A stretch of 64,000 bases of DNA from Rhabdothermincola salaria (lineage in GTDB: Bacteria; Actinomycetota; Acidimicrobiia; Acidimicrobiales; Acidimicrobilacustridaceae): the NCBI RefSeq assembly GCF_021246445.1, contig NZ_JAJQXW010000001.1, positions 744,001 to 808,000 on the forward strand, given 5' to 3'. Below, in pieces: positions 1 through 64,000 of the stretch (the first letter of the stretch is position 1; the number at the start of each line of letters is the position of its first letter). The notes beneath the pieces were generated by a model, which was given only the letters and a program-made list of their open reading frames with translations, did no database searches and was not told the DNA's origin. Both the position numbers and the translations under genes were made by a program.

Positions 1-34
1 GGCGCACCGACGCCCCACGGGTGACCGGGGCCGG

Positions 35-1282
35 TCAGGCCCAGGGGCCCACCGTGCGGAAGGCGAAGGGGCTGGCACCGGCCGGGACGGCCTCGAGGGG
101 CCGGGTCAACTCGTCGTGGGTCGGGGCGCCGATGGCCGAGGCGACGCCGGCCAGGGCGCTGGCGTCGAGCCCGTACACCTCGATGGCGGTGCCCCCCACC
201 ATGGCCCGCACGACGTCCTCGGGGAGGTCGGCGAAGGTGTGGCGCAGCGACAGCAGGCTGTAGGGGGTGTCGCCCACCTGGAACGTGCTCTCCATGTGCG
301 GGTAGTCCGAGCCCCACATGACCCGATCGGCGTAGCCGTCACGCACCGCCCCGTGGGCCTCGGCCCGGGACAGGAAGCTGGCACCGATGAACACGTTGCG
401 GTGCAGGTACTCCGACGGCCGCTTCGGGACCTGGCGGGCCAGGGCCCCTCCGTAGCTGGTGTTGGCCATGTGCACGGTGTCGAGCTCGGTGACCAGGTAG
501 GGCCACCACTCCCCGGGCTGCTCGGTGAGCACCAGCTTGAGATCGGGATGGCGCTCGAAGACGCCGGCGAACACGAGCAGGTGGGCGGCGCGGCGGCTGA
601 ACCACCCGCCGCTCTCGATGGACATGAGCGCCACCAGCTCGGGGCCCTGGAACACCGCCGGGTCGCCGGCCCCCGAATGGGTGGTCAGCGGCATCGACAG
701 CTCCTCGGCCGCCTCCCACAGAGGCTCCCAGGCCCGATCGTTGTAGGGACGCAGCCAGGTTCGAGGGGCAGGGAAGTTGATCCCCCGCAACCCGGCCTCG
801 GCGGCCCAACGCACCTCGGCGACGGCGGCGTCGACGTCCCACATCGGCAGGTGGGCCAGGCCGATGTGGCGAGGGGCGCCGGCGGCGCACATCTCGGCCA
901 GCCAGGTGTTGTAGATGCGGATGCCGACGGCGGCCAGCTCGGGATCGTCGGGGGGCCCGAGCATCGAGGTCTGGAACGGGATGGGCTGGTTGTTCTGGCT
1001 CCCGTGGAAGACCACCTCGGCGGCGATGCCCTCGAAGTCGAGGTCGCGCCGGCGGGCGTCGGGGTCGTGGTGACCCGGTGTCCACTGGTTGCGCCACGGC
1101 GACAACGGGTCGTCGTTGCTGGGGTCGTGCTCGACGTAGCGGCCCCGGCTGCGCTCGCCGTCGGCCACGTAGGCGTCGAAGGCGGCGAGGTGCTCGGGTG
1201 GGCACAGTGGGCGCAGGTCCTCTTCGAGTCTCGGGCCGATGTGGCAGTCGGCCGAGACGATCACCACCGGGTCGTCGCTCAT
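35..1282 (-). CDS. Amidohydrolase family protein (amidohydrolase 2, TIM-barrel)
   Basis: A 415-residue metal-dependent hydrolase of the amidohydrolase-2 fold, predicted cytosolic. The N terminus carries a metal-binding S-A-D-C-H motif. A T-T-H-S-G-A-G segment lies mid-protein, and the late W-G-S-D-Y-P-H motif supplies the conserved acidic residue of the family. The ATG at 1282 is preceded by a strong GGAGGGGG ribosome site; the open frame runs further upstream but there lies over the next gene. The family includes decarboxylases and hydrolases of aromatic or other cyclic acids, and the substrate cannot be read from the sequence. A paralogue with the same motifs lies at 16639-17868. A weak inverted repeat (about 1316-1335) separates it from the gene upstream. 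Confidence 0.85.
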   Translation of the reverse strand: MSDDPVVIVSADCHIGPRLEEDLRPLCPPEHLAAFDAYVADGERSRGRYVEHDPSNDDPLSPWRNQWTPGHHDPDARRRDLDFEGIAAEVVFHGSQNNQPIPFQTSMLGPPDDPELAAVGIRIYNTWLAEMCAAGAPRHIGLAHLPMWDVDAAVAEVRWAAEAGLRGINFPAPRTWLRPYNDRAWEPLWEAAEELSMPLTTHSGAGDPAVFQGPELVALMSIESGGWFSRRAAHLLVFAGVFERHPDLKLVLTEQPGEWWPYLVTELDTVHMANTSYGGALARQVPKRPSEYLHRNVFIGASFLSRAEAHGAVRDGYADRVMWGSDYPHMESTFQVGDTPYSLLSLRHTFADLPEDVVRAMVGGTAIEVYGLDASALAGVASAIGAPTHDELTRPLEAVPAGASPFAFRTVGPWA

Positions 1283-1347
1283 GGTTCCCCCTCCAAGGTC
1301 TCGCCGCACCTTAGTGAGCCGGGTCGCCCGGGCTCGGGCGCCGGAGC

Positions 1348-2359
1348 TCAGTCCAGGGCGTCGGGGTCGCGTCGGGGGCGCCACCCCTGCAGCAGCCGGG
1401 TGTAGTTGACCCGCTCGAAGGCGTGGGGGTCGGCCACGTTGTCGAACGCAGTGGCCCCACGCGCTTCGTCGACCGTGCGGTAGCCACCCTCGTCGAGCCA
1501 GGCGACCAGCTCGTCGCGGATCGAGGCCAGGCCCGGCGCCCCGCCGACCAACAGCGCGGACGCCACCTGTACGGCGGAGGCGCCGCACAGGATGGCCTTG
1601 GCCGCGTCGTGGCCACGGTGCACCCCGCCGGTGGAGCCGAGGGAGAGGTCCACCCGCCCGTGCAGCAGGGCCAGGGCGTGGAGGCGCAGGGGCAGCTCGT
1701 CGGGAGAGGACAGGGTGAGGTGGCGATCGACGTCGAGGGTGTCGAGGTCGATGCCCGGTTGGTAGAAGCGGTTGAAGACGGTGACACCGGCGGCGCCGGC
1801 CGCGGCCAGACGGACCACGAACGCCGGCAGCGCGGTGTAGAAGGGCGAGAGCTTCACGGCCACCGGCACGTCGACGGCGGCGACCACTTCCTCCACCACG
1901 GTGATCTGGCGGCCCTCCACCTCGGCGCTCGACTCGTCGGTGGCGGTCACCACGTCGTAGAGGTTGAGTTCGATGGCGTCGGCGCCGGCGTCGGCCATCT
2001 GGCGGGCGATGTCGGTCCACCCGCCCGGGGTCACCCCGTTGAGCGAGCCCAGCACGGGCACGTCGACCGCGGCCCGCACCGCGGCGAGGTGGGCCAACGC
2101 CGGTTCGGGCCCGAGGGAGAAGACCTCCGACTCGGGCAGGAACGAACGGGCCTCGGCGTCGGTGTCGACGTAGCTGTCGATGAGGCGGTGGGCGGCCAGC
2201 TGCTCGGCCACGATCTGCTCCTCGAACACCGAGCGCACGACCACGGCACCGGCTCCGGCGTCGACGTAGCCGGGCAGGGCCTCGACGTCGTCGGCCACGG
2301 GGGAGGCCCCCACCACGAGCGGGCTGGGCACGCGCAGACCCAACCAGGAGGTGGACAGG

Positions 2360-2367
<8 letters not shown>
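1348..2367 (-). CDS. Dihydroorotate dehydrogenase-like protein
   Basis: A 339-residue FMN-type TIM-barrel protein related to dihydroorotate dehydrogenase. It begins with the phrase typical of the family, L-G-L-R-V-P-S-P-L-V-V-G-A-S-P. It keeps the N-G-V-T-P-G-G-W segment, A-V-K-L-S-P, and a late G-S-T-G-G-V-H phosphate-binding turn. The ATG at 2367 lies inside the last codons of the oxidoreductase gene upstream, an overlap of 8 bases, so the two are almost certainly one transcript. DHOD-like proteins next to NifJ-type oxidoreductases recur in bacteria. A role in electron transfer with that enzyme is more likely than pyrimidine synthesis, but this is inference from position. Confidence 0.82.
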
Positions 2368-5929
<3,562 letters not shown>

Positions 5930-6072
5930 CGGCACACCTCCCTCGCGGGGAACCTACCGGCCCGGACCTCGGGGCGACACGGCCATCCGACCCCACCTGG
6001 CCGGCTCATCGGACACAGAGGGTTCACGAGATCCGGGTCGTGGGGCCCGCTTCCGTCTGCAAGCCTCGCGGG

Positions 6073-8796
6073 GTGACGTCTCCTCTCGACGATGCCCTGC
6101 GGGCCGACATCCGCCGCCTCGGACAGCAACTGGGCGACACCCTGATCCGCCAGGAAGGACGCGAGTTCTACGACCTGGTGGAGGAGGTGCGGGCCCTGGC
6201 CAAGCAGATCCGGGTGGGCGGCGACCGGCTGGCGTTGCTCGACCGCCTGGCCGGCATCGACGAGGTGACGGCCATCCGGATGGTGCGCGCCTTCAGCTCG
6301 TACTTCCACCTCGCCAACATCGCCGAGCAGGTCCACCGCCAGGCCGACCTGGTGGGGCCGTCGGAGCCTGCCATCGGGTTCGCCGCGTCCGGGGACACGC
6401 CGCGGCCGGTCTCGGTCGAGACGCTCGCCACCCTGGCCCGGAACCTCGACGTCCGTCCGGTGTTCACCGCCCACCCGACCGAGGCGACGCGGCGGACCGT
6501 GGCCCACAAGCGCCGCCAGATCGCCGACCTGTTGATGGCTCGCGGCGACCCTCGAGGCGACGACGCAGCTCGGGCCCGCATCGATCGCCACGTGGCCGAG
6601 ACCATCGACCTGCTCTGGCAGACCGACGAGCTGCGTCGCCGGAAGCCGACACCCGTCGACGAGGCCGCGAACGTCCTCGCCGTGCTCGACGACCTGCGCC
6701 GAGACGTCGTGCCCGGACTGTTGGAGGACTGGGCCGAGAGCCTCCGTCGGGCCGGCGTCGACCCCGACCCCACGCGGCGGCCCCTCCGCTTCGGCACCTG
6801 GGTGGGCGGCGACCGCGACGGCAACCCGTACGTGACCCCTGCGGTCACCCGCGACGTGCTCGGCACCCAGCGTCGGATGGCTCTCGACGGGGCGATCGAA
6901 GGGGTCGACGTCCTCATCAGCGAGCTGTCCGGGTCCACCGCGGTGCGGGGCTGCAGCGACGAGCTGGTCCAGCACCTGGCCCGCGAGGCCGAGGTGCTGC
7001 CCCGGGTGCAGGCCCGTTTCGGGGAGCTCGACGCCGAAGAGCCGTACCGTCTGGCCCTCACCTTCGTCCGCGACCGCCTGGAACGCACCCGGGCCGACCG
7101 TCGCGAGGGCTACGCGGACGTGGACGGGCTCGTCGCCGACCTGCTGCGCCTCCGGCGCTCGCTGATGGCGTCGCGCGGTGAGCGCATCGCCCAGGGGCCG
7201 CTCGACCGCTACCTGCGCACCGTGGTGGCGTTCGGGTTCGTCATGGCCACCATGGACATCCGCGAGGACGCGTCGGCGCACCACGACCTGTTGGCGGTCC
7301 TCTACGAGCGTCTCCCCGGCGCGACCACCTCCTACCGTGAGCTCGACCGTGAGGCCCGCATCGACCTGTTGGGGGCCGAGCTGGCGTCGGGGCGCCCGCT
7401 CGCCCCGCCCGGTCTGCGCCTCGACGAACGGCTGGGCGCCACACTCGAGCTCTTCGCCACCATCGACACCCAGCTGCGGCGCGTGGGGGCCGAGGCCATC
7501 GAGTCCTACATCGTGTCGATGGCGATGGACGTCGACGACGTGCTGGCACCGGCGGTGCTGGCCATGGACGCCGGGCTGGTCAGCGTCGCCGACGGCGTGG
7601 CCCGTCTCGGTTTCGTGCCGCTGTTCGAGACGCCCGATGCCCTCGAGCGGGCACCCGACGTCCTGCACCGCCTGCTGTCGGTCCCCGCGTATCGGCGTCT
7701 CGTCGAACTGCGAGGCGATCACCAGGAGGTGATGCTCGGGTACTCCGACTCCAACAAGATCGGCGGGACCACCACCTCGCTGTGGGGCATCCATCGGGCG
7801 ATGCGCGCCGTGCGCGACGTCGCCGCCGAGCACGGCGTGGTGCTCACCCTCTTCCACGGCCGCGGGGGCACCACCGGTCGGGGCGGGGGGCCGACGGCCG
7901 ACGCCATCCTCGCCCAGCCGGCTGGGGTGCAGCGGGGGTCGATCAAGATCACCGAGCAGGGCGAGGTCATCTCCGACAAGTACGCCACCCCGGAGCTGGC
8001 CCGCCACAACCTGGCCACGACCATGGGGGCAGTCGTCGAGGGAGCCCTCTTCCACACCGAGTCGCGTCTGTCGGACGATCGCCTGGCCCGGTGGGACGAG
8101 ATCATGGACCTCGTCTCGGACGCCTCCCGCCGGGCCTACCGCGAACTGCTCGAGCACCCGTCCCTGGTCGCCTACTTCCGCAGCTCCACGCCGGTCGACG
8201 AGCTGGCCGGTCTCAACATCGGCTCCCGGCCGGCGTCGCGGTCCACACCGGGTTCGCCCGGGGGTCGCGGGCCCGACGGAGTCGAGCAGCTGCGGGCCAT
8301 CCCGTGGGTCTTCGGGTGGACGCAGTCCCGCCAGAACGTCCCCGGGTGGTACGGGGTGGGCCGGGGGCTGGCCGCCGCCCGCGACGCCGGCCACGGCGAC
8401 GAGCTGGCCGAGATGGCCAGCGGGTGGCCCTTCTTCCGCAGCTTCTTGTCCAACGTCGAGATGGTGCTGGCCAAGACCGACCTCGGGATCGCCTCGCTCT
8501 ACGTCGACCGCCTCGTCGATCCCGACGATCGGGACCCGTTCGCCCTCATCGAGGGCGAGTACGCCACGACCGTCGGCGAGGTCCTCCGGGTGCTCGACCA
8601 GGGCGAGCTGCTCGAGGACAGCGCCGCGCTGGCGCGCACCCTCGAGCTGAGGGATGCCTACCTCGAGCCCCTCCACGTCGTGCAGGTCGAGCTGCTGTGC
8701 CGGGCCCGCGCCGACGACGACCCCTCGCCGACGTTGCGTCGGGCCCTGCTGCTGTCGATCAACGGGATCGCCAACGGCTTGCGCAACACCGGCTGA
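6073..8796 (+). CDS. ppc: Phosphoenolpyruvate carboxylase
   Basis: About 907 residues. It carboxylates phosphoenolpyruvate with bicarbonate to oxaloacetate, the anaplerotic entry to the citric acid cycle. Catalytic signatures are all present: T-A-H-P-T-E-A near residue 130, G-G-D-R-D-G-N-P near 245, G-Y-S-D-S-N-K, F-H-G-R-G-G-T-T-G-R-G-G-G-P, and the C-terminal C-R-A-R-A-D-D region ending in N-G-I-A-N-G-L-R-N-T-G, the typical C-terminal tail. The start is uncertain: a GTG at 6040 is in frame, but the GTG at 6073 leaves the usual short leader before the conserved L-D-D-A-L-R-A-D. Neither has a strong ribosome site. The gene stands alone, convergent with oxyR. Confidence 0.95.
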   Translation: MTSPLDDALRADIRRLGQQLGDTLIRQEGREFYDLVEEVRALAKQIRVGGDRLALLDRLAGIDEVTAIRMVRAFSSYFHLANIAEQVHRQADLVGPSEPAIGFAASGDTPRPVSVETLATLARNLDVRPVFTAHPTEATRRTVAHKRRQIADLLMARGDPRGDDAARARIDRHVAETIDLLWQTDELRRRKPTPVDEAANVLAVLDDLRRDVVPGLLEDWAESLRRAGVDPDPTRRPLRFGTWVGGDRDGNPYVTPAVTRDVLGTQRRMALDGAIEGVDVLISELSGSTAVRGCSDELVQHLAREAEVLPRVQARFGELDAEEPYRLALTFVRDRLERTRADRREGYADVDGLVADLLRLRRSLMASRGERIAQGPLDRYLRTVVAFGFVMATMDIREDASAHHDLLAVLYERLPGATTSYRELDREARIDLLGAELASGRPLAPPGLRLDERLGATLELFATIDTQLRRVGAEAIESYIVSMAMDVDDVLAPAVLAMDAGLVSVADGVARLGFVPLFETPDALERAPDVLHRLLSVPAYRRLVELRGDHQEVMLGYSDSNKIGGTTTSLWGIHRAMRAVRDVAAEHGVVLTLFHGRGGTTGRGGGPTADAILAQPAGVQRGSIKITEQGEVISDKYATPELARHNLATTMGAVVEGALFHTESRLSDDRLARWDEIMDLVSDASRRAYRELLEHPSLVAYFRSSTPVDELAGLNIGSRPASRSTPGSPGGRGPDGVEQLRAIPWVFGWTQSRQNVPGWYGVGRGLAAARDAGHGDELAEMASGWPFFRSFLSNVEMVLAKTDLGIASLYVDRLVDPDDRDPFALIEGEYATTVGEVLRVLDQGELLEDSAALARTLELRDAYLEPLHVVQVELLCRARADDDPSPTLRRALLLSINGIANGLRNTG

Positions 8797-8817
8797 CCAT
8801 CGGGTGGGCGGCGGTGT

Positions 8818-8841
8818 GGGCGGCGCGGCTCAGCGCCGCCC
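8818..8841. terminator. Bidirectional hairpin between ppc and oxyR
   Basis: A perfect 9-bp inverted repeat (GGGCGGCGC / GCGCCGCCC) with a six-base loop lies between the convergent ends of ppc and oxyR and covers the oxyR stop codon. It lacks a T-tract, as is common in high-GC genomes, so function as a terminator is inferred from position. Confidence 0.5.
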
Positions 8842-9741
8842 GCCGACCAGGGCGGCCGCCTCCACCCGGATCACCTCGGCCACGGCTGGCAGCAGATCGC
8901 GGTACACGCTGGTGCGGCGCCAGAACATGGCGATGTCCCGACGGGGCGGAGGGTCGGAGAAGTCGCGCAGCACGACGCTCGGGGAGGCGGGCACGGGCGG
9001 CTGGACGGCGAGCTCCGGCAGCAGCGTCACCCCCACCCCGGCGGCGACCATCTGGCGCAGGGTCTCGAGGCTGGTGGCGCGGAACCCGCTGCGCTCGGAG
9101 GCCCCGTTGAGCTGGCACACGGCGAGGGCCTGATCGCGCAGGCAGTGGCCCTCCTCCAGGAGCAGGACGTGCTCACCGGCCAACACCGAGCTCTCGATCG
9201 CGCCGGTGTCGGACGCCAGCGGGTGCTCGGCGGGCACGGCCAGGACGAAGTCCTCGGAGAAGAGGAGCTCCTCGTGCAGGAGGGGCTCGTGGATGGGCAG
9301 GGCCAGGACGCCGGCATCGAGCTGGCCGTCGCGCAGCCGCTCGACCACGACCTCGGTCTTTTCCTCGACGAGCAGCAGCTCGAGGTGCGGGAAGCGGGCG
9401 TGGAGAGGCCCGACGACGTGGGGGAGGAGGTAGGGGGCGAGGGTGGGGAACAGCCCGAGGCGGATGCTGCCCGACTCGGGATCGCGGGCCTGGGCGGCGA
9501 TGTGTCGGATCTGATCGGCCTCGGCGAGGATCGAGCGGGCTCGCTCGGCCACGAGCTCGCCGGCTCGGGTGAGCGTGATGTGGCCGGGGTTGCGCTCCAC
9601 CAGCTCGACCCCGAGCTCGGCTTCGAGCTTCTTGAGCTGGGTGGAGAGGGTCGGTTGGCTCACGAAGCTGGCCGCCGCGGCCTTGCCGAAGTGGCGGTGC
9701 TCGGCGACGGCGACGAGGTAGCCGAGATCACGAAGGTTCAT
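8830..9741 (-). CDS. oxyR: Hydrogen peroxide-sensing LysR-type regulator OxyR
   Basis: A 303-residue LysR-family activator. The N-terminal winged helix-turn-helix begins M-N-L-R-D-L-G-Y-L-V-A-V-A-E and contains S-Q-P-T-L-S-T-Q-L. The effector domain holds both OxyR redox cysteines in the diagnostic context G-H-C-L-R-D-Q, at residues 200 and 209, matching C199 and C208 of the E. coli protein. Peroxide should form a disulfide between them and switch on target promoters. It is the last gene of an ahpC-ahpF-oxyR block on this strand, 85 bases behind ahpF and separated from it by a hairpin. The obvious target is ahpC upstream. Confidence 0.93.
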   Translation of the reverse strand: MNLRDLGYLVAVAEHRHFGKAAAASFVSQPTLSTQLKKLEAELGVELVERNPGHITLTRAGELVAERARSILAEADQIRHIAAQARDPESGSIRLGLFPTLAPYLLPHVVGPLHARFPHLELLLVEEKTEVVVERLRDGQLDAGVLALPIHEPLLHEELLFSEDFVLAVPAEHPLASDTGAIESSVLAGEHVLLLEEGHCLRDQALAVCQLNGASERSGFRATSLETLRQMVAAGVGVTLLPELAVQPPVPASPSVVLRDFSDPPPRRDIAMFWRRTSVYRDLLPAVAEVIRVEAAALVGGRR

Positions 9742-9790
9742 CGGTGCTCCCCGTCGGGTGCCGTGCTCCCGAGTCGATGGGCCGGACCGT

Positions 9791-9820
9791 GGCGGACGGT
9801 GACAACGGTCACCGCCCGCC
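9791..9820 (-). terminator. Hairpin downstream of ahpF
   Basis: A 12-bp stem with one mismatch and an AACG loop begins 6 bases after the ahpF stop codon on the minus strand. There is no T-run. It probably limits read-through from ahpF into oxyR. Confidence 0.5.
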
Positions 9821-9826
9821 CGGACT

Positions 9827-11419
9827 CTATGCCACCGCCGGCTCGGGGCTCTGGTCGGCGGGGGCCGAGCTGCGGATCAGGTGGTCGAACGCCGACAGGG
9901 CGGCCGTGGAGCCGGCACCCATGGCGATCACGATCTGCTTGTAGGGCACCGTGGTGCAGTCGCCGGCCGCGAACACGCCCTCGACGGAGGTCTGGCCGCG
10001 ATCGTCGATGACGATCTCGCCGCGGGGTGAGAGGTCAACGGCCCCTTCGAGCCACTCGGTGTTGGGGAGCAGGCCGATCTGGACGAACACGCCGTCGAGC
10101 TCGACGTGGCGGGACGCTCCCGTGGTGCGCTCCTCGTACACGAGGCCCGTCACCTTGGCGCCGTCGCCGACCACCTCGGTGGTGAGAGCGCTGACCACGA
10201 TGTCCACGTTGGGCAGGCTCCGGGCCTTGCGTTGCAGGACCTCGTCGGCCCGCAGGCGATCGTCGAACTCGAGGAGGGTCACGTGGCCGACCACCCCGGC
10301 CAGGTCGATGGCGGCCTCCACGCCGGAGTTGCCGCCCCCGATGACAGCCACCCGCTTGCCCTTGAACAAGGGGCCGTCGCAGTGCGGGCAGTAGGTCACG
10401 CCCTTGTTGCGGTACTCGGCTTCGCCGGGCACGCCCATGTTGCGCCACCGGGCGCCGGTGGACAGCACGACGGTGCGGGCCTGCACGGTGGCCCCGCTGG
10501 CCAGCTCCACGGTGGCCAGGCCACCGGGTTCGCCGGCGGGCACCAGGCGCGAGGCGGCCTGGAGGTCCATGACGTCGACGTCGTAGTCCTTCACGTGCTG
10601 CTCGAGCGCGGCGGCCAGCCGGGGTCCCTCCGTGTGGGGGACCGACACGAAGTTCTCGATCGCCATGGTGTCGAGGACCTGGCCACCGAAGCGCTCGGCG
10701 ACCACGCCGGTGCGGATGCCCTTGCGGGCGGCGTAGATCGCCGCCGAAGCGCCGGCGGGCCCACCGCCGACGACGAGGACGTCGAAGGGCTCCTTGGCGT
10801 CGATCTCGCCCGCCACCCGTTCGGCGGCACCGGTGTCGAGCTTGGCCACGATCTGCTCGAGGCTCATGCGCCCGGAGTCGAACAGCTCACCGTTCAGGAA
10901 CACGGTGGGCACCGCCATCACCTGGCGGGCGTCGACCTCGTCCTGGAACAGGGCACCGTCGATGGCCACGTGGCGCACTCGGGGGTTCAGCACGCTCATC
11001 AGGTTGAGGGCCTGGACCACGTCGGGGCAGTTCTGGCAGGACAGCGACATGTAGGTCTCGAAGGCGTAGTCGCCGTCGAGGGCCTGGACGGCCTGGATGA
11101 TCTCGGGGGTGGCCGTGGAGGGATGGCCGCCGACCTGCAGCAGGGCCAGCACCAGGGAGGTGAACTCGTGGCCCAGCGGGATGCCGGCGAAGCGCACCGA
11201 GATCTCGGTGCCCGGTGAGGTGATGGCGAAGGAGGGTCGGCGCTCGTCCTGGTCGGTGCGCACGACGCCGACACGATCGGACAGCGCGGCGATCTCGGCC
11301 AGCAGGTCGGCCAGCTCGCGGGACTTGGGGCCGTCGTCGAGGGAGGCCACCAGCTCGACCGGACGCTGGAGCTTCTCGAGGTGGGTGCGCAGTTGGGTCT
11401 TCAGGGCGTCGTCGAGCAC
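9827..11419 (-). CDS. ahpF: Alkyl hydroperoxide reductase subunit F-type flavoprotein
   Basis: A 530-residue FAD-dependent disulfide reductase that passes electrons from NAD(P)H to peroxiredoxin AhpC. The N-terminal half (about residues 1-200) is a double thioredoxin fold with the redox motif S-C-Q-N-C-P. The C-terminal half is thioredoxin-reductase-like, with FAD motif [12 protein letters not shown], active-site disulfide [11 protein letters not shown](P) motif [12 protein letters not shown] and the late A-G-D-C-T. Length and order match E. coli AhpF (521 residues). It follows ahpC after 93 bases that contain a strong hairpin. Confidence 0.92.
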
Positions 11420-11474
11420 GGTGATCTCCTCGGATCGGGCGGACGGGGGGAGGTCCTGGCGGGAGGGGGAAGGG

Positions 11475-11504
11475 TCGGGGAACCGGCGGCGACCGGTTCC
11501 CCGA
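11475..11504 (-). terminator. Strong hairpin between ahpC and ahpF
   Basis: A perfect 12-bp inverted repeat (TCGGGGAACCGG / CCGGTTCCCCGA) with a six-base loop starts 8 bases beyond the ahpC stop codon. Without a T-tract it could be a partial terminator or a 3' mRNA stabiliser. Either would give more AhpC than AhpF from one transcript. Confidence 0.6.
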
Positions 11505-11512
11505 CCGGAGGG

Positions 11513-12076
11513 TCAGATCTTGCCGACGAGGTCCAGCGAGGGGGCCAGGGTGTCCTCGCCTTCCTCCCACTTGGCGGGGCAGACCTCGCCGGGGTGGTTG
11601 CGGACGTACTGGGCGGCCTTGACCTTGCGCAGCAGCTCGGTGGCGTTGCGGCCGATGCCCTCGGCCGTGATCTCCATGAACTGGATGACGCCGTCGGGGT
11701 CGACGAGGAACGTGCCGCGGTCGGCGAGGCCCTGGCCGTCGCGCATGACCTCGAAGTTGCGGGTGATCTCGCCGGTGGGGTCGCCGATCATCGGGTACTC
11801 GATCTTGGCGATGGTGTCCGACGTGTCGTGCCAGGCCTTGTGGGTGAAGTGGGTGTCGGTCGAGACCGAGTAGATCTCCACCCCCAGGCGCTGGAAGTCG
11901 GCGTAGTGGTCGGCCAGGTCGCCGAGCTCGGTGGGGCAGACGAAGGTGAAGTCGGCCGGGTAGAAGAACACCACCGACCAGGTGCCCTTCAGGTCCTCGT
12001 CGCTCACGGGGACGAAGTCGCCGTTGTGGTAGGCGGTGCTGGTGAAGGGCTTGATCTCGGTGTTGACGAGTGCCAT
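11513..12076 (-). CDS. ahpC: Peroxiredoxin, alkyl hydroperoxide reductase subunit C
   Basis: A 187-residue typical 2-Cys peroxiredoxin, exactly the family length. It reduces hydrogen peroxide and organic peroxides. The peroxidatic cysteine is C47 in F-T-F-V-C-P-T-E and the resolving cysteine is C166 in E-V-C-P-A-K-W. The ATG at 12076 has GGAGGA seven bases upstream; an in-frame start at 12112 lacks one. AhpF encoded next is its expected reductase. A candidate OxyR site lies 61-110 bases upstream. Confidence 0.96.
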
Positions 12077-12136
12077 CTGGGTTCCTCCGGGGGGATGTGT
12101 GTGGATAGGCACGCTAGATGGACAAGGCGGCGATCC

Positions 12137-12186
12137 ATAGCGACAGACGATCGTTTGGCCCCATCACGCCCATAGTCGAGGGCTAT
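12137..12186. promoter_or_regulatory. Candidate OxyR operator upstream of ahpC
   Basis: ATAG-N7-CTAT, the half-operator described for OxyR, is exact at 12172-12186. A degenerate copy, ATAG-N7-CGAT, lies at 12137-12151. The two ATAG elements are 35 bases apart rather than the ideal 22, so a standard four-element site is not present. Position upstream of ahpC and linkage to oxyR support the call. Confidence 0.45.
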
Positions 12187-12330
12187 CACCACTCCCAGTC
12201 GCGATCGTCGGCGCCGGGGCTCACGGCCCCGAGGAGGTCGTGTTCCGTCCGCCCGGGCGTCCGGGGCGGTGCGTCGTGAGCCAAGATGGCGGGGATCCGC
12301 CATGGGGGAGGATCGACGAGAGGGGCATCG

Positions 12331-13179
12331 ATGAGCAGTGAACGCGTCGCCGTGGTGACCGGCGCCAGCCGGGGGATCGGCAAGGGCATCGCCCTCGAGC
12401 TCGGAGCCTCGGGGGCCACCGTCTACGTCACCGGTCGCACGGTCACCGCCGGCGCCATGCCGGGGACCGTGGGCGAGACGGCCGCCGAGATCGACGACCT
12501 GGGCGGCCGCGGCATCGCGGTCGCCTGCGACCACCACGACGACGACCAGGTGACGGCCCTGTTCGATCGGGTGCGCACCGAGCAGGGACGCCTCGACGTG
12601 CTGGTGAACAACGTCTACTCGGCCCCCGACCTGGTGCCGTGGCTGGGCAAGCGCTTCTGGGAGCTGCCGGTCGAGGCGTGGGACCAGGTCATCGACATCG
12701 GCACCCGTTCGCACTACGTGGCCAGCGTGCTGGGCATGCCCCTGCTGCTGGCCGCCGGCGGCGGGCTGATCGTGAACATCTCCTCCTCGGGTGCGGTCAC
12801 CTACGCCCACAACGTCGTGTACGGCGTCGGCAAGGCGGCCGTCGACAAGATGACCGCGGACATGGCCGTCGACCTCGAGGGCACCGGGGTGAGCGTGGTG
12901 TCGCTGTGGCCCGGGCTGGTGCGCACCGAGCTGCTCGAGATGGGGGCGCAGTACGACGGCGACCAGGCCTATCTGGAGCTGCCGGGCGAGGGGCGCTTCG
13001 ACCTCTCCGGGGCGGAGTCGCCCCGCTTCCTCGGGCGGGCGGTCGTCGCCCTCCTCGGTGACGAGGGGCTCCCAGCTCGCACCGGACGGGCCTTCACGTC
13101 GGCCGGCCTCGCCCGTGAGCTCGGGTTCACCGACGTCGACGGTCGGGTACCCGAGGTGCTGCTGCGCCCCGAGGCGTGA
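12331..13179 (+). CDS. Short-chain dehydrogenase/reductase, DHRS1-like
   Basis: A 282-residue Rossmann-fold oxidoreductase. The nucleotide motif V-V-T-G-A-S-R-G-I-G-K-G is near the N terminus, followed by N-N-V-Y-S-A, the catalytic serine region N-I-S-S-S-G-A and Y-G-V-G-K for the catalytic Tyr and Lys. The N-N-V variant and the conserved F-W pair (R-F-W-E-L-P) resemble the DHRS1 subgroup. The ATG at 12331 is preceded by a weak purine stretch; an earlier in-frame start at 12286 gives a non-conserved leader. It is divergent from ahpC across the candidate OxyR site and could share that control. Substrate unknown. Confidence 0.85.
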   Translation: MSSERVAVVTGASRGIGKGIALELGASGATVYVTGRTVTAGAMPGTVGETAAEIDDLGGRGIAVACDHHDDDQVTALFDRVRTEQGRLDVLVNNVYSAPDLVPWLGKRFWELPVEAWDQVIDIGTRSHYVASVLGMPLLLAAGGGLIVNISSSGAVTYAHNVVYGVGKAAVDKMTADMAVDLEGTGVSVVSLWPGLVRTELLEMGAQYDGDQAYLELPGEGRFDLSGAESPRFLGRAVVALLGDEGLPARTGRAFTSAGLARELGFTDVDGRVPEVLLRPEA

Positions 13180-13291
13180 GCGCGGCGTCGTCCGCCCCGG
13201 CCCGAGCCGATCGGGTCAGCGAGTGGAAACCCGACCGGAAGGTGGTTGGGCCACGCTGGGACCGATGGCGCGAACCGAGGAGGCCACGAGC

Positions 13292-14758
13292 ATGACCAAC
13301 GGCGATCCGCACGACATCAACAGCCACCTCGTCGACCCGGTCGACGCCCACGTCGTCGTGCTGTTCGGGGCCACCGGCGACCTGGCCCGGCGCAAGTTGA
13401 TCCCCGGGCTCTTCCACCTCTACCAGGCCGGCCTGCTGCGCCGCTGCCGTGTCCTCGGGGTGTCCCTCGACGACCTCGACGACGAGGGCTTCCGCTCGTT
13501 CGCCCGCGGCGCCGTCGACGAGTTCTCCCGTCGGGTGTTCTCCGACTCCGACTGGGCCCTCTTCTCGAGCTGTCTGCACCACATCGGCCAGGCCGAGGGC
13601 GCCGAGGCGCTGGCCGACCGGGTCTCCGCCCTCGAAGCCGAGCTGGGGGGCCAACCCCAACGGTTGCACTACCTGAGCGTGCCGCCGCGGGCCGCCCAGG
13701 AGGTGGTGGCCACGCTCGGCGCCGCCGGGCTCACCGACCGGGCGCGCATCGTCATGGAGAAGCCCTTCGGCACCGACCTGGCGTCGGCTTGCGAGCTCAA
13801 CGCCTCGCTGCACGAAGCCTTCGACGAGGACCAGATCTTCCGCATCGACCACTTCCTCGGCAAGGAGGCGGCGCTCAACATCCTGGCCTTCCGCTTCGCC
13901 AACGGGCTCTTCGAGCCGATCTGGAACCGCGAGCACATCGACCACGTCCAGATCGACGTGCCCGAGACCCTCAGCATCGGCCAGCGCATCGGCTTCTACG
14001 AGGGCACCGGGGCGTACCGGGACATGGTCGTCACCCACCTGTTCCAGGTCCTGGCCTTCATGGCCATGGAACCGCCCACCCACCTCGACTCGCGAGCCAT
14101 CCGCGAGGAGAAGAGCAAGGTCTTCCGCTCGCTCACGCCGCTCGAGCCGATGGACGTCGTGCGGGGGCAGTACAGCGGCTACCTCGACGAGCCGGGGGTG
14201 GCACCCCACTCCGACACCGAGACCTTCGTGGCGCTGCGCTGCGAGATCGACAACTGGCGCTGGGCGGGCGTGCCCTTCTACCTGCGTACCGGCAAGCAGC
14301 TGGCCGAGGGCGCCCGCATCATCTCGATCGCCTTCCGTGAACCGCCCAAGAGCATGTTCCCGGTCGGTTCCGGGGTGGGTGCCCACGGGCCGGACCACCT
14401 GACCTTCGATCTGGCCGACGTCTCCAAGCTGTCGCTGTCCTTCTACGGCAAGCGTCCCGGTCCGGGACTCACCCTCGACAAGCAGAGCCTGCAGTTCTCG
14501 CTGCACGAGACGGGTCGCAGCCACGACATCCTCGAGGCCTACGAGCGACTGATCCTCGACGCCATGGCCGGTGATCACACCCTCTTCAACTCCGCCGAGG
14601 GGGTCGAGCGCCTGTGGGAGGTGTCCCAGCCGCTGCTGGACAACCCACCGCCGGTACGGCCCTACCAGCCCGGCTCCTGGGGACCCAACGCCATCCACCA
14701 GCTCATCGCCCCCTACGCCTGGCGCCTTCCCTTCGAACGGCCCTGGCGCTCGAGCTGA
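13292..14758 (+). CDS. zwf: Glucose-6-phosphate 1-dehydrogenase
   Basis: A 488-residue enzyme of the oxidative pentose phosphate pathway, converting glucose-6-phosphate to 6-phosphogluconolactone and supplying NAD(P)H. Signatures are the N-terminal coenzyme motif F-G-A-T-G-D-L-A-R-R-K, the V-M-E-K-P-F-G segment and the active-site R-I-D-H-F-L-G-K with the catalytic histidine. The ATG at 13292 has GAGGAGG upstream at good spacing; another ATG at 13265 is in frame. NADPH from this step would feed the AhpC/AhpF system nearby. No 6-phosphogluconolactonase or transaldolase is adjacent. Confidence 0.95.
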   Translation: MTNGDPHDINSHLVDPVDAHVVVLFGATGDLARRKLIPGLFHLYQAGLLRRCRVLGVSLDDLDDEGFRSFARGAVDEFSRRVFSDSDWALFSSCLHHIGQAEGAEALADRVSALEAELGGQPQRLHYLSVPPRAAQEVVATLGAAGLTDRARIVMEKPFGTDLASACELNASLHEAFDEDQIFRIDHFLGKEAALNILAFRFANGLFEPIWNREHIDHVQIDVPETLSIGQRIGFYEGTGAYRDMVVTHLFQVLAFMAMEPPTHLDSRAIREEKSKVFRSLTPLEPMDVVRGQYSGYLDEPGVAPHSDTETFVALRCEIDNWRWAGVPFYLRTGKQLAEGARIISIAFREPPKSMFPVGSGVGAHGPDHLTFDLADVSKLSLSFYGKRPGPGLTLDKQSLQFSLHETGRSHDILEAYERLILDAMAGDHTLFNSAEGVERLWEVSQPLLDNPPPVRPYQPGSWGPNAIHQLIAPYAWRLPFERPWRSS

Positions 14759-14776
14759 GGGTCGGCTCGCTCAGCT
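14753..14776. terminator. Hairpin between convergent zwf and ClC genes
   Basis: AGCTGAG / CTCAGCT inverted repeat with a 10-base loop spans the two converging gene ends. It overlaps both stop regions and has no T-tract, so the call rests on position. Confidence 0.35.
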
Positions 14777-16432
14777 GATCTCGCGGTCGCCGAGGATCTC
14801 GTCGAGGCGCACGATGTCGGAGGTGCTCACCACCCCGACGAAGGTGGTGCCGTCGACGACCGGCAGGGTGTCGATGCCGGCCGCGTCCATCGTGCGGATC
14901 GCCTGCTCCAGGCGCCAGTCCGGGGCGCCCGTCGGCCAGCTCGCGTCGAGCGCCTCGGCCACCGTGGTGGTGGGCCACTCCTCAGGGGCCAGGCGGGCGA
15001 GGTCGTCGACCGAGATCATCCCCAGGTACTCGTTGCCGTCGAGCACGGGCACGTCCATCTTGCGGGTCAGCAAGAGGTGGTGGTCGTAGAACTCCTCGAT
15101 GGTGGCGTCCGGGGGCACGGCGCGCACGTCCGATGTCAGCGCCGCGGCGATGGGGAGCTGGAAGCGACGCTCGAGGTGTCCGACCCGGCCGGCCGACTGG
15201 TAGGCGGACACGGAGTCGTTGCCCATCACCAGCTGCGACGCCACCGATGCGATGAGTCCGGGGACCACGAAGCCGGGCCGGCCGGTCGCCTCGGCGACGA
15301 ACATCACGCCGGCCAGCGGCGTGCGGTAGCCGGCGCCCAGGAACGCGGCCACGCCGATGAGGGGGAACAGGCTCGACGGGTCGTCGAGCGCCGTGGAGGT
15401 GGCGTCGCCCACCAGGGCCCCGGCCACGACGAGCGGGATGAACAGCCCGCCCACCCCACCACCGGCCAGCGTGGCCGTGGTGGCCACCACCCGGATGGCC
15501 AGGAGGGCCACGATGAGCCCGATCGAACGCTCCGGCTCGCTCAGCCAGTCGAGCACCCGGTAGCCGGATCCGCTCGACAACGTGTCGTCGAAGAGCACCT
15601 GGGACAGCACCAGCAGGGCGATGAGGACCCCGGAGGCGGCGGCGATGCGGGTGAGGGGGTGGCCGAGCGTCGAGAGGCGCTTGGCCAGGCGGATCAGTCG
15701 GGCGAAGCCCCGCGCCCCCAGACCGCACACGATGCCGAGCAGCACCGCGCCGCCGAGCTCGCGCAGGTCGAACGGAGGCGACCCCTCGACCCTGAACAGC
15801 GGGGCCGTGCCCAGCAGGGCGACGAAGGTGAGGTAGCCCATGGCCGCGCCGACCAGCGACGGCAGCAGCATGCGGCGGGCGGTGTCGTCGCGGTAGGGCA
15901 CCTCCATGGCGAAGACCGCGCCGGTGGCCGGCGCCTTGAAGATGGCGGCCACGCCGGCGGCGGCACCGGCGACCATCAAGACCTTGGTGTCGTCGCGGGT
16001 GAACAGGCGCGACCAGCGGGCCTGCAGGGCCGAGCCGATCACGGCGCCCATGTAGAGCGACGGGCCCTCGAAGCCCAGAGAGCCACCGCTGCCGAGGGTG
16101 GCGGCGCCGGCGGTCAGGCGACCGATCACCGGCCGCAACGGCAGCACCCGATCGGGCTCGTGGAAGTTCTCGATGTAGGCGTCGGCCGTGGCGGGGGAGG
16201 CGCCCCCGGCGATCCAGAGCAGCGAGGCGGCGGCGACGAGGAGGCCCACGGCGAGCAACCCGGCCTGCACGGCCACCGGGGTCTCGATCACCCGCTCGAA
16301 GAGCTCCTGTTGGACGGCCCAGTCGTAGCCGGCGACGGCGCCACCGGTGAGCACCCCGGTGGCACCGGACAACAGCAGCGTGCGCTGCGAGCGCACGCCG
16401 AAGTCACGGACCAGCCGTGCCCGGACCTTCAT
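14771..16432 (-). CDS. ClC-family chloride channel with C-terminal CBS pair
   Basis: A 553-residue membrane protein: about ten hydrophobic segments, then two CBS domains (about residues 430-550, with D-V-P-V-L-D-G and D-T-L-P-V-V-D-G-T). The selectivity motif G-F-E-G-P keeps the gating glutamate. At the position of the internal proton glutamate (E203 of E. coli ClC) the segment reads A-V-F-A-M-E-V-P-Y, so valine appears where exchangers have glutamate. That pattern is typical of passive channels rather than Cl-/H+ exchangers; the alignment was by eye. The ATG at 16432 has only a weak ribosome site. Confidence 0.88.
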   Translation of the reverse strand: MKVRARLVRDFGVRSQRTLLLSGATGVLTGGAVAGYDWAVQQELFERVIETPVAVQAGLLAVGLLVAAASLLWIAGGASPATADAYIENFHEPDRVLPLRPVIGRLTAGAATLGSGGSLGFEGPSLYMGAVIGSALQARWSRLFTRDDTKVLMVAGAAAGVAAIFKAPATGAVFAMEVPYRDDTARRMLLPSLVGAAMGYLTFVALLGTAPLFRVEGSPPFDLRELGGAVLLGIVCGLGARGFARLIRLAKRLSTLGHPLTRIAAASGVLIALLVLSQVLFDDTLSSGSGYRVLDWLSEPERSIGLIVALLAIRVVATTATLAGGGVGGLFIPLVVAGALVGDATSTALDDPSSLFPLIGVAAFLGAGYRTPLAGVMFVAEATGRPGFVVPGLIASVASQLVMGNDSVSAYQSAGRVGHLERRFQLPIAAALTSDVRAVPPDATIEEFYDHHLLLTRKMDVPVLDGNEYLGMISVDDLARLAPEEWPTTTVAEALDASWPTGAPDWRLEQAIRTMDAAGIDTLPVVDGTTFVGVVSTSDIVRLDEILGDREIS

Positions 16433-16586
16433 GCCCCGCGGGGGGACGTCGACGTCACCGTGAGGGAGCTCACGGTGTGAGAGACGACGACCACCCACCC
16501 AGGATGGGTCGCCGCACGACCCGCGAGCAACCGCAGCCCGAGCTCCCACCGGCCGGCCGCGCCGAGGTCACCCGGGTGCGGACGCG

Positions 16587-16624
16587 CCACGGCCCGCCGG
16601 CGCAGGTGCACCGGCGGGCCGTGG
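16587..16624 (-). terminator. Hairpin downstream of amidohydrolase
   Basis: A perfect 14-bp inverted repeat (CCACGGCCCGCCGG and its complement) with a 10-base loop starts 14 bases after the stop codon of the amidohydrolase gene on the minus strand. It is followed by ordinary GC-rich sequence up to the ClC gene. Confidence 0.6.
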
Positions 16625-16638
16625 TCCGAACGCGATGA

Positions 16639-17868
16639 TCAGCTGGCGCGAGCCAACTGGCGGGCGGAGCGCTCGAGGGCCTGGTTGGCGTTCTCGGGCA
16701 GCGCGTCCAGGGGCTGGGAGAGCTCGGCGACCGTCGGGCCGAACTGGTCGGCGAGGGGGCGCAGTGCGTCGAGGTCGAAGCCGTACAGCTCGGCGGCGTT
16801 GCCGGCCAGGTACTGCTGCTTCTTCTCGGGATCGAGGTCGGCCATCACCTGGCGGAGATGCTCGCGGGTGAAGGGGTAGGTCCCTTCGTCGTGGGGGTAG
16901 TCGCTGCCCCACATGACCCGCTCGAGACCGACCGGGCCGAGAGCGGCGGCGACGTCGGCCGGCGCGGGCTGGCTGGTGCCCACGTAGCAGCTCTGCATGA
17001 AGTACTCGGTGGCCGAGCGGGGCGGCACCAGCTCGCCACCGATGCGCATCTCACCCGACTTGTTCGAGCGGATGCCGTCCATGAGGTCGTCCATCTGCTG
17101 GAGGAAGGCGGGGATCCAGGCGCAGCCGGCCTCGGTGAGGACGAACTTGAGGTCGGGGAAGCGCTCGAAGACGCCGCCGAGGATCATGTAGGCCAGCGGC
17201 CGCTGCGAGTAGAAGGGGATCTCGAGGAAGTGGACCAGAGGCATCGCCGGGGCCTTCTGGTACACGGGGCCTCCCGTGCCGCTGTGGGCGTTGACGACCA
17301 CGCCGAGCTCCTGGCACTTGGCCCACACCGGGTCGTAGTCGGGGTGGTAGAGCGGCTTGATCCAGTCGGTCGTGGGGGGCACCGAGCCCACGAGGATGCC
17401 GCCGCGCAGACCGTTCTCGTGGCACCACTCGATGTCGGCGATGGTGTCGTCGATGTCGTTCAGGAAGACCTGCCCGATGCCGGCGCGGGACTCGGGCTTC
17501 TGGGAGACGAAGTCGGCCATCCACCGGTTGTGGGCCTGGATGCCGGCGTGGCGGTGCTCGTACTCGTCCGGCGTCGGGGGCTGGGCGAAGAGCACGAAGT
17601 TGGGGAAGAACGGCGGCACGGTGTTGGGGAAGATGACCTCGCCCACCACGCCGTCGGCGTTCATCTGCTCGTCGCGCATGTCGCCGTCCCAGTTCCGGAT
17701 CCTCATGTCGGTGTCCTTGAGGTCCTTGAACGGGTTCTTGTACTTCTCGCGCCAGGCGTCGAAGTCGTCGCGGTACTTCGGGTCGAGGTACTCGCGGTAC
17801 TGGGCGTGGCTGCCACCGGCATGGGTGTCAGCAGAGATCACGATGTAGCGGTCGTCGGGTCCAAGCAC
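16639..17868 (-). CDS. Amidohydrolase family protein (amidohydrolase 2), paralogue
   Basis: A 409-residue TIM-barrel metal-dependent hydrolase, paralogous to the gene at 35-1282. Shared landmarks are the N-terminal I-S-A-D-T-H metal motif, N-A-H-S-G-T-G-G mid-protein and M-W-G-S-D-Y-P-H near the C terminus. The GTG at 17868 follows a GAAGGA ribosome site; the open frame extends upstream without a conserved sequence. It is monocistronic, with a promoter candidate upstream and a strong hairpin downstream. Substrate unknown; relatives act on cyclic or aromatic carboxylates. Confidence 0.85.
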   Translation of the reverse strand: MLGPDDRYIVISADTHAGGSHAQYREYLDPKYRDDFDAWREKYKNPFKDLKDTDMRIRNWDGDMRDEQMNADGVVGEVIFPNTVPPFFPNFVLFAQPPTPDEYEHRHAGIQAHNRWMADFVSQKPESRAGIGQVFLNDIDDTIADIEWCHENGLRGGILVGSVPPTTDWIKPLYHPDYDPVWAKCQELGVVVNAHSGTGGPVYQKAPAMPLVHFLEIPFYSQRPLAYMILGGVFERFPDLKFVLTEAGCAWIPAFLQQMDDLMDGIRSNKSGEMRIGGELVPPRSATEYFMQSCYVGTSQPAPADVAAALGPVGLERVMWGSDYPHDEGTYPFTREHLRQVMADLDPEKKQQYLAGNAAELYGFDLDALRPLADQFGPTVAELSQPLDALPENANQALERSARQLARAS

Positions 17869-17932
17869 GGGAGTTCCTTCGCGTCGGGGGTGGGGGTTGG
17901 CTCGAGCGGCCGGGGGGACCGCGGGCTCCCCC

Positions 17933-17961
17933 ATACTAGAACACGGCTTCAGTTTCGTCAC
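17933..17961 (-). promoter_or_regulatory. Sigma-70-type promoter candidate for amidohydrolase
   Basis: On the minus strand GTGACG and TAGTAT are separated by exactly 17 bases, giving a leader of roughly 60 bases before the GTG at 17868. The -10 fits the actinobacterial TANNNT form. Confidence 0.45.
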
Positions 17962-18041
17962 GCCCCGACGGAGGTTCCTCGGTTCCGGGCGCCGCGACCG
18001 GTCGCAGCCCGTCGTGCACCGGGTGTGGGCCGGTGGCCGAC

Positions 18042-18638
18042 TCAGGAGGGCATCACGGTGGCGTAGTCGCGGCGCGAGACGGCGTCGGCGGTGGTGGAGC
18101 CGTCGCCGCGGGCGACCTCCACGTTCACCCCGTCGACGAGGAAGCGCACCTGGCCGATCCCGGGCTGCTGGGTCAGCGTGCACACGATCTGGGCCACCGC
18201 GGCCAGCTGGTTGCGGGCCGAGCCCTCGACGACCCCCGCGCCGAGGTCCACGTTGGCCACCCCTGCGCTGGTCCGGACCTCGTTGACGACCGCGTCGTCG
18301 CTGATGGCGGTGGAGAGGCCGAGGGTGCGCTCGGCGTCGGTCGGTGGGTCGCCGAGGGCACCGAGGACCTCGGACAGCGAAGGGTTCGGGGCGAAGTCAC
18401 GGGGGATCGACACCAGCTGCCCGTCGGTGCGCACCAGACAGATGCTGATGGGCACGGCCGTCGGGGCCGCCACCGTCGTGGTCGCGCCGTCGCCCCGCTC
18501 CAGCAGGCCGAAGGGCACGTCCTCGTCGGGTTGGGCGCGCGGGGAGTCGTCGGGGCTGATGCCGCAGCCGGCCAGCACGGTGCCGGCCACCACGAGACCG
18601 AGCCCGAGGAGGACGAGGAGGCGGGCGAGGCGCGTCAT
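18042..18638 (-). CDS. GerMN-domain lipoprotein (LpqB-like position)
   Basis: A 198-residue secreted lipoprotein. The first 25 residues are a hydrophobic signal ending in a lipobox V-L-A-G-C. The remainder is a GerMN-type domain with T-L-G-L-S-T-A-I near its middle and ending in V-R-F-L-V-D-G-V-N-V-E-V. The ATG overlaps the stop codon of the histidine kinase by four bases (ATGA), so the two are translationally coupled. In mycobacteria the GerMN lipoprotein LpqB sits directly after the sensor kinase MtrB and modulates it; the same order here suggests a similar partner role. That is inference from synteny. Confidence 0.8.
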   Translation of the reverse strand: MTRLARLLVLLGLGLVVAGTVLAGCGISPDDSPRAQPDEDVPFGLLERGDGATTTVAAPTAVPISICLVRTDGQLVSIPRDFAPNPSLSEVLGALGDPPTDAERTLGLSTAISDDAVVNEVRTSAGVANVDLGAGVVEGSARNQLAAVAQIVCTLTQQPGIGQVRFLVDGVNVEVARGDGSTTADAVSRRDYATVMPS

Positions 18639-20023
18639 GTCGGTGTCGGGGGGAGCTCGATGACGAAGCGGGCGCCGCCCCCAGGGGCGTCCTCCACGGT
18701 GATGGTGCCGCCGTGCAGCGAGACGTGCTGGGCGCTGAGGGCGAGGCCCAAGCCGGTGCCCTTGGGCAGGTCGGGGTCGCGGTGCGCCCGCCCCCGCTCG
18801 TAGCGGTTGAAGATGGCGTCTCGGTCTTCGGGTGCCACCCCGGGGCCGGTGTCGTCGACGACGATGCGAACCCGTCCCTCCGAGCCCGGTTCGAGGATCA
18901 CCCGGGTGGGCCCGCCGGCATAGCGGTCGGCGTTCTCGAGCAGGTTGCCCATGGCCTGGCGGATGCGGCGGGGGTCCACGACGAGTCGGGGGTCGTAGCC
19001 GGGCGCCACCGACAGGGGTACGTCGGAGTGGGACTCGCCGAGGACGGCCCGCACGAACTCGATGCCCCCGACCTCGCGGGTCTCGAGGCTGGCGGTGCCG
19101 GCTTCGAACCGTGAGATCTCGAGCAGGTCGAGGACGAGGCGGTTGAAGGCCACGACCTGCTCGTCGAGGGCGTCGATCGCCTCCCCCGCCTCCTCGGGGA
19201 GCTGGTCGCGCCGGCGGTTCACCACCGACACGGCGGCGGACAGCGCGGTGAGCGGGCCCCGCAGGTCATGGCTGACATCGGAGGCGAACCGGGCTTCGCG
19301 CCGGGTCCGCTCTTCCAGTTCGTCGAGCATGCCGTTGAACGACTCGCTCAGGGGGTCGAGGTCGGGGTCGCCCACCACCTCGAGGCGGGCGCTGGGGCCG
19401 CCCTCGCGCACCTGCTGGGCCACCGCCGACACCCGACGTAGCGGCCGCAGCACCCGTCCGGTGACGGCGGCACCGGTGAGCGCCCCGATGAGGGCGGCGG
19501 CGATGGCCCCGACGGCGAGCGAACGCCCCAGGGTCTGCAACGTGGTCTCGGTGTCGCCGAGGTCGACGAGCTCGAAGTAGCGGGCGCCGACCTGGGGCAG
19601 GGGGATGCCGATGACGAGGTCGGGGCCGGTGCTGGTCATCGTGATCTGCCGGGCCACGTGGCCGTCGGCGACCGTGTCGCGCAGTCCCGAGGGCAGCGCG
19701 GAGCGGTCGACCCCGACCGCGCTGGCGTACCAGAGCCCGCCCTGCTCGAGCAGGACCTCCCCACTGCTGGAGACCTGCAGCCCCGAGAGGAGCTCGGGCA
19801 GATCGGTACCGGGCGCCCGCAGGCGGGTGCGTACCAGCCGGGCGTTGGTGTACGCCTGGGCCATCGCCGCGTCCTCACGGTCCTCCACGGTCCAGGTGCG
19901 CACCAGGGTGAAGGTGATGATCGCCAAGGTGCCGGCCAGGACGAGCGAGACCAGCCCGAAGGCCAGCATGGCGCGTACCCGCAGTGGGACGCGCAGTGGG
20001 CGGCGCTGCCTCCAGGTCGACAC
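18635..20023 (-). CDS. HAMP-domain sensor histidine kinase (MtrB-like)
   Basis: A 462-residue membrane kinase. One transmembrane segment near residues 17-40, an extracytoplasmic domain, a second segment near 170-195, then HAMP. The HisKA box is F-A-S-D-V-S-H-D-L-R-G-P-L, and the ATPase domain has N-L-L-E-N-A (N box), D-D-T-G-P-G-V (G1) and G-T-G-L-G-L-A (G2). It starts at a GTG. No response regulator gene is adjacent: upstream is a permease and downstream the GerMN lipoprotein. Its partner must be encoded elsewhere. Confidence 0.92.
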   Translation of the reverse strand: MSTWRQRRPLRVPLRVRAMLAFGLVSLVLAGTLAIITFTLVRTWTVEDREDAAMAQAYTNARLVRTRLRAPGTDLPELLSGLQVSSSGEVLLEQGGLWYASAVGVDRSALPSGLRDTVADGHVARQITMTSTGPDLVIGIPLPQVGARYFELVDLGDTETTLQTLGRSLAVGAIAAALIGALTGAAVTGRVLRPLRRVSAVAQQVREGGPSARLEVVGDPDLDPLSESFNGMLDELEERTRREARFASDVSHDLRGPLTALSAAVSVVNRRRDQLPEEAGEAIDALDEQVVAFNRLVLDLLEISRFEAGTASLETREVGGIEFVRAVLGESHSDVPLSVAPGYDPRLVVDPRRIRQAMGNLLENADRYAGGPTRVILEPGSEGRVRIVVDDTGPGVAPEDRDAIFNRYERGRAHRDPDLPKGTGLGLALSAQHVSLHGGTITVEDAPGGGARFVIELPPTPT

Positions 20024-20080
20024 CCCACCTTCCTAGCGCAGCCGCCCCCGCCGGCGACCGAGGGGCCCGTCGTGCCGGGC

Positions 20081-21199
20081 CTAGCCGCCGTCTCCCGGGG
20101 GCGTCTCGGTCTCGGGCACCGAGCGCCGCCGTGGGTTCTTGACGTTGTGGAAGTAGTCGACGACCTCGAAGCTGACGGCGGCGACCGGCACGGCCACGAA
20201 GGCCCCGATGATGCCGCCCAGGACCCCTCCCGTCGTCACCGCCACGAGGATGACCACCGGATGCAGCTTCACGGTCCTGGCCATCACGAGGGGATCGATG
20301 AGGTTGGTCACCACGTTCTGCACGATCAGCGCCAGGGCGATCACGATGAGGGCGGTGACGAACCCCTGGGTGACGAGGGCCACGGCCGCGGCCAGGGCCC
20401 CGGCGACCACGGCCCCGACCAGCGGGAAGTAGCCACCGAAGAAGGTGATGACCCCGAGCGGCAGGGCGAGGGGCACCCCGAGCACGGCCAGGCCGGTGCC
20501 GATCAGGACCCCCTCCACCACGCCGTCGATGGTCACCCCCTGGAAGTAGCCGGTGAGGGTGCGCCAGGCCCGCTGCCCGATCGCCCGCAGATCGGCGGCG
20601 GTCCCGGCGCTCATCTGGTCGAGGCCGAAGCGGAGCATCCGGTCGCCGTCCTTGACGAAGAAGAACGTCAGCACCAGGGTCAACACGGCGCCGACGGCCA
20701 CCTCGGCCGCCACGCTGGCCCCGGCGATGGCCCCGGTGGCCAGCTCGTCCTGGCGTTCGGAGATCTGGGCCTGAGCCGACTCGACCAGCTCGTCGATGTC
20801 GCCCTCGGCCATCTCCAGAGGACCGGTCTGCAACCAGGTGCGCAGGTCGTCGAGCGCGGCGGAGGTGGCGTCGCCCAGCTCGGCGAACTGGTCCACGAAG
20901 GGCGGCACGATGACCACACCGACGAGGGCCAGGATGCCGGCCAGGCCGAGGAAGACGAGGGCGGTCGCCGGCAACGGCGGAATGCCGCGGCGACGCAACG
21001 CCACGGCCGGGGGAGCGAGCACGGTGGAGAGGAACAGCGCCACGAAGATCGGGACGACCACGATCTTGAGCCGCCACAGCACGACCCCGAGCACGAACAC
21101 CGCCGCCCCAATGGCGAGGAGCCGGATGGCCACCGCCGCCAGCCAGGTCAGGCGCGGGGGGACGGGCAGGGTGCGGGGGCTGGGTTCGTCGGTCGGCAC
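20081..21199 (-). CDS. AI-2E family transporter / predicted permease
   Basis: A 372-residue integral membrane protein of the AI-2E (PerM/YdiK) family, with about eight hydrophobic segments. Typical features are the early V-P-I-F-V-A-L-F-L-S-T-V-L-A-P-P segment, a central polar region, the T-F-F-F-V-K-D-G-D-R motif, F-G-G-Y-F-P-L-V-G and the late N-L-I-D-P-L-V-M. Some relatives export autoinducer-2 or exchange Na+/H+; which applies here cannot be told. It lies 57 bases upstream of the kinase on the same strand and may share its transcript. Confidence 0.88.
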   Translation of the reverse strand: MPTDEPSPRTLPVPPRLTWLAAVAIRLLAIGAAVFVLGVVLWRLKIVVVPIFVALFLSTVLAPPAVALRRRGIPPLPATALVFLGLAGILALVGVVIVPPFVDQFAELGDATSAALDDLRTWLQTGPLEMAEGDIDELVESAQAQISERQDELATGAIAGASVAAEVAVGAVLTLVLTFFFVKDGDRMLRFGLDQMSAGTAADLRAIGQRAWRTLTGYFQGVTIDGVVEGVLIGTGLAVLGVPLALPLGVITFFGGYFPLVGAVVAGALAAAVALVTQGFVTALIVIALALIVQNVVTNLIDPLVMARTVKLHPVVILVAVTTGGVLGGIIGAFVAVPVAAVSFEVVDYFHNVKNPRRRSVPETETPPGDGG

Positions 21200-21269
21200 C
21201 CCGGCCCCCTACCCCGTCGGGCCCGCGAGGAGCCGATCGGCGGGAGGGTCCTCTCCGCGAGGCCCGCGC

Positions 21270-22055
21270 TCAGCCACGGAGCCCGTCGACGTAGGCCCGC
21301 ACCGCGTCGTGGTACTCGTGCTCGGTGAAGGCCCACTGCTGGTGATCGGCGTCGCCCCAGGCGGCCGCCATCCCCGGTGTCGTCCGTCCGAGCGCGGCGG
21401 TCATCGAGCGGGTCATGGCCAGCGCGGCCGGGGGCATGGCCAGCAGCTCGCCGATGCAGGCCTCCACGGCGTCGTCGAGGTCCTCCGGCGCCGCGACCCG
21501 TTGGGCGAAGCCGCTCCGCGAGAGCTCCTCGGCGAGCACGACCCGCCCGGACATCACCCAGTCACGGGTGAGGGGCAGCCCCACCTCTCGGATCAGGCGG
21601 GGCAGACCGGCCCAGGTGAGGGGGATGCCGATGGCCAGCTCCGGAATGCGCAGGCGGGTGTCGGCCGAGGCCACGCGGATGTCGAACGCGGCGGCCAGGA
21701 GTGCCGCGCCTCCCACCACGTGGCCGTGCAGGCGGGCGACGGTGGCCTGGGGGACGCGCTCGAGCTGGTCGAGCAGCCGTTGCCAGGTGCCGGCCCGGTG
21801 TCGCCGGGTCGACCAGTCGCCCTCGATGGGGGGATAGGCGGTGGCGCGCAGGTCGGCGCCGGCGGAGAACGCCCGCCCGGCCCCGTCGAGGAGGACCACC
21901 CGGATGTCGGGCCGGTCCTCGAGCTCGGTGAGGACCTCGCGCAGGGCCAGTCGGATGCCGTCGTCGAGGGAGTTGAGCGACGCCGGCCGGTCGAGCGTCA
22001 GCCGGGTGAGCGGCGCCTCGAGGCGGACGTGCAGGCCGCGATCGTCGTGAGCCAT
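21270..22055 (-). CDS. Enoyl-CoA hydratase/isomerase family protein
   Basis: A 261-residue crotonase-fold protein. The oxyanion-hole motif A-F-S-A-G-A-D-L and the second loop H-G-H-V-V-G-G-A are present, followed by R-I-P-E-L-A-I-G-I-P containing an acidic residue of the active-site region. The start at 22055 (M-A-H-D-D) is preferred over an in-frame start five codons earlier. It could hydrate enoyl-CoA in fatty acid or aromatic acid breakdown, but no CoA ligase or thiolase is adjacent, so the pathway is open. Confidence 0.85.
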   Translation of the reverse strand: MAHDDRGLHVRLEAPLTRLTLDRPASLNSLDDGIRLALREVLTELEDRPDIRVVLLDGAGRAFSAGADLRATAYPPIEGDWSTRRHRAGTWQRLLDQLERVPQATVARLHGHVVGGAALLAAAFDIRVASADTRLRIPELAIGIPLTWAGLPRLIREVGLPLTRDWVMSGRVVLAEELSRSGFAQRVAAPEDLDDAVEACIGELLAMPPAALAMTRSMTAALGRTTPGMAAAWGDADHQQWAFTEHEYHDAVRAYVDGLRG

Positions 22056-22106
22056 GCCCGATGGTGCCACGCGTCGAGGCGGGCGGCTGCCCTCGGCCCT
22101 CGGTCC

Positions 22107-23788
<1,682 letters not shown>

Positions 23789-23792
<4 letters not shown>

Positions 23793-24277
23793 CGGGCTCC
23801 GAGGCGGTGGCGCACCGCGTCCAGCTCCTCGGGTCGGGCCGCCACCACCAGGCGATCACCGACCCGCAGTGCGCGTGAGGGGTCGTCCTCGACGAGCTCG
23901 GGGGTGTCGTCGCGGATGACGGCGAGGACTCGCGCCCGTCCTTCGTCCGCGAGTTCGTCGGGCACGCGGCCCAGCGCGGGGGAGTCGGCAGCCAGCTCGA
24001 GGGTGACGACCTGGACGGGTTCGTCGTGGACGGCTGGCGCCGCGGCGTCGTGCCCGGTGACGACCAACCCGCTCAGCAGCATGCCCAGGGTCACCGCCTG
24101 GGCCTCCGAGAGCGTCACGGTGAGCTCCGGGCTGTCTCGACCCGGGGCGATGGCGGAGAGCTCGCGACGACCGTCGGCGCCGTGCACGACCAGTGTCACG
24201 CAGGCCCGATCGGGGAGTCGCAGCTCGTAGCTCCGGTCGCTGCCGGGAACGGGATGTTCGTGCAGGTGGACGTCCAC
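23789..24277 (-). CDS. TrkA_C-domain regulatory subunit of cation antiporter (KhtT-like)
   Basis: A 162-residue cytosolic protein whose last 80 residues form a TrkA_C ligand-binding domain (V-V-T-L-E-L-A-A-D-S-P-A-L-G-R and D-R-L-V-V-A-A-R-P-E-E-L). The N-terminal half resembles KhtT, the regulatory subunit of the Bacillus K+/H+ antiporter. Its stop codon overlaps the antiporter start (ATGA), so the two are co-translated and likely form one complex. Confidence 0.85.
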
Positions 24278-24338
24278 GGAGGTCTCCTTGCTGGGGATCG
24301 GGCGCTCTTCCAGGTGCCCCAGGGGGTTAGGGGTCTGC

Positions 24339-24794
24339 TCAGTCGGACTGGTCGCCGGTGACCAGGACGGGACACGGGGCGTGGCGCACGACGTGGTCGG
24401 ACACCGAGCCGAGCACCGCCCGGCGGATGCCGCCTCGACCCCGCGAACCGATCACGATGGCCCCCGCGCCGAGCTCCTCGGCGAGGGCGCAGATGGCCAC
24501 CCCGGCGTCGCCGTGCAGGGCCCGTGTCTCGACCGGGTCGAGCTCGAGCGCCTCGGAGGTCTCGTCGAGGACGGTCTCGGCGTGGGCCACCGCGGCGGCC
24601 GTGCGGGCCTCGAGCTCCTCGGGGGTCATGACCCCACCCGCGAAACCGGTGCCGGTGACGAGCGAGGGGTCCGGTTCGTCGACCACGGTCACGAGCACGA
24701 GCTCCCGGCCGGGGCCGAGGAGCTCCAGGCCCGAGGCGAGGGCCTCGATGGCCAACGGGGACCCGTCGGTGCAGAGCAGGATCGGAGCGACCAT
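24339..24794 (-). CDS. Universal stress protein (UspA family)
   Basis: A 151-residue single-domain Usp. It starts I-L-L-C-T-D-G-S-P-L-A and ends with the ATP-binding pattern I-V-I-G-S-R-G-R-G-G-I-R-R-A-V-L-G-S-V. This G-x2-G-x9-G(S/T) type marks the ATP-binding class. It lies 61 bases upstream of the antiporter regulatory gene on the same strand and may belong to the same stress-response transcript. Confidence 0.9.
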   Translation of the reverse strand: MVAPILLCTDGSPLAIEALASGLELLGPGRELVLVTVVDEPDPSLVTGTGFAGGVMTPEELEARTAAAVAHAETVLDETSEALELDPVETRALHGDAGVAICALAEELGAGAIVIGSRGRGGIRRAVLGSVSDHVVRHAPCPVLVTGDQSD

Positions 24795-24829
24795 CCCGGA
24801 ACCGTACCCGGGCCCCGACCGGCGCGGCG

Positions 24830-25177
24830 TCAGAGACCGAGCAGCTTGGCCTTGGCGGCGGCGAACTCGTCGTCGCTGAGCAGGCCCTGTGCCTTGAGCT
24901 CGGCGAGCTCCTTGAGCTTGGCGATGGGATCGTCGCCGCCCGCCGGCGGCGCAGGTGCCGCGGGCACGGCCTGCTGGGCGGCGACCTGGGCGGCGGCCTG
25001 GGTGGCCGCCTGGTCGACCATGGCCTGTTGCTGCTGGGCGGCGGTGGCCTGCTGGGCCTCGGCCTTCTGGGCCTGGCGGTTGTGGACCCCGCCCGAGACG
25101 GCGGTGGCGGTTCCGGCGATGACAGCGGTGCGGGCCATGGTGCCCATGAGACCGGGGCGACCCCTACGACGGCGCAT
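24830..25177 (-). CDS. SHOCT-domain protein
   Basis: A 115-residue protein: a basic N terminus, a short hydrophobic stretch (residues 13-30), a long Ala/Gln-rich low-complexity linker, and a C-terminal SHOCT module (residues 85-115: I-A-K-L-K-E-L-A-E-L-K-A-Q-G-L-L-S-D-D-E-F). SHOCT modules are short oligomerisation or interaction helices. It follows the DUF6325 gene by 10 bases. Confidence 0.85.
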   Translation of the reverse strand: MRRRRGRPGLMGTMARTAVIAGTATAVSGGVHNRQAQKAEAQQATAAQQQQAMVDQAATQAAAQVAAQQAVPAAPAPPAGGDDPIAKLKELAELKAQGLLSDDEFAAAKAKLLGL

Positions 25178-25187
25178 GCGTTGACTC

Positions 25188-25628
25188 CTACTGTTCCTGG
25201 AGGGCGGTGACGGCCCGCACGACGACGTCGTGGGGGATGCGGTCCTGGCTGATGAGGAAGCCGCCGGAGTCCCAGATGGCTCCGGCCAGGCGGGCCAGCC
25301 AGAGGTTCTCCCACACGACCACCATGGCGGCGGTCCCGACCTCGAGCTCCTCGGCGATGGACGACAGGTCCTCGTCGTTCAACATGTCGAGCGGGTCGTC
25401 GGCGAGGGCTCCGAAGGCGTCGGGGGCCTCGTCCTCGGTGACCTCGACCCAGGTGGTGGAGCCGTCGGCCGCCTTGCGCACGAAGACCAGGTCGATGATG
25501 CGAACCACGCCGCTCTCGGCCAGTTCCAGCAGCGCCGGGGCGATCTCGCCGTTGAAGGAATCGCCGGTGAAGCCGATGACGGCGACGTCGATCGGCGCGA
25601 GCCGGTGCGGATCGGGGACGACGGCCAC
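25188..25628 (-). CDS. DUF6325-like protein
   Basis: A 146-residue soluble protein with V-A-V-I-G-F-T-G-D-S-F-N-G-E-I near the N terminus and a W-E-N-L-W-A-type segment (V-V-W-E-N-L-W-L-A-R-L). This matches my recollection of the DUF6325 family, whose members are often next to SHOCT proteins, as here. Biochemical role unknown; likely stress-associated from its neighbours (Usp, antiporter). Confidence 0.7.
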   Translation of the reverse strand: MAVVPDPHRLAPIDVAVIGFTGDSFNGEIAPALLELAESGVVRIIDLVFVRKAADGSTTWVEVTEDEAPDAFGALADDPLDMLNDEDLSSIAEELEVGTAAMVVVWENLWLARLAGAIWDSGGFLISQDRIPHDVVVRAVTALQEQ

Positions 25629-25676
25629 GAGTTGCCTCCAGGAGGGTCAAGGCCCGAGATGGGCAGCGGCGAGATC

Positions 25677-26870
25677 CTAGTGTTCGGTGTCGAGCACCGG
25701 GGTGGGCCCGTCGAGCAGGTCGAAACGGATGCCTCGGGCGATGAGGCGGTCGGTGAGGGCGGCCCCCATGGCGACGGCCGTGGTCGTCTGACCGACCACG
25801 TGGGGGAGGTCGTCGAACGCCAGGCACAGGGCGGCCTCGGCCAGCATCCGGGAGGTCTCGTCGTAGCCGGGATCGCCTCCGCGCACCGCAGTCGTCACCT
25901 CGCGGCGGCCGTCAGAACCGTGGAAGCGCACCTCGAAGTGGCCCCGCCGGCGTTGTTCGGCGTCGGGGCCCGAGCCCGCCGGCACCCGAGCCTCGAGGGC
26001 CGTGCGCACCGGTGGGAGCTGGGCCAGAACGGTCAGCGCGGTGGCGCCGAGCACGGCGGCGGCGGCGAGGGGGAGGGGGCCCACCACGAGGTTGTGCGAG
26101 TAGGTGAACGACGTGCCGTAGCGGGGAAGCGCAGCCGCCGAACGAGCGACGATCCGGGGGTCGAGCGACGGGAACGGCAAGGACCAGTCGCCCTGCTCCC
26201 GCCACGGCCCGAGCCGCACCTGGACCGGTCGGTCGGGTGGGTCCTCGACGCCGCGACGTTGCCGAGCAACCCGTACCCCCTGAGGGATGCGGCCGAGGAA
26301 TCCGAGCGCCGACGCGGCGGTGCCGCCGGAGAACCTCCCGCTGGCCCGAACGTGAGCGTGCACGGTGATCGGCCGGTCCGGGTCGAGCAGGCCGACCGTG
26401 AACCAGGCCCCGAGGTCGTGGGGCACCGAGTCGAAGCCGCAGGCGTGGACGAGGCGGGCGCCGGTGCGCACGGCGGTGGCGTGGTGGCGCAGGTAGGTGG
26501 CGTCGACGAACTCGGCCTCGCCGGTGAGGTCCACGTAGTCGGTGCCGGCCTGGGCGCAGGCCTCCACCACCCCATCGCCGTAGCGCAGGTACGGGCCGAC
26601 CGTGGTGGCCAGCACCATGGTGCGCTCGGCCATGGCCCGCAGGCTGGCGCGGTCGTCGACGTCGGCGATGACCAGGCCCACGTCCGCACCGTCGGGACCG
26701 AGGGCGTCACGTACCCGACCGAGCCGCTCACGGTCGCGTCCGGCCAACGCCCACCGGCACCCCCGGGGCGCCTGGGCCACGAGGCGTTCGGCGGTGAGAC
26801 CGCCCGTGAAGCCGGTGGCGCCGAAGAGCACGACGTCGAACTCCCGGGCGTTGCGGTCGCGCTGGGCCAT
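25677..26870 (-). CDS. Saccharopine dehydrogenase-like protein (trans-acting enoyl reductase type)
   Basis: A 397-residue NAD(P)-binding oxidoreductase. The Rossmann motif V-V-L-F-G-A-T-G-F-T-G-G-L-T-A is followed by D-Y-V-D-L-T-G-E and C-G-F-D-S-V-P-H-D, both diagnostic of the saccharopine-dehydrogenase-like group that contains mycobacterial Rv2953, the trans-acting enoyl reductase of phthiocerol synthesis. A hydrophobic patch lies near residue 270. It is monocistronic. A lipid-linked reductase role is likely but the substrate is unknown. Confidence 0.85.
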   Translation of the reverse strand: MAQRDRNAREFDVVLFGATGFTGGLTAERLVAQAPRGCRWALAGRDRERLGRVRDALGPDGADVGLVIADVDDRASLRAMAERTMVLATTVGPYLRYGDGVVEACAQAGTDYVDLTGEAEFVDATYLRHHATAVRTGARLVHACGFDSVPHDLGAWFTVGLLDPDRPITVHAHVRASGRFSGGTAASALGFLGRIPQGVRVARQRRGVEDPPDRPVQVRLGPWREQGDWSLPFPSLDPRIVARSAAALPRYGTSFTYSHNLVVGPLPLAAAAVLGATALTVLAQLPPVRTALEARVPAGSGPDAEQRRRGHFEVRFHGSDGRREVTTAVRGGDPGYDETSRMLAEAALCLAFDDLPHVVGQTTTAVAMGAALTDRLIARGIRFDLLDGPTPVLDTEH

Positions 26871-27007
26871 GGGTGCCTCCTCGGACGGCTGCCAGCGCCA
26901 GTTCTAGCGTCACCGAGGCGCCACCGCGGGCTCCGGGCGAGCATCTGCGAGGTGGCTGAGCGAGCACTAGGGTCGCCGCCGTCCGAGCGCGAAGGAGTGA
27001 CGTTGTC

Positions 27008-29008
27008 GTGAGGTTCCGGGTCACCGGCCACCGGATCGTGACGGTCGTGGTGGTGGTCGTGGGGCTGGTGGCCTCGCTCCTCGGCCCCGAGCTCGCCGCC
27101 GCCCAGCCGGAACCGTCCGAGGCGCGCATCGGGGGCACCGTCCGCCTCGCCGACATCGGCCTCGGCGGCTACGAGGTGGCCCTGGTGGCCGCCGCCGATG
27201 CCGAACCGATGATCCTGGCCACGGCGACCGCCGATGGCGCAGGAGCCTTCGAGCTCGTGCTCGAGGGGAGCCCCCCGCCACGGGCGGTGCTGTACCTGGT
27301 GGCCAGCGCGCCCGACCCCCCGAGGGCATCGCTGGACCTCCGCCTCGTCAGCGTGCTCGGCGTGGGCACCGTCCCCGGCACGGCGGTGGTCAACGAGATG
27401 ACCACGGTGGCGGCCGCCTACGCCCTGGCCCGCTTCACCGCGCCGGGCACCAACGTCGTCCGGGGCCCGGACCCGGGGCTCCCGAACGCCGTGGGGATGG
27501 CCCACAACCTCGTCGATCCGTCCACCGGGGAGGCCGGCGTCGTCCTGCGCACCGCCCCGAACGGCGACGAGACCTCCACCCTGTCCACCGTCAACTCGCT
27601 CGCCAACATGGTCGTCGCCTGCGGCGACTCGGCCGCGGCATGCGGTGCGCTGCGCCGGGCCGCCACCTCTCCGGAGGGGCTCGTCCCCGCCGACACCCAC
27701 CAGGCCCTGGTGAACGTGGCTCGCGACCCGTGGAGCTCGGCCACCGAGCTCTTCGTGGTGGCCACGCGGGGGTCGGTGCCTCGCCAGCCCGCCCGGGTCG
27801 CGGCTCCCGAGGCCTGGACCGTCGCCCTGCGCTTCGCCGGTGACGGCCGCACGATGAACGGCCCGGGCAACGTCGCCGTCGACCACGAGGGCAACCTCTA
27901 CGTCGGCAACAGCTACGAGTACTCCCCGGACCCGACCGAACCGGTGTGCGCCGGCGAGGCGCTGCTGAAGTTCTCGCCGGACGGGCGCCACGTGCCCAGC
28001 TCCCCCTTCACGGGCGGCGGTCTGAACGGACCCGGTCACGGCGTCACCATCGACCCCTTCGGTGACGTGTGGGTGGGCAACTACGGCGCTGCCGCGCCGG
28101 GTTGCACCCAGGGGGATCAGCCCTCCCACGACAGCGTGTCCCGTTTCACCCTGGAGGGCACCGCGGTGTCGCCGCCTCGTGGCTACACCCAGGGGTCGGT
28201 CGACTGGCCCCAGGGCACGGGGGCAGACGATCGAGGCTCGATCTGGATCGCCAACTGCGGGTCCGACAGCGTGACCCTCTACTCGATGGGCGATCCCACC
28301 CGGCCGCGTACCCTCACCGACCTGGGCGTGAGCCAGCCCTTCGACGTGGCCTTCGACGACGAGGGCAACGCGTTCATCACCGGTGTCGGGAGCAGCAGCG
28401 TGGCCGTGCTCGATCCCGATGGACGACCCCGGCCCGGTTCCCCGCTCACCGGCGACGTGTTCAACCGGCCGATGGGCATCGCCGCCGACCAGGCCGGCAA
28501 CCAGTGGGTGGCCAACTCCGGGTTCGTGGAGCCCCCCTGCCCGGGGCGGGCCGGCACCGACGGCACCAAGGGATCCGTCGCGCTCATCAGTGCCGAGGGC
28601 GAGCCGGTGGCCGCGTTCGAGGGCGGTGGCCTGACCATCCCGTGGGGCATCGCCGTCGACGGTGACGACAACGTCTGGATCTCGAACTTCGCCGGCAAAC
28701 GCATCTCCCAGTTCTGCGGGGTGCCCGCCACCGACTGCCGCCCGGGTGGGTCGGTCGGGTCGGCCATCTCCCCGGACGCCGGCTACGGCTTCGACGGGCT
28801 CACTCGATCCTCGGCAGTGGCGATCGACCCCTCCGGCAACGTGTGGGCCACGAACCACTGGAAGGAGATCCCGGTGCCCACCAACCCGGGTGGCTACCAG
28901 ATCGTCGCCTACGTCGGCCTCGCCGCCCCGGTGCAACCCGCCGTGCCCCGAGCCCGACCGGCCGCCCCGGCGGTCGCCGTTGTCGCCCTGCCCACCTTCA
29001 CCGGTTGA
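27008..29008 (+). CDS. Secreted NHL-repeat beta-propeller protein
   Basis: A 666-residue exported protein with a GTG start and an AAGGAG ribosome site 10 bases upstream. Residues 1-36 form a signal peptide (V-V-V-V-V-G-L-V-A-S, ending A-A-A-Q). An N-terminal region of about 250 residues of unknown fold is followed by at least six repeats of the NHL/SMP-30 type: G-P-G-N-V-A-V-D-H-E-G-N-L-Y-V-G-N, V-T-I-D-P-F-G-D-V-W-V-G-N, V-A-F-D-D-E-G-N-A-F, I-A-V-D-G-D-D-N-V-W. It probably folds as a surface beta-propeller. It ends 60 bases before cydA; functional connection unproven. Confidence 0.85.
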   Translation: MRFRVTGHRIVTVVVVVVGLVASLLGPELAAAQPEPSEARIGGTVRLADIGLGGYEVALVAAADAEPMILATATADGAGAFELVLEGSPPPRAVLYLVASAPDPPRASLDLRLVSVLGVGTVPGTAVVNEMTTVAAAYALARFTAPGTNVVRGPDPGLPNAVGMAHNLVDPSTGEAGVVLRTAPNGDETSTLSTVNSLANMVVACGDSAAACGALRRAATSPEGLVPADTHQALVNVARDPWSSATELFVVATRGSVPRQPARVAAPEAWTVALRFAGDGRTMNGPGNVAVDHEGNLYVGNSYEYSPDPTEPVCAGEALLKFSPDGRHVPSSPFTGGGLNGPGHGVTIDPFGDVWVGNYGAAAPGCTQGDQPSHDSVSRFTLEGTAVSPPRGYTQGSVDWPQGTGADDRGSIWIANCGSDSVTLYSMGDPTRPRTLTDLGVSQPFDVAFDDEGNAFITGVGSSSVAVLDPDGRPRPGSPLTGDVFNRPMGIAADQAGNQWVANSGFVEPPCPGRAGTDGTKGSVALISAEGEPVAAFEGGGLTIPWGIAVDGDDNVWISNFAGKRISQFCGVPATDCRPGGSVGSAISPDAGYGFDGLTRSSAVAIDPSGNVWATNHWKEIPVPTNPGGYQIVAYVGLAAPVQPAVPRARPAAPAVAVVALPTFTG

Positions 29009-29056
29009 GCCGCCCCCGTCGGCTACGTTGCCGCTGGGTTCCGGGTCCGCCTTCTG

Positions 29057-29071
29057 GGAGGTAGCGCCATC
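29057..29071 (+). promoter_or_regulatory. Ribosome site placed for an AUC start of cydA
   Basis: GGAGGT at 29057-29062 is followed after six bases by ATC at 29069-29071, in frame with cydA. The first in-frame ATG (29108) has no ribosome site. This arrangement decides the start as AUC. Confidence 0.55.
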
Positions 29072-30454
29072 AACGTCCTCGCCGCGGCCGCCTCCGCCAG
29101 CGACCTCATGGCCGCTCGCCAGCAGATGGCGTTCACCCTGGGGTTCCACATCGTGCTCGCCTGCCTCGGCGTGTCGTTCCCGGCCATCGCGCTCATCGCC
29201 AACTACCGCGGCATCCGCCACGGCGACGCCGAGGCCATGTTGCTGGCGCGCCGGTGGGCCAAGGCCATGGCGGTGCTCTTCGCCGTGGGGGCCGTCACGG
29301 GCACGCTGCTGTCGTTCGAGCTGGGCCTGCTCTGGCCCGGTCTCTTCGAGCAGTTCGGTGACGCCTTCGGTCTGCCGTTCGGCTACGAGGGCCTCTTCTT
29401 CTTCACCGAGGCCATCTTCATCGCCATCTACATCTACGGCTTCGACCGCCTCTCGCCCTGGAAGCACTTCCTGTCGGGCATCCCCATCGTGCTGGCGGGC
29501 ATCGGCGGCACCTTCTCCGTGGTGGCCGCCAACGCCTGGATGAACCAGCCGGGAGGCTTCGAGATCGGCGCCGATGGTCGCCTCTCGGAGGTCAACCTCT
29601 TCGGGGTCCTCTTCAACGACGGCGTCTGGCACCAGGTACCGCACATGTTGCTGGCCGCCTACATCGTGAGCGGGTTCGGTGTGGCCTCGGTCTACGCCTT
29701 CGCGATGCTGAAGGGACGGCGCGACCGGTACCACAAGGTGGGCCTGCTCATCCCGCTCACCGTGGCGGCCATCGCCATGCCGCTGCAGATGTTCGTCGGA
29801 GACTTCGCCGCCCGCCAGGTGTTCGACAACCAGCCCGTCAAGTTCGCGGCCATGGAGATGGTGCCGACGACCTCCACCGACGTCCCCGAGATCTTGCTCG
29901 GCCGCTACGTCGACGGGGAGGTCGAAGGCGGCATCCGCATCCCCGGCCTGGCCTCGCTGCTGTCGGGGTTCAGCACCGACACCGAGATCCAGGGCCTCGA
30001 CACCGTCCCGCCCGAGGACCGCCCGCCCGTCACCATCGTGCACTGGGCGTTCGACGTGATGGTGGGCATCGGCACCGCGCTCTTCGGCCTGGCGGTCTGG
30101 TTCGGGTTCGTGTGGTGGCGCAAACGTCGGATCCCGAACACCGACTGGTTCCTGCGGGCGGTGGCCGTCTCAGGTATCGCCGCCGTGGTCGCGACCTGGG
30201 CGGGGTGGGTGGTCACCGAGGTCGGCCGCCAGCCGTGGGTGGTCTACGGCTACCTGCGCACCGAGGACGCCGTCACCTCCCAGGGCGGCCTCTGGTACTG
30301 GTTCGCCGGCATCGTCGGCATCTACACGCTGCTCGGGGTCACCGCCGTCGTCGTGCTGCGACGCATGGCCCGACGCTGGCGCGAGGAGGCGGCGGTCGGC
30401 TCGCCCTACGGCCCCGACGTGCACGACGAGAAGACCCCCGAAGGGGCGTCGTGA
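29069..30454 (+). CDS. cydA: Cytochrome bd-type quinol oxidase subunit I
   Basis: A 461-residue membrane subunit that oxidises quinol and reduces oxygen with hemes b558, b595 and d. The heme ligand histidine is in L-G-F-H-I-V-L-A, and a second is in G-V-W-H-Q-V-P-H-M-L. The acidic segment G-Y-E-G-L-F-F-F-T-E of the proton/oxygen path is present. About nine transmembrane segments are visible. The quinol loop is of the short type. The annotated start is ATC at 29069 with a perfect ribosome site; an ATG at 29108 would remove 13 residues. cydB overlaps by four bases. No cydC or cydD is nearby. Confidence 0.93.
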   Translation: MNVLAAAASASDLMAARQQMAFTLGFHIVLACLGVSFPAIALIANYRGIRHGDAEAMLLARRWAKAMAVLFAVGAVTGTLLSFELGLLWPGLFEQFGDAFGLPFGYEGLFFFTEAIFIAIYIYGFDRLSPWKHFLSGIPIVLAGIGGTFSVVAANAWMNQPGGFEIGADGRLSEVNLFGVLFNDGVWHQVPHMLLAAYIVSGFGVASVYAFAMLKGRRDRYHKVGLLIPLTVAAIAMPLQMFVGDFAARQVFDNQPVKFAAMEMVPTTSTDVPEILLGRYVDGEVEGGIRIPGLASLLSGFSTDTEIQGLDTVPPEDRPPVTIVHWAFDVMVGIGTALFGLAVWFGFVWWRKRRIPNTDWFLRAVAVSGIAAVVATWAGWVVTEVGRQPWVVYGYLRTEDAVTSQGGLWYWFAGIVGIYTLLGVTAVVVLRRMARRWREEAAVGSPYGPDVHDEKTPEGAS

Positions 30455-31494
30455 ACCTCGCCGACCTCGTCGCCCTCGTCCTCTGGCTCGGCGTCAGCGC
30501 CTACGCGGTGCTGGGCGGGGCCGACTTCGGCAGCGGCTTCTGGGACCTCACCGCAGGAGGGGCCCAACGCGGTGCCCGGCCGCGGGCCCTCGTCGACCTG
30601 GCCATCGGCTCGGTGTGGGAGGCCAACCACGTCTGGCTCATCTTCTGCCTCGTCGTGCTCTGGACGGCGTTCCCGCCGGCCTTCGTGGCCATCATGACCA
30701 CGCTCTTCGTGCCGCTCATGATCGCGGTCATCGGCATCTTGCTGCGGGGGTCGGGCTTCGCGTTCCGTCACGTCACCCGGGAGTTCGGCGCCCGGCGCGC
30801 CTTCGGCGTGGCGTTCGCGGTGTCGTCGATCGTGACCCCGTTCGCCATGGGGACCATCGCCGGCGCCATCGCCTCGGGTCGGGTGCCCCTCGACGGGTCG
30901 GGCGACCAGATGACGAGTTGGATCAACCCCACGTCCGTCTTCGCCGGGGTGCTCGCCGTCGCCACCTGTTCGTTCTTGGCCGCCACGTTCCTCGTCGACG
31001 AGGCCCGCCACCGCGACGACGCCGGTCTCGTCGAGTACTTCCGGCGCCGGGGCATCGGCGCCGGCATCGCCACCGGGGTGCTGGCCCTGGTGGGCATCGT
31101 CGTGCTGCGGGGCGACGCCGAGTGGCTCTTCGATCGTCTGGTCGGTCGGGCCCTGCCCCTGCTGATCCTGTCCGGACTCGGGGGCCTCGGCGCCATGTGG
31201 GCCCTTCACCGCCTGCGTCCGGCGCTCGCCCGGGTCCTCGCCGTGGTCGCCGTCGGAGCGGTCGTGTGGGGGTGGGGGGTGGCGCAGTACGACTACATGC
31301 TGCCTACCACGCTCACCATCGAAGAAGCCGCCGCGCCGTCGGGCACGATGTGGGCCCTCGTCGGCGTCGTGGTGCTGGCCGTGCTCATCGTCGGCCCGGC
31401 CCTGTGGCTCCTGCTCAGCCTCAGCCAGCAGAACCGCCTCGAGACCGAGGACCTGTCCGAGGTGGCCGCCGAGAACGTCCCCCACGGCCGCTGA
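30451..31494 (+). CDS. cydB: Cytochrome bd-type quinol oxidase subunit II
   Basis: A 347-residue membrane subunit of the same oxidase. It begins at a GTG that overlaps the cydA stop (GTGA). The N-terminal phrase Y-A-V-L-G-G-A-D-F-G-S-G-F-W-D-L is the CydB signature, with I-G-S-V-W-E-A-N-H-V-W-L-I-F following. About eight transmembrane helices. The selenoprotein gene begins 18 bases after the stop, so it may share this transcript. Confidence 0.94.
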   Translation: MNLADLVALVLWLGVSAYAVLGGADFGSGFWDLTAGGAQRGARPRALVDLAIGSVWEANHVWLIFCLVVLWTAFPPAFVAIMTTLFVPLMIAVIGILLRGSGFAFRHVTREFGARRAFGVAFAVSSIVTPFAMGTIAGAIASGRVPLDGSGDQMTSWINPTSVFAGVLAVATCSFLAATFLVDEARHRDDAGLVEYFRRRGIGAGIATGVLALVGIVVLRGDAEWLFDRLVGRALPLLILSGLGGLGAMWALHRLRPALARVLAVVAVGAVVWGWGVAQYDYMLPTTLTIEEAAAPSGTMWALVGVVVLAVLIVGPALWLLLSLSQQNRLETEDLSEVAAENVPHGR

Positions 31495-31512
31495 CGTGCC
31501 AGCATCGGTGCC

Positions 31513-32658
31513 ATGAGCGACGCCGCGTCCCGCGCCTATGCCGCCGGTCTCCCGAACCCCGAGTTCGCCACCACGGCCCGCACCGAGCCCAAGGCGTTGT
31601 CCCAGGCCACCGTCGCCATCGTCACCACCGCCGCCATCCACCATCCCGGCGACGAGGGCTTCAGCTTCGACGACACGGGCTTCCGGGTCATCGACCAGGA
31701 TCGCCCCGAGGTCGTCATGGGGCACTGGAGCCCCAACTTCGACCACGCCGGCTTCGCCGCCGACCCCGAGGTCGTGCTGCCGCGAGCACGCCTCGCCGAG
31801 CTCGCCGACGAGGGCGTGATCGGACGGGTCGCCGCCCGCCACGTCTCCTTCGCCGGCAACCAGGAGGACACCGTCACCCGGATCCGCCTCGACTCCGGTC
31901 CGGCGGCCGGCGAGCTGCTGCGCGGCGACGGGGTCGACGTGGTGGTGCTCACCCCCGTCTGACCGCTCTGCACGCGCACCGTGTGTGTGCTCGCCCACGT
32001 CCTCGAGGCCGCCGGCCTCGCCACCGTCGCGCTCGTGTCCAACCGGGTCGTGGCCGAGAAGATGCACCCGCCGCGCGCCCTCTACGGCGAGTTCCCGCTC
32101 GGCCGACCGCTCGGCAAGCCGGGCGACCCCGCCTTCCAGCGTGACGTGCTGATGCGAGGGTTCGCCCTGCTCGACAGCCCCGAGGTGCCGGTGCTCGTCG
32201 ATCACCCCGAGGTCATCGAGATCGACGAGACGCCGCTCGCCTGTGCGCTCCCGCCCCGCTACGACACCTCGGTGCCGGCGGCCGTCGACGAGGCGCGGGC
32301 TCTGCGCCCGGCATGGGACCGCAGCCTCGACCGTCTGGGGCTCACCTCGGTCGGGCGGGTCACCGACGCCGACGGCATCCCCGATCTGGTCGGCCGGCTG
32401 GTCCGCATCGCCGAGGGCGAGCGGTGGGACGAGGTCGGCCTCCCGGGCGACCCGGTCAGCTGCGCCCACGACCTGCGCACCTACTACGAAGAGGCGGCCA
32501 TCGCCCTGGCCGACGACGTGACCGGCGGTTCCGCCGAGGTCTGGTTCTCCGAGGTCACCGAGGCCGGCCAGACGCTCCTGGCCGCCCGGCGGCGCATGAA
32601 GGAGCAGGACGCCCCGTTCGCCTTCTGGTTCTACATGGCCGCAGGCGTGCGCTCCTGA
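31513..32658 (+). CDS. GrdB/PrdB-family selenoprotein (in-frame UGA read as Sec150)
   Basis: One 381-residue protein if the TGA at 31960-31962 is read as selenocysteine. The frame is unbroken on both sides, giving redox motif U150-P-L-C153-T-R-T. The N-terminal half carries family phrases of the selenoprotein B subunit of glycine/sarcosine/betaine/D-proline reductases: G-H-W-S-P-N-F-D-H-A-G-F, L-P-R-A-R-L-A-E-L and A-R-H-V-S-F-A-G. The downstream half continues with conserved-looking L-E-A-A-G-L-A-T-V-A-L-V-S-N-R and F-P-L-G-R-P-L-G-K-P-G-D, with no ribosome site of its own. A hairpin sits just after the UGA. No grdA, grdC or prdA is nearby, so amino-acid reduction is unlikely; a thiol or selenol redox role is inferred. 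Standard calling would split it into 31513-31962 and 31981-32658. Confidence 0.85.
31970..31990 (+). promoter_or_regulatory. Putative bacterial SECIS hairpin of the GrdB-like gene
   Basis: GCACGCGCA and TGTGTGTGC can pair over 9 bp, including G-U wobbles, around a three-base loop (CCG) 16 bases after the UGA. A shifted 7-bp register gives loop CGU, whose second base is G, as expected for SelB recognition. The distance fits bacterial SECIS elements; the loop is less canonical than in the redoxin gene. Confidence 0.5.
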
Positions 32659-32721
32659 ACAGGGAGGCGCGCCGGCGTGGGGTCACCGACCGGTCCGTCC
32701 GCAGGTGCTGGACTGGCCCCG

Positions 32722-33588
32722 ATGAGTTCCCCGCCCCAGCCCGACACCGATGCATCCGGCCCCGACCGGGCCGGGCCGAAGCGCTGGTGGCGTCGCCGCG
32801 CCGCCGCCCGCGCCGCCGCCCGGGAGACGCCCGCCTACGCGGCCTACGTGGCCCGCACCGAGGCGTATCTCGACCTCTTCGCGCTGGTCACCATCTGGCT
32901 GACGGTCGTGCCCATGACCCCGAGCCTGCGACCCGACCAGGGGTGGGGCTGGGACGTCGGTCGCATGGCGCTGTCGGTCGTCTTCGGCGTCGACCTGCTC
33001 GTCCGCTCCCGTCTCTCCGGGCAGGGATGGCGCTACGTGAGCCAGCACCCCGCGCTGAGCCTGGCCGTCATCGTCCCCCCGGTGCGCATCCTGTTCAGCC
33101 TCCGGTTGCTGCGCTCCATGTTCGCCCGCGGGAACCTGGCCCAGTTCCTCGTCGTCGCCGCGCTCTTGGTGCTCAACGGAGCCGTCATCGTCTTCGCGTT
33201 CGAGTCAGGCGCCGAGGGCTCGAACATCGAGACGATGGGCGAGGCGCTGTGGTGGACGGCCGTCACGGTGGCCACGGTCGGGTACGGCGACTTCACGCCC
33301 GTCACCGTCGGCGGGCGCCTCACCGCCACCCTGCTCATGGTGCTGGCCATCGTGGTGGCGGCGGTGGTGACCGCCCAGATCGCGTCGAACTTCAACGACC
33401 AGGCGGCCCAGTCGCGGGGTGATGAGCGGGGCCCCGCCGACGATGGCACCGACGTTCCGACCGGGCGGGCGACCCCGCTGCCGGCGATGAGCGCCGCGCA
33501 GCACGCCGAGCTCATGGCCCGGCTCGAGCGGATCGAGGGCCTGCTGCTCGACGGGCGCGGCGACGAGACGGGTCGCGACACCAGGTGA
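32722..33588 (+). CDS. Two-pore-type/voltage-gated-like potassium channel
   Basis: A 288-residue membrane protein. Several transmembrane segments precede an arginine-bearing segment (R-I-L-F-S-L-R-L-L-R) resembling an S4 helix, then the pore helix and the K+ filter T-V-G-Y-G-D-F-T-P near residue 185 and a final membrane helix. The C-terminal tail is polar and ends in a short amphipathic helix (H-A-E-L-M-A-R-L-E-R-I-E-G-L-L), typical of tetramerising tails. Start at 32722 is preferred over an in-frame ATG at 32677. The next gene overlaps by four bases. Confidence 0.88.
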   Translation: MSSPPQPDTDASGPDRAGPKRWWRRRAAARAAARETPAYAAYVARTEAYLDLFALVTIWLTVVPMTPSLRPDQGWGWDVGRMALSVVFGVDLLVRSRLSGQGWRYVSQHPALSLAVIVPPVRILFSLRLLRSMFARGNLAQFLVVAALLVLNGAVIVFAFESGAEGSNIETMGEALWWTAVTVATVGYGDFTPVTVGGRLTATLLMVLAIVVAAVVTAQIASNFNDQAAQSRGDERGPADDGTDVPTGRATPLPAMSAAQHAELMARLERIEGLLLDGRGDETGRDTR

Positions 33589-34193
33589 CGTCCCCGCCGC
33601 CACTCGAGCGACGCCCGACCCGAGCCGAACTGGCGGCCTACGACGGGGCGACCGTCGACGACCTCCTGGCCGACCCGCTCCGGCTGCTGTTCGTGGGCAT
33701 CAACCCCGGGCTCTGGACGGCGGCGGTGAACGCCCACTTCGCCCGGCCCGGCAACCGCTTCTGGCCGGCCCTGCACCGCGCCGGGATCACCTCCCACGTC
33801 GTCGACGCCTCGGCCGGGCTCACTGCTGCCGATCGGCGCGTCCTGGCCGAGGCCGGGGTGGGCATCTCCAACATCGCCCCCGTGGCCACCGCCCGGGCCG
33901 ACCAGCTCAGCGCGGCGCAGCTCTCCGAGGGCGGCGATCGCCTCCGCCGGCTGGTCGCCGAGCGGGCCCCTCGGGTGGTGGCGGTGCTCGGCGTGACCGC
34001 CTATCGCCAGGCCTTCGGCCGACGCCAGGCCGCCATCGGTCGCCAGGACGACGACTTCGAGGGCGCCGAGCTCTGGGTGCTGGGCAACCCCAGTGGACTC
34101 AACGCCCACGAGACGGTCGAAACCTTGGCGACCTGGTACCGCCGGGCGGCCCAGGCCGCCGGCGTGGCGCTGCTCGACGTCGGACCCGACTGA
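33585..34193 (+). CDS. mug: Mismatch-specific uracil/thymine DNA glycosylase
   Basis: A 202-residue enzyme of the Mug/TDG class that removes uracil or thymine mispaired with guanine. The catalytic motif G-I-N-P-G-L-W-T-A is near residue 40 and the DNA-intercalating motif N-P-S-G-L-N-A-H is near 167. The GTG start overlaps the channel stop codon (GTGA), so expression is coupled although the functions look unrelated. Confidence 0.92.
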   Translation: MTSPPPLERRPTRAELAAYDGATVDDLLADPLRLLFVGINPGLWTAAVNAHFARPGNRFWPALHRAGITSHVVDASAGLTAADRRVLAEAGVGISNIAPVATARADQLSAAQLSEGGDRLRRLVAERAPRVVAVLGVTAYRQAFGRRQAAIGRQDDDFEGAELWVLGNPSGLNAHETVETLATWYRRAAQAAGVALLDVGPD

Positions 34194-34225
34194 GGTCGGA
34201 CCGGTGATGCGCCGTCGACGTCAGC

Positions 34226-34528
34226 TCAGGCCCGGCGGTCAGAGAGCGCCCAGGAGGCCACCGCCGATGCCCCCGCGGCGCTGACCACAGCCGGCCAGGG
34301 GCCGATCTTCTTGGCCAGGGGGTGCGACGCACCGAAGGAACCCAGGTAGACCACGCCGAGCACCGAGGTGCCGACGGGTCCGGCGTGGCGGAGCCACTCT
34401 CGGCCGGCGACCGCCCCACCGAGGGCCAGCACGGCCCCACCGAGGGGACGGACCCCGGTCTCTCGGGCGACGAGGTAGCCCCCGATCAGGGAGGCGGCGA
34501 CGACGGGGGCGGTGGGGATCCGGGCCAT
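34226..34528 (-). CDS. Small membrane protein of unknown function
   Basis: A 100-residue hydrophobic protein with about three membrane segments (A-A-S-L-I-G-G-Y-L-V-A; a Gly/Ala-rich segment; V-V-S-A-A-G-A-S-A-V-A-S-W-A-L) and a basic C-terminal end. I do not recognise the family. The frame faces the mug gene end-on and is divergent from the reductase at 34592. Start at 34528 or 34537. Confidence 0.6.
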   Translation of the reverse strand: MARIPTAPVVAASLIGGYLVARETGVRPLGGAVLALGGAVAGREWLRHAGPVGTSVLGVVYLGSFGASHPLAKKIGPWPAVVSAAGASAVASWALSDRRA

Positions 34529-34591
34529 GGCGGCCACGGTAACCCCCAGGGCTGCCTACGATGCCCGAGCCGATCTCCGGGGGGAACCGAC

Positions 34592-35644
34592 ATGACGACG
34601 CAACGACCGCCGTATCGCGTGGTGCAGTGGACCACGGGCAACGTGGGCCGACGATCCGTGCGGGCGGTGGCAGCCCGCCCCGACCTCGAACTGGTCGGTT
34701 GCTACGCATGGAGCGCCGACAAGGCGGGGCGCGACGTGGGTGAGCTGTGCGGACTCGAGCCCCTGGGCGTGACCGCCACCGACGACGTCGAGGCCCTGCT
34801 CGCCCTCCGACCCGACTGCGTCGTCTACAACCCGATGTGGCCCGACGTCGACGAGATGGCGCGCATCCTGGCCGCCGGCGTCGACATCGTCAGCACGGCC
34901 GGCTTCATCACGGGCCATGCCTTGGGCGCGGGCCGCGACCGCCTGCTGGCGGCCTGCGAGACGGGGGGTTCCACGCTGTTCGGCTCGGGCATGAACCCCG
35001 GTTTCGCCAACCTCATCGCCCTGGTGTCCACGGGCATCTGCGACCGGGTCGAGCGCATCACCGTGCTCGAGTCGGTCGACTCCACCGGCTACGACTCACC
35101 GGACACCGAGCTGAAGGTGGGCTTCGCCCAACCGATCGACGCCCCCGGGCTGGCCGAGATGACCCGAGAGGGCACCGCCGTGTTCGGCGATGCCGTGCAC
35201 ATGATGGCCGACGCCCTCGGAGTCGACCTCGACGAGGTCCGGTTCGAGGCCGAGTACGCCCGCACCACCCACGCCCTCGACCTCGGCTCGTGGACGATCC
35301 CGGCCGACGGCGTGGCCGGCGTGGCCGCCAGCTGGCAGGGCTGGGTCGACGGTCGCTGCCTCATCGACCTGCGGGTGCGGTGGCGCAAGGGCCGGACGCT
35401 CGACCCGGATTGGCCGGTCGAACACGGGTACGTCATCGACGTCGAAGGTCAGCCCCGGGTCCACACCAAGGTGGAGGTGGCCCCGCCCCCCGACTTCCAG
35501 GCCACCTCCTTCGCCGACTTCATGGTGCTGGGCATGATCATGACGGCCATGCCGGCGGTCGACGCCATCCCCGCGGTGTGCCAGGCGCGTCCCGGCATCG
35601 TGACCTACGCCGACCTGCCGCTGATCGCCGCTCGCCCCTCCTGA
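34592..35644 (+). CDS. Dihydrodipicolinate reductase-like NAD(P)-binding protein
   Basis: A 350-residue oxidoreductase with N-terminal V-V-Q-W-T-T-G-N-V-G-R-R-S, the coenzyme motif of the DapB-like group related to 2,4-diaminopentanoate dehydrogenase. Later phrases are S-G-M-N-P-G-F-A-N and W-T-I-P-A-D-G-V-A-G. GGGGGG-type ribosome site 7 bases before the ATG. It is much longer than true DapB (about 245 residues) and no lysine genes are nearby, so it is not a lysine-pathway enzyme. Substrate unknown. Confidence 0.85.
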   Translation: MTTQRPPYRVVQWTTGNVGRRSVRAVAARPDLELVGCYAWSADKAGRDVGELCGLEPLGVTATDDVEALLALRPDCVVYNPMWPDVDEMARILAAGVDIVSTAGFITGHALGAGRDRLLAACETGGSTLFGSGMNPGFANLIALVSTGICDRVERITVLESVDSTGYDSPDTELKVGFAQPIDAPGLAEMTREGTAVFGDAVHMMADALGVDLDEVRFEAEYARTTHALDLGSWTIPADGVAGVAASWQGWVDGRCLIDLRVRWRKGRTLDPDWPVEHGYVIDVEGQPRVHTKVEVAPPPDFQATSFADFMVLGMIMTAMPAVDAIPAVCQARPGIVTYADLPLIAARPS

Positions 35645-35686
35645 GCGCGGGTTCTGCCCCGATGCGGCGATGGGCACGAACCCAGG

Positions 35687-35848
35687 ATGAGCGAGAACGA
35701 CGAGAACCGTGAGTACGAGCAAGGCGATCCGCTACAAGGGGCGGTCGATCGGCGCGACGGCACCGACGACGCCTACGCCGAGGTGTCCGACGAGCTGTCC
35801 GAGGCCATCGGCCTCGCCGACGACGACCCGGTGAGCAACGACACCTGA
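35687..35848 (+). CDS. Small acidic protein, hypothetical
   Basis: A 53-codon frame beginning M-S-E-N-D-E-N-R-E-Y and ending D-D-D-P-V-S-N-D-T. About one third of the residues are Asp or Glu and no hydrophobic segment is present. GC-rich third positions and a clean stop favour coding, and it fills the gap between two genes. Without homology it remains a candidate. Confidence 0.4.
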   Translation: MSENDENREYEQGDPLQGAVDRRDGTDDAYAEVSDELSEAIGLADDDPVSNDT

Positions 35849-35889
35849 GCCTCGAGCAGGATGGGCACGACGGTCCGACGGGACGAACG

Positions 35890-36291
35890 TCAGGTGTCGT
35901 CGACGTCGATCGGGGGCAGGTCGGGAGGAGGGAGGCCCTTGAGCTGCTCGAGGCGGCGGCGGTCGCGCTTGGTGGGCCGGCCCGTCCCTCGGTCACGCAG
36001 CCCTGCGGGGCCGGCCATGACCCGGGGAGGGGGCGGGGGCGACTGGTCGACGTAGCAGGTGGCGGCCACCGCCGCACCCACCCGCTTCTCGATGGGCTCG
36101 AGCACCTCGAAGACCCGGTCCCGGCCGTGGGCTCGCACGTCGACCCGGCGGCCGGCGGCGACGGTCGTGGCCGCCTTGGCGGGGCGGCCGTCGACGCGGA
36201 CGTGACCGGCGCGGCAGGCGGCGGTGGCCTCCGATCGGGTCTTGAACACCCTGATGGCCCACAACCAACGGTCCACCCTCGCCTGGTCCAT
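35890..36291 (-). CDS. S4-domain RNA-binding protein (Hsp15/HslR family)
   Basis: A 133-residue protein starting M-D-Q-A-R-V-D-R-W-L-W-A-I-R-V-F-K-T-R, the hallmark of the S4 fold in ribosome-associated heat-shock protein 15. The S4 domain continues through G-H-V-R-V-D-G-R-P-A-K and the tail is Lys/Arg-rich (R-P-T-K-R-D-R-R-R). In E. coli Hsp15 recycles stalled 50S subunits with a nascent chain. Start at 36291; the frame extends upstream without conservation. Confidence 0.9.
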   Translation of the reverse strand: MDQARVDRWLWAIRVFKTRSEATAACRAGHVRVDGRPAKAATTVAAGRRVDVRAHGRDRVFEVLEPIEKRVGAAVAATCYVDQSPPPPPRVMAGPAGLRDRGTGRPTKRDRRRLEQLKGLPPPDLPPIDVDDT

Positions 36292-36349
36292 GACCACAGT
36301 CTCCCTCCCTCGGCGCGCCACCGCGTCGCGGCGTGACAGGATCGACGCC

Positions 36350-36775
36350 ATGGAACTGACCCACTTCGCCTCGCTGACCCTCGGCCTCGCCTCCGACCGG
36401 CTCTACATGCTCGGCGCCACCCCCGCCGGCACCCGGATCATCCAGGAGATCGCCTCGGCCCGCCTCGAGGGCGAGAAGGTCAAGGCCTCCATGGTGGGCC
36501 AGGCCGGTGCCGACTGGTTGGCGGTCGACGCCTCCGGCGTCGCCACCTTCGACATCCGCATGACCCTCGAGACCGATGACGGGGCCGTGCTCTACCTGGC
36601 CTACGAAGGTCGGGCCGACTGGAGCGGCGGCATGGGGCAGGCGCCCGTGTACGTGGGCATGCAGTTCGAGGCGGGCGACGAGCGCTACCGCTGGCTCAAC
36701 GGCCTGCAGCTCTTCGGTCGCGGCGAGGTCGGCGGCGGCGGGGCTCTCACCTACGAGATCTACCAGCCCCACTGA
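36350..36775 (+). CDS. DUF3237 family protein
   Basis: A 141-residue protein of the UPF0311/DUF3237 type: M-E-L-T-H-F-A-S-L-T-L, the central G-A-D-W-L-A-V-D-A-S-G-V-A-T-F-D-I-R, and the C-terminal R-Y-R-W-L-N-G-L-Q-L-F-G-R-G. The fold is a small beta-barrel of unknown activity. It is divergent from the S4-domain gene and 14 bases upstream of the thioesterase, so these two plus-strand genes likely form an operon. Confidence 0.82.
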   Translation: MELTHFASLTLGLASDRLYMLGATPAGTRIIQEIASARLEGEKVKASMVGQAGADWLAVDASGVATFDIRMTLETDDGAVLYLAYEGRADWSGGMGQAPVYVGMQFEAGDERYRWLNGLQLFGRGEVGGGGALTYEIYQPH

Positions 36776-36789
36776 GGACGGATCGACGC

Positions 36790-37215
36790 ATGGCGGAGGA
36801 GCCCGCAACAGGATCGCCCACCACGATGTCGGGCGACAGCGCGTTCGCGCAGGCCGTGGGCCTCGAGCTCGACGAGGTCGGGCCCACCCGCGTGGTGGGC
36901 CACATCGACCTCGGCGCCGAGCACCACCAGCCCATGGGCCTCGTGCATGGCGGTGTCTACTGCGCGGCGATCGAGGCGGCGGCCAGCATCGGGGCCAGCA
37001 TCTCGGCCCAGGAGCGGGGCCTGAGCGTCGTGGGTGTGAACAACAACACGCACTTCGTCGCCGGCATCAGCGAAGGTCGTGTCACCGTCGTGGCCGAGCC
37101 CATCGTCCAGGGCCGCACCCAACAGCTCTGGAGCGTCGACATCCGACGGGCCTCCGACGATCGTCTGGTCGCCACCGGCCAGCTGCGGGTGCAGAACGTG
37201 GAGCCGCGCCGCTGA
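36790..37215 (+). CDS. PaaI-family hotdog thioesterase
   Basis: A 141-residue hotdog-fold enzyme. The active-site strand and helix read L-G-A-E-H-H-Q-P-M-G-L-V-H-G-G-V-Y, the PaaI form of the motif with the H-G-G turn, followed by N-N-N-T-H-F-V-A-G. It hydrolyses acyl- or aryl-CoA thioesters, probably as a tetramer. It follows the DUF3237 gene closely. Confidence 0.9.
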   Translation: MAEEPATGSPTTMSGDSAFAQAVGLELDEVGPTRVVGHIDLGAEHHQPMGLVHGGVYCAAIEAAASIGASISAQERGLSVVGVNNNTHFVAGISEGRVTVVAEPIVQGRTQQLWSVDIRRASDDRLVATGQLRVQNVEPRR

Positions 37216-37228
37216 AGCCCCGCCCAGG

Positions 37229-38017
37229 TCACTCCGCAGCAGCCGACAGCTCCCGCACGGAGTGCACGGGCACCGCGCCCAAGGCGGACAGCAGGTCGGC
37301 GCGGTCGGCGGCGGCGATCTCCACCACGAGGCCGGTGCCGAGGTGGCGGGTCTCCATCCGCTGTCCTCGGTAGACCGCGGTGGTCGTCCACGACGTCGGG
37401 GCCTCACCCACCAGCTCCCCGATGGCGGCGAGGACCGGTCGCGCCGCGGCGGCGTGCTCCGCCGCCACCGTCACCTCGATCAGCTGGCGACCGGCGTCCC
37501 CGAGCGTCCCGGGTGGCGACAGCGGGGCGGGCGAGGACGGGCCCGGCTGTGACATGGCCGCGATGTCGCCCGGGGCCGGGTGGGAGGTGTCGTCGTCAGG
37601 AGTCGACGACGGTGGCCCGGCGGGGGCAGGCGCCGAGGCCGCCGCCATGCGCTCGAGGAGGTACCGCGTGGCGTCGAGCGCGCGGGTGCGCAGGTCTCGG
37701 GCCACGTCCAGCCGTCCGCGCGACATCGCCGCATACGGGCGCAGCGTGAACCCGGTGACCGCCCCGTCGTGGTCGGGACGGGTCCAGTCGATCGCGGTCG
37801 ACGGCGGGGGCTGGGGGACCAGGCCCACGAATCCGAGCGCTCGCAGGTGTCCGAGCAGCTCGAGCGGGGGCGCGCAGCCGTCGTAGCTGATCTCGACCTC
37901 CGGGGGTGCGGTCCCCTCGACGTGGAGCGTGAGCGCTGCGCCGAGAGAGGTGAGGGTGAACGTCGAAGAGGGCACCCCACCGGATCGTCGTGGCGGGATC
38001 GGTGCTTGAGGCGGCAT
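37229..38017 (-). CDS. Hypothetical protein with two alpha/beta segments
   Basis: A 262-residue protein I do not recognise. The N-terminal part (residues 1-130) has T-L-H-V-E-G and A-I-D-W-T-R-P-D-H-D. A Pro/Ser/Ala-rich linker (about 130-175) leads to a C-terminal alpha/beta segment (L-I-E-V-T-V-A-A-E-H-A-A-A and G-L-V-V-E-I-A-A-A-D-R-A). No signal peptide or membrane helix is seen. Start at 38017 chosen because the open frame beyond it would reach into galE. Convergent with the thioesterase and divergent from galE. Confidence 0.6.
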   Translation of the reverse strand: MPPQAPIPPRRSGGVPSSTFTLTSLGAALTLHVEGTAPPEVEISYDGCAPPLELLGHLRALGFVGLVPQPPPSTAIDWTRPDHDGAVTGFTLRPYAAMSRGRLDVARDLRTRALDATRYLLERMAAASAPAPAGPPSSTPDDDTSHPAPGDIAAMSQPGPSSPAPLSPPGTLGDAGRQLIEVTVAAEHAAAARPVLAAIGELVGEAPTSWTTTAVYRGQRMETRHLGTGLVVEIAAADRADLLSALGAVPVHSVRELSAAAE

Positions 38018-38174
38018 CCGCGACACCTCGATGAAGGCCTGCTGTCGGCCATCTGACCTCAGGGGCCGGGCAACGGTCCGGGCGCGGCGGCCACCGGTCG
38101 CGTGGAGGCCTCCGGCGGTGGCATCCTGCAGGGATGCACGGGGACCAGCCAGGCAGACGGAGGCGGGCGCCACG

Positions 38175-39197
38175 ATGAGCGGCGCCGTCCTGCTCACCGG
38201 TGGTGCCGGCTACATCGGCAGCCACACCTGCCTGGTCCTGCTCGAAGCGGGCCACGACGTCGTGGTGGTCGACGACCTGTCCAACGCCAGCGAGGAGTCG
38301 CTGCGGCGGGTGGCCGAGCTCACCGGCCGTCCCGTGGCCTTCCACCAGGTCGACCTGCGCGACACCGAGGCCCTCGACGCGGTGGTGGCCGAGCACCCGA
38401 TCGAGTCGGTCGTGCACTTCGCCGGGCTGAAAGCGGTCGGGGAGTCGGTGGAACAACCCCTGCGCTACTACGACGTCAACGTCGGCGGCACCGTGAGCCT
38501 TCTGGACGTGCTGCAGCGCCGTGGCATCCGCCGCCTGGTGTTCTCCTCGTCGGCCACCGTCTACGGCGAACCCGAGACCGTCCCCATCGACGAGGCCGCG
38601 CCCGTCGGCGCCACCAACCCCTACGGCCGCACCAAGCTCGTGATCGAGCAGATCCTCGCCGACGTCGCCGTCGCCGACCCGGCGTGGCACATGGTGGCCC
38701 TTCGCTACTTCAACCCGGTGGGCGCCCACCCCAGCGGGCGCATCGGCGAGGACCCCCGCGGCATCCCCAACAACCTCATGCCGTTCGTGATGCAGGTGGC
38801 CGTCGGGCGCCGCGACGAGCTCGTGGTCTTCGGCGACGACTACCCGACCCCCGACGGCACCTGCGTGCGCGACTACATCCACGTGATGGACCTCGCCGAG
38901 GGCCACCGCGCCGCCCTCGACCGCCTCGACGACCTCCCCGGCTACCGACCCGTCAACCTGGGGACGGGCTCGGGATCGACGGTGCTCGAGGTGGTGGCGG
39001 CCGCGTCGCGCGCCGTGGGGCGCCGATTGCCCCGCCGGGTGGGTGACCGGCGGGCCGGGGACGTGGTCGCCAGCTTCGCCGACCCCTCCCGGGCCCAGCA
39101 GGTGCTCGGTTGGCAGGCCGGTCGTGGCCTCGACGAGATGTGCGCCGACGCCTGGCGTTGGCAGTCGAACAACCCGCAGGGCTACGCCACGCCCTGA
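38175..39197 (+). CDS. galE: UDP-glucose 4-epimerase
   Basis: A 340-residue extended SDR enzyme that interconverts UDP-glucose and UDP-galactose. NAD motif G-G-A-G-Y-I-G-S-H at residue 8, H-F-A-G-L-K-A-V-G-E-S, catalytic S-S-S-A-T-V-Y-G and Y-G-R-T-K, and R-Y-F-N-P-V-G-A-H-P-S-G-x-I-G-E-D, all diagnostic of GalE. The ATG at 38175 follows a GGAGGCGGGCG stretch. Likely provides UDP-galactose for cell-surface glycans. Confidence 0.95.
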   Translation: MSGAVLLTGGAGYIGSHTCLVLLEAGHDVVVVDDLSNASEESLRRVAELTGRPVAFHQVDLRDTEALDAVVAEHPIESVVHFAGLKAVGESVEQPLRYYDVNVGGTVSLLDVLQRRGIRRLVFSSSATVYGEPETVPIDEAAPVGATNPYGRTKLVIEQILADVAVADPAWHMVALRYFNPVGAHPSGRIGEDPRGIPNNLMPFVMQVAVGRRDELVVFGDDYPTPDGTCVRDYIHVMDLAEGHRAALDRLDDLPGYRPVNLGTGSGSTVLEVVAAASRAVGRRLPRRVGDRRAGDVVASFADPSRAQQVLGWQAGRGLDEMCADAWRWQSNNPQGYATP

Positions 39198-39238
39198 TCG
39201 CCCGTCGACCCGGCTCCGGGCCGCCGCTGGCGGGCGAC

Positions 39239-39254
39239 GCCCGGGAACCCGGGC
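39239..39254. terminator. Hairpin between convergent galE and oleD
   Basis: GCCCGG / CCGGGC with a four-base loop abuts the oleD stop codon in the 57-base gap between two converging genes. Short and without T-tract. Confidence 0.35.
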
Positions 39255-40214
39255 TCAGGCGGCGGGATGGTCGGCGTACCAGGCGCGCAGCCGGGTGAAG
39301 CCCTCGTCGAGGCCCACCCGCGGCCGCCAGCCGAGCACCCGGTGGGTCTCACGCTGGTCGAACCAGTGGGCCACCGAGAGCTGGCGGGCGGCGAAGTGCG
39401 TGAGGGGTGGCTCGTCGCCTCGCCAGACCCGTTCGACGGTGCGCCCCACCCACGCCGCCACCGGTGCTGGAACGCGGCGCGGGGCGGCGTCGACGCCGGC
39501 CGCGGCGAGGATGGCGGCGACCAGGTCCCGCACCGGACGTGGTTCGCCACCGGTGACCAGCCAGGCCCGGCCGGTGGCCTCGTCGCCGGCGGTCGTGTGG
39601 TCGAGGGCGGCCACGAGGGCGTCGGCGGCGTCGTCGACGTAGGTGGAGTCGATGAGGGCGCGCCCCCCGTCGGGCAGCGCCAGGCGCCCGGCTCGGGCCC
39701 GCTCGACGATCCGGCCGACGAGCTGGGTGTCGCCCGGGCCCCAGACGAGGTGGGGCCGTACGACCACCGTGGGCACCGGTGGGTCGGCGAGCACCAGCCT
39801 CTCGGCGACCGCCTTGGAGCGGGCGTATCCGTCGCGGCCGACGTAGTCGGCGGGTTCGGCGCCCACGCCGACGGCCGGGGCATCGTGGAAGGCCACCGAC
39901 GGCGTGGACACGTGCACGAACCGCCCGCTGCGCCGGGCCGCTTCGCGGGCGTGGATCGTGCCGTGCAGGTTGACGGCCAGGAAGTCCGCCCACGGAGCCC
40001 GGGGCACGACCAGGGCGGCCAGATGGACGACGGCGTCGTGGCCGGCGGCCGCCCCCAGCAGGGCGTCACGGTCGCGCACGTCTCCCGCCACGTCGCGCAG
40101 GCCGGTGCCCGAGGGGCGACGCTGGAAGCAGGTGACGTCGTCGCCCCGTTCGGCCAGGGCGGTGGCCACCCGTCCGCCGAGCAGGCTGGAGGCGCCGGTG
40201 ACGAGGACCCTCAT
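39255..40214 (-). CDS. oleD: OleD-type 2-alkyl-3-ketoacid reductase (NAD-dependent epimerase/3-beta-HSD family)
   Basis: A 319-residue extended SDR. N-terminal V-L-V-T-G-A-S-S-L-L-G-G-R-V-A, then H-L-A-A-L-V-V-P-R-A, V-H-V-S-T-P-S-V and the catalytic Y-A-R-S-K. In olefin biosynthesis OleD reduces the 2-alkyl-3-ketoacid made by OleA to the 2-alkyl-3-hydroxyacid. Its ATG overlaps the stop codon of the oleBC fusion (ATGA). The assignment depends on this context; alone it would be called an NAD-dependent epimerase. Confidence 0.85.
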   Translation of the reverse strand: MRVLVTGASSLLGGRVATALAERGDDVTCFQRRPSGTGLRDVAGDVRDRDALLGAAAGHDAVVHLAALVVPRAPWADFLAVNLHGTIHAREAARRSGRFVHVSTPSVAFHDAPAVGVGAEPADYVGRDGYARSKAVAERLVLADPPVPTVVVRPHLVWGPGDTQLVGRIVERARAGRLALPDGGRALIDSTYVDDAADALVAALDHTTAGDEATGRAWLVTGGEPRPVRDLVAAILAAAGVDAAPRRVPAPVAAWVGRTVERVWRGDEPPLTHFAARQLSVAHWFDQRETHRVLGWRPRVGLDEGFTRLRAWYADHPAA

Positions 40215-42709
40215 CGGCCGGCCAGGAGGGCGTCGGCGGCGGCGGCGAGGGCAGCCCGATCGACCTTGGAGCGGTGGCGGACGTCGACCGGCAGGGGCCC
40301 GGCGAGCACGGCCGCGACGGGATGGGCGGCGGCGGCGCGCACCGCGTCGGTGGTCGTGGCGTCGGCCAGCCCCAGGCGGCCGGGTTGGTCGACGACGACG
40401 ACCAGCACCTGGTTGCCGACCGGCCCGACGCCGACCGCGGCCACCGGGCGACCGAGCGCCTCGGCGATGGGCTGTTCGACGGCGACGCTGGCGAGAGGCT
40501 CGGGGTCCGACCACACGACGTGGGCCAACCGCCCCAGCTGGAACAGGCGACCCTCGTCGTCGGCGTAGCCGACGTCGCCGGTGCGATGGAACCGCCGGCC
40601 CTGGCGGTGCACCGTGGCGTCGGTGTCGGTGCGCCAACGTCGGTCGTAGCCGTCGCGCATCCACGGCGCGGAGACGAGGAGCTCACCCCACTGCCCCGCG
40701 GGAAGGGCCTCGCCGTCGGGGTCGTCGAGCGGTACGACCAGCACCTCGGCCCCCACGAGCGGCCAGCCCGTGGCGGTGCCCCCGAGCGGTCCGGGTCGGG
40801 TGGCGTCGGTGCCGTCGGTGACGGGCATGGCCTCGGTCATCCCGTACGGGGCTCGCACGTCGGCGCCGGTGACGGCGGTGATGCCCCGGGCCAGGTCGGC
40901 ATCGATGGGCGCGCCGGCCAGCATCACCAGGCGCAACGGCGCCCGGCGACCCTCGGCGGTCGCCACGATGCGACGCGCCGAGGCGGGGGAGAGCCAGGCC
41001 ACCCCGACGTCGTGGCCCTCGCAGGCGGCGACCAGCCGGTCGAGGTCGAGGTCGCCCGGGCGGGTCACGTCGATGTCGGGGAGCACACAGGGCACCCCCA
41101 GAGCCGGGCCGAGCAGGACGAACGGGGCGAAGGACGTGGTGAAGGCCTCGTCGCCGGTCATGGCGAACGACGACGCCACCACGTCTCGCTGGTGGGCCAG
41201 GGCCCCGTGGCGGTATCGCACCGGCTTGGCCGGGCCGGTGGCGCCCGAGGTGTGGACCACGGCGGCGACGTCGTCGGGGCCGAGGGCGGGAAGGGGAGCA
41301 GGGGCGCCGAGCAGGGGGGCGGCGAGCGCCAACGCGCCGGGGACGCGGTCGAGCGAGGCCCGCCGGGCCCCGGGGGTGAGACCGAGCAGGCGGGCGGCGA
41401 CGAGCGTGCGGCGGGTGCCGACGACCCAGGAGGGCGTGGCCCCGCGCAGGGCGTGGCGCAGGCCCTTGGGTCCGAGGCCGGCATCGGCCACGACGAGGAC
41501 GCCGCCGGCCTTCCAGATGCCGTAGGCCACCACCAACATGTCGCCGGACGGTGGCACCAGCAGGGCGACGCGGTCGCCCTGGGCCAGGCCGGCACCGAGC
41601 AGGCGACGGGCCACCATGTCACTGCGGGCGGCGAGCTCGGCCCACGTGACCGACCCGTCGGGACCGGTGTAGGCCGCACTGGTGTGGTCGGCGCGTTCGC
41701 CGAGGGCGGCGGTGACCGCTCGGAATCGGGCCTCGTCGGGGGCGGCGGTCGGGCCGGCGCTCGGCGCGTCGGTTGCGACGGCATCGGTCTCGGCGCTGTC
41801 GAGGTCGGGGGGTTCGGCGAGGACCCCGTCGAGCCAGGCCGCGGCCACCTCGCCGATGGGCTCGTCGAGGGGGACGAGGTGCCCGGCCCGGGGGAAGCGG
41901 TGGACGTCGGCATGGGGCGCCCGCTCGAGCAGGTCGGCCAGGAAGCGGTCGTGGAACACCGGGTCGCGTCCGCCCCACACCAACAGCAACGGGACGTCGA
42001 GCGCGGCGAGGGCGTCCGCGCTGCGGCCCAGGGCCGCCCATGACGGGTCCGACGGATCGAGAGGGATGTCGGCGACGAAGCGGGCCACCGCCTCCCGGCG
42101 ATCTGCAGCCCCGTACGGAGCCCGCAGCGCCGCCCGGTGCTCGGCGGCGGTCATCGCCGCGGTACCGGCCACGAACAGCGGTGTGCGCCGACAGGCCAGG
42201 TCGACCATCCGGCGGGCGGTGGCGATCAGAGGGGGGACGGCAACCCCCTCCGGCTTGGCCACGGCGGTGTTGGCCAGCACGACGGCCTGCACCGTCAGCT
42301 CGGCGGAGGCCCCCACCGCGATCGGACCGCCCCAGTCGTGGGCCATGAGCACCAGCGGTCCGGACACCTCCTGGCGGCAGAAGGCCACGAGCTCGTCGAC
42401 CCGCTCGGCCATGCTGCGGGGTCCGGTGCGCTCGGACCAGCCCATGTTCGTCTGGTCCACGGCCACCACCCGCCAGTCGGGTGAGAGCCGGCGCAGGACG
42501 TCGCGCCAGAGGTAGCCCCAGGTCGGGTTGCCGTGGACGCAGACGATGGTGCCCTTCGGGCCCGGGCCGGTGTCCAGGACGTGCCAGTCGACCGTCCGAC
42601 CATCGGCACCGGTGATGGTGATCCGGCGGGACCAGGCGGGGTCGAGGCCCCAGCGGCGCAGGTCATCGGCCGCGGGCGAGATGGCTCCGGGCGCGTCCGG
42701 TGGGGTCAC
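40211..42709 (-). CDS. oleBC: OleB-OleC fusion: beta-lactone decarboxylase and beta-lactone synthetase
   Basis: An 832-residue fusion. Residues 1-300 are an alpha/beta hydrolase of the haloalkane-dehalogenase subgroup: H59-G-N-P-T-W, nucleophile D125 in A-H-D-W-G-G, acid D249 and base H277. This is the OleB domain that decarboxylates cis-beta-lactones to olefins. An acidic Ala-rich linker (300-330) leads to an AMP-forming acyl-adenylate domain with H-T-S-G-A-T-G-P-A-K and Y-G-M-T-E-A-M, the OleC beta-lactone synthetase. The GTG start lies 8 bases after the oleA stop. Natural OleBC fusions are known in actinobacteria such as Micrococcus. The open frame continues far upstream over oleA but is not coding there. 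Confidence 0.9.
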   Translation of the reverse strand: MTPPDAPGAISPAADDLRRWGLDPAWSRRITITGADGRTVDWHVLDTGPGPKGTIVCVHGNPTWGYLWRDVLRRLSPDWRVVAVDQTNMGWSERTGPRSMAERVDELVAFCRQEVSGPLVLMAHDWGGPIAVGASAELTVQAVVLANTAVAKPEGVAVPPLIATARRMVDLACRRTPLFVAGTAAMTAAEHRAALRAPYGAADRREAVARFVADIPLDPSDPSWAALGRSADALAALDVPLLLVWGGRDPVFHDRFLADLLERAPHADVHRFPRAGHLVPLDEPIGEVAAAWLDGVLAEPPDLDSAETDAVATDAPSAGPTAAPDEARFRAVTAALGERADHTSAAYTGPDGSVTWAELAARSDMVARRLLGAGLAQGDRVALLVPPSGDMLVVAYGIWKAGGVLVVADAGLGPKGLRHALRGATPSWVVGTRRTLVAARLLGLTPGARRASLDRVPGALALAAPLLGAPAPLPALGPDDVAAVVHTSGATGPAKPVRYRHGALAHQRDVVASSFAMTGDEAFTTSFAPFVLLGPALGVPCVLPDIDVTRPGDLDLDRLVAACEGHDVGVAWLSPASARRIVATAEGRRAPLRLVMLAGAPIDADLARGITAVTGADVRAPYGMTEAMPVTDGTDATRPGPLGGTATGWPLVGAEVLVVPLDDPDGEALPAGQWGELLVSAPWMRDGYDRRWRTDTDATVHRQGRRFHRTGDVGYADDEGRLFQLGRLAHVVWSDPEPLASVAVEQPIAEALGRPVAAVGVGPVGNQVLVVVVDQPGRLGLADATTTDAVRAAAAHPVAAVLAGPLPVDVRHRSKVDRAALAAAADALLAGR

Positions 42710-42717
42710 GGGTCGCC

Positions 42718-43731
42718 CTACCAGACCAGCTCGACGACCGAGCAGTTGAGGCCGGATCCGATGCCCATCAGCAGCACCCGATCGCCGGGTGAGAGGTCGT
42801 CGGCGACGGTGGAGAGCGTGTAGGGGACCGCCGCCGGGCCGATGTTGCCGAACTCCGGATAGGTGAGGGGCACCTTGTCGGGGTCGATGCCGAGCAGCTC
42901 GCAGAGCTTGGAGGTGTGCACGGAGGAGACCTGGTGCATCACGTAGCGGTCGCAGTCGAGCCACGCCCAGCCCTCGGCGAGGGCGGCGTCGAGGGTCTCT
43001 CTGGCCAGGTCGAGCCCACCCACCAGGAGCGCCGCGGTGTCGGTGCGCATCTGGTCGAGGTCGCCGACGCACAGGTCGTGGTGCTCGGTGGCGGCCCGGG
43101 TCACCCCGCCCAGGAAGGCGTGGCTGCCCTCGCGAGGCGGGCCCATGACCATGGCGGCCGCTCCCGAGCCGAGGGTGAGCGAGGCGAACTGGTCGAACAC
43201 GTCGGTGAGGGTCGTGGAGTCGGCCTGAAGCCGTTCGATGGTGGTGCGCTGGGTGTGGCGGCTGCCCTCGCCGTCGACGATGAGCACGGTGCGGGCCCGG
43301 CCCCCCTCGATCGCGGTGGCGGCCAGGGTCATGGCGTTCACGAACCCGAGGCAGGCGTTGCCGAGGTCGAAGTTGGCGCAGGTGGCCGGCAGGTCGAGCT
43401 GGTGGTGCACGGCACAGGCTACGGAGGGCTCGAGGTGGTGCTTGCAGACCGACGTGGAGATCAACATGTCGATCTCGTGGGGGTCGACGCCGGCGGCGTC
43501 GATGGCCTTCTGGCCGGCGATGGCCGCAGCCTGGTCGAAGGTGACGTCCTCGGGCCACCACCTCCGGGCCTCGATGCCGGCCACCGAGGTCAGCAGTCCC
43601 GGGCGGACCCCCACCCGTTCGTAGGTCTCGGCAAGCTGCTCGTCGATCCAGTCCGAGGTCACGACCTCGGGAGCTTCGGCATGGGCGACCGACCAGATGT
43701 GGGCGCGCGTGAAGGCGGAGGGGGGAGCCAC
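42718..43731 (-). CDS. oleA: OleA-type thiolase (3-oxoacyl-ACP synthase III family)
   Basis: A 337-residue thiolase-fold enzyme that joins two fatty acyl-CoAs head to head. The catalytic cysteine is C127 in G-N-A-C-L-G-F, the histidine H266 in M-H-Q-V-S-S and the asparagine N296 in F-G-N-I-G-P-A. The context of long-chain Claisen condensation comes from oleBC and oleD, which follow immediately. GTG start. A TAACCT element six bases before the start suggests a leaderless transcript. Confidence 0.9.
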   Translation of the reverse strand: MAPPSAFTRAHIWSVAHAEAPEVVTSDWIDEQLAETYERVGVRPGLLTSVAGIEARRWWPEDVTFDQAAAIAGQKAIDAAGVDPHEIDMLISTSVCKHHLEPSVACAVHHQLDLPATCANFDLGNACLGFVNAMTLAATAIEGGRARTVLIVDGEGSRHTQRTTIERLQADSTTLTDVFDQFASLTLGSGAAAMVMGPPREGSHAFLGGVTRAATEHHDLCVGDLDQMRTDTAALLVGGLDLARETLDAALAEGWAWLDCDRYVMHQVSSVHTSKLCELLGIDPDKVPLTYPEFGNIGPAAVPYTLSTVADDLSPGDRVLLMGIGSGLNCSVVELVW

Positions 43732-43737
43732 CAGGGC

Positions 43738-43743
43738 AGGTTA
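43738..43743 (-). promoter_or_regulatory. Candidate leaderless -10 element of oleA
   Basis: TAACCT on the minus strand ends six bases before the oleA GTG, matching the TANNNT-N6-start arrangement of leaderless actinobacterial transcripts. No good -35 is visible. Confidence 0.3.
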
Positions 43744-43782
43744 CGGCGTGAGGGCGCTGACACCGACGGGGGCGGCCCCCGA

Positions 43783-44802
43783 TCAGCCCCTCGGCGTGTG
43801 GTCGTCGGGCACCTCTTCGCCGGGCGCCACCGGGCCGGGTGGGGTGCCGTCGCCGAAGGGTCGACCGCCCAGGTCATCCCGTCCGTGGGGCTCGAGCCAG
43901 TTGGCCAGGTCCGGGCCCGCCGGCACCACCCCGGTCGGGTTGATGTCGCGATGGACCTCGTAGTAGTGGCGCTTGATGTGGTCGAAGTCGATGGTGTCGC
44001 CGAAGCCGGGGGTCTGGAACAGGTCGCGGGTGTAGGCCCACAGCACCGGCATCTCGCTCAGCTTGGAACGGTTGCACTTGAAGTGCCCGTGGTACACGGC
44101 GTCGAAGCGGGCGAGGGTGGTGAAGAGGCGGACGTCGGCCTCGGTGATGGTGTCGCCCATCAGGTAGCGCTGGACCTCGAGGCGTTCCGACAGCCAGTCG
44201 AGGCGGTCGAAGAGCTTCTCGTAGTTGCGCTCGTAGGCCCGCTGCGACCCGCTGAAGCCGCACTTGTAGACGCCGTTGTTGACGTCGTGGAACACCAGCT
44301 CCATGACCTCGTCCATCTCGTCGCGGAGGGCTTCGGGGTAGAGGTCCGGGGCTCCGTCGCGGTGGTGTTCGCTCCACTCGGTGGAGAGGTCGAGGGTGAG
44401 CTGGGGGTAGTCGTTGGTGACCACCTGCCCGGAGTCGACCTCGACGATCGCCGGCACCGTGATGCCACGCGGGTAGTCGGCGTAGCGGGCGAAGTAGGCG
44501 TCCTGGAGCCGAGGGATCCCGAGCACCGGGTCGACGCCGTCGGGGTCGAGGTCGAAGGTCCAGCTGCGGGCGTCGTGGGTGGGTCCGCAGATGCCCATGG
44601 AGAGCACCGGTTCGAGGCCGAGCAGGCGGCGCACGATGATCGCCCGGTTGGCCCAGGGGCAGGCCCGGGCGACGACCAGGCGGTAGCGATCGGGCTCCAC
44701 CGGGTAGCCGTCGCGTCCGTCGGCGGTGATGCGGGTCGGGATGTAGTGCATGTCCCGGTTGAACTCGTCCTCGACGTAGGCGCCCTGGTCGTTGCTGGTC
44801 AT
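43783..44802 (-). CDS. Xi-class glutathione/mycothiol S-transferase (hydroquinone reductase)
   Basis: A 339-residue Xi-class transferase. The active-site cysteine is C48 in A-R-A-C-P-W-A-N-R, and the conserved Y-K-C-G-F-S-G-S-Q segment typical of GS-hydroquinone reductases is present. The class reduces thiol adducts of hydroquinones. In actinobacteria lacking glutathione, mycothiol is the likely thiol. It lies 51 bases upstream of oleA on the same strand, so cotranscription is possible. The ATG at 44802 begins M-T-S-N-D-Q-G-A-Y-V. Confidence 0.88.
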   Translation of the reverse strand: MTSNDQGAYVEDEFNRDMHYIPTRITADGRDGYPVEPDRYRLVVARACPWANRAIIVRRLLGLEPVLSMGICGPTHDARSWTFDLDPDGVDPVLGIPRLQDAYFARYADYPRGITVPAIVEVDSGQVVTNDYPQLTLDLSTEWSEHHRDGAPDLYPEALRDEMDEVMELVFHDVNNGVYKCGFSGSQRAYERNYEKLFDRLDWLSERLEVQRYLMGDTITEADVRLFTTLARFDAVYHGHFKCNRSKLSEMPVLWAYTRDLFQTPGFGDTIDFDHIKRHYYEVHRDINPTGVVPAGPDLANWLEPHGRDDLGGRPFGDGTPPGPVAPGEEVPDDHTPRG

Positions 44803-44948
44803 GGAACGGAGTCTCGCCCCGTCGCGCCCGCGACGGGGGATCGGGCGGCGCGCCCGGAGACGAGGGCGGGCCGTCGTCGGGAGGTCGAGGGCGAGGGTGA
44901 TGGACACTCTGCGCGTTTGGGGGGAGACTGTGAGCAGAGATCGACGAG

Positions 44949-45350
44949 ATGTCGGGGTGCGTGATGACGGTTGCCTTCGAAGCGGATGTCGGGTCCTTCG
45001 AGCGACGGATCGGGCGGCGCATCGACGTCCGCCCCGAGATCCCGGTTGCCGTGGGCGGGCCTGATGGCGCGTCGCCACCGGAGCGGGCGACCATGGTCGA
45101 CGTCTCGGTCACCGGCGCCGGCCTCGAGGGCCCCGAGTCGTTGTCCATGAGCCCCGGCACCGCGGCTCGCCTCGACATCGAGGGCCGTGTGTCGGCCGTG
45201 CGGGTGGCGCGGGCCACCGCCACGGATCAGCCGGGCGTGATCCACTACGGGGTCGAGTTCACCACCCTCCATCCCGACGTGCGCGAGCTGGTCAACGACC
45301 TCGTGGGCGAGGGCCGACCCGGCGAGAACGCCTGGTACAACGCCATCTGA
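44949..45350 (+). CDS. PilZ-domain protein
   Basis: About 133 residues. A short N terminus leads to a PilZ domain with the cyclic-di-GMP signature: an arginine-rich R-R-I-G-R-R-I-D-V-R segment followed by the D-V-S-V-T-G-A-G-L motif (D-x-S-x-x-G). It should bind c-di-GMP and act as an adaptor. ATG at 44949 or 44964; neither has a strong ribosome site. It is divergent from the thiol transferase across 146 bases. Confidence 0.78.
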   Translation: MSGCVMTVAFEADVGSFERRIGRRIDVRPEIPVAVGGPDGASPPERATMVDVSVTGAGLEGPESLSMSPGTAARLDIEGRVSAVRVARATATDQPGVIHYGVEFTTLHPDVRELVNDLVGEGRPGENAWYNAI

Positions 45351-45483
45351 GGGGGGCGGTCCCCGCCGACAGCGTCGGCCCTCCCTCGCGGTGCGCCACG
45401 CGATCGGCCACGAGCCAGGTGTCGAACCCGCGCCACCGGCCAGCTCGTGGGCGGGGGAGCGGAGCATCTGGGATGCTCGTCGG

Positions 45484-46440
45484 ATGTTCCGGAACCGCAT
45501 CACCGAGCTCACCGGGGCCGAGGTCCCGATCCTGCAGGCCCCCATGGGCTACATCTCGCGCGCCCAGCTCGCCTCGGCGGTGGCCAACGCCGGCGCCATC
45601 GGCATGATCGAGACCTCGTCGGGCGACCTCGATGCCGTTCGCGAGGAGATCCGCAAGATGCCAACCCTGGCGCCGGACCGGCCCTTCGCCGTGAACATCG
45701 CCCAGGCCTTCGTCCGGGACCCCTCCATCGTCGACTTCGTCGTCGAGCAGGGCGTCCGGTTCGTCACCACCTCCGCCGGCGACCCCAACCGCTACACCGC
45801 CCAGCTCAAGGCCGCCGGCCTCACCGTGTTCCACGTGGTGCCCACCCTGCGAGCGGCGCTGAAGGCCGTCGACGCAGGTGTCGACGGCCTCGTCGTCGAG
45901 GGTGCCGAAGGCGGCGGCTTCAAGAACCCGCGCGACGTCTCCACCATGGTCCTGCTGCCCCTGGTGGCCTCACGCGTGGAGGTGCCGATCATCGCCGCCG
46001 GGGGGATCATCGACGGGGCCACCATGGCGGCTGCGTTCGCGCTCGGGGCCGAGGGCGTGCAGATGGGCACCCGCATGGTGGCCTCGGCGGAGTCGCCCAT
46101 CCACGACAACTGGAAGCAGGCCATCGTCGGGGCCGCCGAGACCGACACGGTGCTGCTCAACCGCCACCAGGCGCCGGCCGTGCGGGTGCTGCGCACGGAG
46201 GTCTCCGAGCGCTACGAGTTCGACACCGACCGCAACGCCATGGAGGCCATGGCCCGCCACATGGACCTCTACTTCGGCGGCGACCTCGGTGCCGGTCTGG
46301 CCTTCAGCGGGCAGGTGGCGGGTCGCATCGACGCGGTGCGCCCCGTGGCCGACGTCATCGCCGAGTGCGCCCACGACTGCCTGGAGGTCATCCACGAGCT
46401 GGGCCACCGCTACCCCCTCGACGCCCACCCGGTGGGCTGA
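45484..46440 (+). CDS. Nitronate monooxygenase / 2-nitropropane dioxygenase family flavoprotein
   Basis: A 318-residue FMN TIM-barrel protein. It has I-L-Q-A-P-M-G-Y-I-S near the N terminus, V-V-E-G-A-E-G-G-G-F, the phosphate-binding A-A-G-G-I-I-D-G-A and G-A-E-G-V-Q-M-G-T-R. The family oxidises nitronates, but many members are enoyl reductases of the FabK type, and the usual catalytic histidine (H-x-G-G-H) is replaced here by E-G-G-G. The exact reaction is open. Confidence 0.85.
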   Translation: MFRNRITELTGAEVPILQAPMGYISRAQLASAVANAGAIGMIETSSGDLDAVREEIRKMPTLAPDRPFAVNIAQAFVRDPSIVDFVVEQGVRFVTTSAGDPNRYTAQLKAAGLTVFHVVPTLRAALKAVDAGVDGLVVEGAEGGGFKNPRDVSTMVLLPLVASRVEVPIIAAGGIIDGATMAAAFALGAEGVQMGTRMVASAESPIHDNWKQAIVGAAETDTVLLNRHQAPAVRVLRTEVSERYEFDTDRNAMEAMARHMDLYFGGDLGAGLAFSGQVAGRIDAVRPVADVIAECAHDCLEVIHELGHRYPLDAHPVG

Positions 46441-46443
46441 GCG

Positions 46444-46833
46444 TCACGACGCGGTCGACGGGGAGGTCTCGCGGGACGGTCCGGCATCGTCGCTCCCGGC
46501 GCTCTGCCACGGCCAGCGGCCCGTGACCTCCATCTCGAGGGTGAACGACAAGAAGGTGCGGATGGCGACGATGATGGCCAGCACGCCCACCGACGTGAAG
46601 GTCGGATCGGTGGCCACCGTGCGGATGATGTCGCCGGCGACGAGGACCTCGAGTCCCAGAAGGATGGCCCGTCCGACCTGGCGTCGGACCTGCACGTAGA
46701 GGCCGCCGTGCGTCCCGGCCAGCACCCGCCGGCCGCCGACGAGGAGCGCGCCCACCACGCCGACGCAGATGATGGCGACGCCCACCGCCTCGATGGCCAG
46801 GCCGATCCACTCGATGACCTCCTTGAACTCCAT
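46444..46833 (-). CDS. DUF1622 membrane protein
   Basis: A 129-residue membrane protein with three hydrophobic segments and the conserved R-R-Q-V-G-R-A-I-L-L-G-L-E-V-L-V-A-G-D-I-I-R-T segment split by the second helix, matching DUF1622 as I know it. The start M-E-F-K-E-V at 46833 removes a non-conserved leader. Function unknown. Convergent with the nitronate monooxygenase gene, three bases apart. Confidence 0.8.
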   Translation of the reverse strand: MEFKEVIEWIGLAIEAVGVAIICVGVVGALLVGGRRVLAGTHGGLYVQVRRQVGRAILLGLEVLVAGDIIRTVATDPTFTSVGVLAIIVAIRTFLSFTLEMEVTGRWPWQSAGSDDAGPSRETSPSTAS

Positions 46834-46933
46834 GGGTGCGGTCCTCCTGGGCTCGGTCGCCGGGGTGGCGCCGCGGTGGCGCCCACCACCACCCGGATAG
46901 CATCGTCGCGACGGCAACCATCCAGGGGGGACC

Positions 46934-47410
46934 ATGCCGACCATCGACATTCCTGAAGGCGTCGACCCGATGGCCTACGTCTTCGGACAGGCCTCACCGG
47001 AGATCGGTGCCGCAGCCGGCGGGTTCTCCGGCGCGACCTACGCCGCCAGCCGCCTGCCGCTGCGCGAGTTCGAGGCCGCCCGGTACCGCATCGCCCAGAT
47101 CAACGACTGCCAGATCTGCCTCAGCTGGCGCAGCCAGCGCGACGACCAGGGCCCGGTCGGCGAGGACCTCTACGCCTCGGTCGAGCAGTGGCGCTCGGCG
47201 CCGGACCTCTCCGACCGCGAGCGCCTGGCCGCCGAGTACGCCGAGCGCTACGCCCTCGACCACCGCAACCTCGACGCCGAGTTCTGGACCCGCATGCGGT
47301 CGGCCTACTCCGACGACGAGATCGTCGAGCTGAGCCTCTGCATGGCCCAGTGGCTCGGCCTGGGTCGCCTCAACCAGGTCCTCGGCATCGACGTGGCCTG
47401 CACCATCTGA
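46934..47410 (+). CDS. Carboxymuconolactone decarboxylase family protein
   Basis: A 158-residue all-helical protein of the CMD/AhpD fold. The peroxidase-type redox pair C-x-x-C appears in N-D-C-Q-I-C-L-S-W-R, the usual position for AhpD-like reductants. Ribosome site GGGGGG ahead of the ATG. It may reduce peroxides or act as a decarboxylase; the intact C-x-x-C favours the redox role. Confidence 0.85.
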   Translation: MPTIDIPEGVDPMAYVFGQASPEIGAAAGGFSGATYAASRLPLREFEAARYRIAQINDCQICLSWRSQRDDQGPVGEDLYASVEQWRSAPDLSDRERLAAEYAERYALDHRNLDAEFWTRMRSAYSDDEIVELSLCMAQWLGLGRLNQVLGIDVACTI

Positions 47411-47495
47411 GCCCCGCCGAGCCGCGCCGGCCGCCGCCCGGGCCCGAGCCGTCCCGCTCGGCACACCCGACGGGCTCCGTATCCTGGGCGACGCC

Positions 47496-50400
47496 ATGCC
47501 CGACCCTGCCCCCCGTCCCCGCCGACGTCGCCCGGCCCGGCGGGGACGTGGTTCCGGCGCCCCCCTTACCCCGGCCGCGATCGAGCGGCGTCGGGCGGCG
47601 GTGCCCGAGGTCCGCTACCCCGAGGACCTGCCGGTCTCGCAACGGCGCCAGGACCTCGCCGATGCCATCCGCGACCACCAGGTGGTGATCGTGGCCGGGG
47701 AGACCGGCTCCGGCAAGACCACCCAGCTACCCAAGATCTGCCTCGAGCTCGGGCGGGGAGTGACGGGCATGATCGGGCACACCCAGCCCCGCCGCCTGGC
47801 GGCGCGCAGCGTGGCCGCCCGCATCGCCGAGGAGCTCGGCGTCGAGCTCGGCGGCGCCGTCGGCTACGCCGTGCGCTTCACCGACCAGGTGTCGGACTCG
47901 ACGCTGGTGAAGCTGATGACCGACGGCATCCTGCTCAACGAGCTCCAGCGCGACCGCGAGCTGCTGGCCTACGACACGATCATCGTCGACGAGGCCCACG
48001 AGCGCAGCCTGAACATCGACTTCATCCTCGGCTACCTGGCCCAGCTGCTGCCCCGCCGCCCGGATCTCAAGGTCATCATCACCTCGGCCACCATCGATCC
48101 GGAGCGCTTCTCGGAGCACTTCGGCGGCGCCCCCATCATCGAGGTCTCCGGCCGCACCTATCCCGTCGAGGTCCGCTACCGGCCCTACCAGGTCCCACCC
48201 CCGAAGGAGGCGCCGGCGCCTCCTTCGTCTCGGCCGGCGGGGCGCCGCAGCCGGGGGCCCGGCGGTGGGGGCCAGGGCCGTCGAGCTCCCCGACGGGGCG
48301 GTGCCGACGTCGACCAGATCGACGCCATCATCGACGCCGTCCATGAACTGCGACGCGAACCCGAAGGCGACATCTTGGTCTTCCTCTCGGGCGAGCGCGA
48401 GATCCGCGACGCGGCCGAGGCCCTACGGGCGTTGGACCTGCCCGGCACTGACGTCCTCGCCCTCTACGGCCGCTTGTCCAGCGCCGAGCAGCACCGGGTG
48501 TTCGAGGCGCATCGCGGACGCCGCATCGTGCTGGCCACCAACGTGGCCGAGACCTCGATCACCGTGCCCGGCATCCGTTACGTCATCGACACCGGCCTGG
48601 CCCGCATCTCCCGGTTCAGCACGCGCCAGAAGGTGCAGCGCCTGCCCATCGAGCCCGTCTCGCAGGCCTCGGCCGCCCAGCGCGCCGGCCGGTGCGGGCG
48701 AGTGGCCGACGGCATCTGCATCCGCCTCTACGCCGAGGAGGACTTCGAGGACCGTCCGGCGTTCACCGAGCCGGAGATGCTGCGCACGAACCTGGCGTCG
48801 GTCATCTTGCAGATGACCGCGATCGGACTGGGCGACATCGAGGCCTTCCCGTTCGTCGATCCCCCGGACCGGCGAGCGGTCGCCGACGGCGTGCGCCTCC
48901 TGGAGGAGCTGGGCGCCCTGGCCCCCGACACCGACGGGCCGAACCGGCGCCTGACCGACGTGGGCCGGGCGATGGCCCGACTCCCGGTCGACCCCCGTTT
49001 CGCCCGCATGATCGTGGAAGCCGACCGCCGGGGCTGCCTCCGCGAGCTGCTGGTCATCACCGCCGGGCTGTCCATCCCCGACGTGCGCGAGCGGCCCAGC
49101 GACGACGCCGCCGAGGCCGATGCGCTCCACGCCCGCTTCGCCGATCCCACGTCGGACTTCCTCGCCCTGGTCGACCTGTGGCGCTACCTGCGTGACCAGC
49201 AGCGCTCGCTCTCTTCCAGCGCCTTTCGCCGCCGGTGCCGTCAGGAGCACCTCAACTTCCTGCGGGTGCGCGAGTGGGAGGACGTGCACAGCCAGCTCCG
49301 TCAGGTGGTGGCCTCGCTCGACATGGCCCAGAACGCCTCACCCGCCGACACCGAGCAGGTCCACCGGTCCATCCTCTCGGGGCTGTTGAGCCACGTCGGC
49401 CAGCGCGACGGCGAGTCCCGCGAGTACGTGGGGGCCCGCCACACCCGCTTCGCCGTGTTCCCCGGCTCGGCCCTGGCCCGCAAGCCACCGGCGTGGGTGA
49501 TGGCGGCCGAGCTCGTCGAGACGTCGCGGCTGTTCGCTCGCACCGTGGCCCGCATCGACCCGGACTGGATCGAGGAGCTCGCCGGGGACCTGGTCAAGCG
49601 GCACCACCACGAGCCGCACTGGTCGCGAAAGCGAGCGGCCGCCATGGTCCACGAGCGGGTCACCCTCTACGGTCTCCCGATCGTCGAGGACCGGGTCGTG
49701 CCCCTCGCTCGCATCGATGCCGAGCAGGCCCACGAGCTGTTCGTCCGCCACGCCCTCGTCGGAGGCGACTGGCCCGGCCGACCGGGGTTCGTCGACGAGA
49801 ACCGGGCTCTCCTCGCCGAGGTGGAGGAGCTCGAGCACCGCTTCCGCCGCACCGACCTGGTCGCCGACGAGGACGACCTCGACGACGCCTACCGGGCTCG
49901 GGTCCCGCCGTCGGTCGTGTCGGCCCGTCACTTCGACAAGTGGTGGAAGACCACCCGTCGCACCGACCCCGACCTCTTCGCCTTCACGCTCGAGGACCTC
50001 GTCGGCGACGCCACCGACACGCTCGACGAGGAGGCCTTCCCGGCCCGGTGGCGCCAGCGCGACCTCGAGCTGGCCATGTCCTACCGGTTCGAACCGGGCA
50101 CCGCCGACGACGGTGCCGCCGTGCACATCCCGCTGGTGGTGCTCAACCAGGTGCGCGCCGAGGGGTTCGATCGCCTGGTGCCGGGCCTGCGCGAGGAGCT
50201 GGTGACGTCGCTGCTGCGCACGCTGCCCAAGCACCTGCGCAAGGAGGTGGCGCCGCTCCCGGAGCGGGCCCGGGCCGTCGTCGCCACGCTGGCCGCCGCC
50301 GAGCCGGACGGACCCTTGTCGGGGTGTGCGCCGCTGACCACGGTGATCGCCGAGCACCTGCGCCACGAGGTGGGGGCGGCGGTGCGTCCGGCGGACCTCG

Positions 50401-51446
50401 ATCCCGGGGCGCTGCCCCCGCACCTGCGCATGATCTTCCTGGTCGAGGACGACGACGGCACGGTCCTCGGGCAGGGCCGTGACCTGGCCGCGCTGCAGGC
50501 CGCGCTGGCCGAGCCCGTGCGCCGCGCGCTCGGGGACGCGGCGGGTGACCTGGAACGCCACGGGCTCACCACCTGGGAGGTGGGGGACCTCCCCCGACGG
50601 ATCGACAGGGAGGTGGGTGCCCACCGAGTACAGGCCTTCCCGGCGCTGGTGGACGAGGGCGACACCGTCGGGGTGGCGTTGTTCGACGACCCGGTGGCCC
50701 AGGGTCGGGCCATGTGGGCCGGTACCCGCCGCCTGCTCGCCCTGGCCACCGTCGTCGCCCGTCGGCGGGTGGAGTCCGGGCTCGGCAACCAGCAGCGTCT
50801 CGCGCTGGCGAGCAACCCCTACCCCCGTGGGTTCGATGCGCTCGTCGCCGATGCCCACACCACCGTCCTCGATGCCCTGCTCCGAGAGCGGGGTGGGCCG
50901 GGGTGGACGGCGCACGAGTACGAGTCCCTCCGGCTCCGAGCCGTCGACGAGGTCCCCGGCCGACTGCGGCAGCTGCTGGCCACCACCGCCCGGGTCCTGG
51001 CCCTCGGCCGGGTGGTCGGCCGTCGTCTGGAGGCCCTGGCCGGGGTGCCCGGCGTGGCCGCGGCCGTGGGCGACATGGAAGGCCAGCTCGAGGGGCTCGT
51101 GTACGAGGGCTTCATGGCCGCCACCGGGCCCGATCGCATGGCGGACGTCGAGCGCTACCTGCGGGCCATGGTGGTCCGTCTCGACAAGCTGGCCGATGGC
51201 GTGACCAGGGACGGGACCCACATGGCGTCGGTGCACCGGGTGGTGCAGCGCTACGCGGCCGTGCTCGATCGGGTGCCCCCCGGTGGACCCCTCGATGCGG
51301 AGCTCGAGGAGCTCGGCTGGGCGATCGAGGAGCTGCGCGTGAGTCTCTTCGCCCAGTCCCTCGGCACGGCCGGGCCGATATCGGAGAAGCGGGTGCTGCG
51401 GGCCCTCGCCGACGTGGAGCGCCGCGACGAGGGTGGACAGGGATAG
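47496..51446 (+). CDS. hrpA: ATP-dependent RNA helicase HrpA
   Basis: A 1316-residue DEAH-box helicase, the usual HrpA length. Walker A G-E-T-G-S-G-K-T-T near residue 69, DEAH box V-D-E-A-H-E-R-S near 166, and motif VI R-A-G-R-C-G-R. The helicase core is followed by the HA2 and OB-fold regions and the long HrpA-specific C-terminal domain. A Pro/Gly/Arg-rich insert (about residues 230-270) separates the two RecA-like domains and may be flexible. It likely rescues collided ribosomes or remodels mRNA. TATCCT ten bases before the ATG may be a short-leader promoter. Confidence 0.95.
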   Translation: MPDPAPRPRRRRPARRGRGSGAPLTPAAIERRRAAVPEVRYPEDLPVSQRRQDLADAIRDHQVVIVAGETGSGKTTQLPKICLELGRGVTGMIGHTQPRRLAARSVAARIAEELGVELGGAVGYAVRFTDQVSDSTLVKLMTDGILLNELQRDRELLAYDTIIVDEAHERSLNIDFILGYLAQLLPRRPDLKVIITSATIDPERFSEHFGGAPIIEVSGRTYPVEVRYRPYQVPPPKEAPAPPSSRPAGRRSRGPGGGGQGRRAPRRGGADVDQIDAIIDAVHELRREPEGDILVFLSGEREIRDAAEALRALDLPGTDVLALYGRLSSAEQHRVFEAHRGRRIVLATNVAETSITVPGIRYVIDTGLARISRFSTRQKVQRLPIEPVSQASAAQRAGRCGRVADGICIRLYAEEDFEDRPAFTEPEMLRTNLASVILQMTAIGLGDIEAFPFVDPPDRRAVADGVRLLEELGALAPDTDGPNRRLTDVGRAMARLPVDPRFARMIVEADRRGCLRELLVITAGLSIPDVRERPSDDAAEADALHARFADPTSDFLALVDLWRYLRDQQRSLSSSAFRRRCRQEHLNFLRVREWEDVHSQLRQVVASLDMAQNASPADTEQVHRSILSGLLSHVGQRDGESREYVGARHTRFAVFPGSALARKPPAWVMAAELVETSRLFARTVARIDPDWIEELAGDLVKRHHHEPHWSRKRAAAMVHERVTLYGLPIVEDRVVPLARIDAEQAHELFVRHALVGGDWPGRPGFVDENRALLAEVEELEHRFRRTDLVADEDDLDDAYRARVPPSVVSARHFDKWWKTTRRTDPDLFAFTLEDLVGDATDTLDEEAFPARWRQRDLELAMSYRFEPGTADDGAAVHIPLVVLNQVRAEGFDRLVPGLREELVTSLLRTLPKHLRKEVAPLPERARAVVATLAAAEPDGPLSGCAPLTTVIAEHLRHEVGAAVRPADLDPGALPPHLRMIFLVEDDDGTVLGQGRDLAALQAALAEPVRRALGDAAGDLERHGLTTWEVGDLPRRIDREVGAHRVQAFPALVDEGDTVGVALFDDPVAQGRAMWAGTRRLLALATVVARRRVESGLGNQQRLALASNPYPRGFDALVADAHTTVLDALLRERGGPGWTAHEYESLRLRAVDEVPGRLRQLLATTARVLALGRVVGRRLEALAGVPGVAAAVGDMEGQLEGLVYEGFMAATGPDRMADVERYLRAMVVRLDKLADGVTRDGTHMASVHRVVQRYAAVLDRVPPGGPLDAELEELGWAIEELRVSLFAQSLGTAGPISEKRVLRALADVERRDEGGQG

Positions 51447-51462
51447 GGAGGGGGGGTATGGT
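51434..51462 (+). promoter_or_regulatory. Promoter of the copper ATPase operon, leaderless, with G-tract spacer
   Basis: TGGACA (51434-51439, five of six consensus bases), a 17-base spacer and TATGGT (51457-51462), followed six bases later by the ATG at 51469. The -35 lies inside the last codons of hrpA. The spacer is a run of purines ending in seven G, then TATGG, resembling one half of operators bound by CsoR-type copper repressors as I remember them. Confidence 0.55.
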
Positions 51463-51468
51463 AAACGC

Positions 51469-51633
51469 ATGAGCACACGACGACGGCTGACCGGGTTCGC
51501 AGCAGTCCTCGCCCTGGCCTTCGGGATCGGCTGGGGCGTCGGTCAGGCCGTGGGCCCGTTCGGCGACGAGCCGACGGGACCCGCGCCCGCGTCGACCCCG
51601 GCCGATCCCGACCACGCGGGAGGCCACCGGTGA
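51469..51633 (+). CDS. Small membrane-anchored protein ahead of copper ATPase
   Basis: A 54-residue protein: basic start M-S-T-R-R-R, one membrane helix ([16 protein letters not shown]), then a Pro-rich polar tail ending D-H-A-G-G-H-R. The two terminal histidines could bind metal. Its stop codon overlaps the ATPase start (GTGA). It directly follows a strong leaderless promoter, which supports real expression. No known family. Confidence 0.65.
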
Positions 51634-53900
51634 GCATCGACGCCGACAGCCGATCCGATGCCGGCGACGCCGCGCCCGTCACCGTCGACCTGGCCGTCAC
51701 GGGCATGACCTGCGCCTCGTGCGCCAACCGCATCGAACGCCGGCTCAACAAGCTCGACGGGGTGTCCGCGTCGGTGAACTACGCGACCGAGAACGCCCAC
51801 GTGGTCGCCCCCGCCGGCACCGACCTCGATCGCCTGGTCGCCGAGGTCGAGGCTGCCGGCTACGGGGTGCGTGAACCGGCGCCGCCCTCCAACGCGCCGG
51901 GGGAGGGGCCGGGCCCGGAGCCGGAGGGACCGGATCCCACCCGGGCCCTGCGCGACCGCCTGGCGATCTCCGCCGCCCTCACGCTCCCCGTGCTGTTGAT
52001 GTCAATGGTCCCGGCTCTGCAGTTCGACAACTGGCAGTGGCTCTCGCTCACCCTGGCCGCCCCGGTCGTGGTCTGGGGGGCCTGGCCCTTCCACCGGGCC
52101 GCATGGGTCAACCTGCGCCACGGCGCCGCCACCATGGACACGCTGATCTCGGTCGGGACCCTGGCGGCGCTGGGGTGGTCGCTCTACGCCCTCTTCTTCG
52201 GAGGCGCCGGCGAGCCATCCATGCGCATGCCTTTCGAGCTCACCGTCCAGCGCGGCGAGGGCGACCACCACATCTACCTCGAGGTCGCGGCGGGCGTCAC
52301 CGTGTTCATCCTCGCCGGTCGCTACTTCGAGGCCCGGGCCAAGCGTCGCTCCGGGGCCGCCCTGCGAGCCCTGCTGGAGCTCGGCGCCAAGGACGTGGCC
52401 GTGCTCCGCGACGGCGTCGAGGTCCGCATCCCCACCGACGATCTGCGTGTCGGCGACCACTTCGTGGTCCGGCCCGGCGAGAAGATCGCCACCGACGGCG
52501 TGGTCACCGAGGGCACGTCGGCCGTCGACGCCTCCCTGCTCACCGGCGAGAGCGTGCCCGTCGAGGTGGCCCCCGGCGACGCCGTGATGGGTGCCACCGT
52601 CAACGCCGGAGGCCGACTCGTCGTGCGGGCCACCCGGGTGGGCGCCGACACCGCCCTGGCCCAGATCGGCCGGCTGGTCACCGAGGCCCAGAGCGGCAAG
52701 GCGCCGGTGCAGCGCCTGGCCGACCGGGTGTCGGGGGTGTTCGTGCCGGTCGTCATCACCCTCGCGGCGGCCACGCTCGGCTTCTGGCTGGGGACCGGCG
52801 AAGGGGCCACGGCCGCCTTCACCGCCGCAGTGGCGGTGCTCATCATCGCCTGCCCCTGCGCCCTCGGTCTGGCCACCCCCACCGCGCTGCTGGTGGGCAC
52901 CGGGCGGGGCGCCCAGATGGGCATCGTCATCAAGGGCCCGGAGATCCTCGAATCGACCCGCCGGGTCGACACCATCGTGCTCGACAAGACCGGCACCGTC
53001 ACCACCGGCCACATGGCCCTGGTCGAGGTCGTGGTCGCCGACGGCGAGGACCGCGGCGAGGTGCTGCGCCTGGTGGCCAGCGTCGAGGACGCCAGCGAGC
53101 ACCCCATCGCCCGAGCGATCGCCGACGGGGCGCGCCGGGAGCAGATGGCGTTGACCGCGCCGAGCGACTTCGCCAACACCCAGGGCCTGGGCGTGCAGGG
53201 CGTGGTCGACGGCCACGCCGTCGTCGCCGGGCGCGAGCGCTTCATGGCCGACTGGGGACTGCACCTCCCCGCGGAGCTCACGGCCGCCAAGGAGGCCGCC
53301 GAAGCGGCCGGGCGCACCCCGGTGCTGGCCGGGTGGGACGGACGGGCGCGTGCCGTGCTGGTGGTGGCCGACACCATCAAGCCCACCTCCGCCGAGGCGA
53401 TCCGCCAGCTGCGGAGCCTGGGTCTCGCCCCGGTGCTGCTCACCGGCGACAACCAGCGAGCCGCCGGCGCCGTGGCCGCCCAGCTCGGCATCGACGAGGT
53501 GGTCGCCGAAGTCCTGCCCGAGGACAAGGTGATGGTCGTGCGACGCCTGCAGGACGAGGGGCGGGTGGTGGCCATGGCCGGCGACGGCGTCAACGACGCC
53601 GCCGCTCTGGCCCAGTCCGATCTCGGCCTGGCCATGGGCACCGGGACCGACGTGGCCATCGAGGCCTCCGACCTCACGCTCGTGCGCGGGGACCTCACGG
53701 CCGCAGCCGACGCCATCCGCCTCTCGCGTCGCACGCTCGGCACCATCAAGGCCAACCTCTTCTGGGCGTTCGCCTACAACGTGGCGGCCATCCCGCTCGC
53801 CGCCGCCGGCCTGCTCAACCCCCTCATCGCCGGCGCCGCCATGGCCTTCTCGAGCGTGTTCGTCGTCTCCAACAGCCTGCGCCTCCGGCGCTTCCGCTGA
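51630..53900 (+). CDS. copA: Copper-type P1B ATPase
   Basis: A 756-residue heavy-metal pump. One N-terminal HMA domain with C28 and C31 in G-M-T-C-A-S-C, then transmembrane segments, the actuator motif L-T-G-E-S-V-P, the ion path I-A-C-P-C-A-L-G-L, phosphorylation D-K-T-G-T near residue 451, the S-E-H-P nucleotide site and G-D-G-V-N-D. The C-P-C motif predicts Cu+ export. GTG start overlapping the small gene. Confidence 0.93.
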
Positions 53901-53979
53901 GGTACCCTCCCGGGTGCCCTCGGTGGCCTAACCTGCGACATCAGGCGGGCGTCGTGGCGGGGGGAGCCGGGGGGCACGC

Positions 53980-55986
53980 TTGGGGGCACAGAGCAGGACG
54001 TGGGGGCCGATGCTGGTCGCCGTCGGCGTCTCCCTCGTCGGGCTCGCCTTGGCGGCGAGCCTCGTCTACGACGACTTCCACCCCACCGTCGACCACGTGG
54101 TCTACGAGGCACAGGCTCGCGCCCTGCTCGACGGGTCGCTCACCCTCCCGAGCGACGATCCCGGAGGCCCGTTGGTGTTCACCGCCACGCGAGGCGATGG
54201 CCTGGTGCCCAAATACCTCCCCGGGACGGCGGTGCTGGGGGCGGCGAGCCACGCGGTGGTGGGGACGTTCGGACTGGCCTCCGTCGCCGCGATCGTGCTG
54301 CTCGTCGTGGCTGTGGGAGGGGTCGCTCGTCGGGTGGGCCTCGGACCTTGGGGGGCGGCGCTCGCCGGGGCCGCCGCCGGCCTGTCGCCGATGGTGCTCG
54401 CCCTCGACACCCGCCTGCTGAGCTACGTGCCGGGGGTGGCCCTCGGGGCCACGTCGCTGTGGGTGGTGTTGGCCGCCGTCGACCAGGAGCGCCTCCGGCT
54501 GTTGGTGGTCGCGGGTGCGGTGCTGGGGGCGACGTTGTTCTTCCGCCAGCTCGAGGCCGTGGCCTGGGGCCTCGTCATCGTGGGCTGGCTGGCGGTGACC
54601 TCCCGCTCGCGGCGGTGGCACGGCGGGGGCCCTCGGTCGACGGACGAGCCTTTCGGGCAGGCCCACCCCGGTGCCGGCCACATCGACGACGCCGCCCTCC
54701 CGACGGCCCCCGGGCGCCAGCGCCGCGAGCCATGGGACGCAGCGCTGGCGTTCGCGGCCGGGGCGGCGCCGGCCATCGTGGCGGTCGTGGTCACGACCTG
54801 GGTGCTCACCGGTTCGCCGCTGCGGCCCCCGTTCGTCTTCGTGTCGCCCGACGACGGCCCCGGGTTCGGCCTGCGCCGTGCCCTCGACACCGATCCGTTC
54901 ATGGGCTTCGACCTCCTGGGTGGGCTTTGGGCGGCGGTGGTCGGCGCCGGCCTGCTGCTCCCGTGGACGGCAGTGGGGTCGGCCCTGGCGGTGGGTGCGG
55001 CGGTGGCGGTGTGGCGGTTCGGAAGCAACCCCGCAGTCGTGCTGCTGGTGGCTCTCGGAGCAGTCGTCCCGCTCGCGTATGCGGTGCAGTGGTCGCACAA
55101 GAACGCGCTGCGGGGTGGCCACTACGACGCCGTGGGCCCCTTCTACCTGCTCTGGGTGGTGCCTCCGCTGGCCGTCCTGGGTCTGCTCGGCCTGCGCGCC
55201 GTGCGCCCTCGCCTGCTGGTGGGGGCGCTCGTGGTCGGCGCGCTGGCGGTCCAGGCGACGGTGTTGTGGGCACCGGTCAGCCGCCAGCTCCAGCTGGCGG
55301 ACGCGTGGGCGGCGTTCGATGCGGAGCTCTCCGCGACGGAGAAGCCGGCGCTGGTCCTGCTCGAGTCGCGCCACCGGGGCAAGCCGTTCGACGACGTGGC
55401 GAGCGATTCCGGCTCGGTCGTCGCCGTCCCCGCGGAGGACCCCGGCCCGATCTTCGACGCCGTCGAGCGGTGGCCGGGGCGCCACACCTTCGTCGCGTTG
55501 ACCGAGCTCGAATCCGTCGAGGGCCGCGACGTCTCGGTACCGCAGCTGCACGAGGTGGCCGTCTCTGCCTGGGCGACCGCACACGAGGGACGCGTGGCCG
55601 TGGGCTGCGCCGGCGCGCCCCGCGGGGCTGCCGCCGAGGTGGTGCTCCGCCCGACGGGCGACATCGCCAACCCACCGACGGGCGCCACGACGGTGCCCTG
55701 CGGCTCGGTCGTGGCACTGTCGGTGCGGGCCGACGAGGTGGTGCTGGTCGTCGAGGGGGAGCCCCGTGGTCGGGTGGAGCTCGCCGAAGGCGCCACGAGC
55801 GTGAGCCTCTGCGCCGGGGACCCCACGAGCCCGGCGCGGCGGGCCGCGTGCCGGCGCGTGGCCGTGCAGCGCGAGGGCGACCGGACCCGATGGGTGCTTC
55901 CCGGTCGCCTCGACGCCGATGCCGGCATCCGGGGAGTGCGCGATCTGGTGGGAGCGATCGAAGCGACCACGACGTCCCGCCGCTGA
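53980..55986 (+). CDS. Polytopic membrane protein, glycosyltransferase-39-like
   Basis: About 668 residues. The first 440 form about ten transmembrane helices, with an early extracytoplasmic acidic loop [10 protein letters not shown] typical of GT-C glycosyltransferases and phosphodolichol-linked mannosyltransferases. A C-terminal soluble domain of about 200 residues follows. The start is TTG at 53980 or ATG at 54010; neither is decisive. It may transfer a polyprenyl-linked sugar to the envelope. Assignment rests on topology and the D-D motif only. Confidence 0.65.
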
Positions 55987-56008
55987 CGCGCCACGGTGGC
56001 GGCGGAGA

Positions 56009-56085
56009 GGAAATTCGCAGATTTCCGTCATCCGCGACGAAGGGCGGTTCCGAAGAAATCACGTGGGTCGGGAATTAGCGCTAAT
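56009..56085. promoter_or_regulatory. AT-rich region with two inverted repeats upstream of the fasciclin gene
   Basis: GGAAAT-N6-ATTTCC at 56009-56026 and a perfect 12-base palindrome ATTAGCGCTAAT at 56074-56085 stand in a stretch unusually AT-rich for this window. They are probable regulator sites for the lipoprotein gene that starts 49 bases on. Confidence 0.4.
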
Positions 56086-56134
56086 CACGGCCGGTTCACA
56101 CCCACCACACACCGATAACTGGAGGAACCCCCCG

Positions 56135-56713
56135 ATGAAGCTCAAGACCCCTGTCCTCGCCGCCGCCGTCTCGCTGGCGCTGTTCGCCGGCGCGTGCAGC
56201 AGCGATTCCGACGACGACGCCGCCACCACCACCACGGCCGCCGAATCCTCGGAGACCACCATGGCCGAGACCGAGGAGATGGAAGCCAGCGAGACGATCG
56301 TCGAGATCGCCGCCGGCAACGACGACTTCTCCACCCTCGTAGCCGCGCTCGAGGCCGCTGATCTGGTCGACACCCTCTCGGGTGACGGCCCCTTCACCGT
56401 GTTCGCCCCCACCAACGAGGCGTTCGAGGCGCTGCCCGAGGGCACCGTCGAGACTCTCCTCGAGCCCGAGAACATCGAGCAGCTCCAGGCCGTGCTGACC
56501 TACCACGTGGTCGCCGGTGAGGTCATGGCCGCCGACGTCGAGCCCGGTGAGGTCACCACGGTCGAGGGTGGCACCTTCACCATCTCGGTCGAGGACGGCA
56601 ACGTCTTCATCACCGACGCCGAGGGTGGCCAGGCCCAGGTCGTCACGACCGACATCGTGGGCTCCAACGGCGTGATCCACGTGATCGACGCCGTGCTGCT
56701 GCCCGGCTCCTGA
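56135..56713 (+). CDS. Fasciclin (FAS1)-domain lipoprotein
   Basis: A 192-residue cell-surface adhesion-type protein. GGAGGA lies eight bases before the ATG. Residues 1-22 are a signal peptide ending F-A-G-A-C (lipobox). A Thr/Glu-rich acidic linker (25-60) leads to one FAS1 domain with [22 protein letters not shown] and [13 protein letters not shown], the family's H1 and H2 motifs. A strong terminator-like hairpin follows at 56775. Monocistronic. Confidence 0.92.
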
Positions 56714-56774
56714 GCCAGGACCGTGGGACAACGGCGCCAGCTTCCCCGCTCAGGCTGAGCGACGGACCCACGAC

Positions 56775-56806
56775 GACAGGGCCGGACCCCAGGGTCCGGC
56801 CCTGTC
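56775..56806 (+). terminator. Terminator hairpin after the fasciclin gene
   Basis: A perfect 14-bp stem (GACAGGGCCGGACC and complement) with a CCAG loop lies 62 bases after the stop codon. There is no T-tract, but it is the longest perfect GC stem in this intergenic stretch. Confidence 0.6.
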
Positions 56807-56894
56807 CCGCGCCCGGCCCCGTCCGGCAGCCCGGACCCACCCCGTACAGTGAGGCCGCCCCGCACGAAGGGGCGTCGATCGGGAGGGGCGACAC

Positions 56895-58376
56895 GTGGCG
56901 ACGAGGAACGGTGAGCCAGAGGCGCGGGCCATGCTCGAGGGGTTGGCCGGTCGGGGGCTGTTGATCGACGGCGACTGGGCCGGTCCCGGACGCGGGGGGA
57001 CCTACGCCCACCACGATCCCGCCACCGGTCGCCACCAGGCCGATGTGGGCCTGGCCAGCGCCCGGGAGGTGGACGATGCGGTCCGTGCCGCCCGCGCCGC
57101 GTTTCCCTCCTGGCGGCGCACGCCTCCGCACCGACGCGCCGCCGTACTGGCCCGTCTGGCCGACCTGCTCGACGAGCACGCCGCGTCGTCGGCGGCACTC
57201 AACGCCCTCGACAACGGCACCCCCGTGAGCGCCATGCCGTCGGGCCACTACGCCGCCAGCTGGACGCGCTACTACGCGGGGTGGGTCGACAAGCTCGACG
57301 GTGAGGTGCTCCCGGTCCACGACACCGGAGCGCTGGACTACACCCGCACCGAGCCCTACGGCGTCGTGGCCGCCATCGTGCCCTGGAACGGCCCGATGAT
57401 GGGGATGGGCCAGAAGGTGGCGCCCGCCCTGGCCGCCGGCAACACGGTGGTGGTCAAGCCACCCGAACTGGCCCCCTTCGGCGCGCTGCGCTTCGCCGAG
57501 CTGGCCCTGGAGGCCGGTCTGCCCGCCGGCGTGCTCAACGTCGTACCGGGCGGAGCGGCGACGGGCCAGGCGCTGGTCGGACACCCCGGCGTGGCCAAGA
57601 TCAGCTTCACCGGCGGCACCGCGACCGCTCGCGAGGTCATGGCGATCGCGGCTCGCCACTGCACCCCGTTGGCCCTCGAACTCGGGGGCAAGTCGGCCAA
57701 CATCGTCTTCGCGGATGCCGACCTCGACACGGCCGTGCCCGTCGCTGCCGTGCTCGGCGCCGGGTTGCTGAGTGGGCAGGGGTGTGCCCTGCCCACCCGG
57801 CTCTACGTCGACGAGCGCGTGGTCGACGAGGTGGTGGCGCGAGTGGTGGCTCAGGTCGAGTCGCTCCCGATCGGCGATCCACTCGACCCCTCCACCCTCG
57901 TCGGACCCCTGGTCAACCAGGCCGCGTGCACCCGGGTGCTCGGAGTGATCGAGCGAGCCCACGCCGATGGGGCCCGCCTCGCCACCGGCGGGCGACGACT
58001 CGCCGACACCCTCGAGGAGGGCTACTACGTGGCCCCGACCGTGTTCTGCGACGTCGACCAGCACAGCGACCTGGCAACCCAGGAGGTGTTCGGGCCGGTG
58101 CTCGCCGTCCTGCCCTTCGCCGACGAGGACGAGGTGGTCTCCCGGGCCAACGACAGCGCGTTCGGGCTGGCGGCCTACCTTCACACCCGGGACCTGTCGC
58201 GAGCCCTGCGGCTGGTGGAAGCGCTCGAGGTGGGCACCGTCACGGTGAACGGCTTCCCCCCGATGTCGCCGTCGGCCCCGTTCGGCGGCATGAAGGCCAG
58301 CGGCTTCGGTCGCGAAGGGGGGCGAGCTGGCATCGAGGAGTTCGTGCAGCGCAAGAACGTCACCCTGCGCTACTGA
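56895..58376 (+). CDS. Aldehyde dehydrogenase family protein
   Basis: A 493-residue NAD(P)-dependent enzyme oxidising aldehydes to acids. Catalytic Glu in L-E-L-G-G-K-S and catalytic Cys in S-G-Q-G-C-A-L-P-T; coenzyme segment P-W-N-G-P and V-V-V-K-P-P-E-L. It has a GTG start behind GGGAGGGG. The substrate is unknown. A TACAGT element at the 5' end of the intergenic leader may be its -10. Confidence 0.92.
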   Translation: MATRNGEPEARAMLEGLAGRGLLIDGDWAGPGRGGTYAHHDPATGRHQADVGLASAREVDDAVRAARAAFPSWRRTPPHRRAAVLARLADLLDEHAASSAALNALDNGTPVSAMPSGHYAASWTRYYAGWVDKLDGEVLPVHDTGALDYTRTEPYGVVAAIVPWNGPMMGMGQKVAPALAAGNTVVVKPPELAPFGALRFAELALEAGLPAGVLNVVPGGAATGQALVGHPGVAKISFTGGTATAREVMAIAARHCTPLALELGGKSANIVFADADLDTAVPVAAVLGAGLLSGQGCALPTRLYVDERVVDEVVARVVAQVESLPIGDPLDPSTLVGPLVNQAACTRVLGVIERAHADGARLATGGRRLADTLEEGYYVAPTVFCDVDQHSDLATQEVFGPVLAVLPFADEDEVVSRANDSAFGLAAYLHTRDLSRALRLVEALEVGTVTVNGFPPMSPSAPFGGMKASGFGREGGRAGIEEFVQRKNVTLRY

Positions 58377-58538
58377 GCGGCCGTCCGCCGATTCGATGAC
58401 GCTCGGCCTCGGGATCGACCGCGAAACGGCGCGACAGCCCTACGGTGACGTATGACCGCAGCCGTTCGGGATGACCTCACCGGTGCGGCTGGTTGTACCT
58501 CTCACGACGCAAGATCCGACCAGGAAGGCGACACCCAC

Positions 58539-58790
58539 ATGCTCGACACGGTCTCCACCACGGTCAACACCGGCCTCGACTCCCTCGTGGCCCTCGTGGC
58601 CGACGCCGAGGCGGCCGGCGACATGCTGTTGTCGTCGAACCGGCTGGTCGACGCCCTGCTCGACGCCCGGGCCGAGACCACGGGTCCGGCCACGGACGCC
58701 GTCGACGACGCCCTGCGGGCGTCCGCGCACCGCCAGGTCGTCCCGGTCGACGAAGCGGTCGAGTTCGTGGCTGCCGTCCGGGCCGCCTGA
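58539..58790 (+). CDS. Hypothetical small helical protein
   Basis: An 83-residue protein I do not recognise, M-L-D-T-V-S-T-T-V-N at the N terminus, rich in Ala and Asp and predicted largely helical. AGGAAGG lies about ten bases before the ATG; an earlier in-frame ATG at 58452 lacks one. It is followed by the convergent cytochrome gene. Confidence 0.5.
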   Translation: MLDTVSTTVNTGLDSLVALVADAEAAGDMLLSSNRLVDALLDARAETTGPATDAVDDALRASAHRQVVPVDEAVEFVAAVRAA

Positions 58791-58812
58791 CCGACCCGCA
58801 ACAGACCGGTGG

Positions 58813-59190
58813 TCAGCGCCGGTAGGTGACCACGTAGTCGACGATGGCGTCGATCTCGTCGTCGTCGAGAGTCGTCTCGTAGGCGGGCATGCCCGACTCG
58901 AAGCGACCCACGCGCACGGCGTCCTCCACCAGCACGGGATCGGGATCGAGCGCGACGAGATCCGCCCCGGTGCCTCCCGGTCGGTGGCAGGTGCCGCAGT
59001 GCTCGGCGAAGAGCGCGGCGCCGGTCACCGCGCTGTGAGCCTCGCCCATCGCCGGTCCCCGGCCGGGCTCGGCCGAGGACCCGCACCCGGTGGCGACGAG
59101 GGCGACCAGAGCCAGGGCGACCGCGACGGGCTCCCGTCGGCGTCGCAACCGCAGGCCCCGCCAGGCTCGGGTCGGATCAGGCGCCGGCAT
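58813..59190 (-). CDS. Lipoprotein c-type cytochrome
   Basis: A 125-residue monohaem cytochrome c. The N-terminal membrane segment ends in a lipobox V-A-T-G-C36; haem is attached at C65-G-T-C68-H69 and the axial methionine is probably M101 in G-M-P-A-Y-E. It overlaps the end of the redoxin selenoprotein gene by 14 bases, so the two are coupled. It may receive or donate electrons at the outer face of the membrane. No oxidase is next to it, but cydAB is within 30 kb. Confidence 0.88.
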   Translation of the reverse strand: MPAPDPTRAWRGLRLRRRREPVAVALALVALVATGCGSSAEPGRGPAMGEAHSAVTGAALFAEHCGTCHRPGGTGADLVALDPDPVLVEDAVRVGRFESGMPAYETTLDDDEIDAIVDYVVTYRR

Positions 59191-60277
59191 CGCCCTCGCC
59201 GGGCCGGTCGTCGACCGTCAGGCCCACGTAGTCCGGACGGCCGGCGTCGTCCCAGATCTGCCACAGCTCGAAGAAGTCCTGACCGAAGGGATCGAGGCCC
59301 CGAGCGGGCATCGACCCCCGGCTGATCGTCCAGTCCAGCGGCGCCAGCTCGACGGCGCGTGCGTAGTGCCCCTCGGCCTCCGCGTCGAAGCTGTGGCGGG
59401 CCAACCACGACGCGAGGCGCCGTTCGACCCGAGCGGCCTGCTCCTCAGGTGTGGGTGGGCGCGCCGTCCCCGAAGGTGCCTCGTGGCCGCCCATGGCCGG
59501 CAGCACTCCGTCGTGCACCCAGCGACGCAGCGCGTCGTGGTGCTCCTCGGCATCGATGCGGGTGAAGTCCTTGAACTCGTTGGTGCCCGGTGTGATCGTC
59601 GGCGGCTTCACCACCCGACCGTCCTCGTCGAGCCACACCGTGGCCGGCACGTTGGTGATGCCGTAGGTCTCGGCCACGGCGTGGTCGGCATCGAGGACGA
59701 CGGTCATGGTGGTCACCGGCGGCTCGGCGTCCTGCACCCATGGGCGGATCGCCTCAGGGGAGTCGTCGAGAGCAACGGCGACGATGTCGAGGCCGAAGGG
59801 GGAGAGCTCGTCGTGGAGGGTCTGCCAGACCGGCAGCTCGTAGCGGCACCCTCACCACGAGGACCAGGCCAACAGGACCCGCTTGCGGCGTTCCAGCGCC
59901 GGGACCTCCACGAGCGTCCCCGACAGGTCGGGGAGGCGGAGCTGGGGCGCTCGTCCACCGGCGAGGGCGGCCGCCCGCTCGTGGGCAGCATCACCGATGG
60001 AGACCACCGTGGGTCCACCGGACGGGCGAGCCACCGCGAACGGGCGCTGCAGGGCCGCGGACACCGCCGCGAGGTCGAGGCGACCATCGGCGTGCCGCGC
60101 CCCTGGATCGCGGACCGGGACACACAGGTCCCCCCGGCACAGGCCCTCGGGCTTGGGCTCCCACCCGGTGAGGCGATGGATCGCGTCGGCCTCGAGCCAC
60201 ACGCGGTCGCCGTCGTCGTGGGCGTCGACCTCGGTGTCGCCCTCCGCGGTCAGCACGGTCACGGCGCGTCGGGACAT
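59177..60277 (-). CDS. TlpA/ResA-like redoxin selenoprotein (in-frame UGA read as Sec142)
   Basis: A 366-residue protein if the TGA at 59852-59854 is read as selenocysteine. The Sec falls exactly in a thioredoxin-type active site: L-L-A-W-S-S-W-U142-G-C144-R-Y-E-L-P. An N-terminal domain of about 110 residues with a C-R-G-D-L-C pair precedes the redoxin core, and T-N-V-P-A-T-V-W-L supplies the cis-proline loop. I recall that NCBI names a family for a ResA-like W-A-x-x-U-G-C motif, which this matches. A GGUCU-loop hairpin follows the UGA. The downstream part (59177-59737) has no separate start site with a ribosome-binding sequence. No clear signal peptide was seen. The neighbouring cytochrome lipoprotein suggests envelope redox work. 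Confidence 0.9.
59822..59836 (-). promoter_or_regulatory. Bacterial SECIS minihelix with GGUCU loop
   Basis: On the minus strand CTGCC-GGTCT-GGCAG forms a 5-bp stem with a five-base GGUCU loop whose first base is 20 bases after the UGA. The GGUCU loop matches my recollection of the E. coli fdhF SECIS apical loop bound by SelB. A GGGT/ACCC lower stem is possible. Confidence 0.8.
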
Positions 60278-60283
60278 GGCCGG

Positions 60284-60289
60284 AGCGTA
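60284..60289 (-). promoter_or_regulatory. Candidate leaderless -10 element of the redoxin gene
   Basis: TACGCT on the minus strand ends six bases before the ATG at 60277, with no -35 visible. This is the same spacing seen for oleA and the copper operon. Confidence 0.3.
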
Positions 60290-60376
60290 GCGGGGCAGCT
60301 CTCCCGCCGGCCGGGTCGAGCGTCGTCCGGCGGTCCTCGCCGCGCAGGGGGTCCGCGAGCCGGGACGGCCGGCAGG

Positions 60377-60382
60377 TACCGT
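60377..60382 (+). promoter_or_regulatory. Candidate leaderless -10 element of the SnoaL-like gene
   Basis: TACCGT ends seven bases before the ATG at 60390. No -35 visible. Confidence 0.3.
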
Positions 60383-60389
60383 CCGGGCC

Positions 60390-60809
60390 ATGACCGATGA
60401 CACGCTCCTGCGCCGCGTGGCCGACGACCTCGAGATCCGCTCCGTCGTGGCCCGCCTGGCCCAGTACGCCGACGGAGGTGATCTCGACGACTACGTCGAG
60501 CTGTTCACCGAGGACGCCTTCTGGAACATGCCGGGGGCCCCTCGCCGGGGTCGCGACGACATCCGGGCCGGGGGAGAGGCCCGCCGGGCCTCGGGCGAAG
60601 CCGGTCCGGGCAGCAACAGCCGCCACATGATCACCACCATCACCGTCGACGTCGATGGCTCCGATGCAGCCGTGGCCGACTCCTACTGGCTCTTCTACGT
60701 CGACACCGCCGAGAGCCCCACCCTCAAGGTGTGCGGGTCCTACCGCGACACCTTCCGGCGCACGCCCTCGGGCTGGAAGCTGGCCCGGCGCGACGTGAGC
60801 TTCGGATGA
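60390..60809 (+). CDS. SnoaL-like / nuclear transport factor 2-fold protein
   Basis: A 139-residue cone-shaped alpha+beta barrel protein of the SnoaL-like class: L-A-Q-Y-A-D-G-G-D-L-D-D-Y-V-E-L-F-T-E-D-A at the N-terminal helix and S-G-W-K-L-A-R-R-D-V at the end. Members include small isomerases, dehydratases and cyclases. Its stop overlaps the epimerase start (ATGA), so the pair probably acts together on an unknown metabolite. Confidence 0.88.
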   Translation: MTDDTLLRRVADDLEIRSVVARLAQYADGGDLDDYVELFTEDAFWNMPGAPRRGRDDIRAGGEARRASGEAGPGSNSRHMITTITVDVDGSDAAVADSYWLFYVDTAESPTLKVCGSYRDTFRRTPSGWKLARRDVSFG

Positions 60810-61924
60810 CGCCGCCACGCGAGCGGGTGCTGGTCATCGGCGGCACCGGCCCCACGGGCATCCCCATCGTCGCCGGTCTCGTCGAACGGGGCCACACCGT
60901 CACCATCTTGCACCGCGGCACCCACGAGCGGGCCGAGACGCCCGACTCCGTCGAGCACATCCATGCCGACCCCTACGACGCCGACTCGCTGACCGCCGCC
61001 CTGCAGGGCCGGACCTTCGATGTCGGCCTGGCCATGTACGGCCGGCTGCGACGGGTGGCCGAGGTGACCCGCGGTCGGGTGGGACGGTTCCTCTCGGTGG
61101 GGGGTGTCCCCGCCTTGCGGGGCTGGATGAACCCCTTCCTGGCCGACCCGGCGGGAACCCCGGTGCCGCTCTCCGACACCGCACCCACGGTGGCCCACCC
61201 CGACGAGGACGAGAAGGGCTTCCGGGTGGCCCGCACCGAGGAGCACGTCTTCGAGCAGCACCCCGACGCCGCCCACTTCCGCTACCCGTACGCCTACGGC
61301 CCGTACCAGGTCGTGCCCCGGGAGTGGATGGTCGTGCGGCGCATCCTCGACGGCCGCCGCCGCATCATCGTGGCCGACGGTGGGCTCACGCTCCACCACC
61401 ACGGCTACACCGAGAACCTGGCCCACGCCGTGCTGCTGGGCGTCGACCACCCCGAGGCCGCATCCGGGCAGATCTTCAACTGCGGTGACGACGAGGTCCT
61501 GTCGGTGGCCCAGGTCATCGAGCTGTGCGCCGCCGCCCTCGACCACGAGCTCGAGGTGGTGTCGCTGCCCTTCGAACTGGCCGTGCCCGCCCGACCGCTG
61601 GTGATGCAGCCCCTGCCCACCCACCGGGTTCTCGACACGTCGACCTTGCGGGATCGGCTCGGCTACCACGACGTCGTGCCGGCCCGCGAGGCCGTCGGAC
61701 GCACTGCGCGTTGGCTGGCCGCCAACCGACCGGAGCCCGGCGGGATGGAGGAGGTGATCCTCACCGACCCGTTCGACTACGACGCCGAGGACCGCCTGCT
61801 CGCGGCGTGGGACTCGGCCCTCGCCGGGTTCCCGGAGGTGACGTTCGAACGGGCTCCCGGGTGGGGCCACGCCTACAGCGGTCCCGGGGGACGCCCCCGG
61901 TCGAGGCCGACGTTCGAGGCCTGA
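60806..61924 (+). CDS. NAD-dependent epimerase/dehydratase family protein
   Basis: A 372-residue Rossmann-fold protein with V-L-V-I-G-G-T-G-P-T-G-I-P near the N terminus and H-Y/H-F-R-Y-P-Y-A-Y-G-P-type active-site region (F-R-Y-P-Y-A-Y-G-P-Y). The canonical Y-x3-K of SDRs is replaced by a degenerate pattern, placing it among atypical members. Coupled to the SnoaL-like gene. Function not determinable. Confidence 0.8.
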   Translation: MTPPRERVLVIGGTGPTGIPIVAGLVERGHTVTILHRGTHERAETPDSVEHIHADPYDADSLTAALQGRTFDVGLAMYGRLRRVAEVTRGRVGRFLSVGGVPALRGWMNPFLADPAGTPVPLSDTAPTVAHPDEDEKGFRVARTEEHVFEQHPDAAHFRYPYAYGPYQVVPREWMVVRRILDGRRRIIVADGGLTLHHHGYTENLAHAVLLGVDHPEAASGQIFNCGDDEVLSVAQVIELCAAALDHELEVVSLPFELAVPARPLVMQPLPTHRVLDTSTLRDRLGYHDVVPAREAVGRTARWLAANRPEPGGMEEVILTDPFDYDAEDRLLAAWDSALAGFPEVTFERAPGWGHAYSGPGGRPRSRPTFEA

Positions 61925-61957
61925 CAGCCCGACACGGAGACCGACACCGACAAAGGT

Positions 61958-61989
61958 TGCTTGACGGAAGCATTGCGTCTGCCTAGTCT
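61958..61989 (+). promoter_or_regulatory. Promoter and MarR-type operator of the cyclase operon
   Basis: TTGACG (61961-61966), exactly 17 bases, TAGTCT (61984-61989): the best sigma-70-type promoter seen here. A TGCTT-N5-AAGCA inverted repeat (61958-61972) covers the -35 and has the form of MarR-family operators. The MarR gene at the end of the operon is the natural repressor. Confidence 0.6.
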
Positions 61990-62036
61990 GGATCGACGGC
62001 ACCGGACCGCCGGCGTCGCGACGAGGGGGAGAGCGC

Positions 62037-62990
62037 ATGGAGTTCCCGACGCCACCACCGGCGCCGAGCGCCGAGCAGGTCGAGGCCTACTACGAGGCCA
62101 CCAGCAACTGGGGGCGGTGGGGCGACGACGACCAGCGGGGGGCGCTCAACTCCCTGACCGACGAGCACCGGGCGGCCGGCGCCGCCCTCGTGCGGCGGGG
62201 CCGCAGCGTGAGCCTGGCCCACGACCTGCCCGTCACCCCGTCGCCCGAGACCCCCTCGCCGGCCCACCACCACATGCTGGCCAGCGGCGACGCCCGCGAC
62301 TCCAACGGCATCCCGGGCTACGAGGCGTCGCGCGACTACGTCGGCACCGACGTGCACGGCATGGGCGTCACCCACGTCGACGCCCTCTGCCACATGTTCA
62401 TCCGAGGCCAGATGTACAACGGCCGACCCGCCGAGCAGGTCAAGAGCACCGGCTCGGAGGCCAACACCATCATGGCCCTGGCCGAAGGTCTGAGCGGCCG
62501 GGGCGTGTTCCTCGACGTCCCCCGGGCGTTCGGCCTGCCGCACCTCCCGGGCAACACCGCCCTCGGCGTGGCCCACCTCGAGGCCGCCGAGGCGGCCCTC
62601 GGCGTGGCCGTCGGCGAGGGCGACATCCTCGTCGTCGGCACCGGTCGCGACGCCCGCAAGGCCGAGACGGGCCGCCTCGACCCGTTCCGCGACGGGCTGG
62701 CCGGGCTGCACGCCGAGTGCCTCCCGTGGCTGCACGACCGGGGCATCGCCGTGCTCGGCAGCGACGGCATCTCCGACCCCACACCCGGGCTGGGCATCCC
62801 CGACTGGCCCTTCCCCATCCACCAGGTGGGCATCGTGGGCATGGGCCTGCACCTCATCGACAACCTGGCCCTCGGGCCCCTCGGCGACGTCTGTGCCGAG
62901 GAGGGCCGTTGGGAGTTCTTCTTCACCCTGGCCCCGCTGCGGGTCGTCGGGGGCACGGGCTGCCCCGTCAACCCCGTCGCGGTGCTGTGA
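62037..62990 (+). CDS. Cyclase family protein (kynurenine formamidase-like)
   Basis: A 317-residue metal-dependent hydrolase of the cyclase/KynB family. The metal and substrate motif H-G-M-G-V-T-H-V-D-A-L-C-H near residues 103-115 is a variant of H-x-G-T-H-x-D-x-P-x-H, and S-D-G-I-S-D lies in the C-terminal half. Members hydrolyse formamides, lactones or amides. It is the first gene of the cyclase-SDR-MarR operon. Substrate unknown, likely an inducer of MarR or its precursor. Confidence 0.87.
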   Translation: MEFPTPPPAPSAEQVEAYYEATSNWGRWGDDDQRGALNSLTDEHRAAGAALVRRGRSVSLAHDLPVTPSPETPSPAHHHMLASGDARDSNGIPGYEASRDYVGTDVHGMGVTHVDALCHMFIRGQMYNGRPAEQVKSTGSEANTIMALAEGLSGRGVFLDVPRAFGLPHLPGNTALGVAHLEAAEAALGVAVGEGDILVVGTGRDARKAETGRLDPFRDGLAGLHAECLPWLHDRGIAVLGSDGISDPTPGLGIPDWPFPIHQVGIVGMGLHLIDNLALGPLGDVCAEEGRWEFFFTLAPLRVVGGTGCPVNPVAVL

Positions 62991-63772
62991 TGACCGACCG
63001 CACCCGCCTCGACGGCAAGGTGGCGCTCATCTCCGGCGGGGCGCGGGGGCAGGGCGCGGCCGAAGCCCGCCTGTTCCTCGAACGTGGTGCCCGGGTGGTC
63101 GTCGCCGACGTGCTCGCCGACGAGGGCCGGGCCCTGGCCGACGAGTTGGGGGCCGACTGTGCCTTCGTCGAGCTCGACGTCACCGACGCCGAGCAGTGGG
63201 CCGCGGCCGTGGCCCGCACCGTCGAGCACCACGGGCACCTCGACACCCTGGTCAACAACGCCGGCATCGTGCGAGCTGGTTGGATCGACTCGGTGAGCGA
63301 GGACGACTACATGGAGGTCGTGCGGGTCAACCAGCTCGGCACCTTCCTGGGCATGCAGGCCGCCGTGGGAGCGCTGCGCCAGGCCGGGGGCGGGGCCATC
63401 GTCAACGTGTCCTCCATCGCCGGGCTCCAGGGCGTGGCCGGAGCCGTGCCCTACGTGGCCTCCAAGTGGGCCATCCGGGGCATGACCAAGGCGGCGGCCA
63501 TCGAGTTCGGACCTGACCGCATCCGGGTCAACGTGGTGCACCCGGGGGTCATCGACACGCTCATGGTCAACAACCCCCAGTTCGGCTCGGTGGACCCCGA
63601 GGCCGCCTGCCGCGGCTTCCCCATCAGCCGCATGGGCCGCCCCGAGGAGGTGGCCGAGCTGGTCGCCTTCCTCGTGTCCGACGCCGCGTCGTACTCCACG
63701 GGAGCCGAGTTCCTGGTCGAGGGCGGCGCCCTCGCCGGACGACCGGCCGAGATCTCACGGAGCGAGCCGTGA
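62990..63772 (+). CDS. Short-chain dehydrogenase/reductase
   Basis: A 260-residue classical SDR. Coenzyme motif L-I-S-G-G-A-R-G-Q-G-A-A, N-N-A-G-I-V, catalytic Ser in N-V-S-S-I-A-G and Y-V-A-S-K. A glucose/ribitol-type alcohol dehydrogenase overall. The ATG shares its first A with the TGA stop of the cyclase gene (TGATG), so the two are coupled. It probably acts on the product or substrate of the cyclase. Confidence 0.92.
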   Translation: MTDRTRLDGKVALISGGARGQGAAEARLFLERGARVVVADVLADEGRALADELGADCAFVELDVTDAEQWAAAVARTVEHHGHLDTLVNNAGIVRAGWIDSVSEDDYMEVVRVNQLGTFLGMQAAVGALRQAGGGAIVNVSSIAGLQGVAGAVPYVASKWAIRGMTKAAAIEFGPDRIRVNVVHPGVIDTLMVNNPQFGSVDPEAACRGFPISRMGRPEEVAELVAFLVSDAASYSTGAEFLVEGGALAGRPAEISRSEP

Positions 63773-64000
63773 CCGTCCCGATCGGCACCGACGAACGCCT
63801 CGCCGCCATCCAGGACGCGCTGGGCGTGGCGGCCCGCCGGGCCAAGGACTTCGCCCTGCACGAGGCTCTCGGCCAGCGGGTCGGCTACAGCCTCGAAGGC
63901 CCGTACTACGCCACCCTTGCACGCCTGGGACTGGGTGGGCCCTGCACCGTCTCACAGCTCGCCGAGGGCCTCGGCCTCGAGCTGTCCACCATCTCGCGAC
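63769..64000 (+). CDS. MarR-family transcriptional regulator (partial, runs off the window)
   Basis: The first 77 residues of a winged-helix regulator starting at a GTG that overlaps the SDR stop (GTGA). A helix (R-L-A-A-I-Q-D-A-L-G-V-A-A-R-R-A-K-D-F-A) is followed by L-A-R-L-G-L-G-G-P-C-T-V-S-Q-L-A-E and S-T-I-S-R, the start of the recognition helix. It very probably represses the operon through the inverted repeat at 61958. The 3' end is outside the window. Confidence 0.8.
   Translation, partial: MTVPIGTDERLAAIQDALGVAARRAKDFALHEALGQRVGYSLEGPYYATLARLGLGGPCTVSQLAEGLGLELSTISR

Follow-up and report, generated by a model that had tools for sequence, protein, structure and literature searches.

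Comparative evidence for a selenocysteine-containing UGC redoxin in Rhabdothermincola salaria

The redoxin locus and its in-frame TGA codon

We analysed a stretch of 64,000 nucleotides of the Rhabdothermincola salaria genome (hereafter the window; contig NZ_JAJQXW010000001.1, positions 744,001 to 808,000). Its minus strand carries a redoxin gene with an in-frame TGA at codon 142, an RNA hairpin shortly behind this codon and an overlapping downstream gene resembling a cytochrome c lipoprotein (Table 1). The reading frame was taken from an ATG at 60277 to a terminal TGA at 59177-59179; this start is an assumption, and the open frame extends further upstream. A SnoaL-like protein gene on the opposite strand (60390-60809) adjoins the start of the redoxin gene, and an aldehyde dehydrogenase gene (56895-58376) and a heavy-metal P-type ATPase with an HMA domain (51630-53900) were also found in the window.

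Table 1. Features of the redoxin locus, in window coordinates
Feature	Position	Strand	Basis
Selenoprotein gene (N-terminal module, redoxin domain, C-terminal helices; 366 residues + stop)	59177..60277	-	translation, profile matches, predicted structure
Selenocysteine codon 142 (almost certain), in-frame TGA	59852..59854	-	translation; relatives have TGA or a Cys codon
Bacterial SECIS upper hairpin: CTGCC 59832-59836, GGTCT 59827-59831, GGCAG 59822-59826	59822..59836	-	sequence and covariation
N-terminal module (about residues 1-105), predicted with confidence	59963..60277	-	no Pfam/PDB sequence match
Cys47 of N-terminal C-x4-C	60137..60139	-	invariant 60/60
Cys52 of N-terminal C-x4-C	60122..60124	-	invariant 60/60
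Redoxin domain of ResA/DsbE fold (about residues 104-257)	59507..59968	-	profile and structure comparison
Cys144, likely resolving Cys of U-G-C	59846..59848	-	invariant 60/60
C-terminal helices, residues about 277-344, weak partial TPR-like match	59246..59449	-	profile comparison, AlphaFold
Cytochrome c lipoprotein-like downstream gene, overlapping	58813..59190	-	sequence; unconserved beside family

The TGA lies in the context L-A-W-S-S-W-U-G-C-R-Y-E-L-P, giving an active site W-U142-G-C144, and 225 of the 366 residues are encoded from U142 onward. A preliminary description of the locus had placed the codon in a redoxin active site, with the frame open for 225 codons, and had numbered it Sec142; its coordinates and numbering were exact. 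When the genome was searched in six frames, the match to the gene crossed one TGA (178.6 bits). The corresponding site is occupied by TGA or a Cys codon in the relatives read out from both locus sets described below, and the alignment of relatives showed that conservation of the protein persists past the TGA. Genes of this type are often truncated at the TGA by annotation software.

Protein architecture and predicted fold

The structure predicted by AlphaFold2 with 60 sequences had a mean pLDDT of 92 and a pTM of 0.90. The model of the redoxin domain aligned best with ResA and DsbE structures (DsbE 3gl3: Z 14.8, rmsd 2.1, 140 residues aligned; ResA 1st9: Z 14.2, rmsd 2.0, 134 residues aligned), with peroxiredoxins further down the list. 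The protein thus shares its redoxin fold with ResA, DsbE and TlpA, but has U-G-C instead of their CxxC, possesses additional N- and C-terminal parts, and lacks a visible signal peptide or anchor. ResA and TlpA carry a signal peptide or membrane anchor and are not cytosolic. A hydrophobic N-terminal stretch was found in none of the 60 sequences by hydropathy (four have one elsewhere), a result that speaks mainly for the window protein, as the relatives were cut near its start and may have longer N-termini. The window protein is probably cytosolic. At the C-terminus, profile positions 259-307 weakly resembled a TPR protein.

The N-terminal module was also predicted confidently on its own (residues 1-108, pLDDT 94.4, pTM 0.84). 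In sequence searches it had no match in the PDB up to E 5 and none in Pfam up to E 0.5, where ten families each weakly hit one other member of the family. Structure searches with Foldseek (best E 0.21, 2Fe-2S ferredoxins) and VIA-align (best Z 5.9, an usher N-terminal domain, followed by ubiquitin-like and protein L-like domains) were too weak for a fold to be claimed. The preliminary description had called the N-terminal region unfamiliar. It does lack a recognised relative; it is nevertheless a conserved part of the family, with the profile match beginning at residue 29 and both Cys47 and Cys52 present in 60/60 aligned sequences. The same invariance holds for position 142 and Cys144, and these four positions are the sole Cys/Sec residues of the window protein.

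Peroxiredoxins have the motif P-x3-T-x2-C/U, to which L-A-W-S-S-W-U-G-C does not conform. This active site, together with the ranking of ResA and DsbE above the peroxiredoxins among the fold matches, makes it doubtful that the protein is a peroxiredoxin-type peroxidase, although Pfam AhpC-TSA (PF00578) matched at 51.9 bits (cut-off 26), Pfam Redoxin likewise exceeded its cut-off, and a published family name is 'Prx-like' (PMC2398784).

Relation to named families

We searched the joined translation, with U written as C, against family profiles and obtained a match to NCBIfam NF041054 (ResA-like WAxxUGC motif-containing protein, WAxxUGC_long) with 199.3 bits and an E-value of 1.1e-58. The best stretch covered profile positions 9-200 of 354, and the remainder matched weakly. 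The ResA profile scored 57.9 bits against a cut-off of 170. The W-A-x-x-U-G-C family named in the preliminary description is real, but the window protein stays below its curated cut-off of 300 bits. Both have the U-G-C redoxin active site and the N-terminal region in common; compared with the pattern in the family name, W-S-S-W-U-G-C keeps U-G-C, and its second residue is Ser where the pattern has Ala.

For the relationships within the family, a quick tree was built from 143 rows (97 Sec, 46 Cys), leaving out two fragments, repeats and 13 genes with Y-U-G-C or W-U-H-C. NF041054 was by a wide margin the best NCBIfam match, and all 60 sequences of set A2 matched it at E<=1e-10. Nonetheless, the sub-threshold score, the partial coverage and the tree, in which one branch (SH-aLRT 98; long-branch warning) set the 17 included long-form rows apart from the rest and which lacks 13 further long-form genes, make it improbable that the window protein is a full equivalog with the function of the curated long form. 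Judged by its sequence, the window protein is a sister subgroup of NF041054, below full membership. Sec and Cys forms required 11 changes on the tree, seven of them forced by starred branches, in a count that is free of direction. A first tree had put the window protein, on a long branch, inside a Cys group (SH-aLRT 85). The reversion from Cys to Sec that this would imply was dropped, because a tree uniting those 21 Cys rows without the window protein scored slightly better (p-AU 0.738, not rejected).

The family has already been named in the literature. The Global Ocean Sampling survey listed 46 Sec and 855 Cys sequences as 'Prx-like (UGC-containing)', commoner in nonmarine samples (PMC2398784), and later reviews used UGC-containing Prx-like protein (2022; PMC9312934) and UGC-containing TlpA disulfide reductase family protein (2026; PMC13188914). 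In the accessible parts of these sources, the family is defined by a PF00578-type (PMC9312934) or TlpA-type domain with a UGC motif. The window protein has a PF00578-type domain with this motif, and its assignment to these published entries is based on motif and domain. We found no dedicated study of the UGC family in the open-licence literature, as far as its text was accessible, nor did the term 'WAxxUGC' occur in the literature searched. Within this named family of bacterial selenoproteins, the window gene is a convincing member, though not an unusual one.

A hairpin that accompanies the TGA codon

The hairpin starts 15 bases after the TGA and its loop after 20 bases, exactly as the preliminary description had it. 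In the GGUCU sequence given there as apical loop, bases 1 and 4 are better taken to form a G-C pair, which closes a two-base GU tip and is followed by a bulged U. The same GGUC-U layout is reported for a Moorella SelB-SECIS structure. The window gene has a stem, a GU tip and a bulged U; the accessible part of one source (PMC8704476) describes bacterial SECIS elements as having a bulged U and, in the loop, a G-U that is left unpaired. No SECIS model was matched in an Rfam search, and three microRNA matches (E 1.4 to 4.1) were regarded as chance. When folded by energy alone, the hairpin appeared in a 54-base stretch and was absent in stretches of 40, 44 and 48 bases.

The hairpin was compared between Sec and Cys forms in two overlapping sets of loci. 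The first comprised 90 loci (L027-L116), of which 77 had genes with W-U/C-G-C, namely 60 Sec genes, including that of the window, and 17 Cys genes. The other 13, which lack W-U-G-C, were recovered by a read-out independent of the hairpin and were all Sec genes, with W-U-H-C in L045 and Y-U-G-C in 12 long-form relatives (L031, L037, L042, L043, L047, L048, L050-L052, L054-L056). The second set consisted of 80 named loci kept from 346 confirmed ones; 79 of them yielded 83 genes (49 Sec, 34 Cys) and L171 none. Counting distinct 45-base segments, the pooled sets held 92 Sec and 47 Cys genes, and 105 Sec genes (window gene included) after the 13 loci had been added.

All five pairs of the stem were kept in 60/60 Sec genes but in 9/17 Cys genes of the first set, in 49/49 against 10/34 of the second, and in 105/105 against 16/47 of the pool. 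One Sec gene, L064, had a compensated double change in the stem (CTTCC/GGAAG). Loop bases 1 and 4 formed a Watson-Crick pair in 104 of the 105 pooled Sec genes (C-G 60, G-C 34, A-U 10) and in 20 of the 47 Cys genes; shuffling base 4 among the Sec loops (10,000 rounds) gave a mean of 47 pairs and a maximum of 63. The complete element was present in 104/105 Sec genes, among them 12 of the 13 added ones, compared to 4/47 Cys genes; p-values for these contrasts are nominal, since the sequences are related and not independent. The sole Sec gene with a broken 1:4 pair and an incomplete element was L037.

The contrast persisted when only genes of the first pool encoding L-P-x-W-Q were considered (stem in 90/90 Sec and 14/21 Cys genes). 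The tip was GU, the textbook form, in 56 Sec genes, including that of the window, GG in 48 and GA in one. In Sec genes the third bases of the Pro and the following Gly/Val codons covary; GU tips accompany Val, and GG tips accompany Gly. Between P and W, Sec genes encode Gly or Val (with one Asp), and Cys forms additionally Ala, Leu or Ser. The correspondence of Val with GU and Gly with GG suggests that the hairpin restricts the protein sequence.

Selenocysteine machinery and distribution of the two forms

The window genome (3.9 Mb, 97.8% complete) was searched with profiles for the selenocysteine machinery. Matches were found for SelA (5.3e-99), SelD (4.5e-109) and SelB (3.5e-77), the last on the same strand as SelA and beginning 90 bases past the end of the SelA match. 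A tRNA-Sec with a TCA anticodon was detected both by the Rfam model (70.6 bits) and by ARAGORN. None of the 17 matches to the formate dehydrogenase profile TIGR01591 in this genome crossed a TGA. The preliminary description had named a genome lacking Sec machinery, or relatives with neither Sec nor Cys at the TGA, as observations that would speak against its reading; the genome has the machinery, and the relatives have TGA or Cys there.

Among 395 genomes of the class, 116 had a match at E<=1e-30, 39 of them above the cut-off. The match contained a TGA in 97 genomes and none in 17, all of which had Cys; two fragments (G031, G236) missed the site and came from genomes with SelA. SelA (E<=1e-30) was found in 93 of the 97 TGA-form genomes but in only one of the 17 Cys-form genomes, G162 (Fisher p 6e-15). 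The four TGA-form genomes without a SelA match were G292 (96% complete) and G363, G188 and G174 (70-79%). Conversely, 162 of 258 genomes with SelA had no such match at E<=1e-30, indicating that the redoxin gene is dispensable for selenocysteine use. The window's own family is represented by eight listed genomes, which had neither the redoxin gene nor SelA (E<=1e-30), suggesting that the window genome acquired the trait or was alone in keeping it. Named relatives with TGA included records of Chloroflexota, Myxococcota/Deltaproteobacteria and Rokubacteria, and relatives with Cys included Nocardioides. A locus titled as a Bifidobacterium breve MAG (L121) has a gene that groups with one of the window's class (G135), and its title is probably wrong. 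In four Chloroflexota/Dehalococcoidia contigs (L159, L174, L191, L196) a tandem pair of Sec-form copies was seen, each with its own stem; the tree suggests that these copies trace to one old duplication.

Chance is ruled out for the TGA and the hairpin by the strength of the NF041054 match, its continuation through the TGA, and the near-complete restriction of the full element to Sec genes. A premature stop or sequencing error, that is, a mutated TGC/TGT in a broken or misread Cys-form gene, can hardly be upheld: Cys forms with TGC/TGT do occur among the relatives, but TGA stands at the site in 60/77 genes of the first set (window gene included), in the 13 extra loci and in 49/83 genes of the second set, hairpin and SelA both accompany it, and the protein behind it is conserved. 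As the host has the machinery, the hairpin is kept with Sec forms and SelA tracks the TGA form, the TGA almost certainly encodes selenocysteine and the gene, known here from its sequence, is a genuine selenoprotein gene. Together, these data are good comparative evidence for Sec translation of the UGC redoxin family in Acidimicrobiia and some other phyla. They also describe a natural experiment, in which one protein exists in a Sec and a Cys form inside a single class and the hairpin is tied to the Sec form.

A proposed mechanism and the genomic context

We propose that SelB binds the hairpin and brings Sec-tRNA(Sec) to UGA142, so that selenocysteine would be inserted. The product would be a soluble cytosolic redoxin, in which W-U142-G-C144 may form a selenenylsulfide replacing the CxxC disulfide of ResA and TlpA. 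Sec142 would most likely reduce a disulfide or peroxide substrate, with Cys144 as the resolving residue. The invariant C47-x4-C52 could serve as an electron relay or docking site and possibly re-reduce the selenenylsulfide; on its conservation, the relay role is a tentative assignment. It is equally speculative that the protein is a self-contained cytosolic selenium relay, with an undescribed N-terminal C-x4-C domain feeding a U-G-C selenenylsulfide in the same chain and an mRNA hairpin that also shapes the protein. We know of no characterised selenoprotein with this layout of an N-terminal C-x4-C domain and U-G-C. The accessible parts of the sources on the family give no function; a mechanism can be put to the test through the two invariant cysteines near the N-terminus.

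Among the loci examined, no conserved neighbour hinted at a substrate. Clustering of the ORFs around 60 loci (window included), using a crude gene finder, revealed no widely recurrent neighbour in a fixed place and thus no conserved operon. The clearest cluster, acyl-CoA ligase-like by eye, abuts the gene in four loci, and another candidate cluster looked like an antisense artefact. A frame with CxxCH followed the gene in 2 of 132 stretches, the window itself and L112, which looks spurious. In the window, the cytochrome c lipoprotein-like gene begins within the end of the selenoprotein gene, and this overlap of 14 bases could couple translation of the two.
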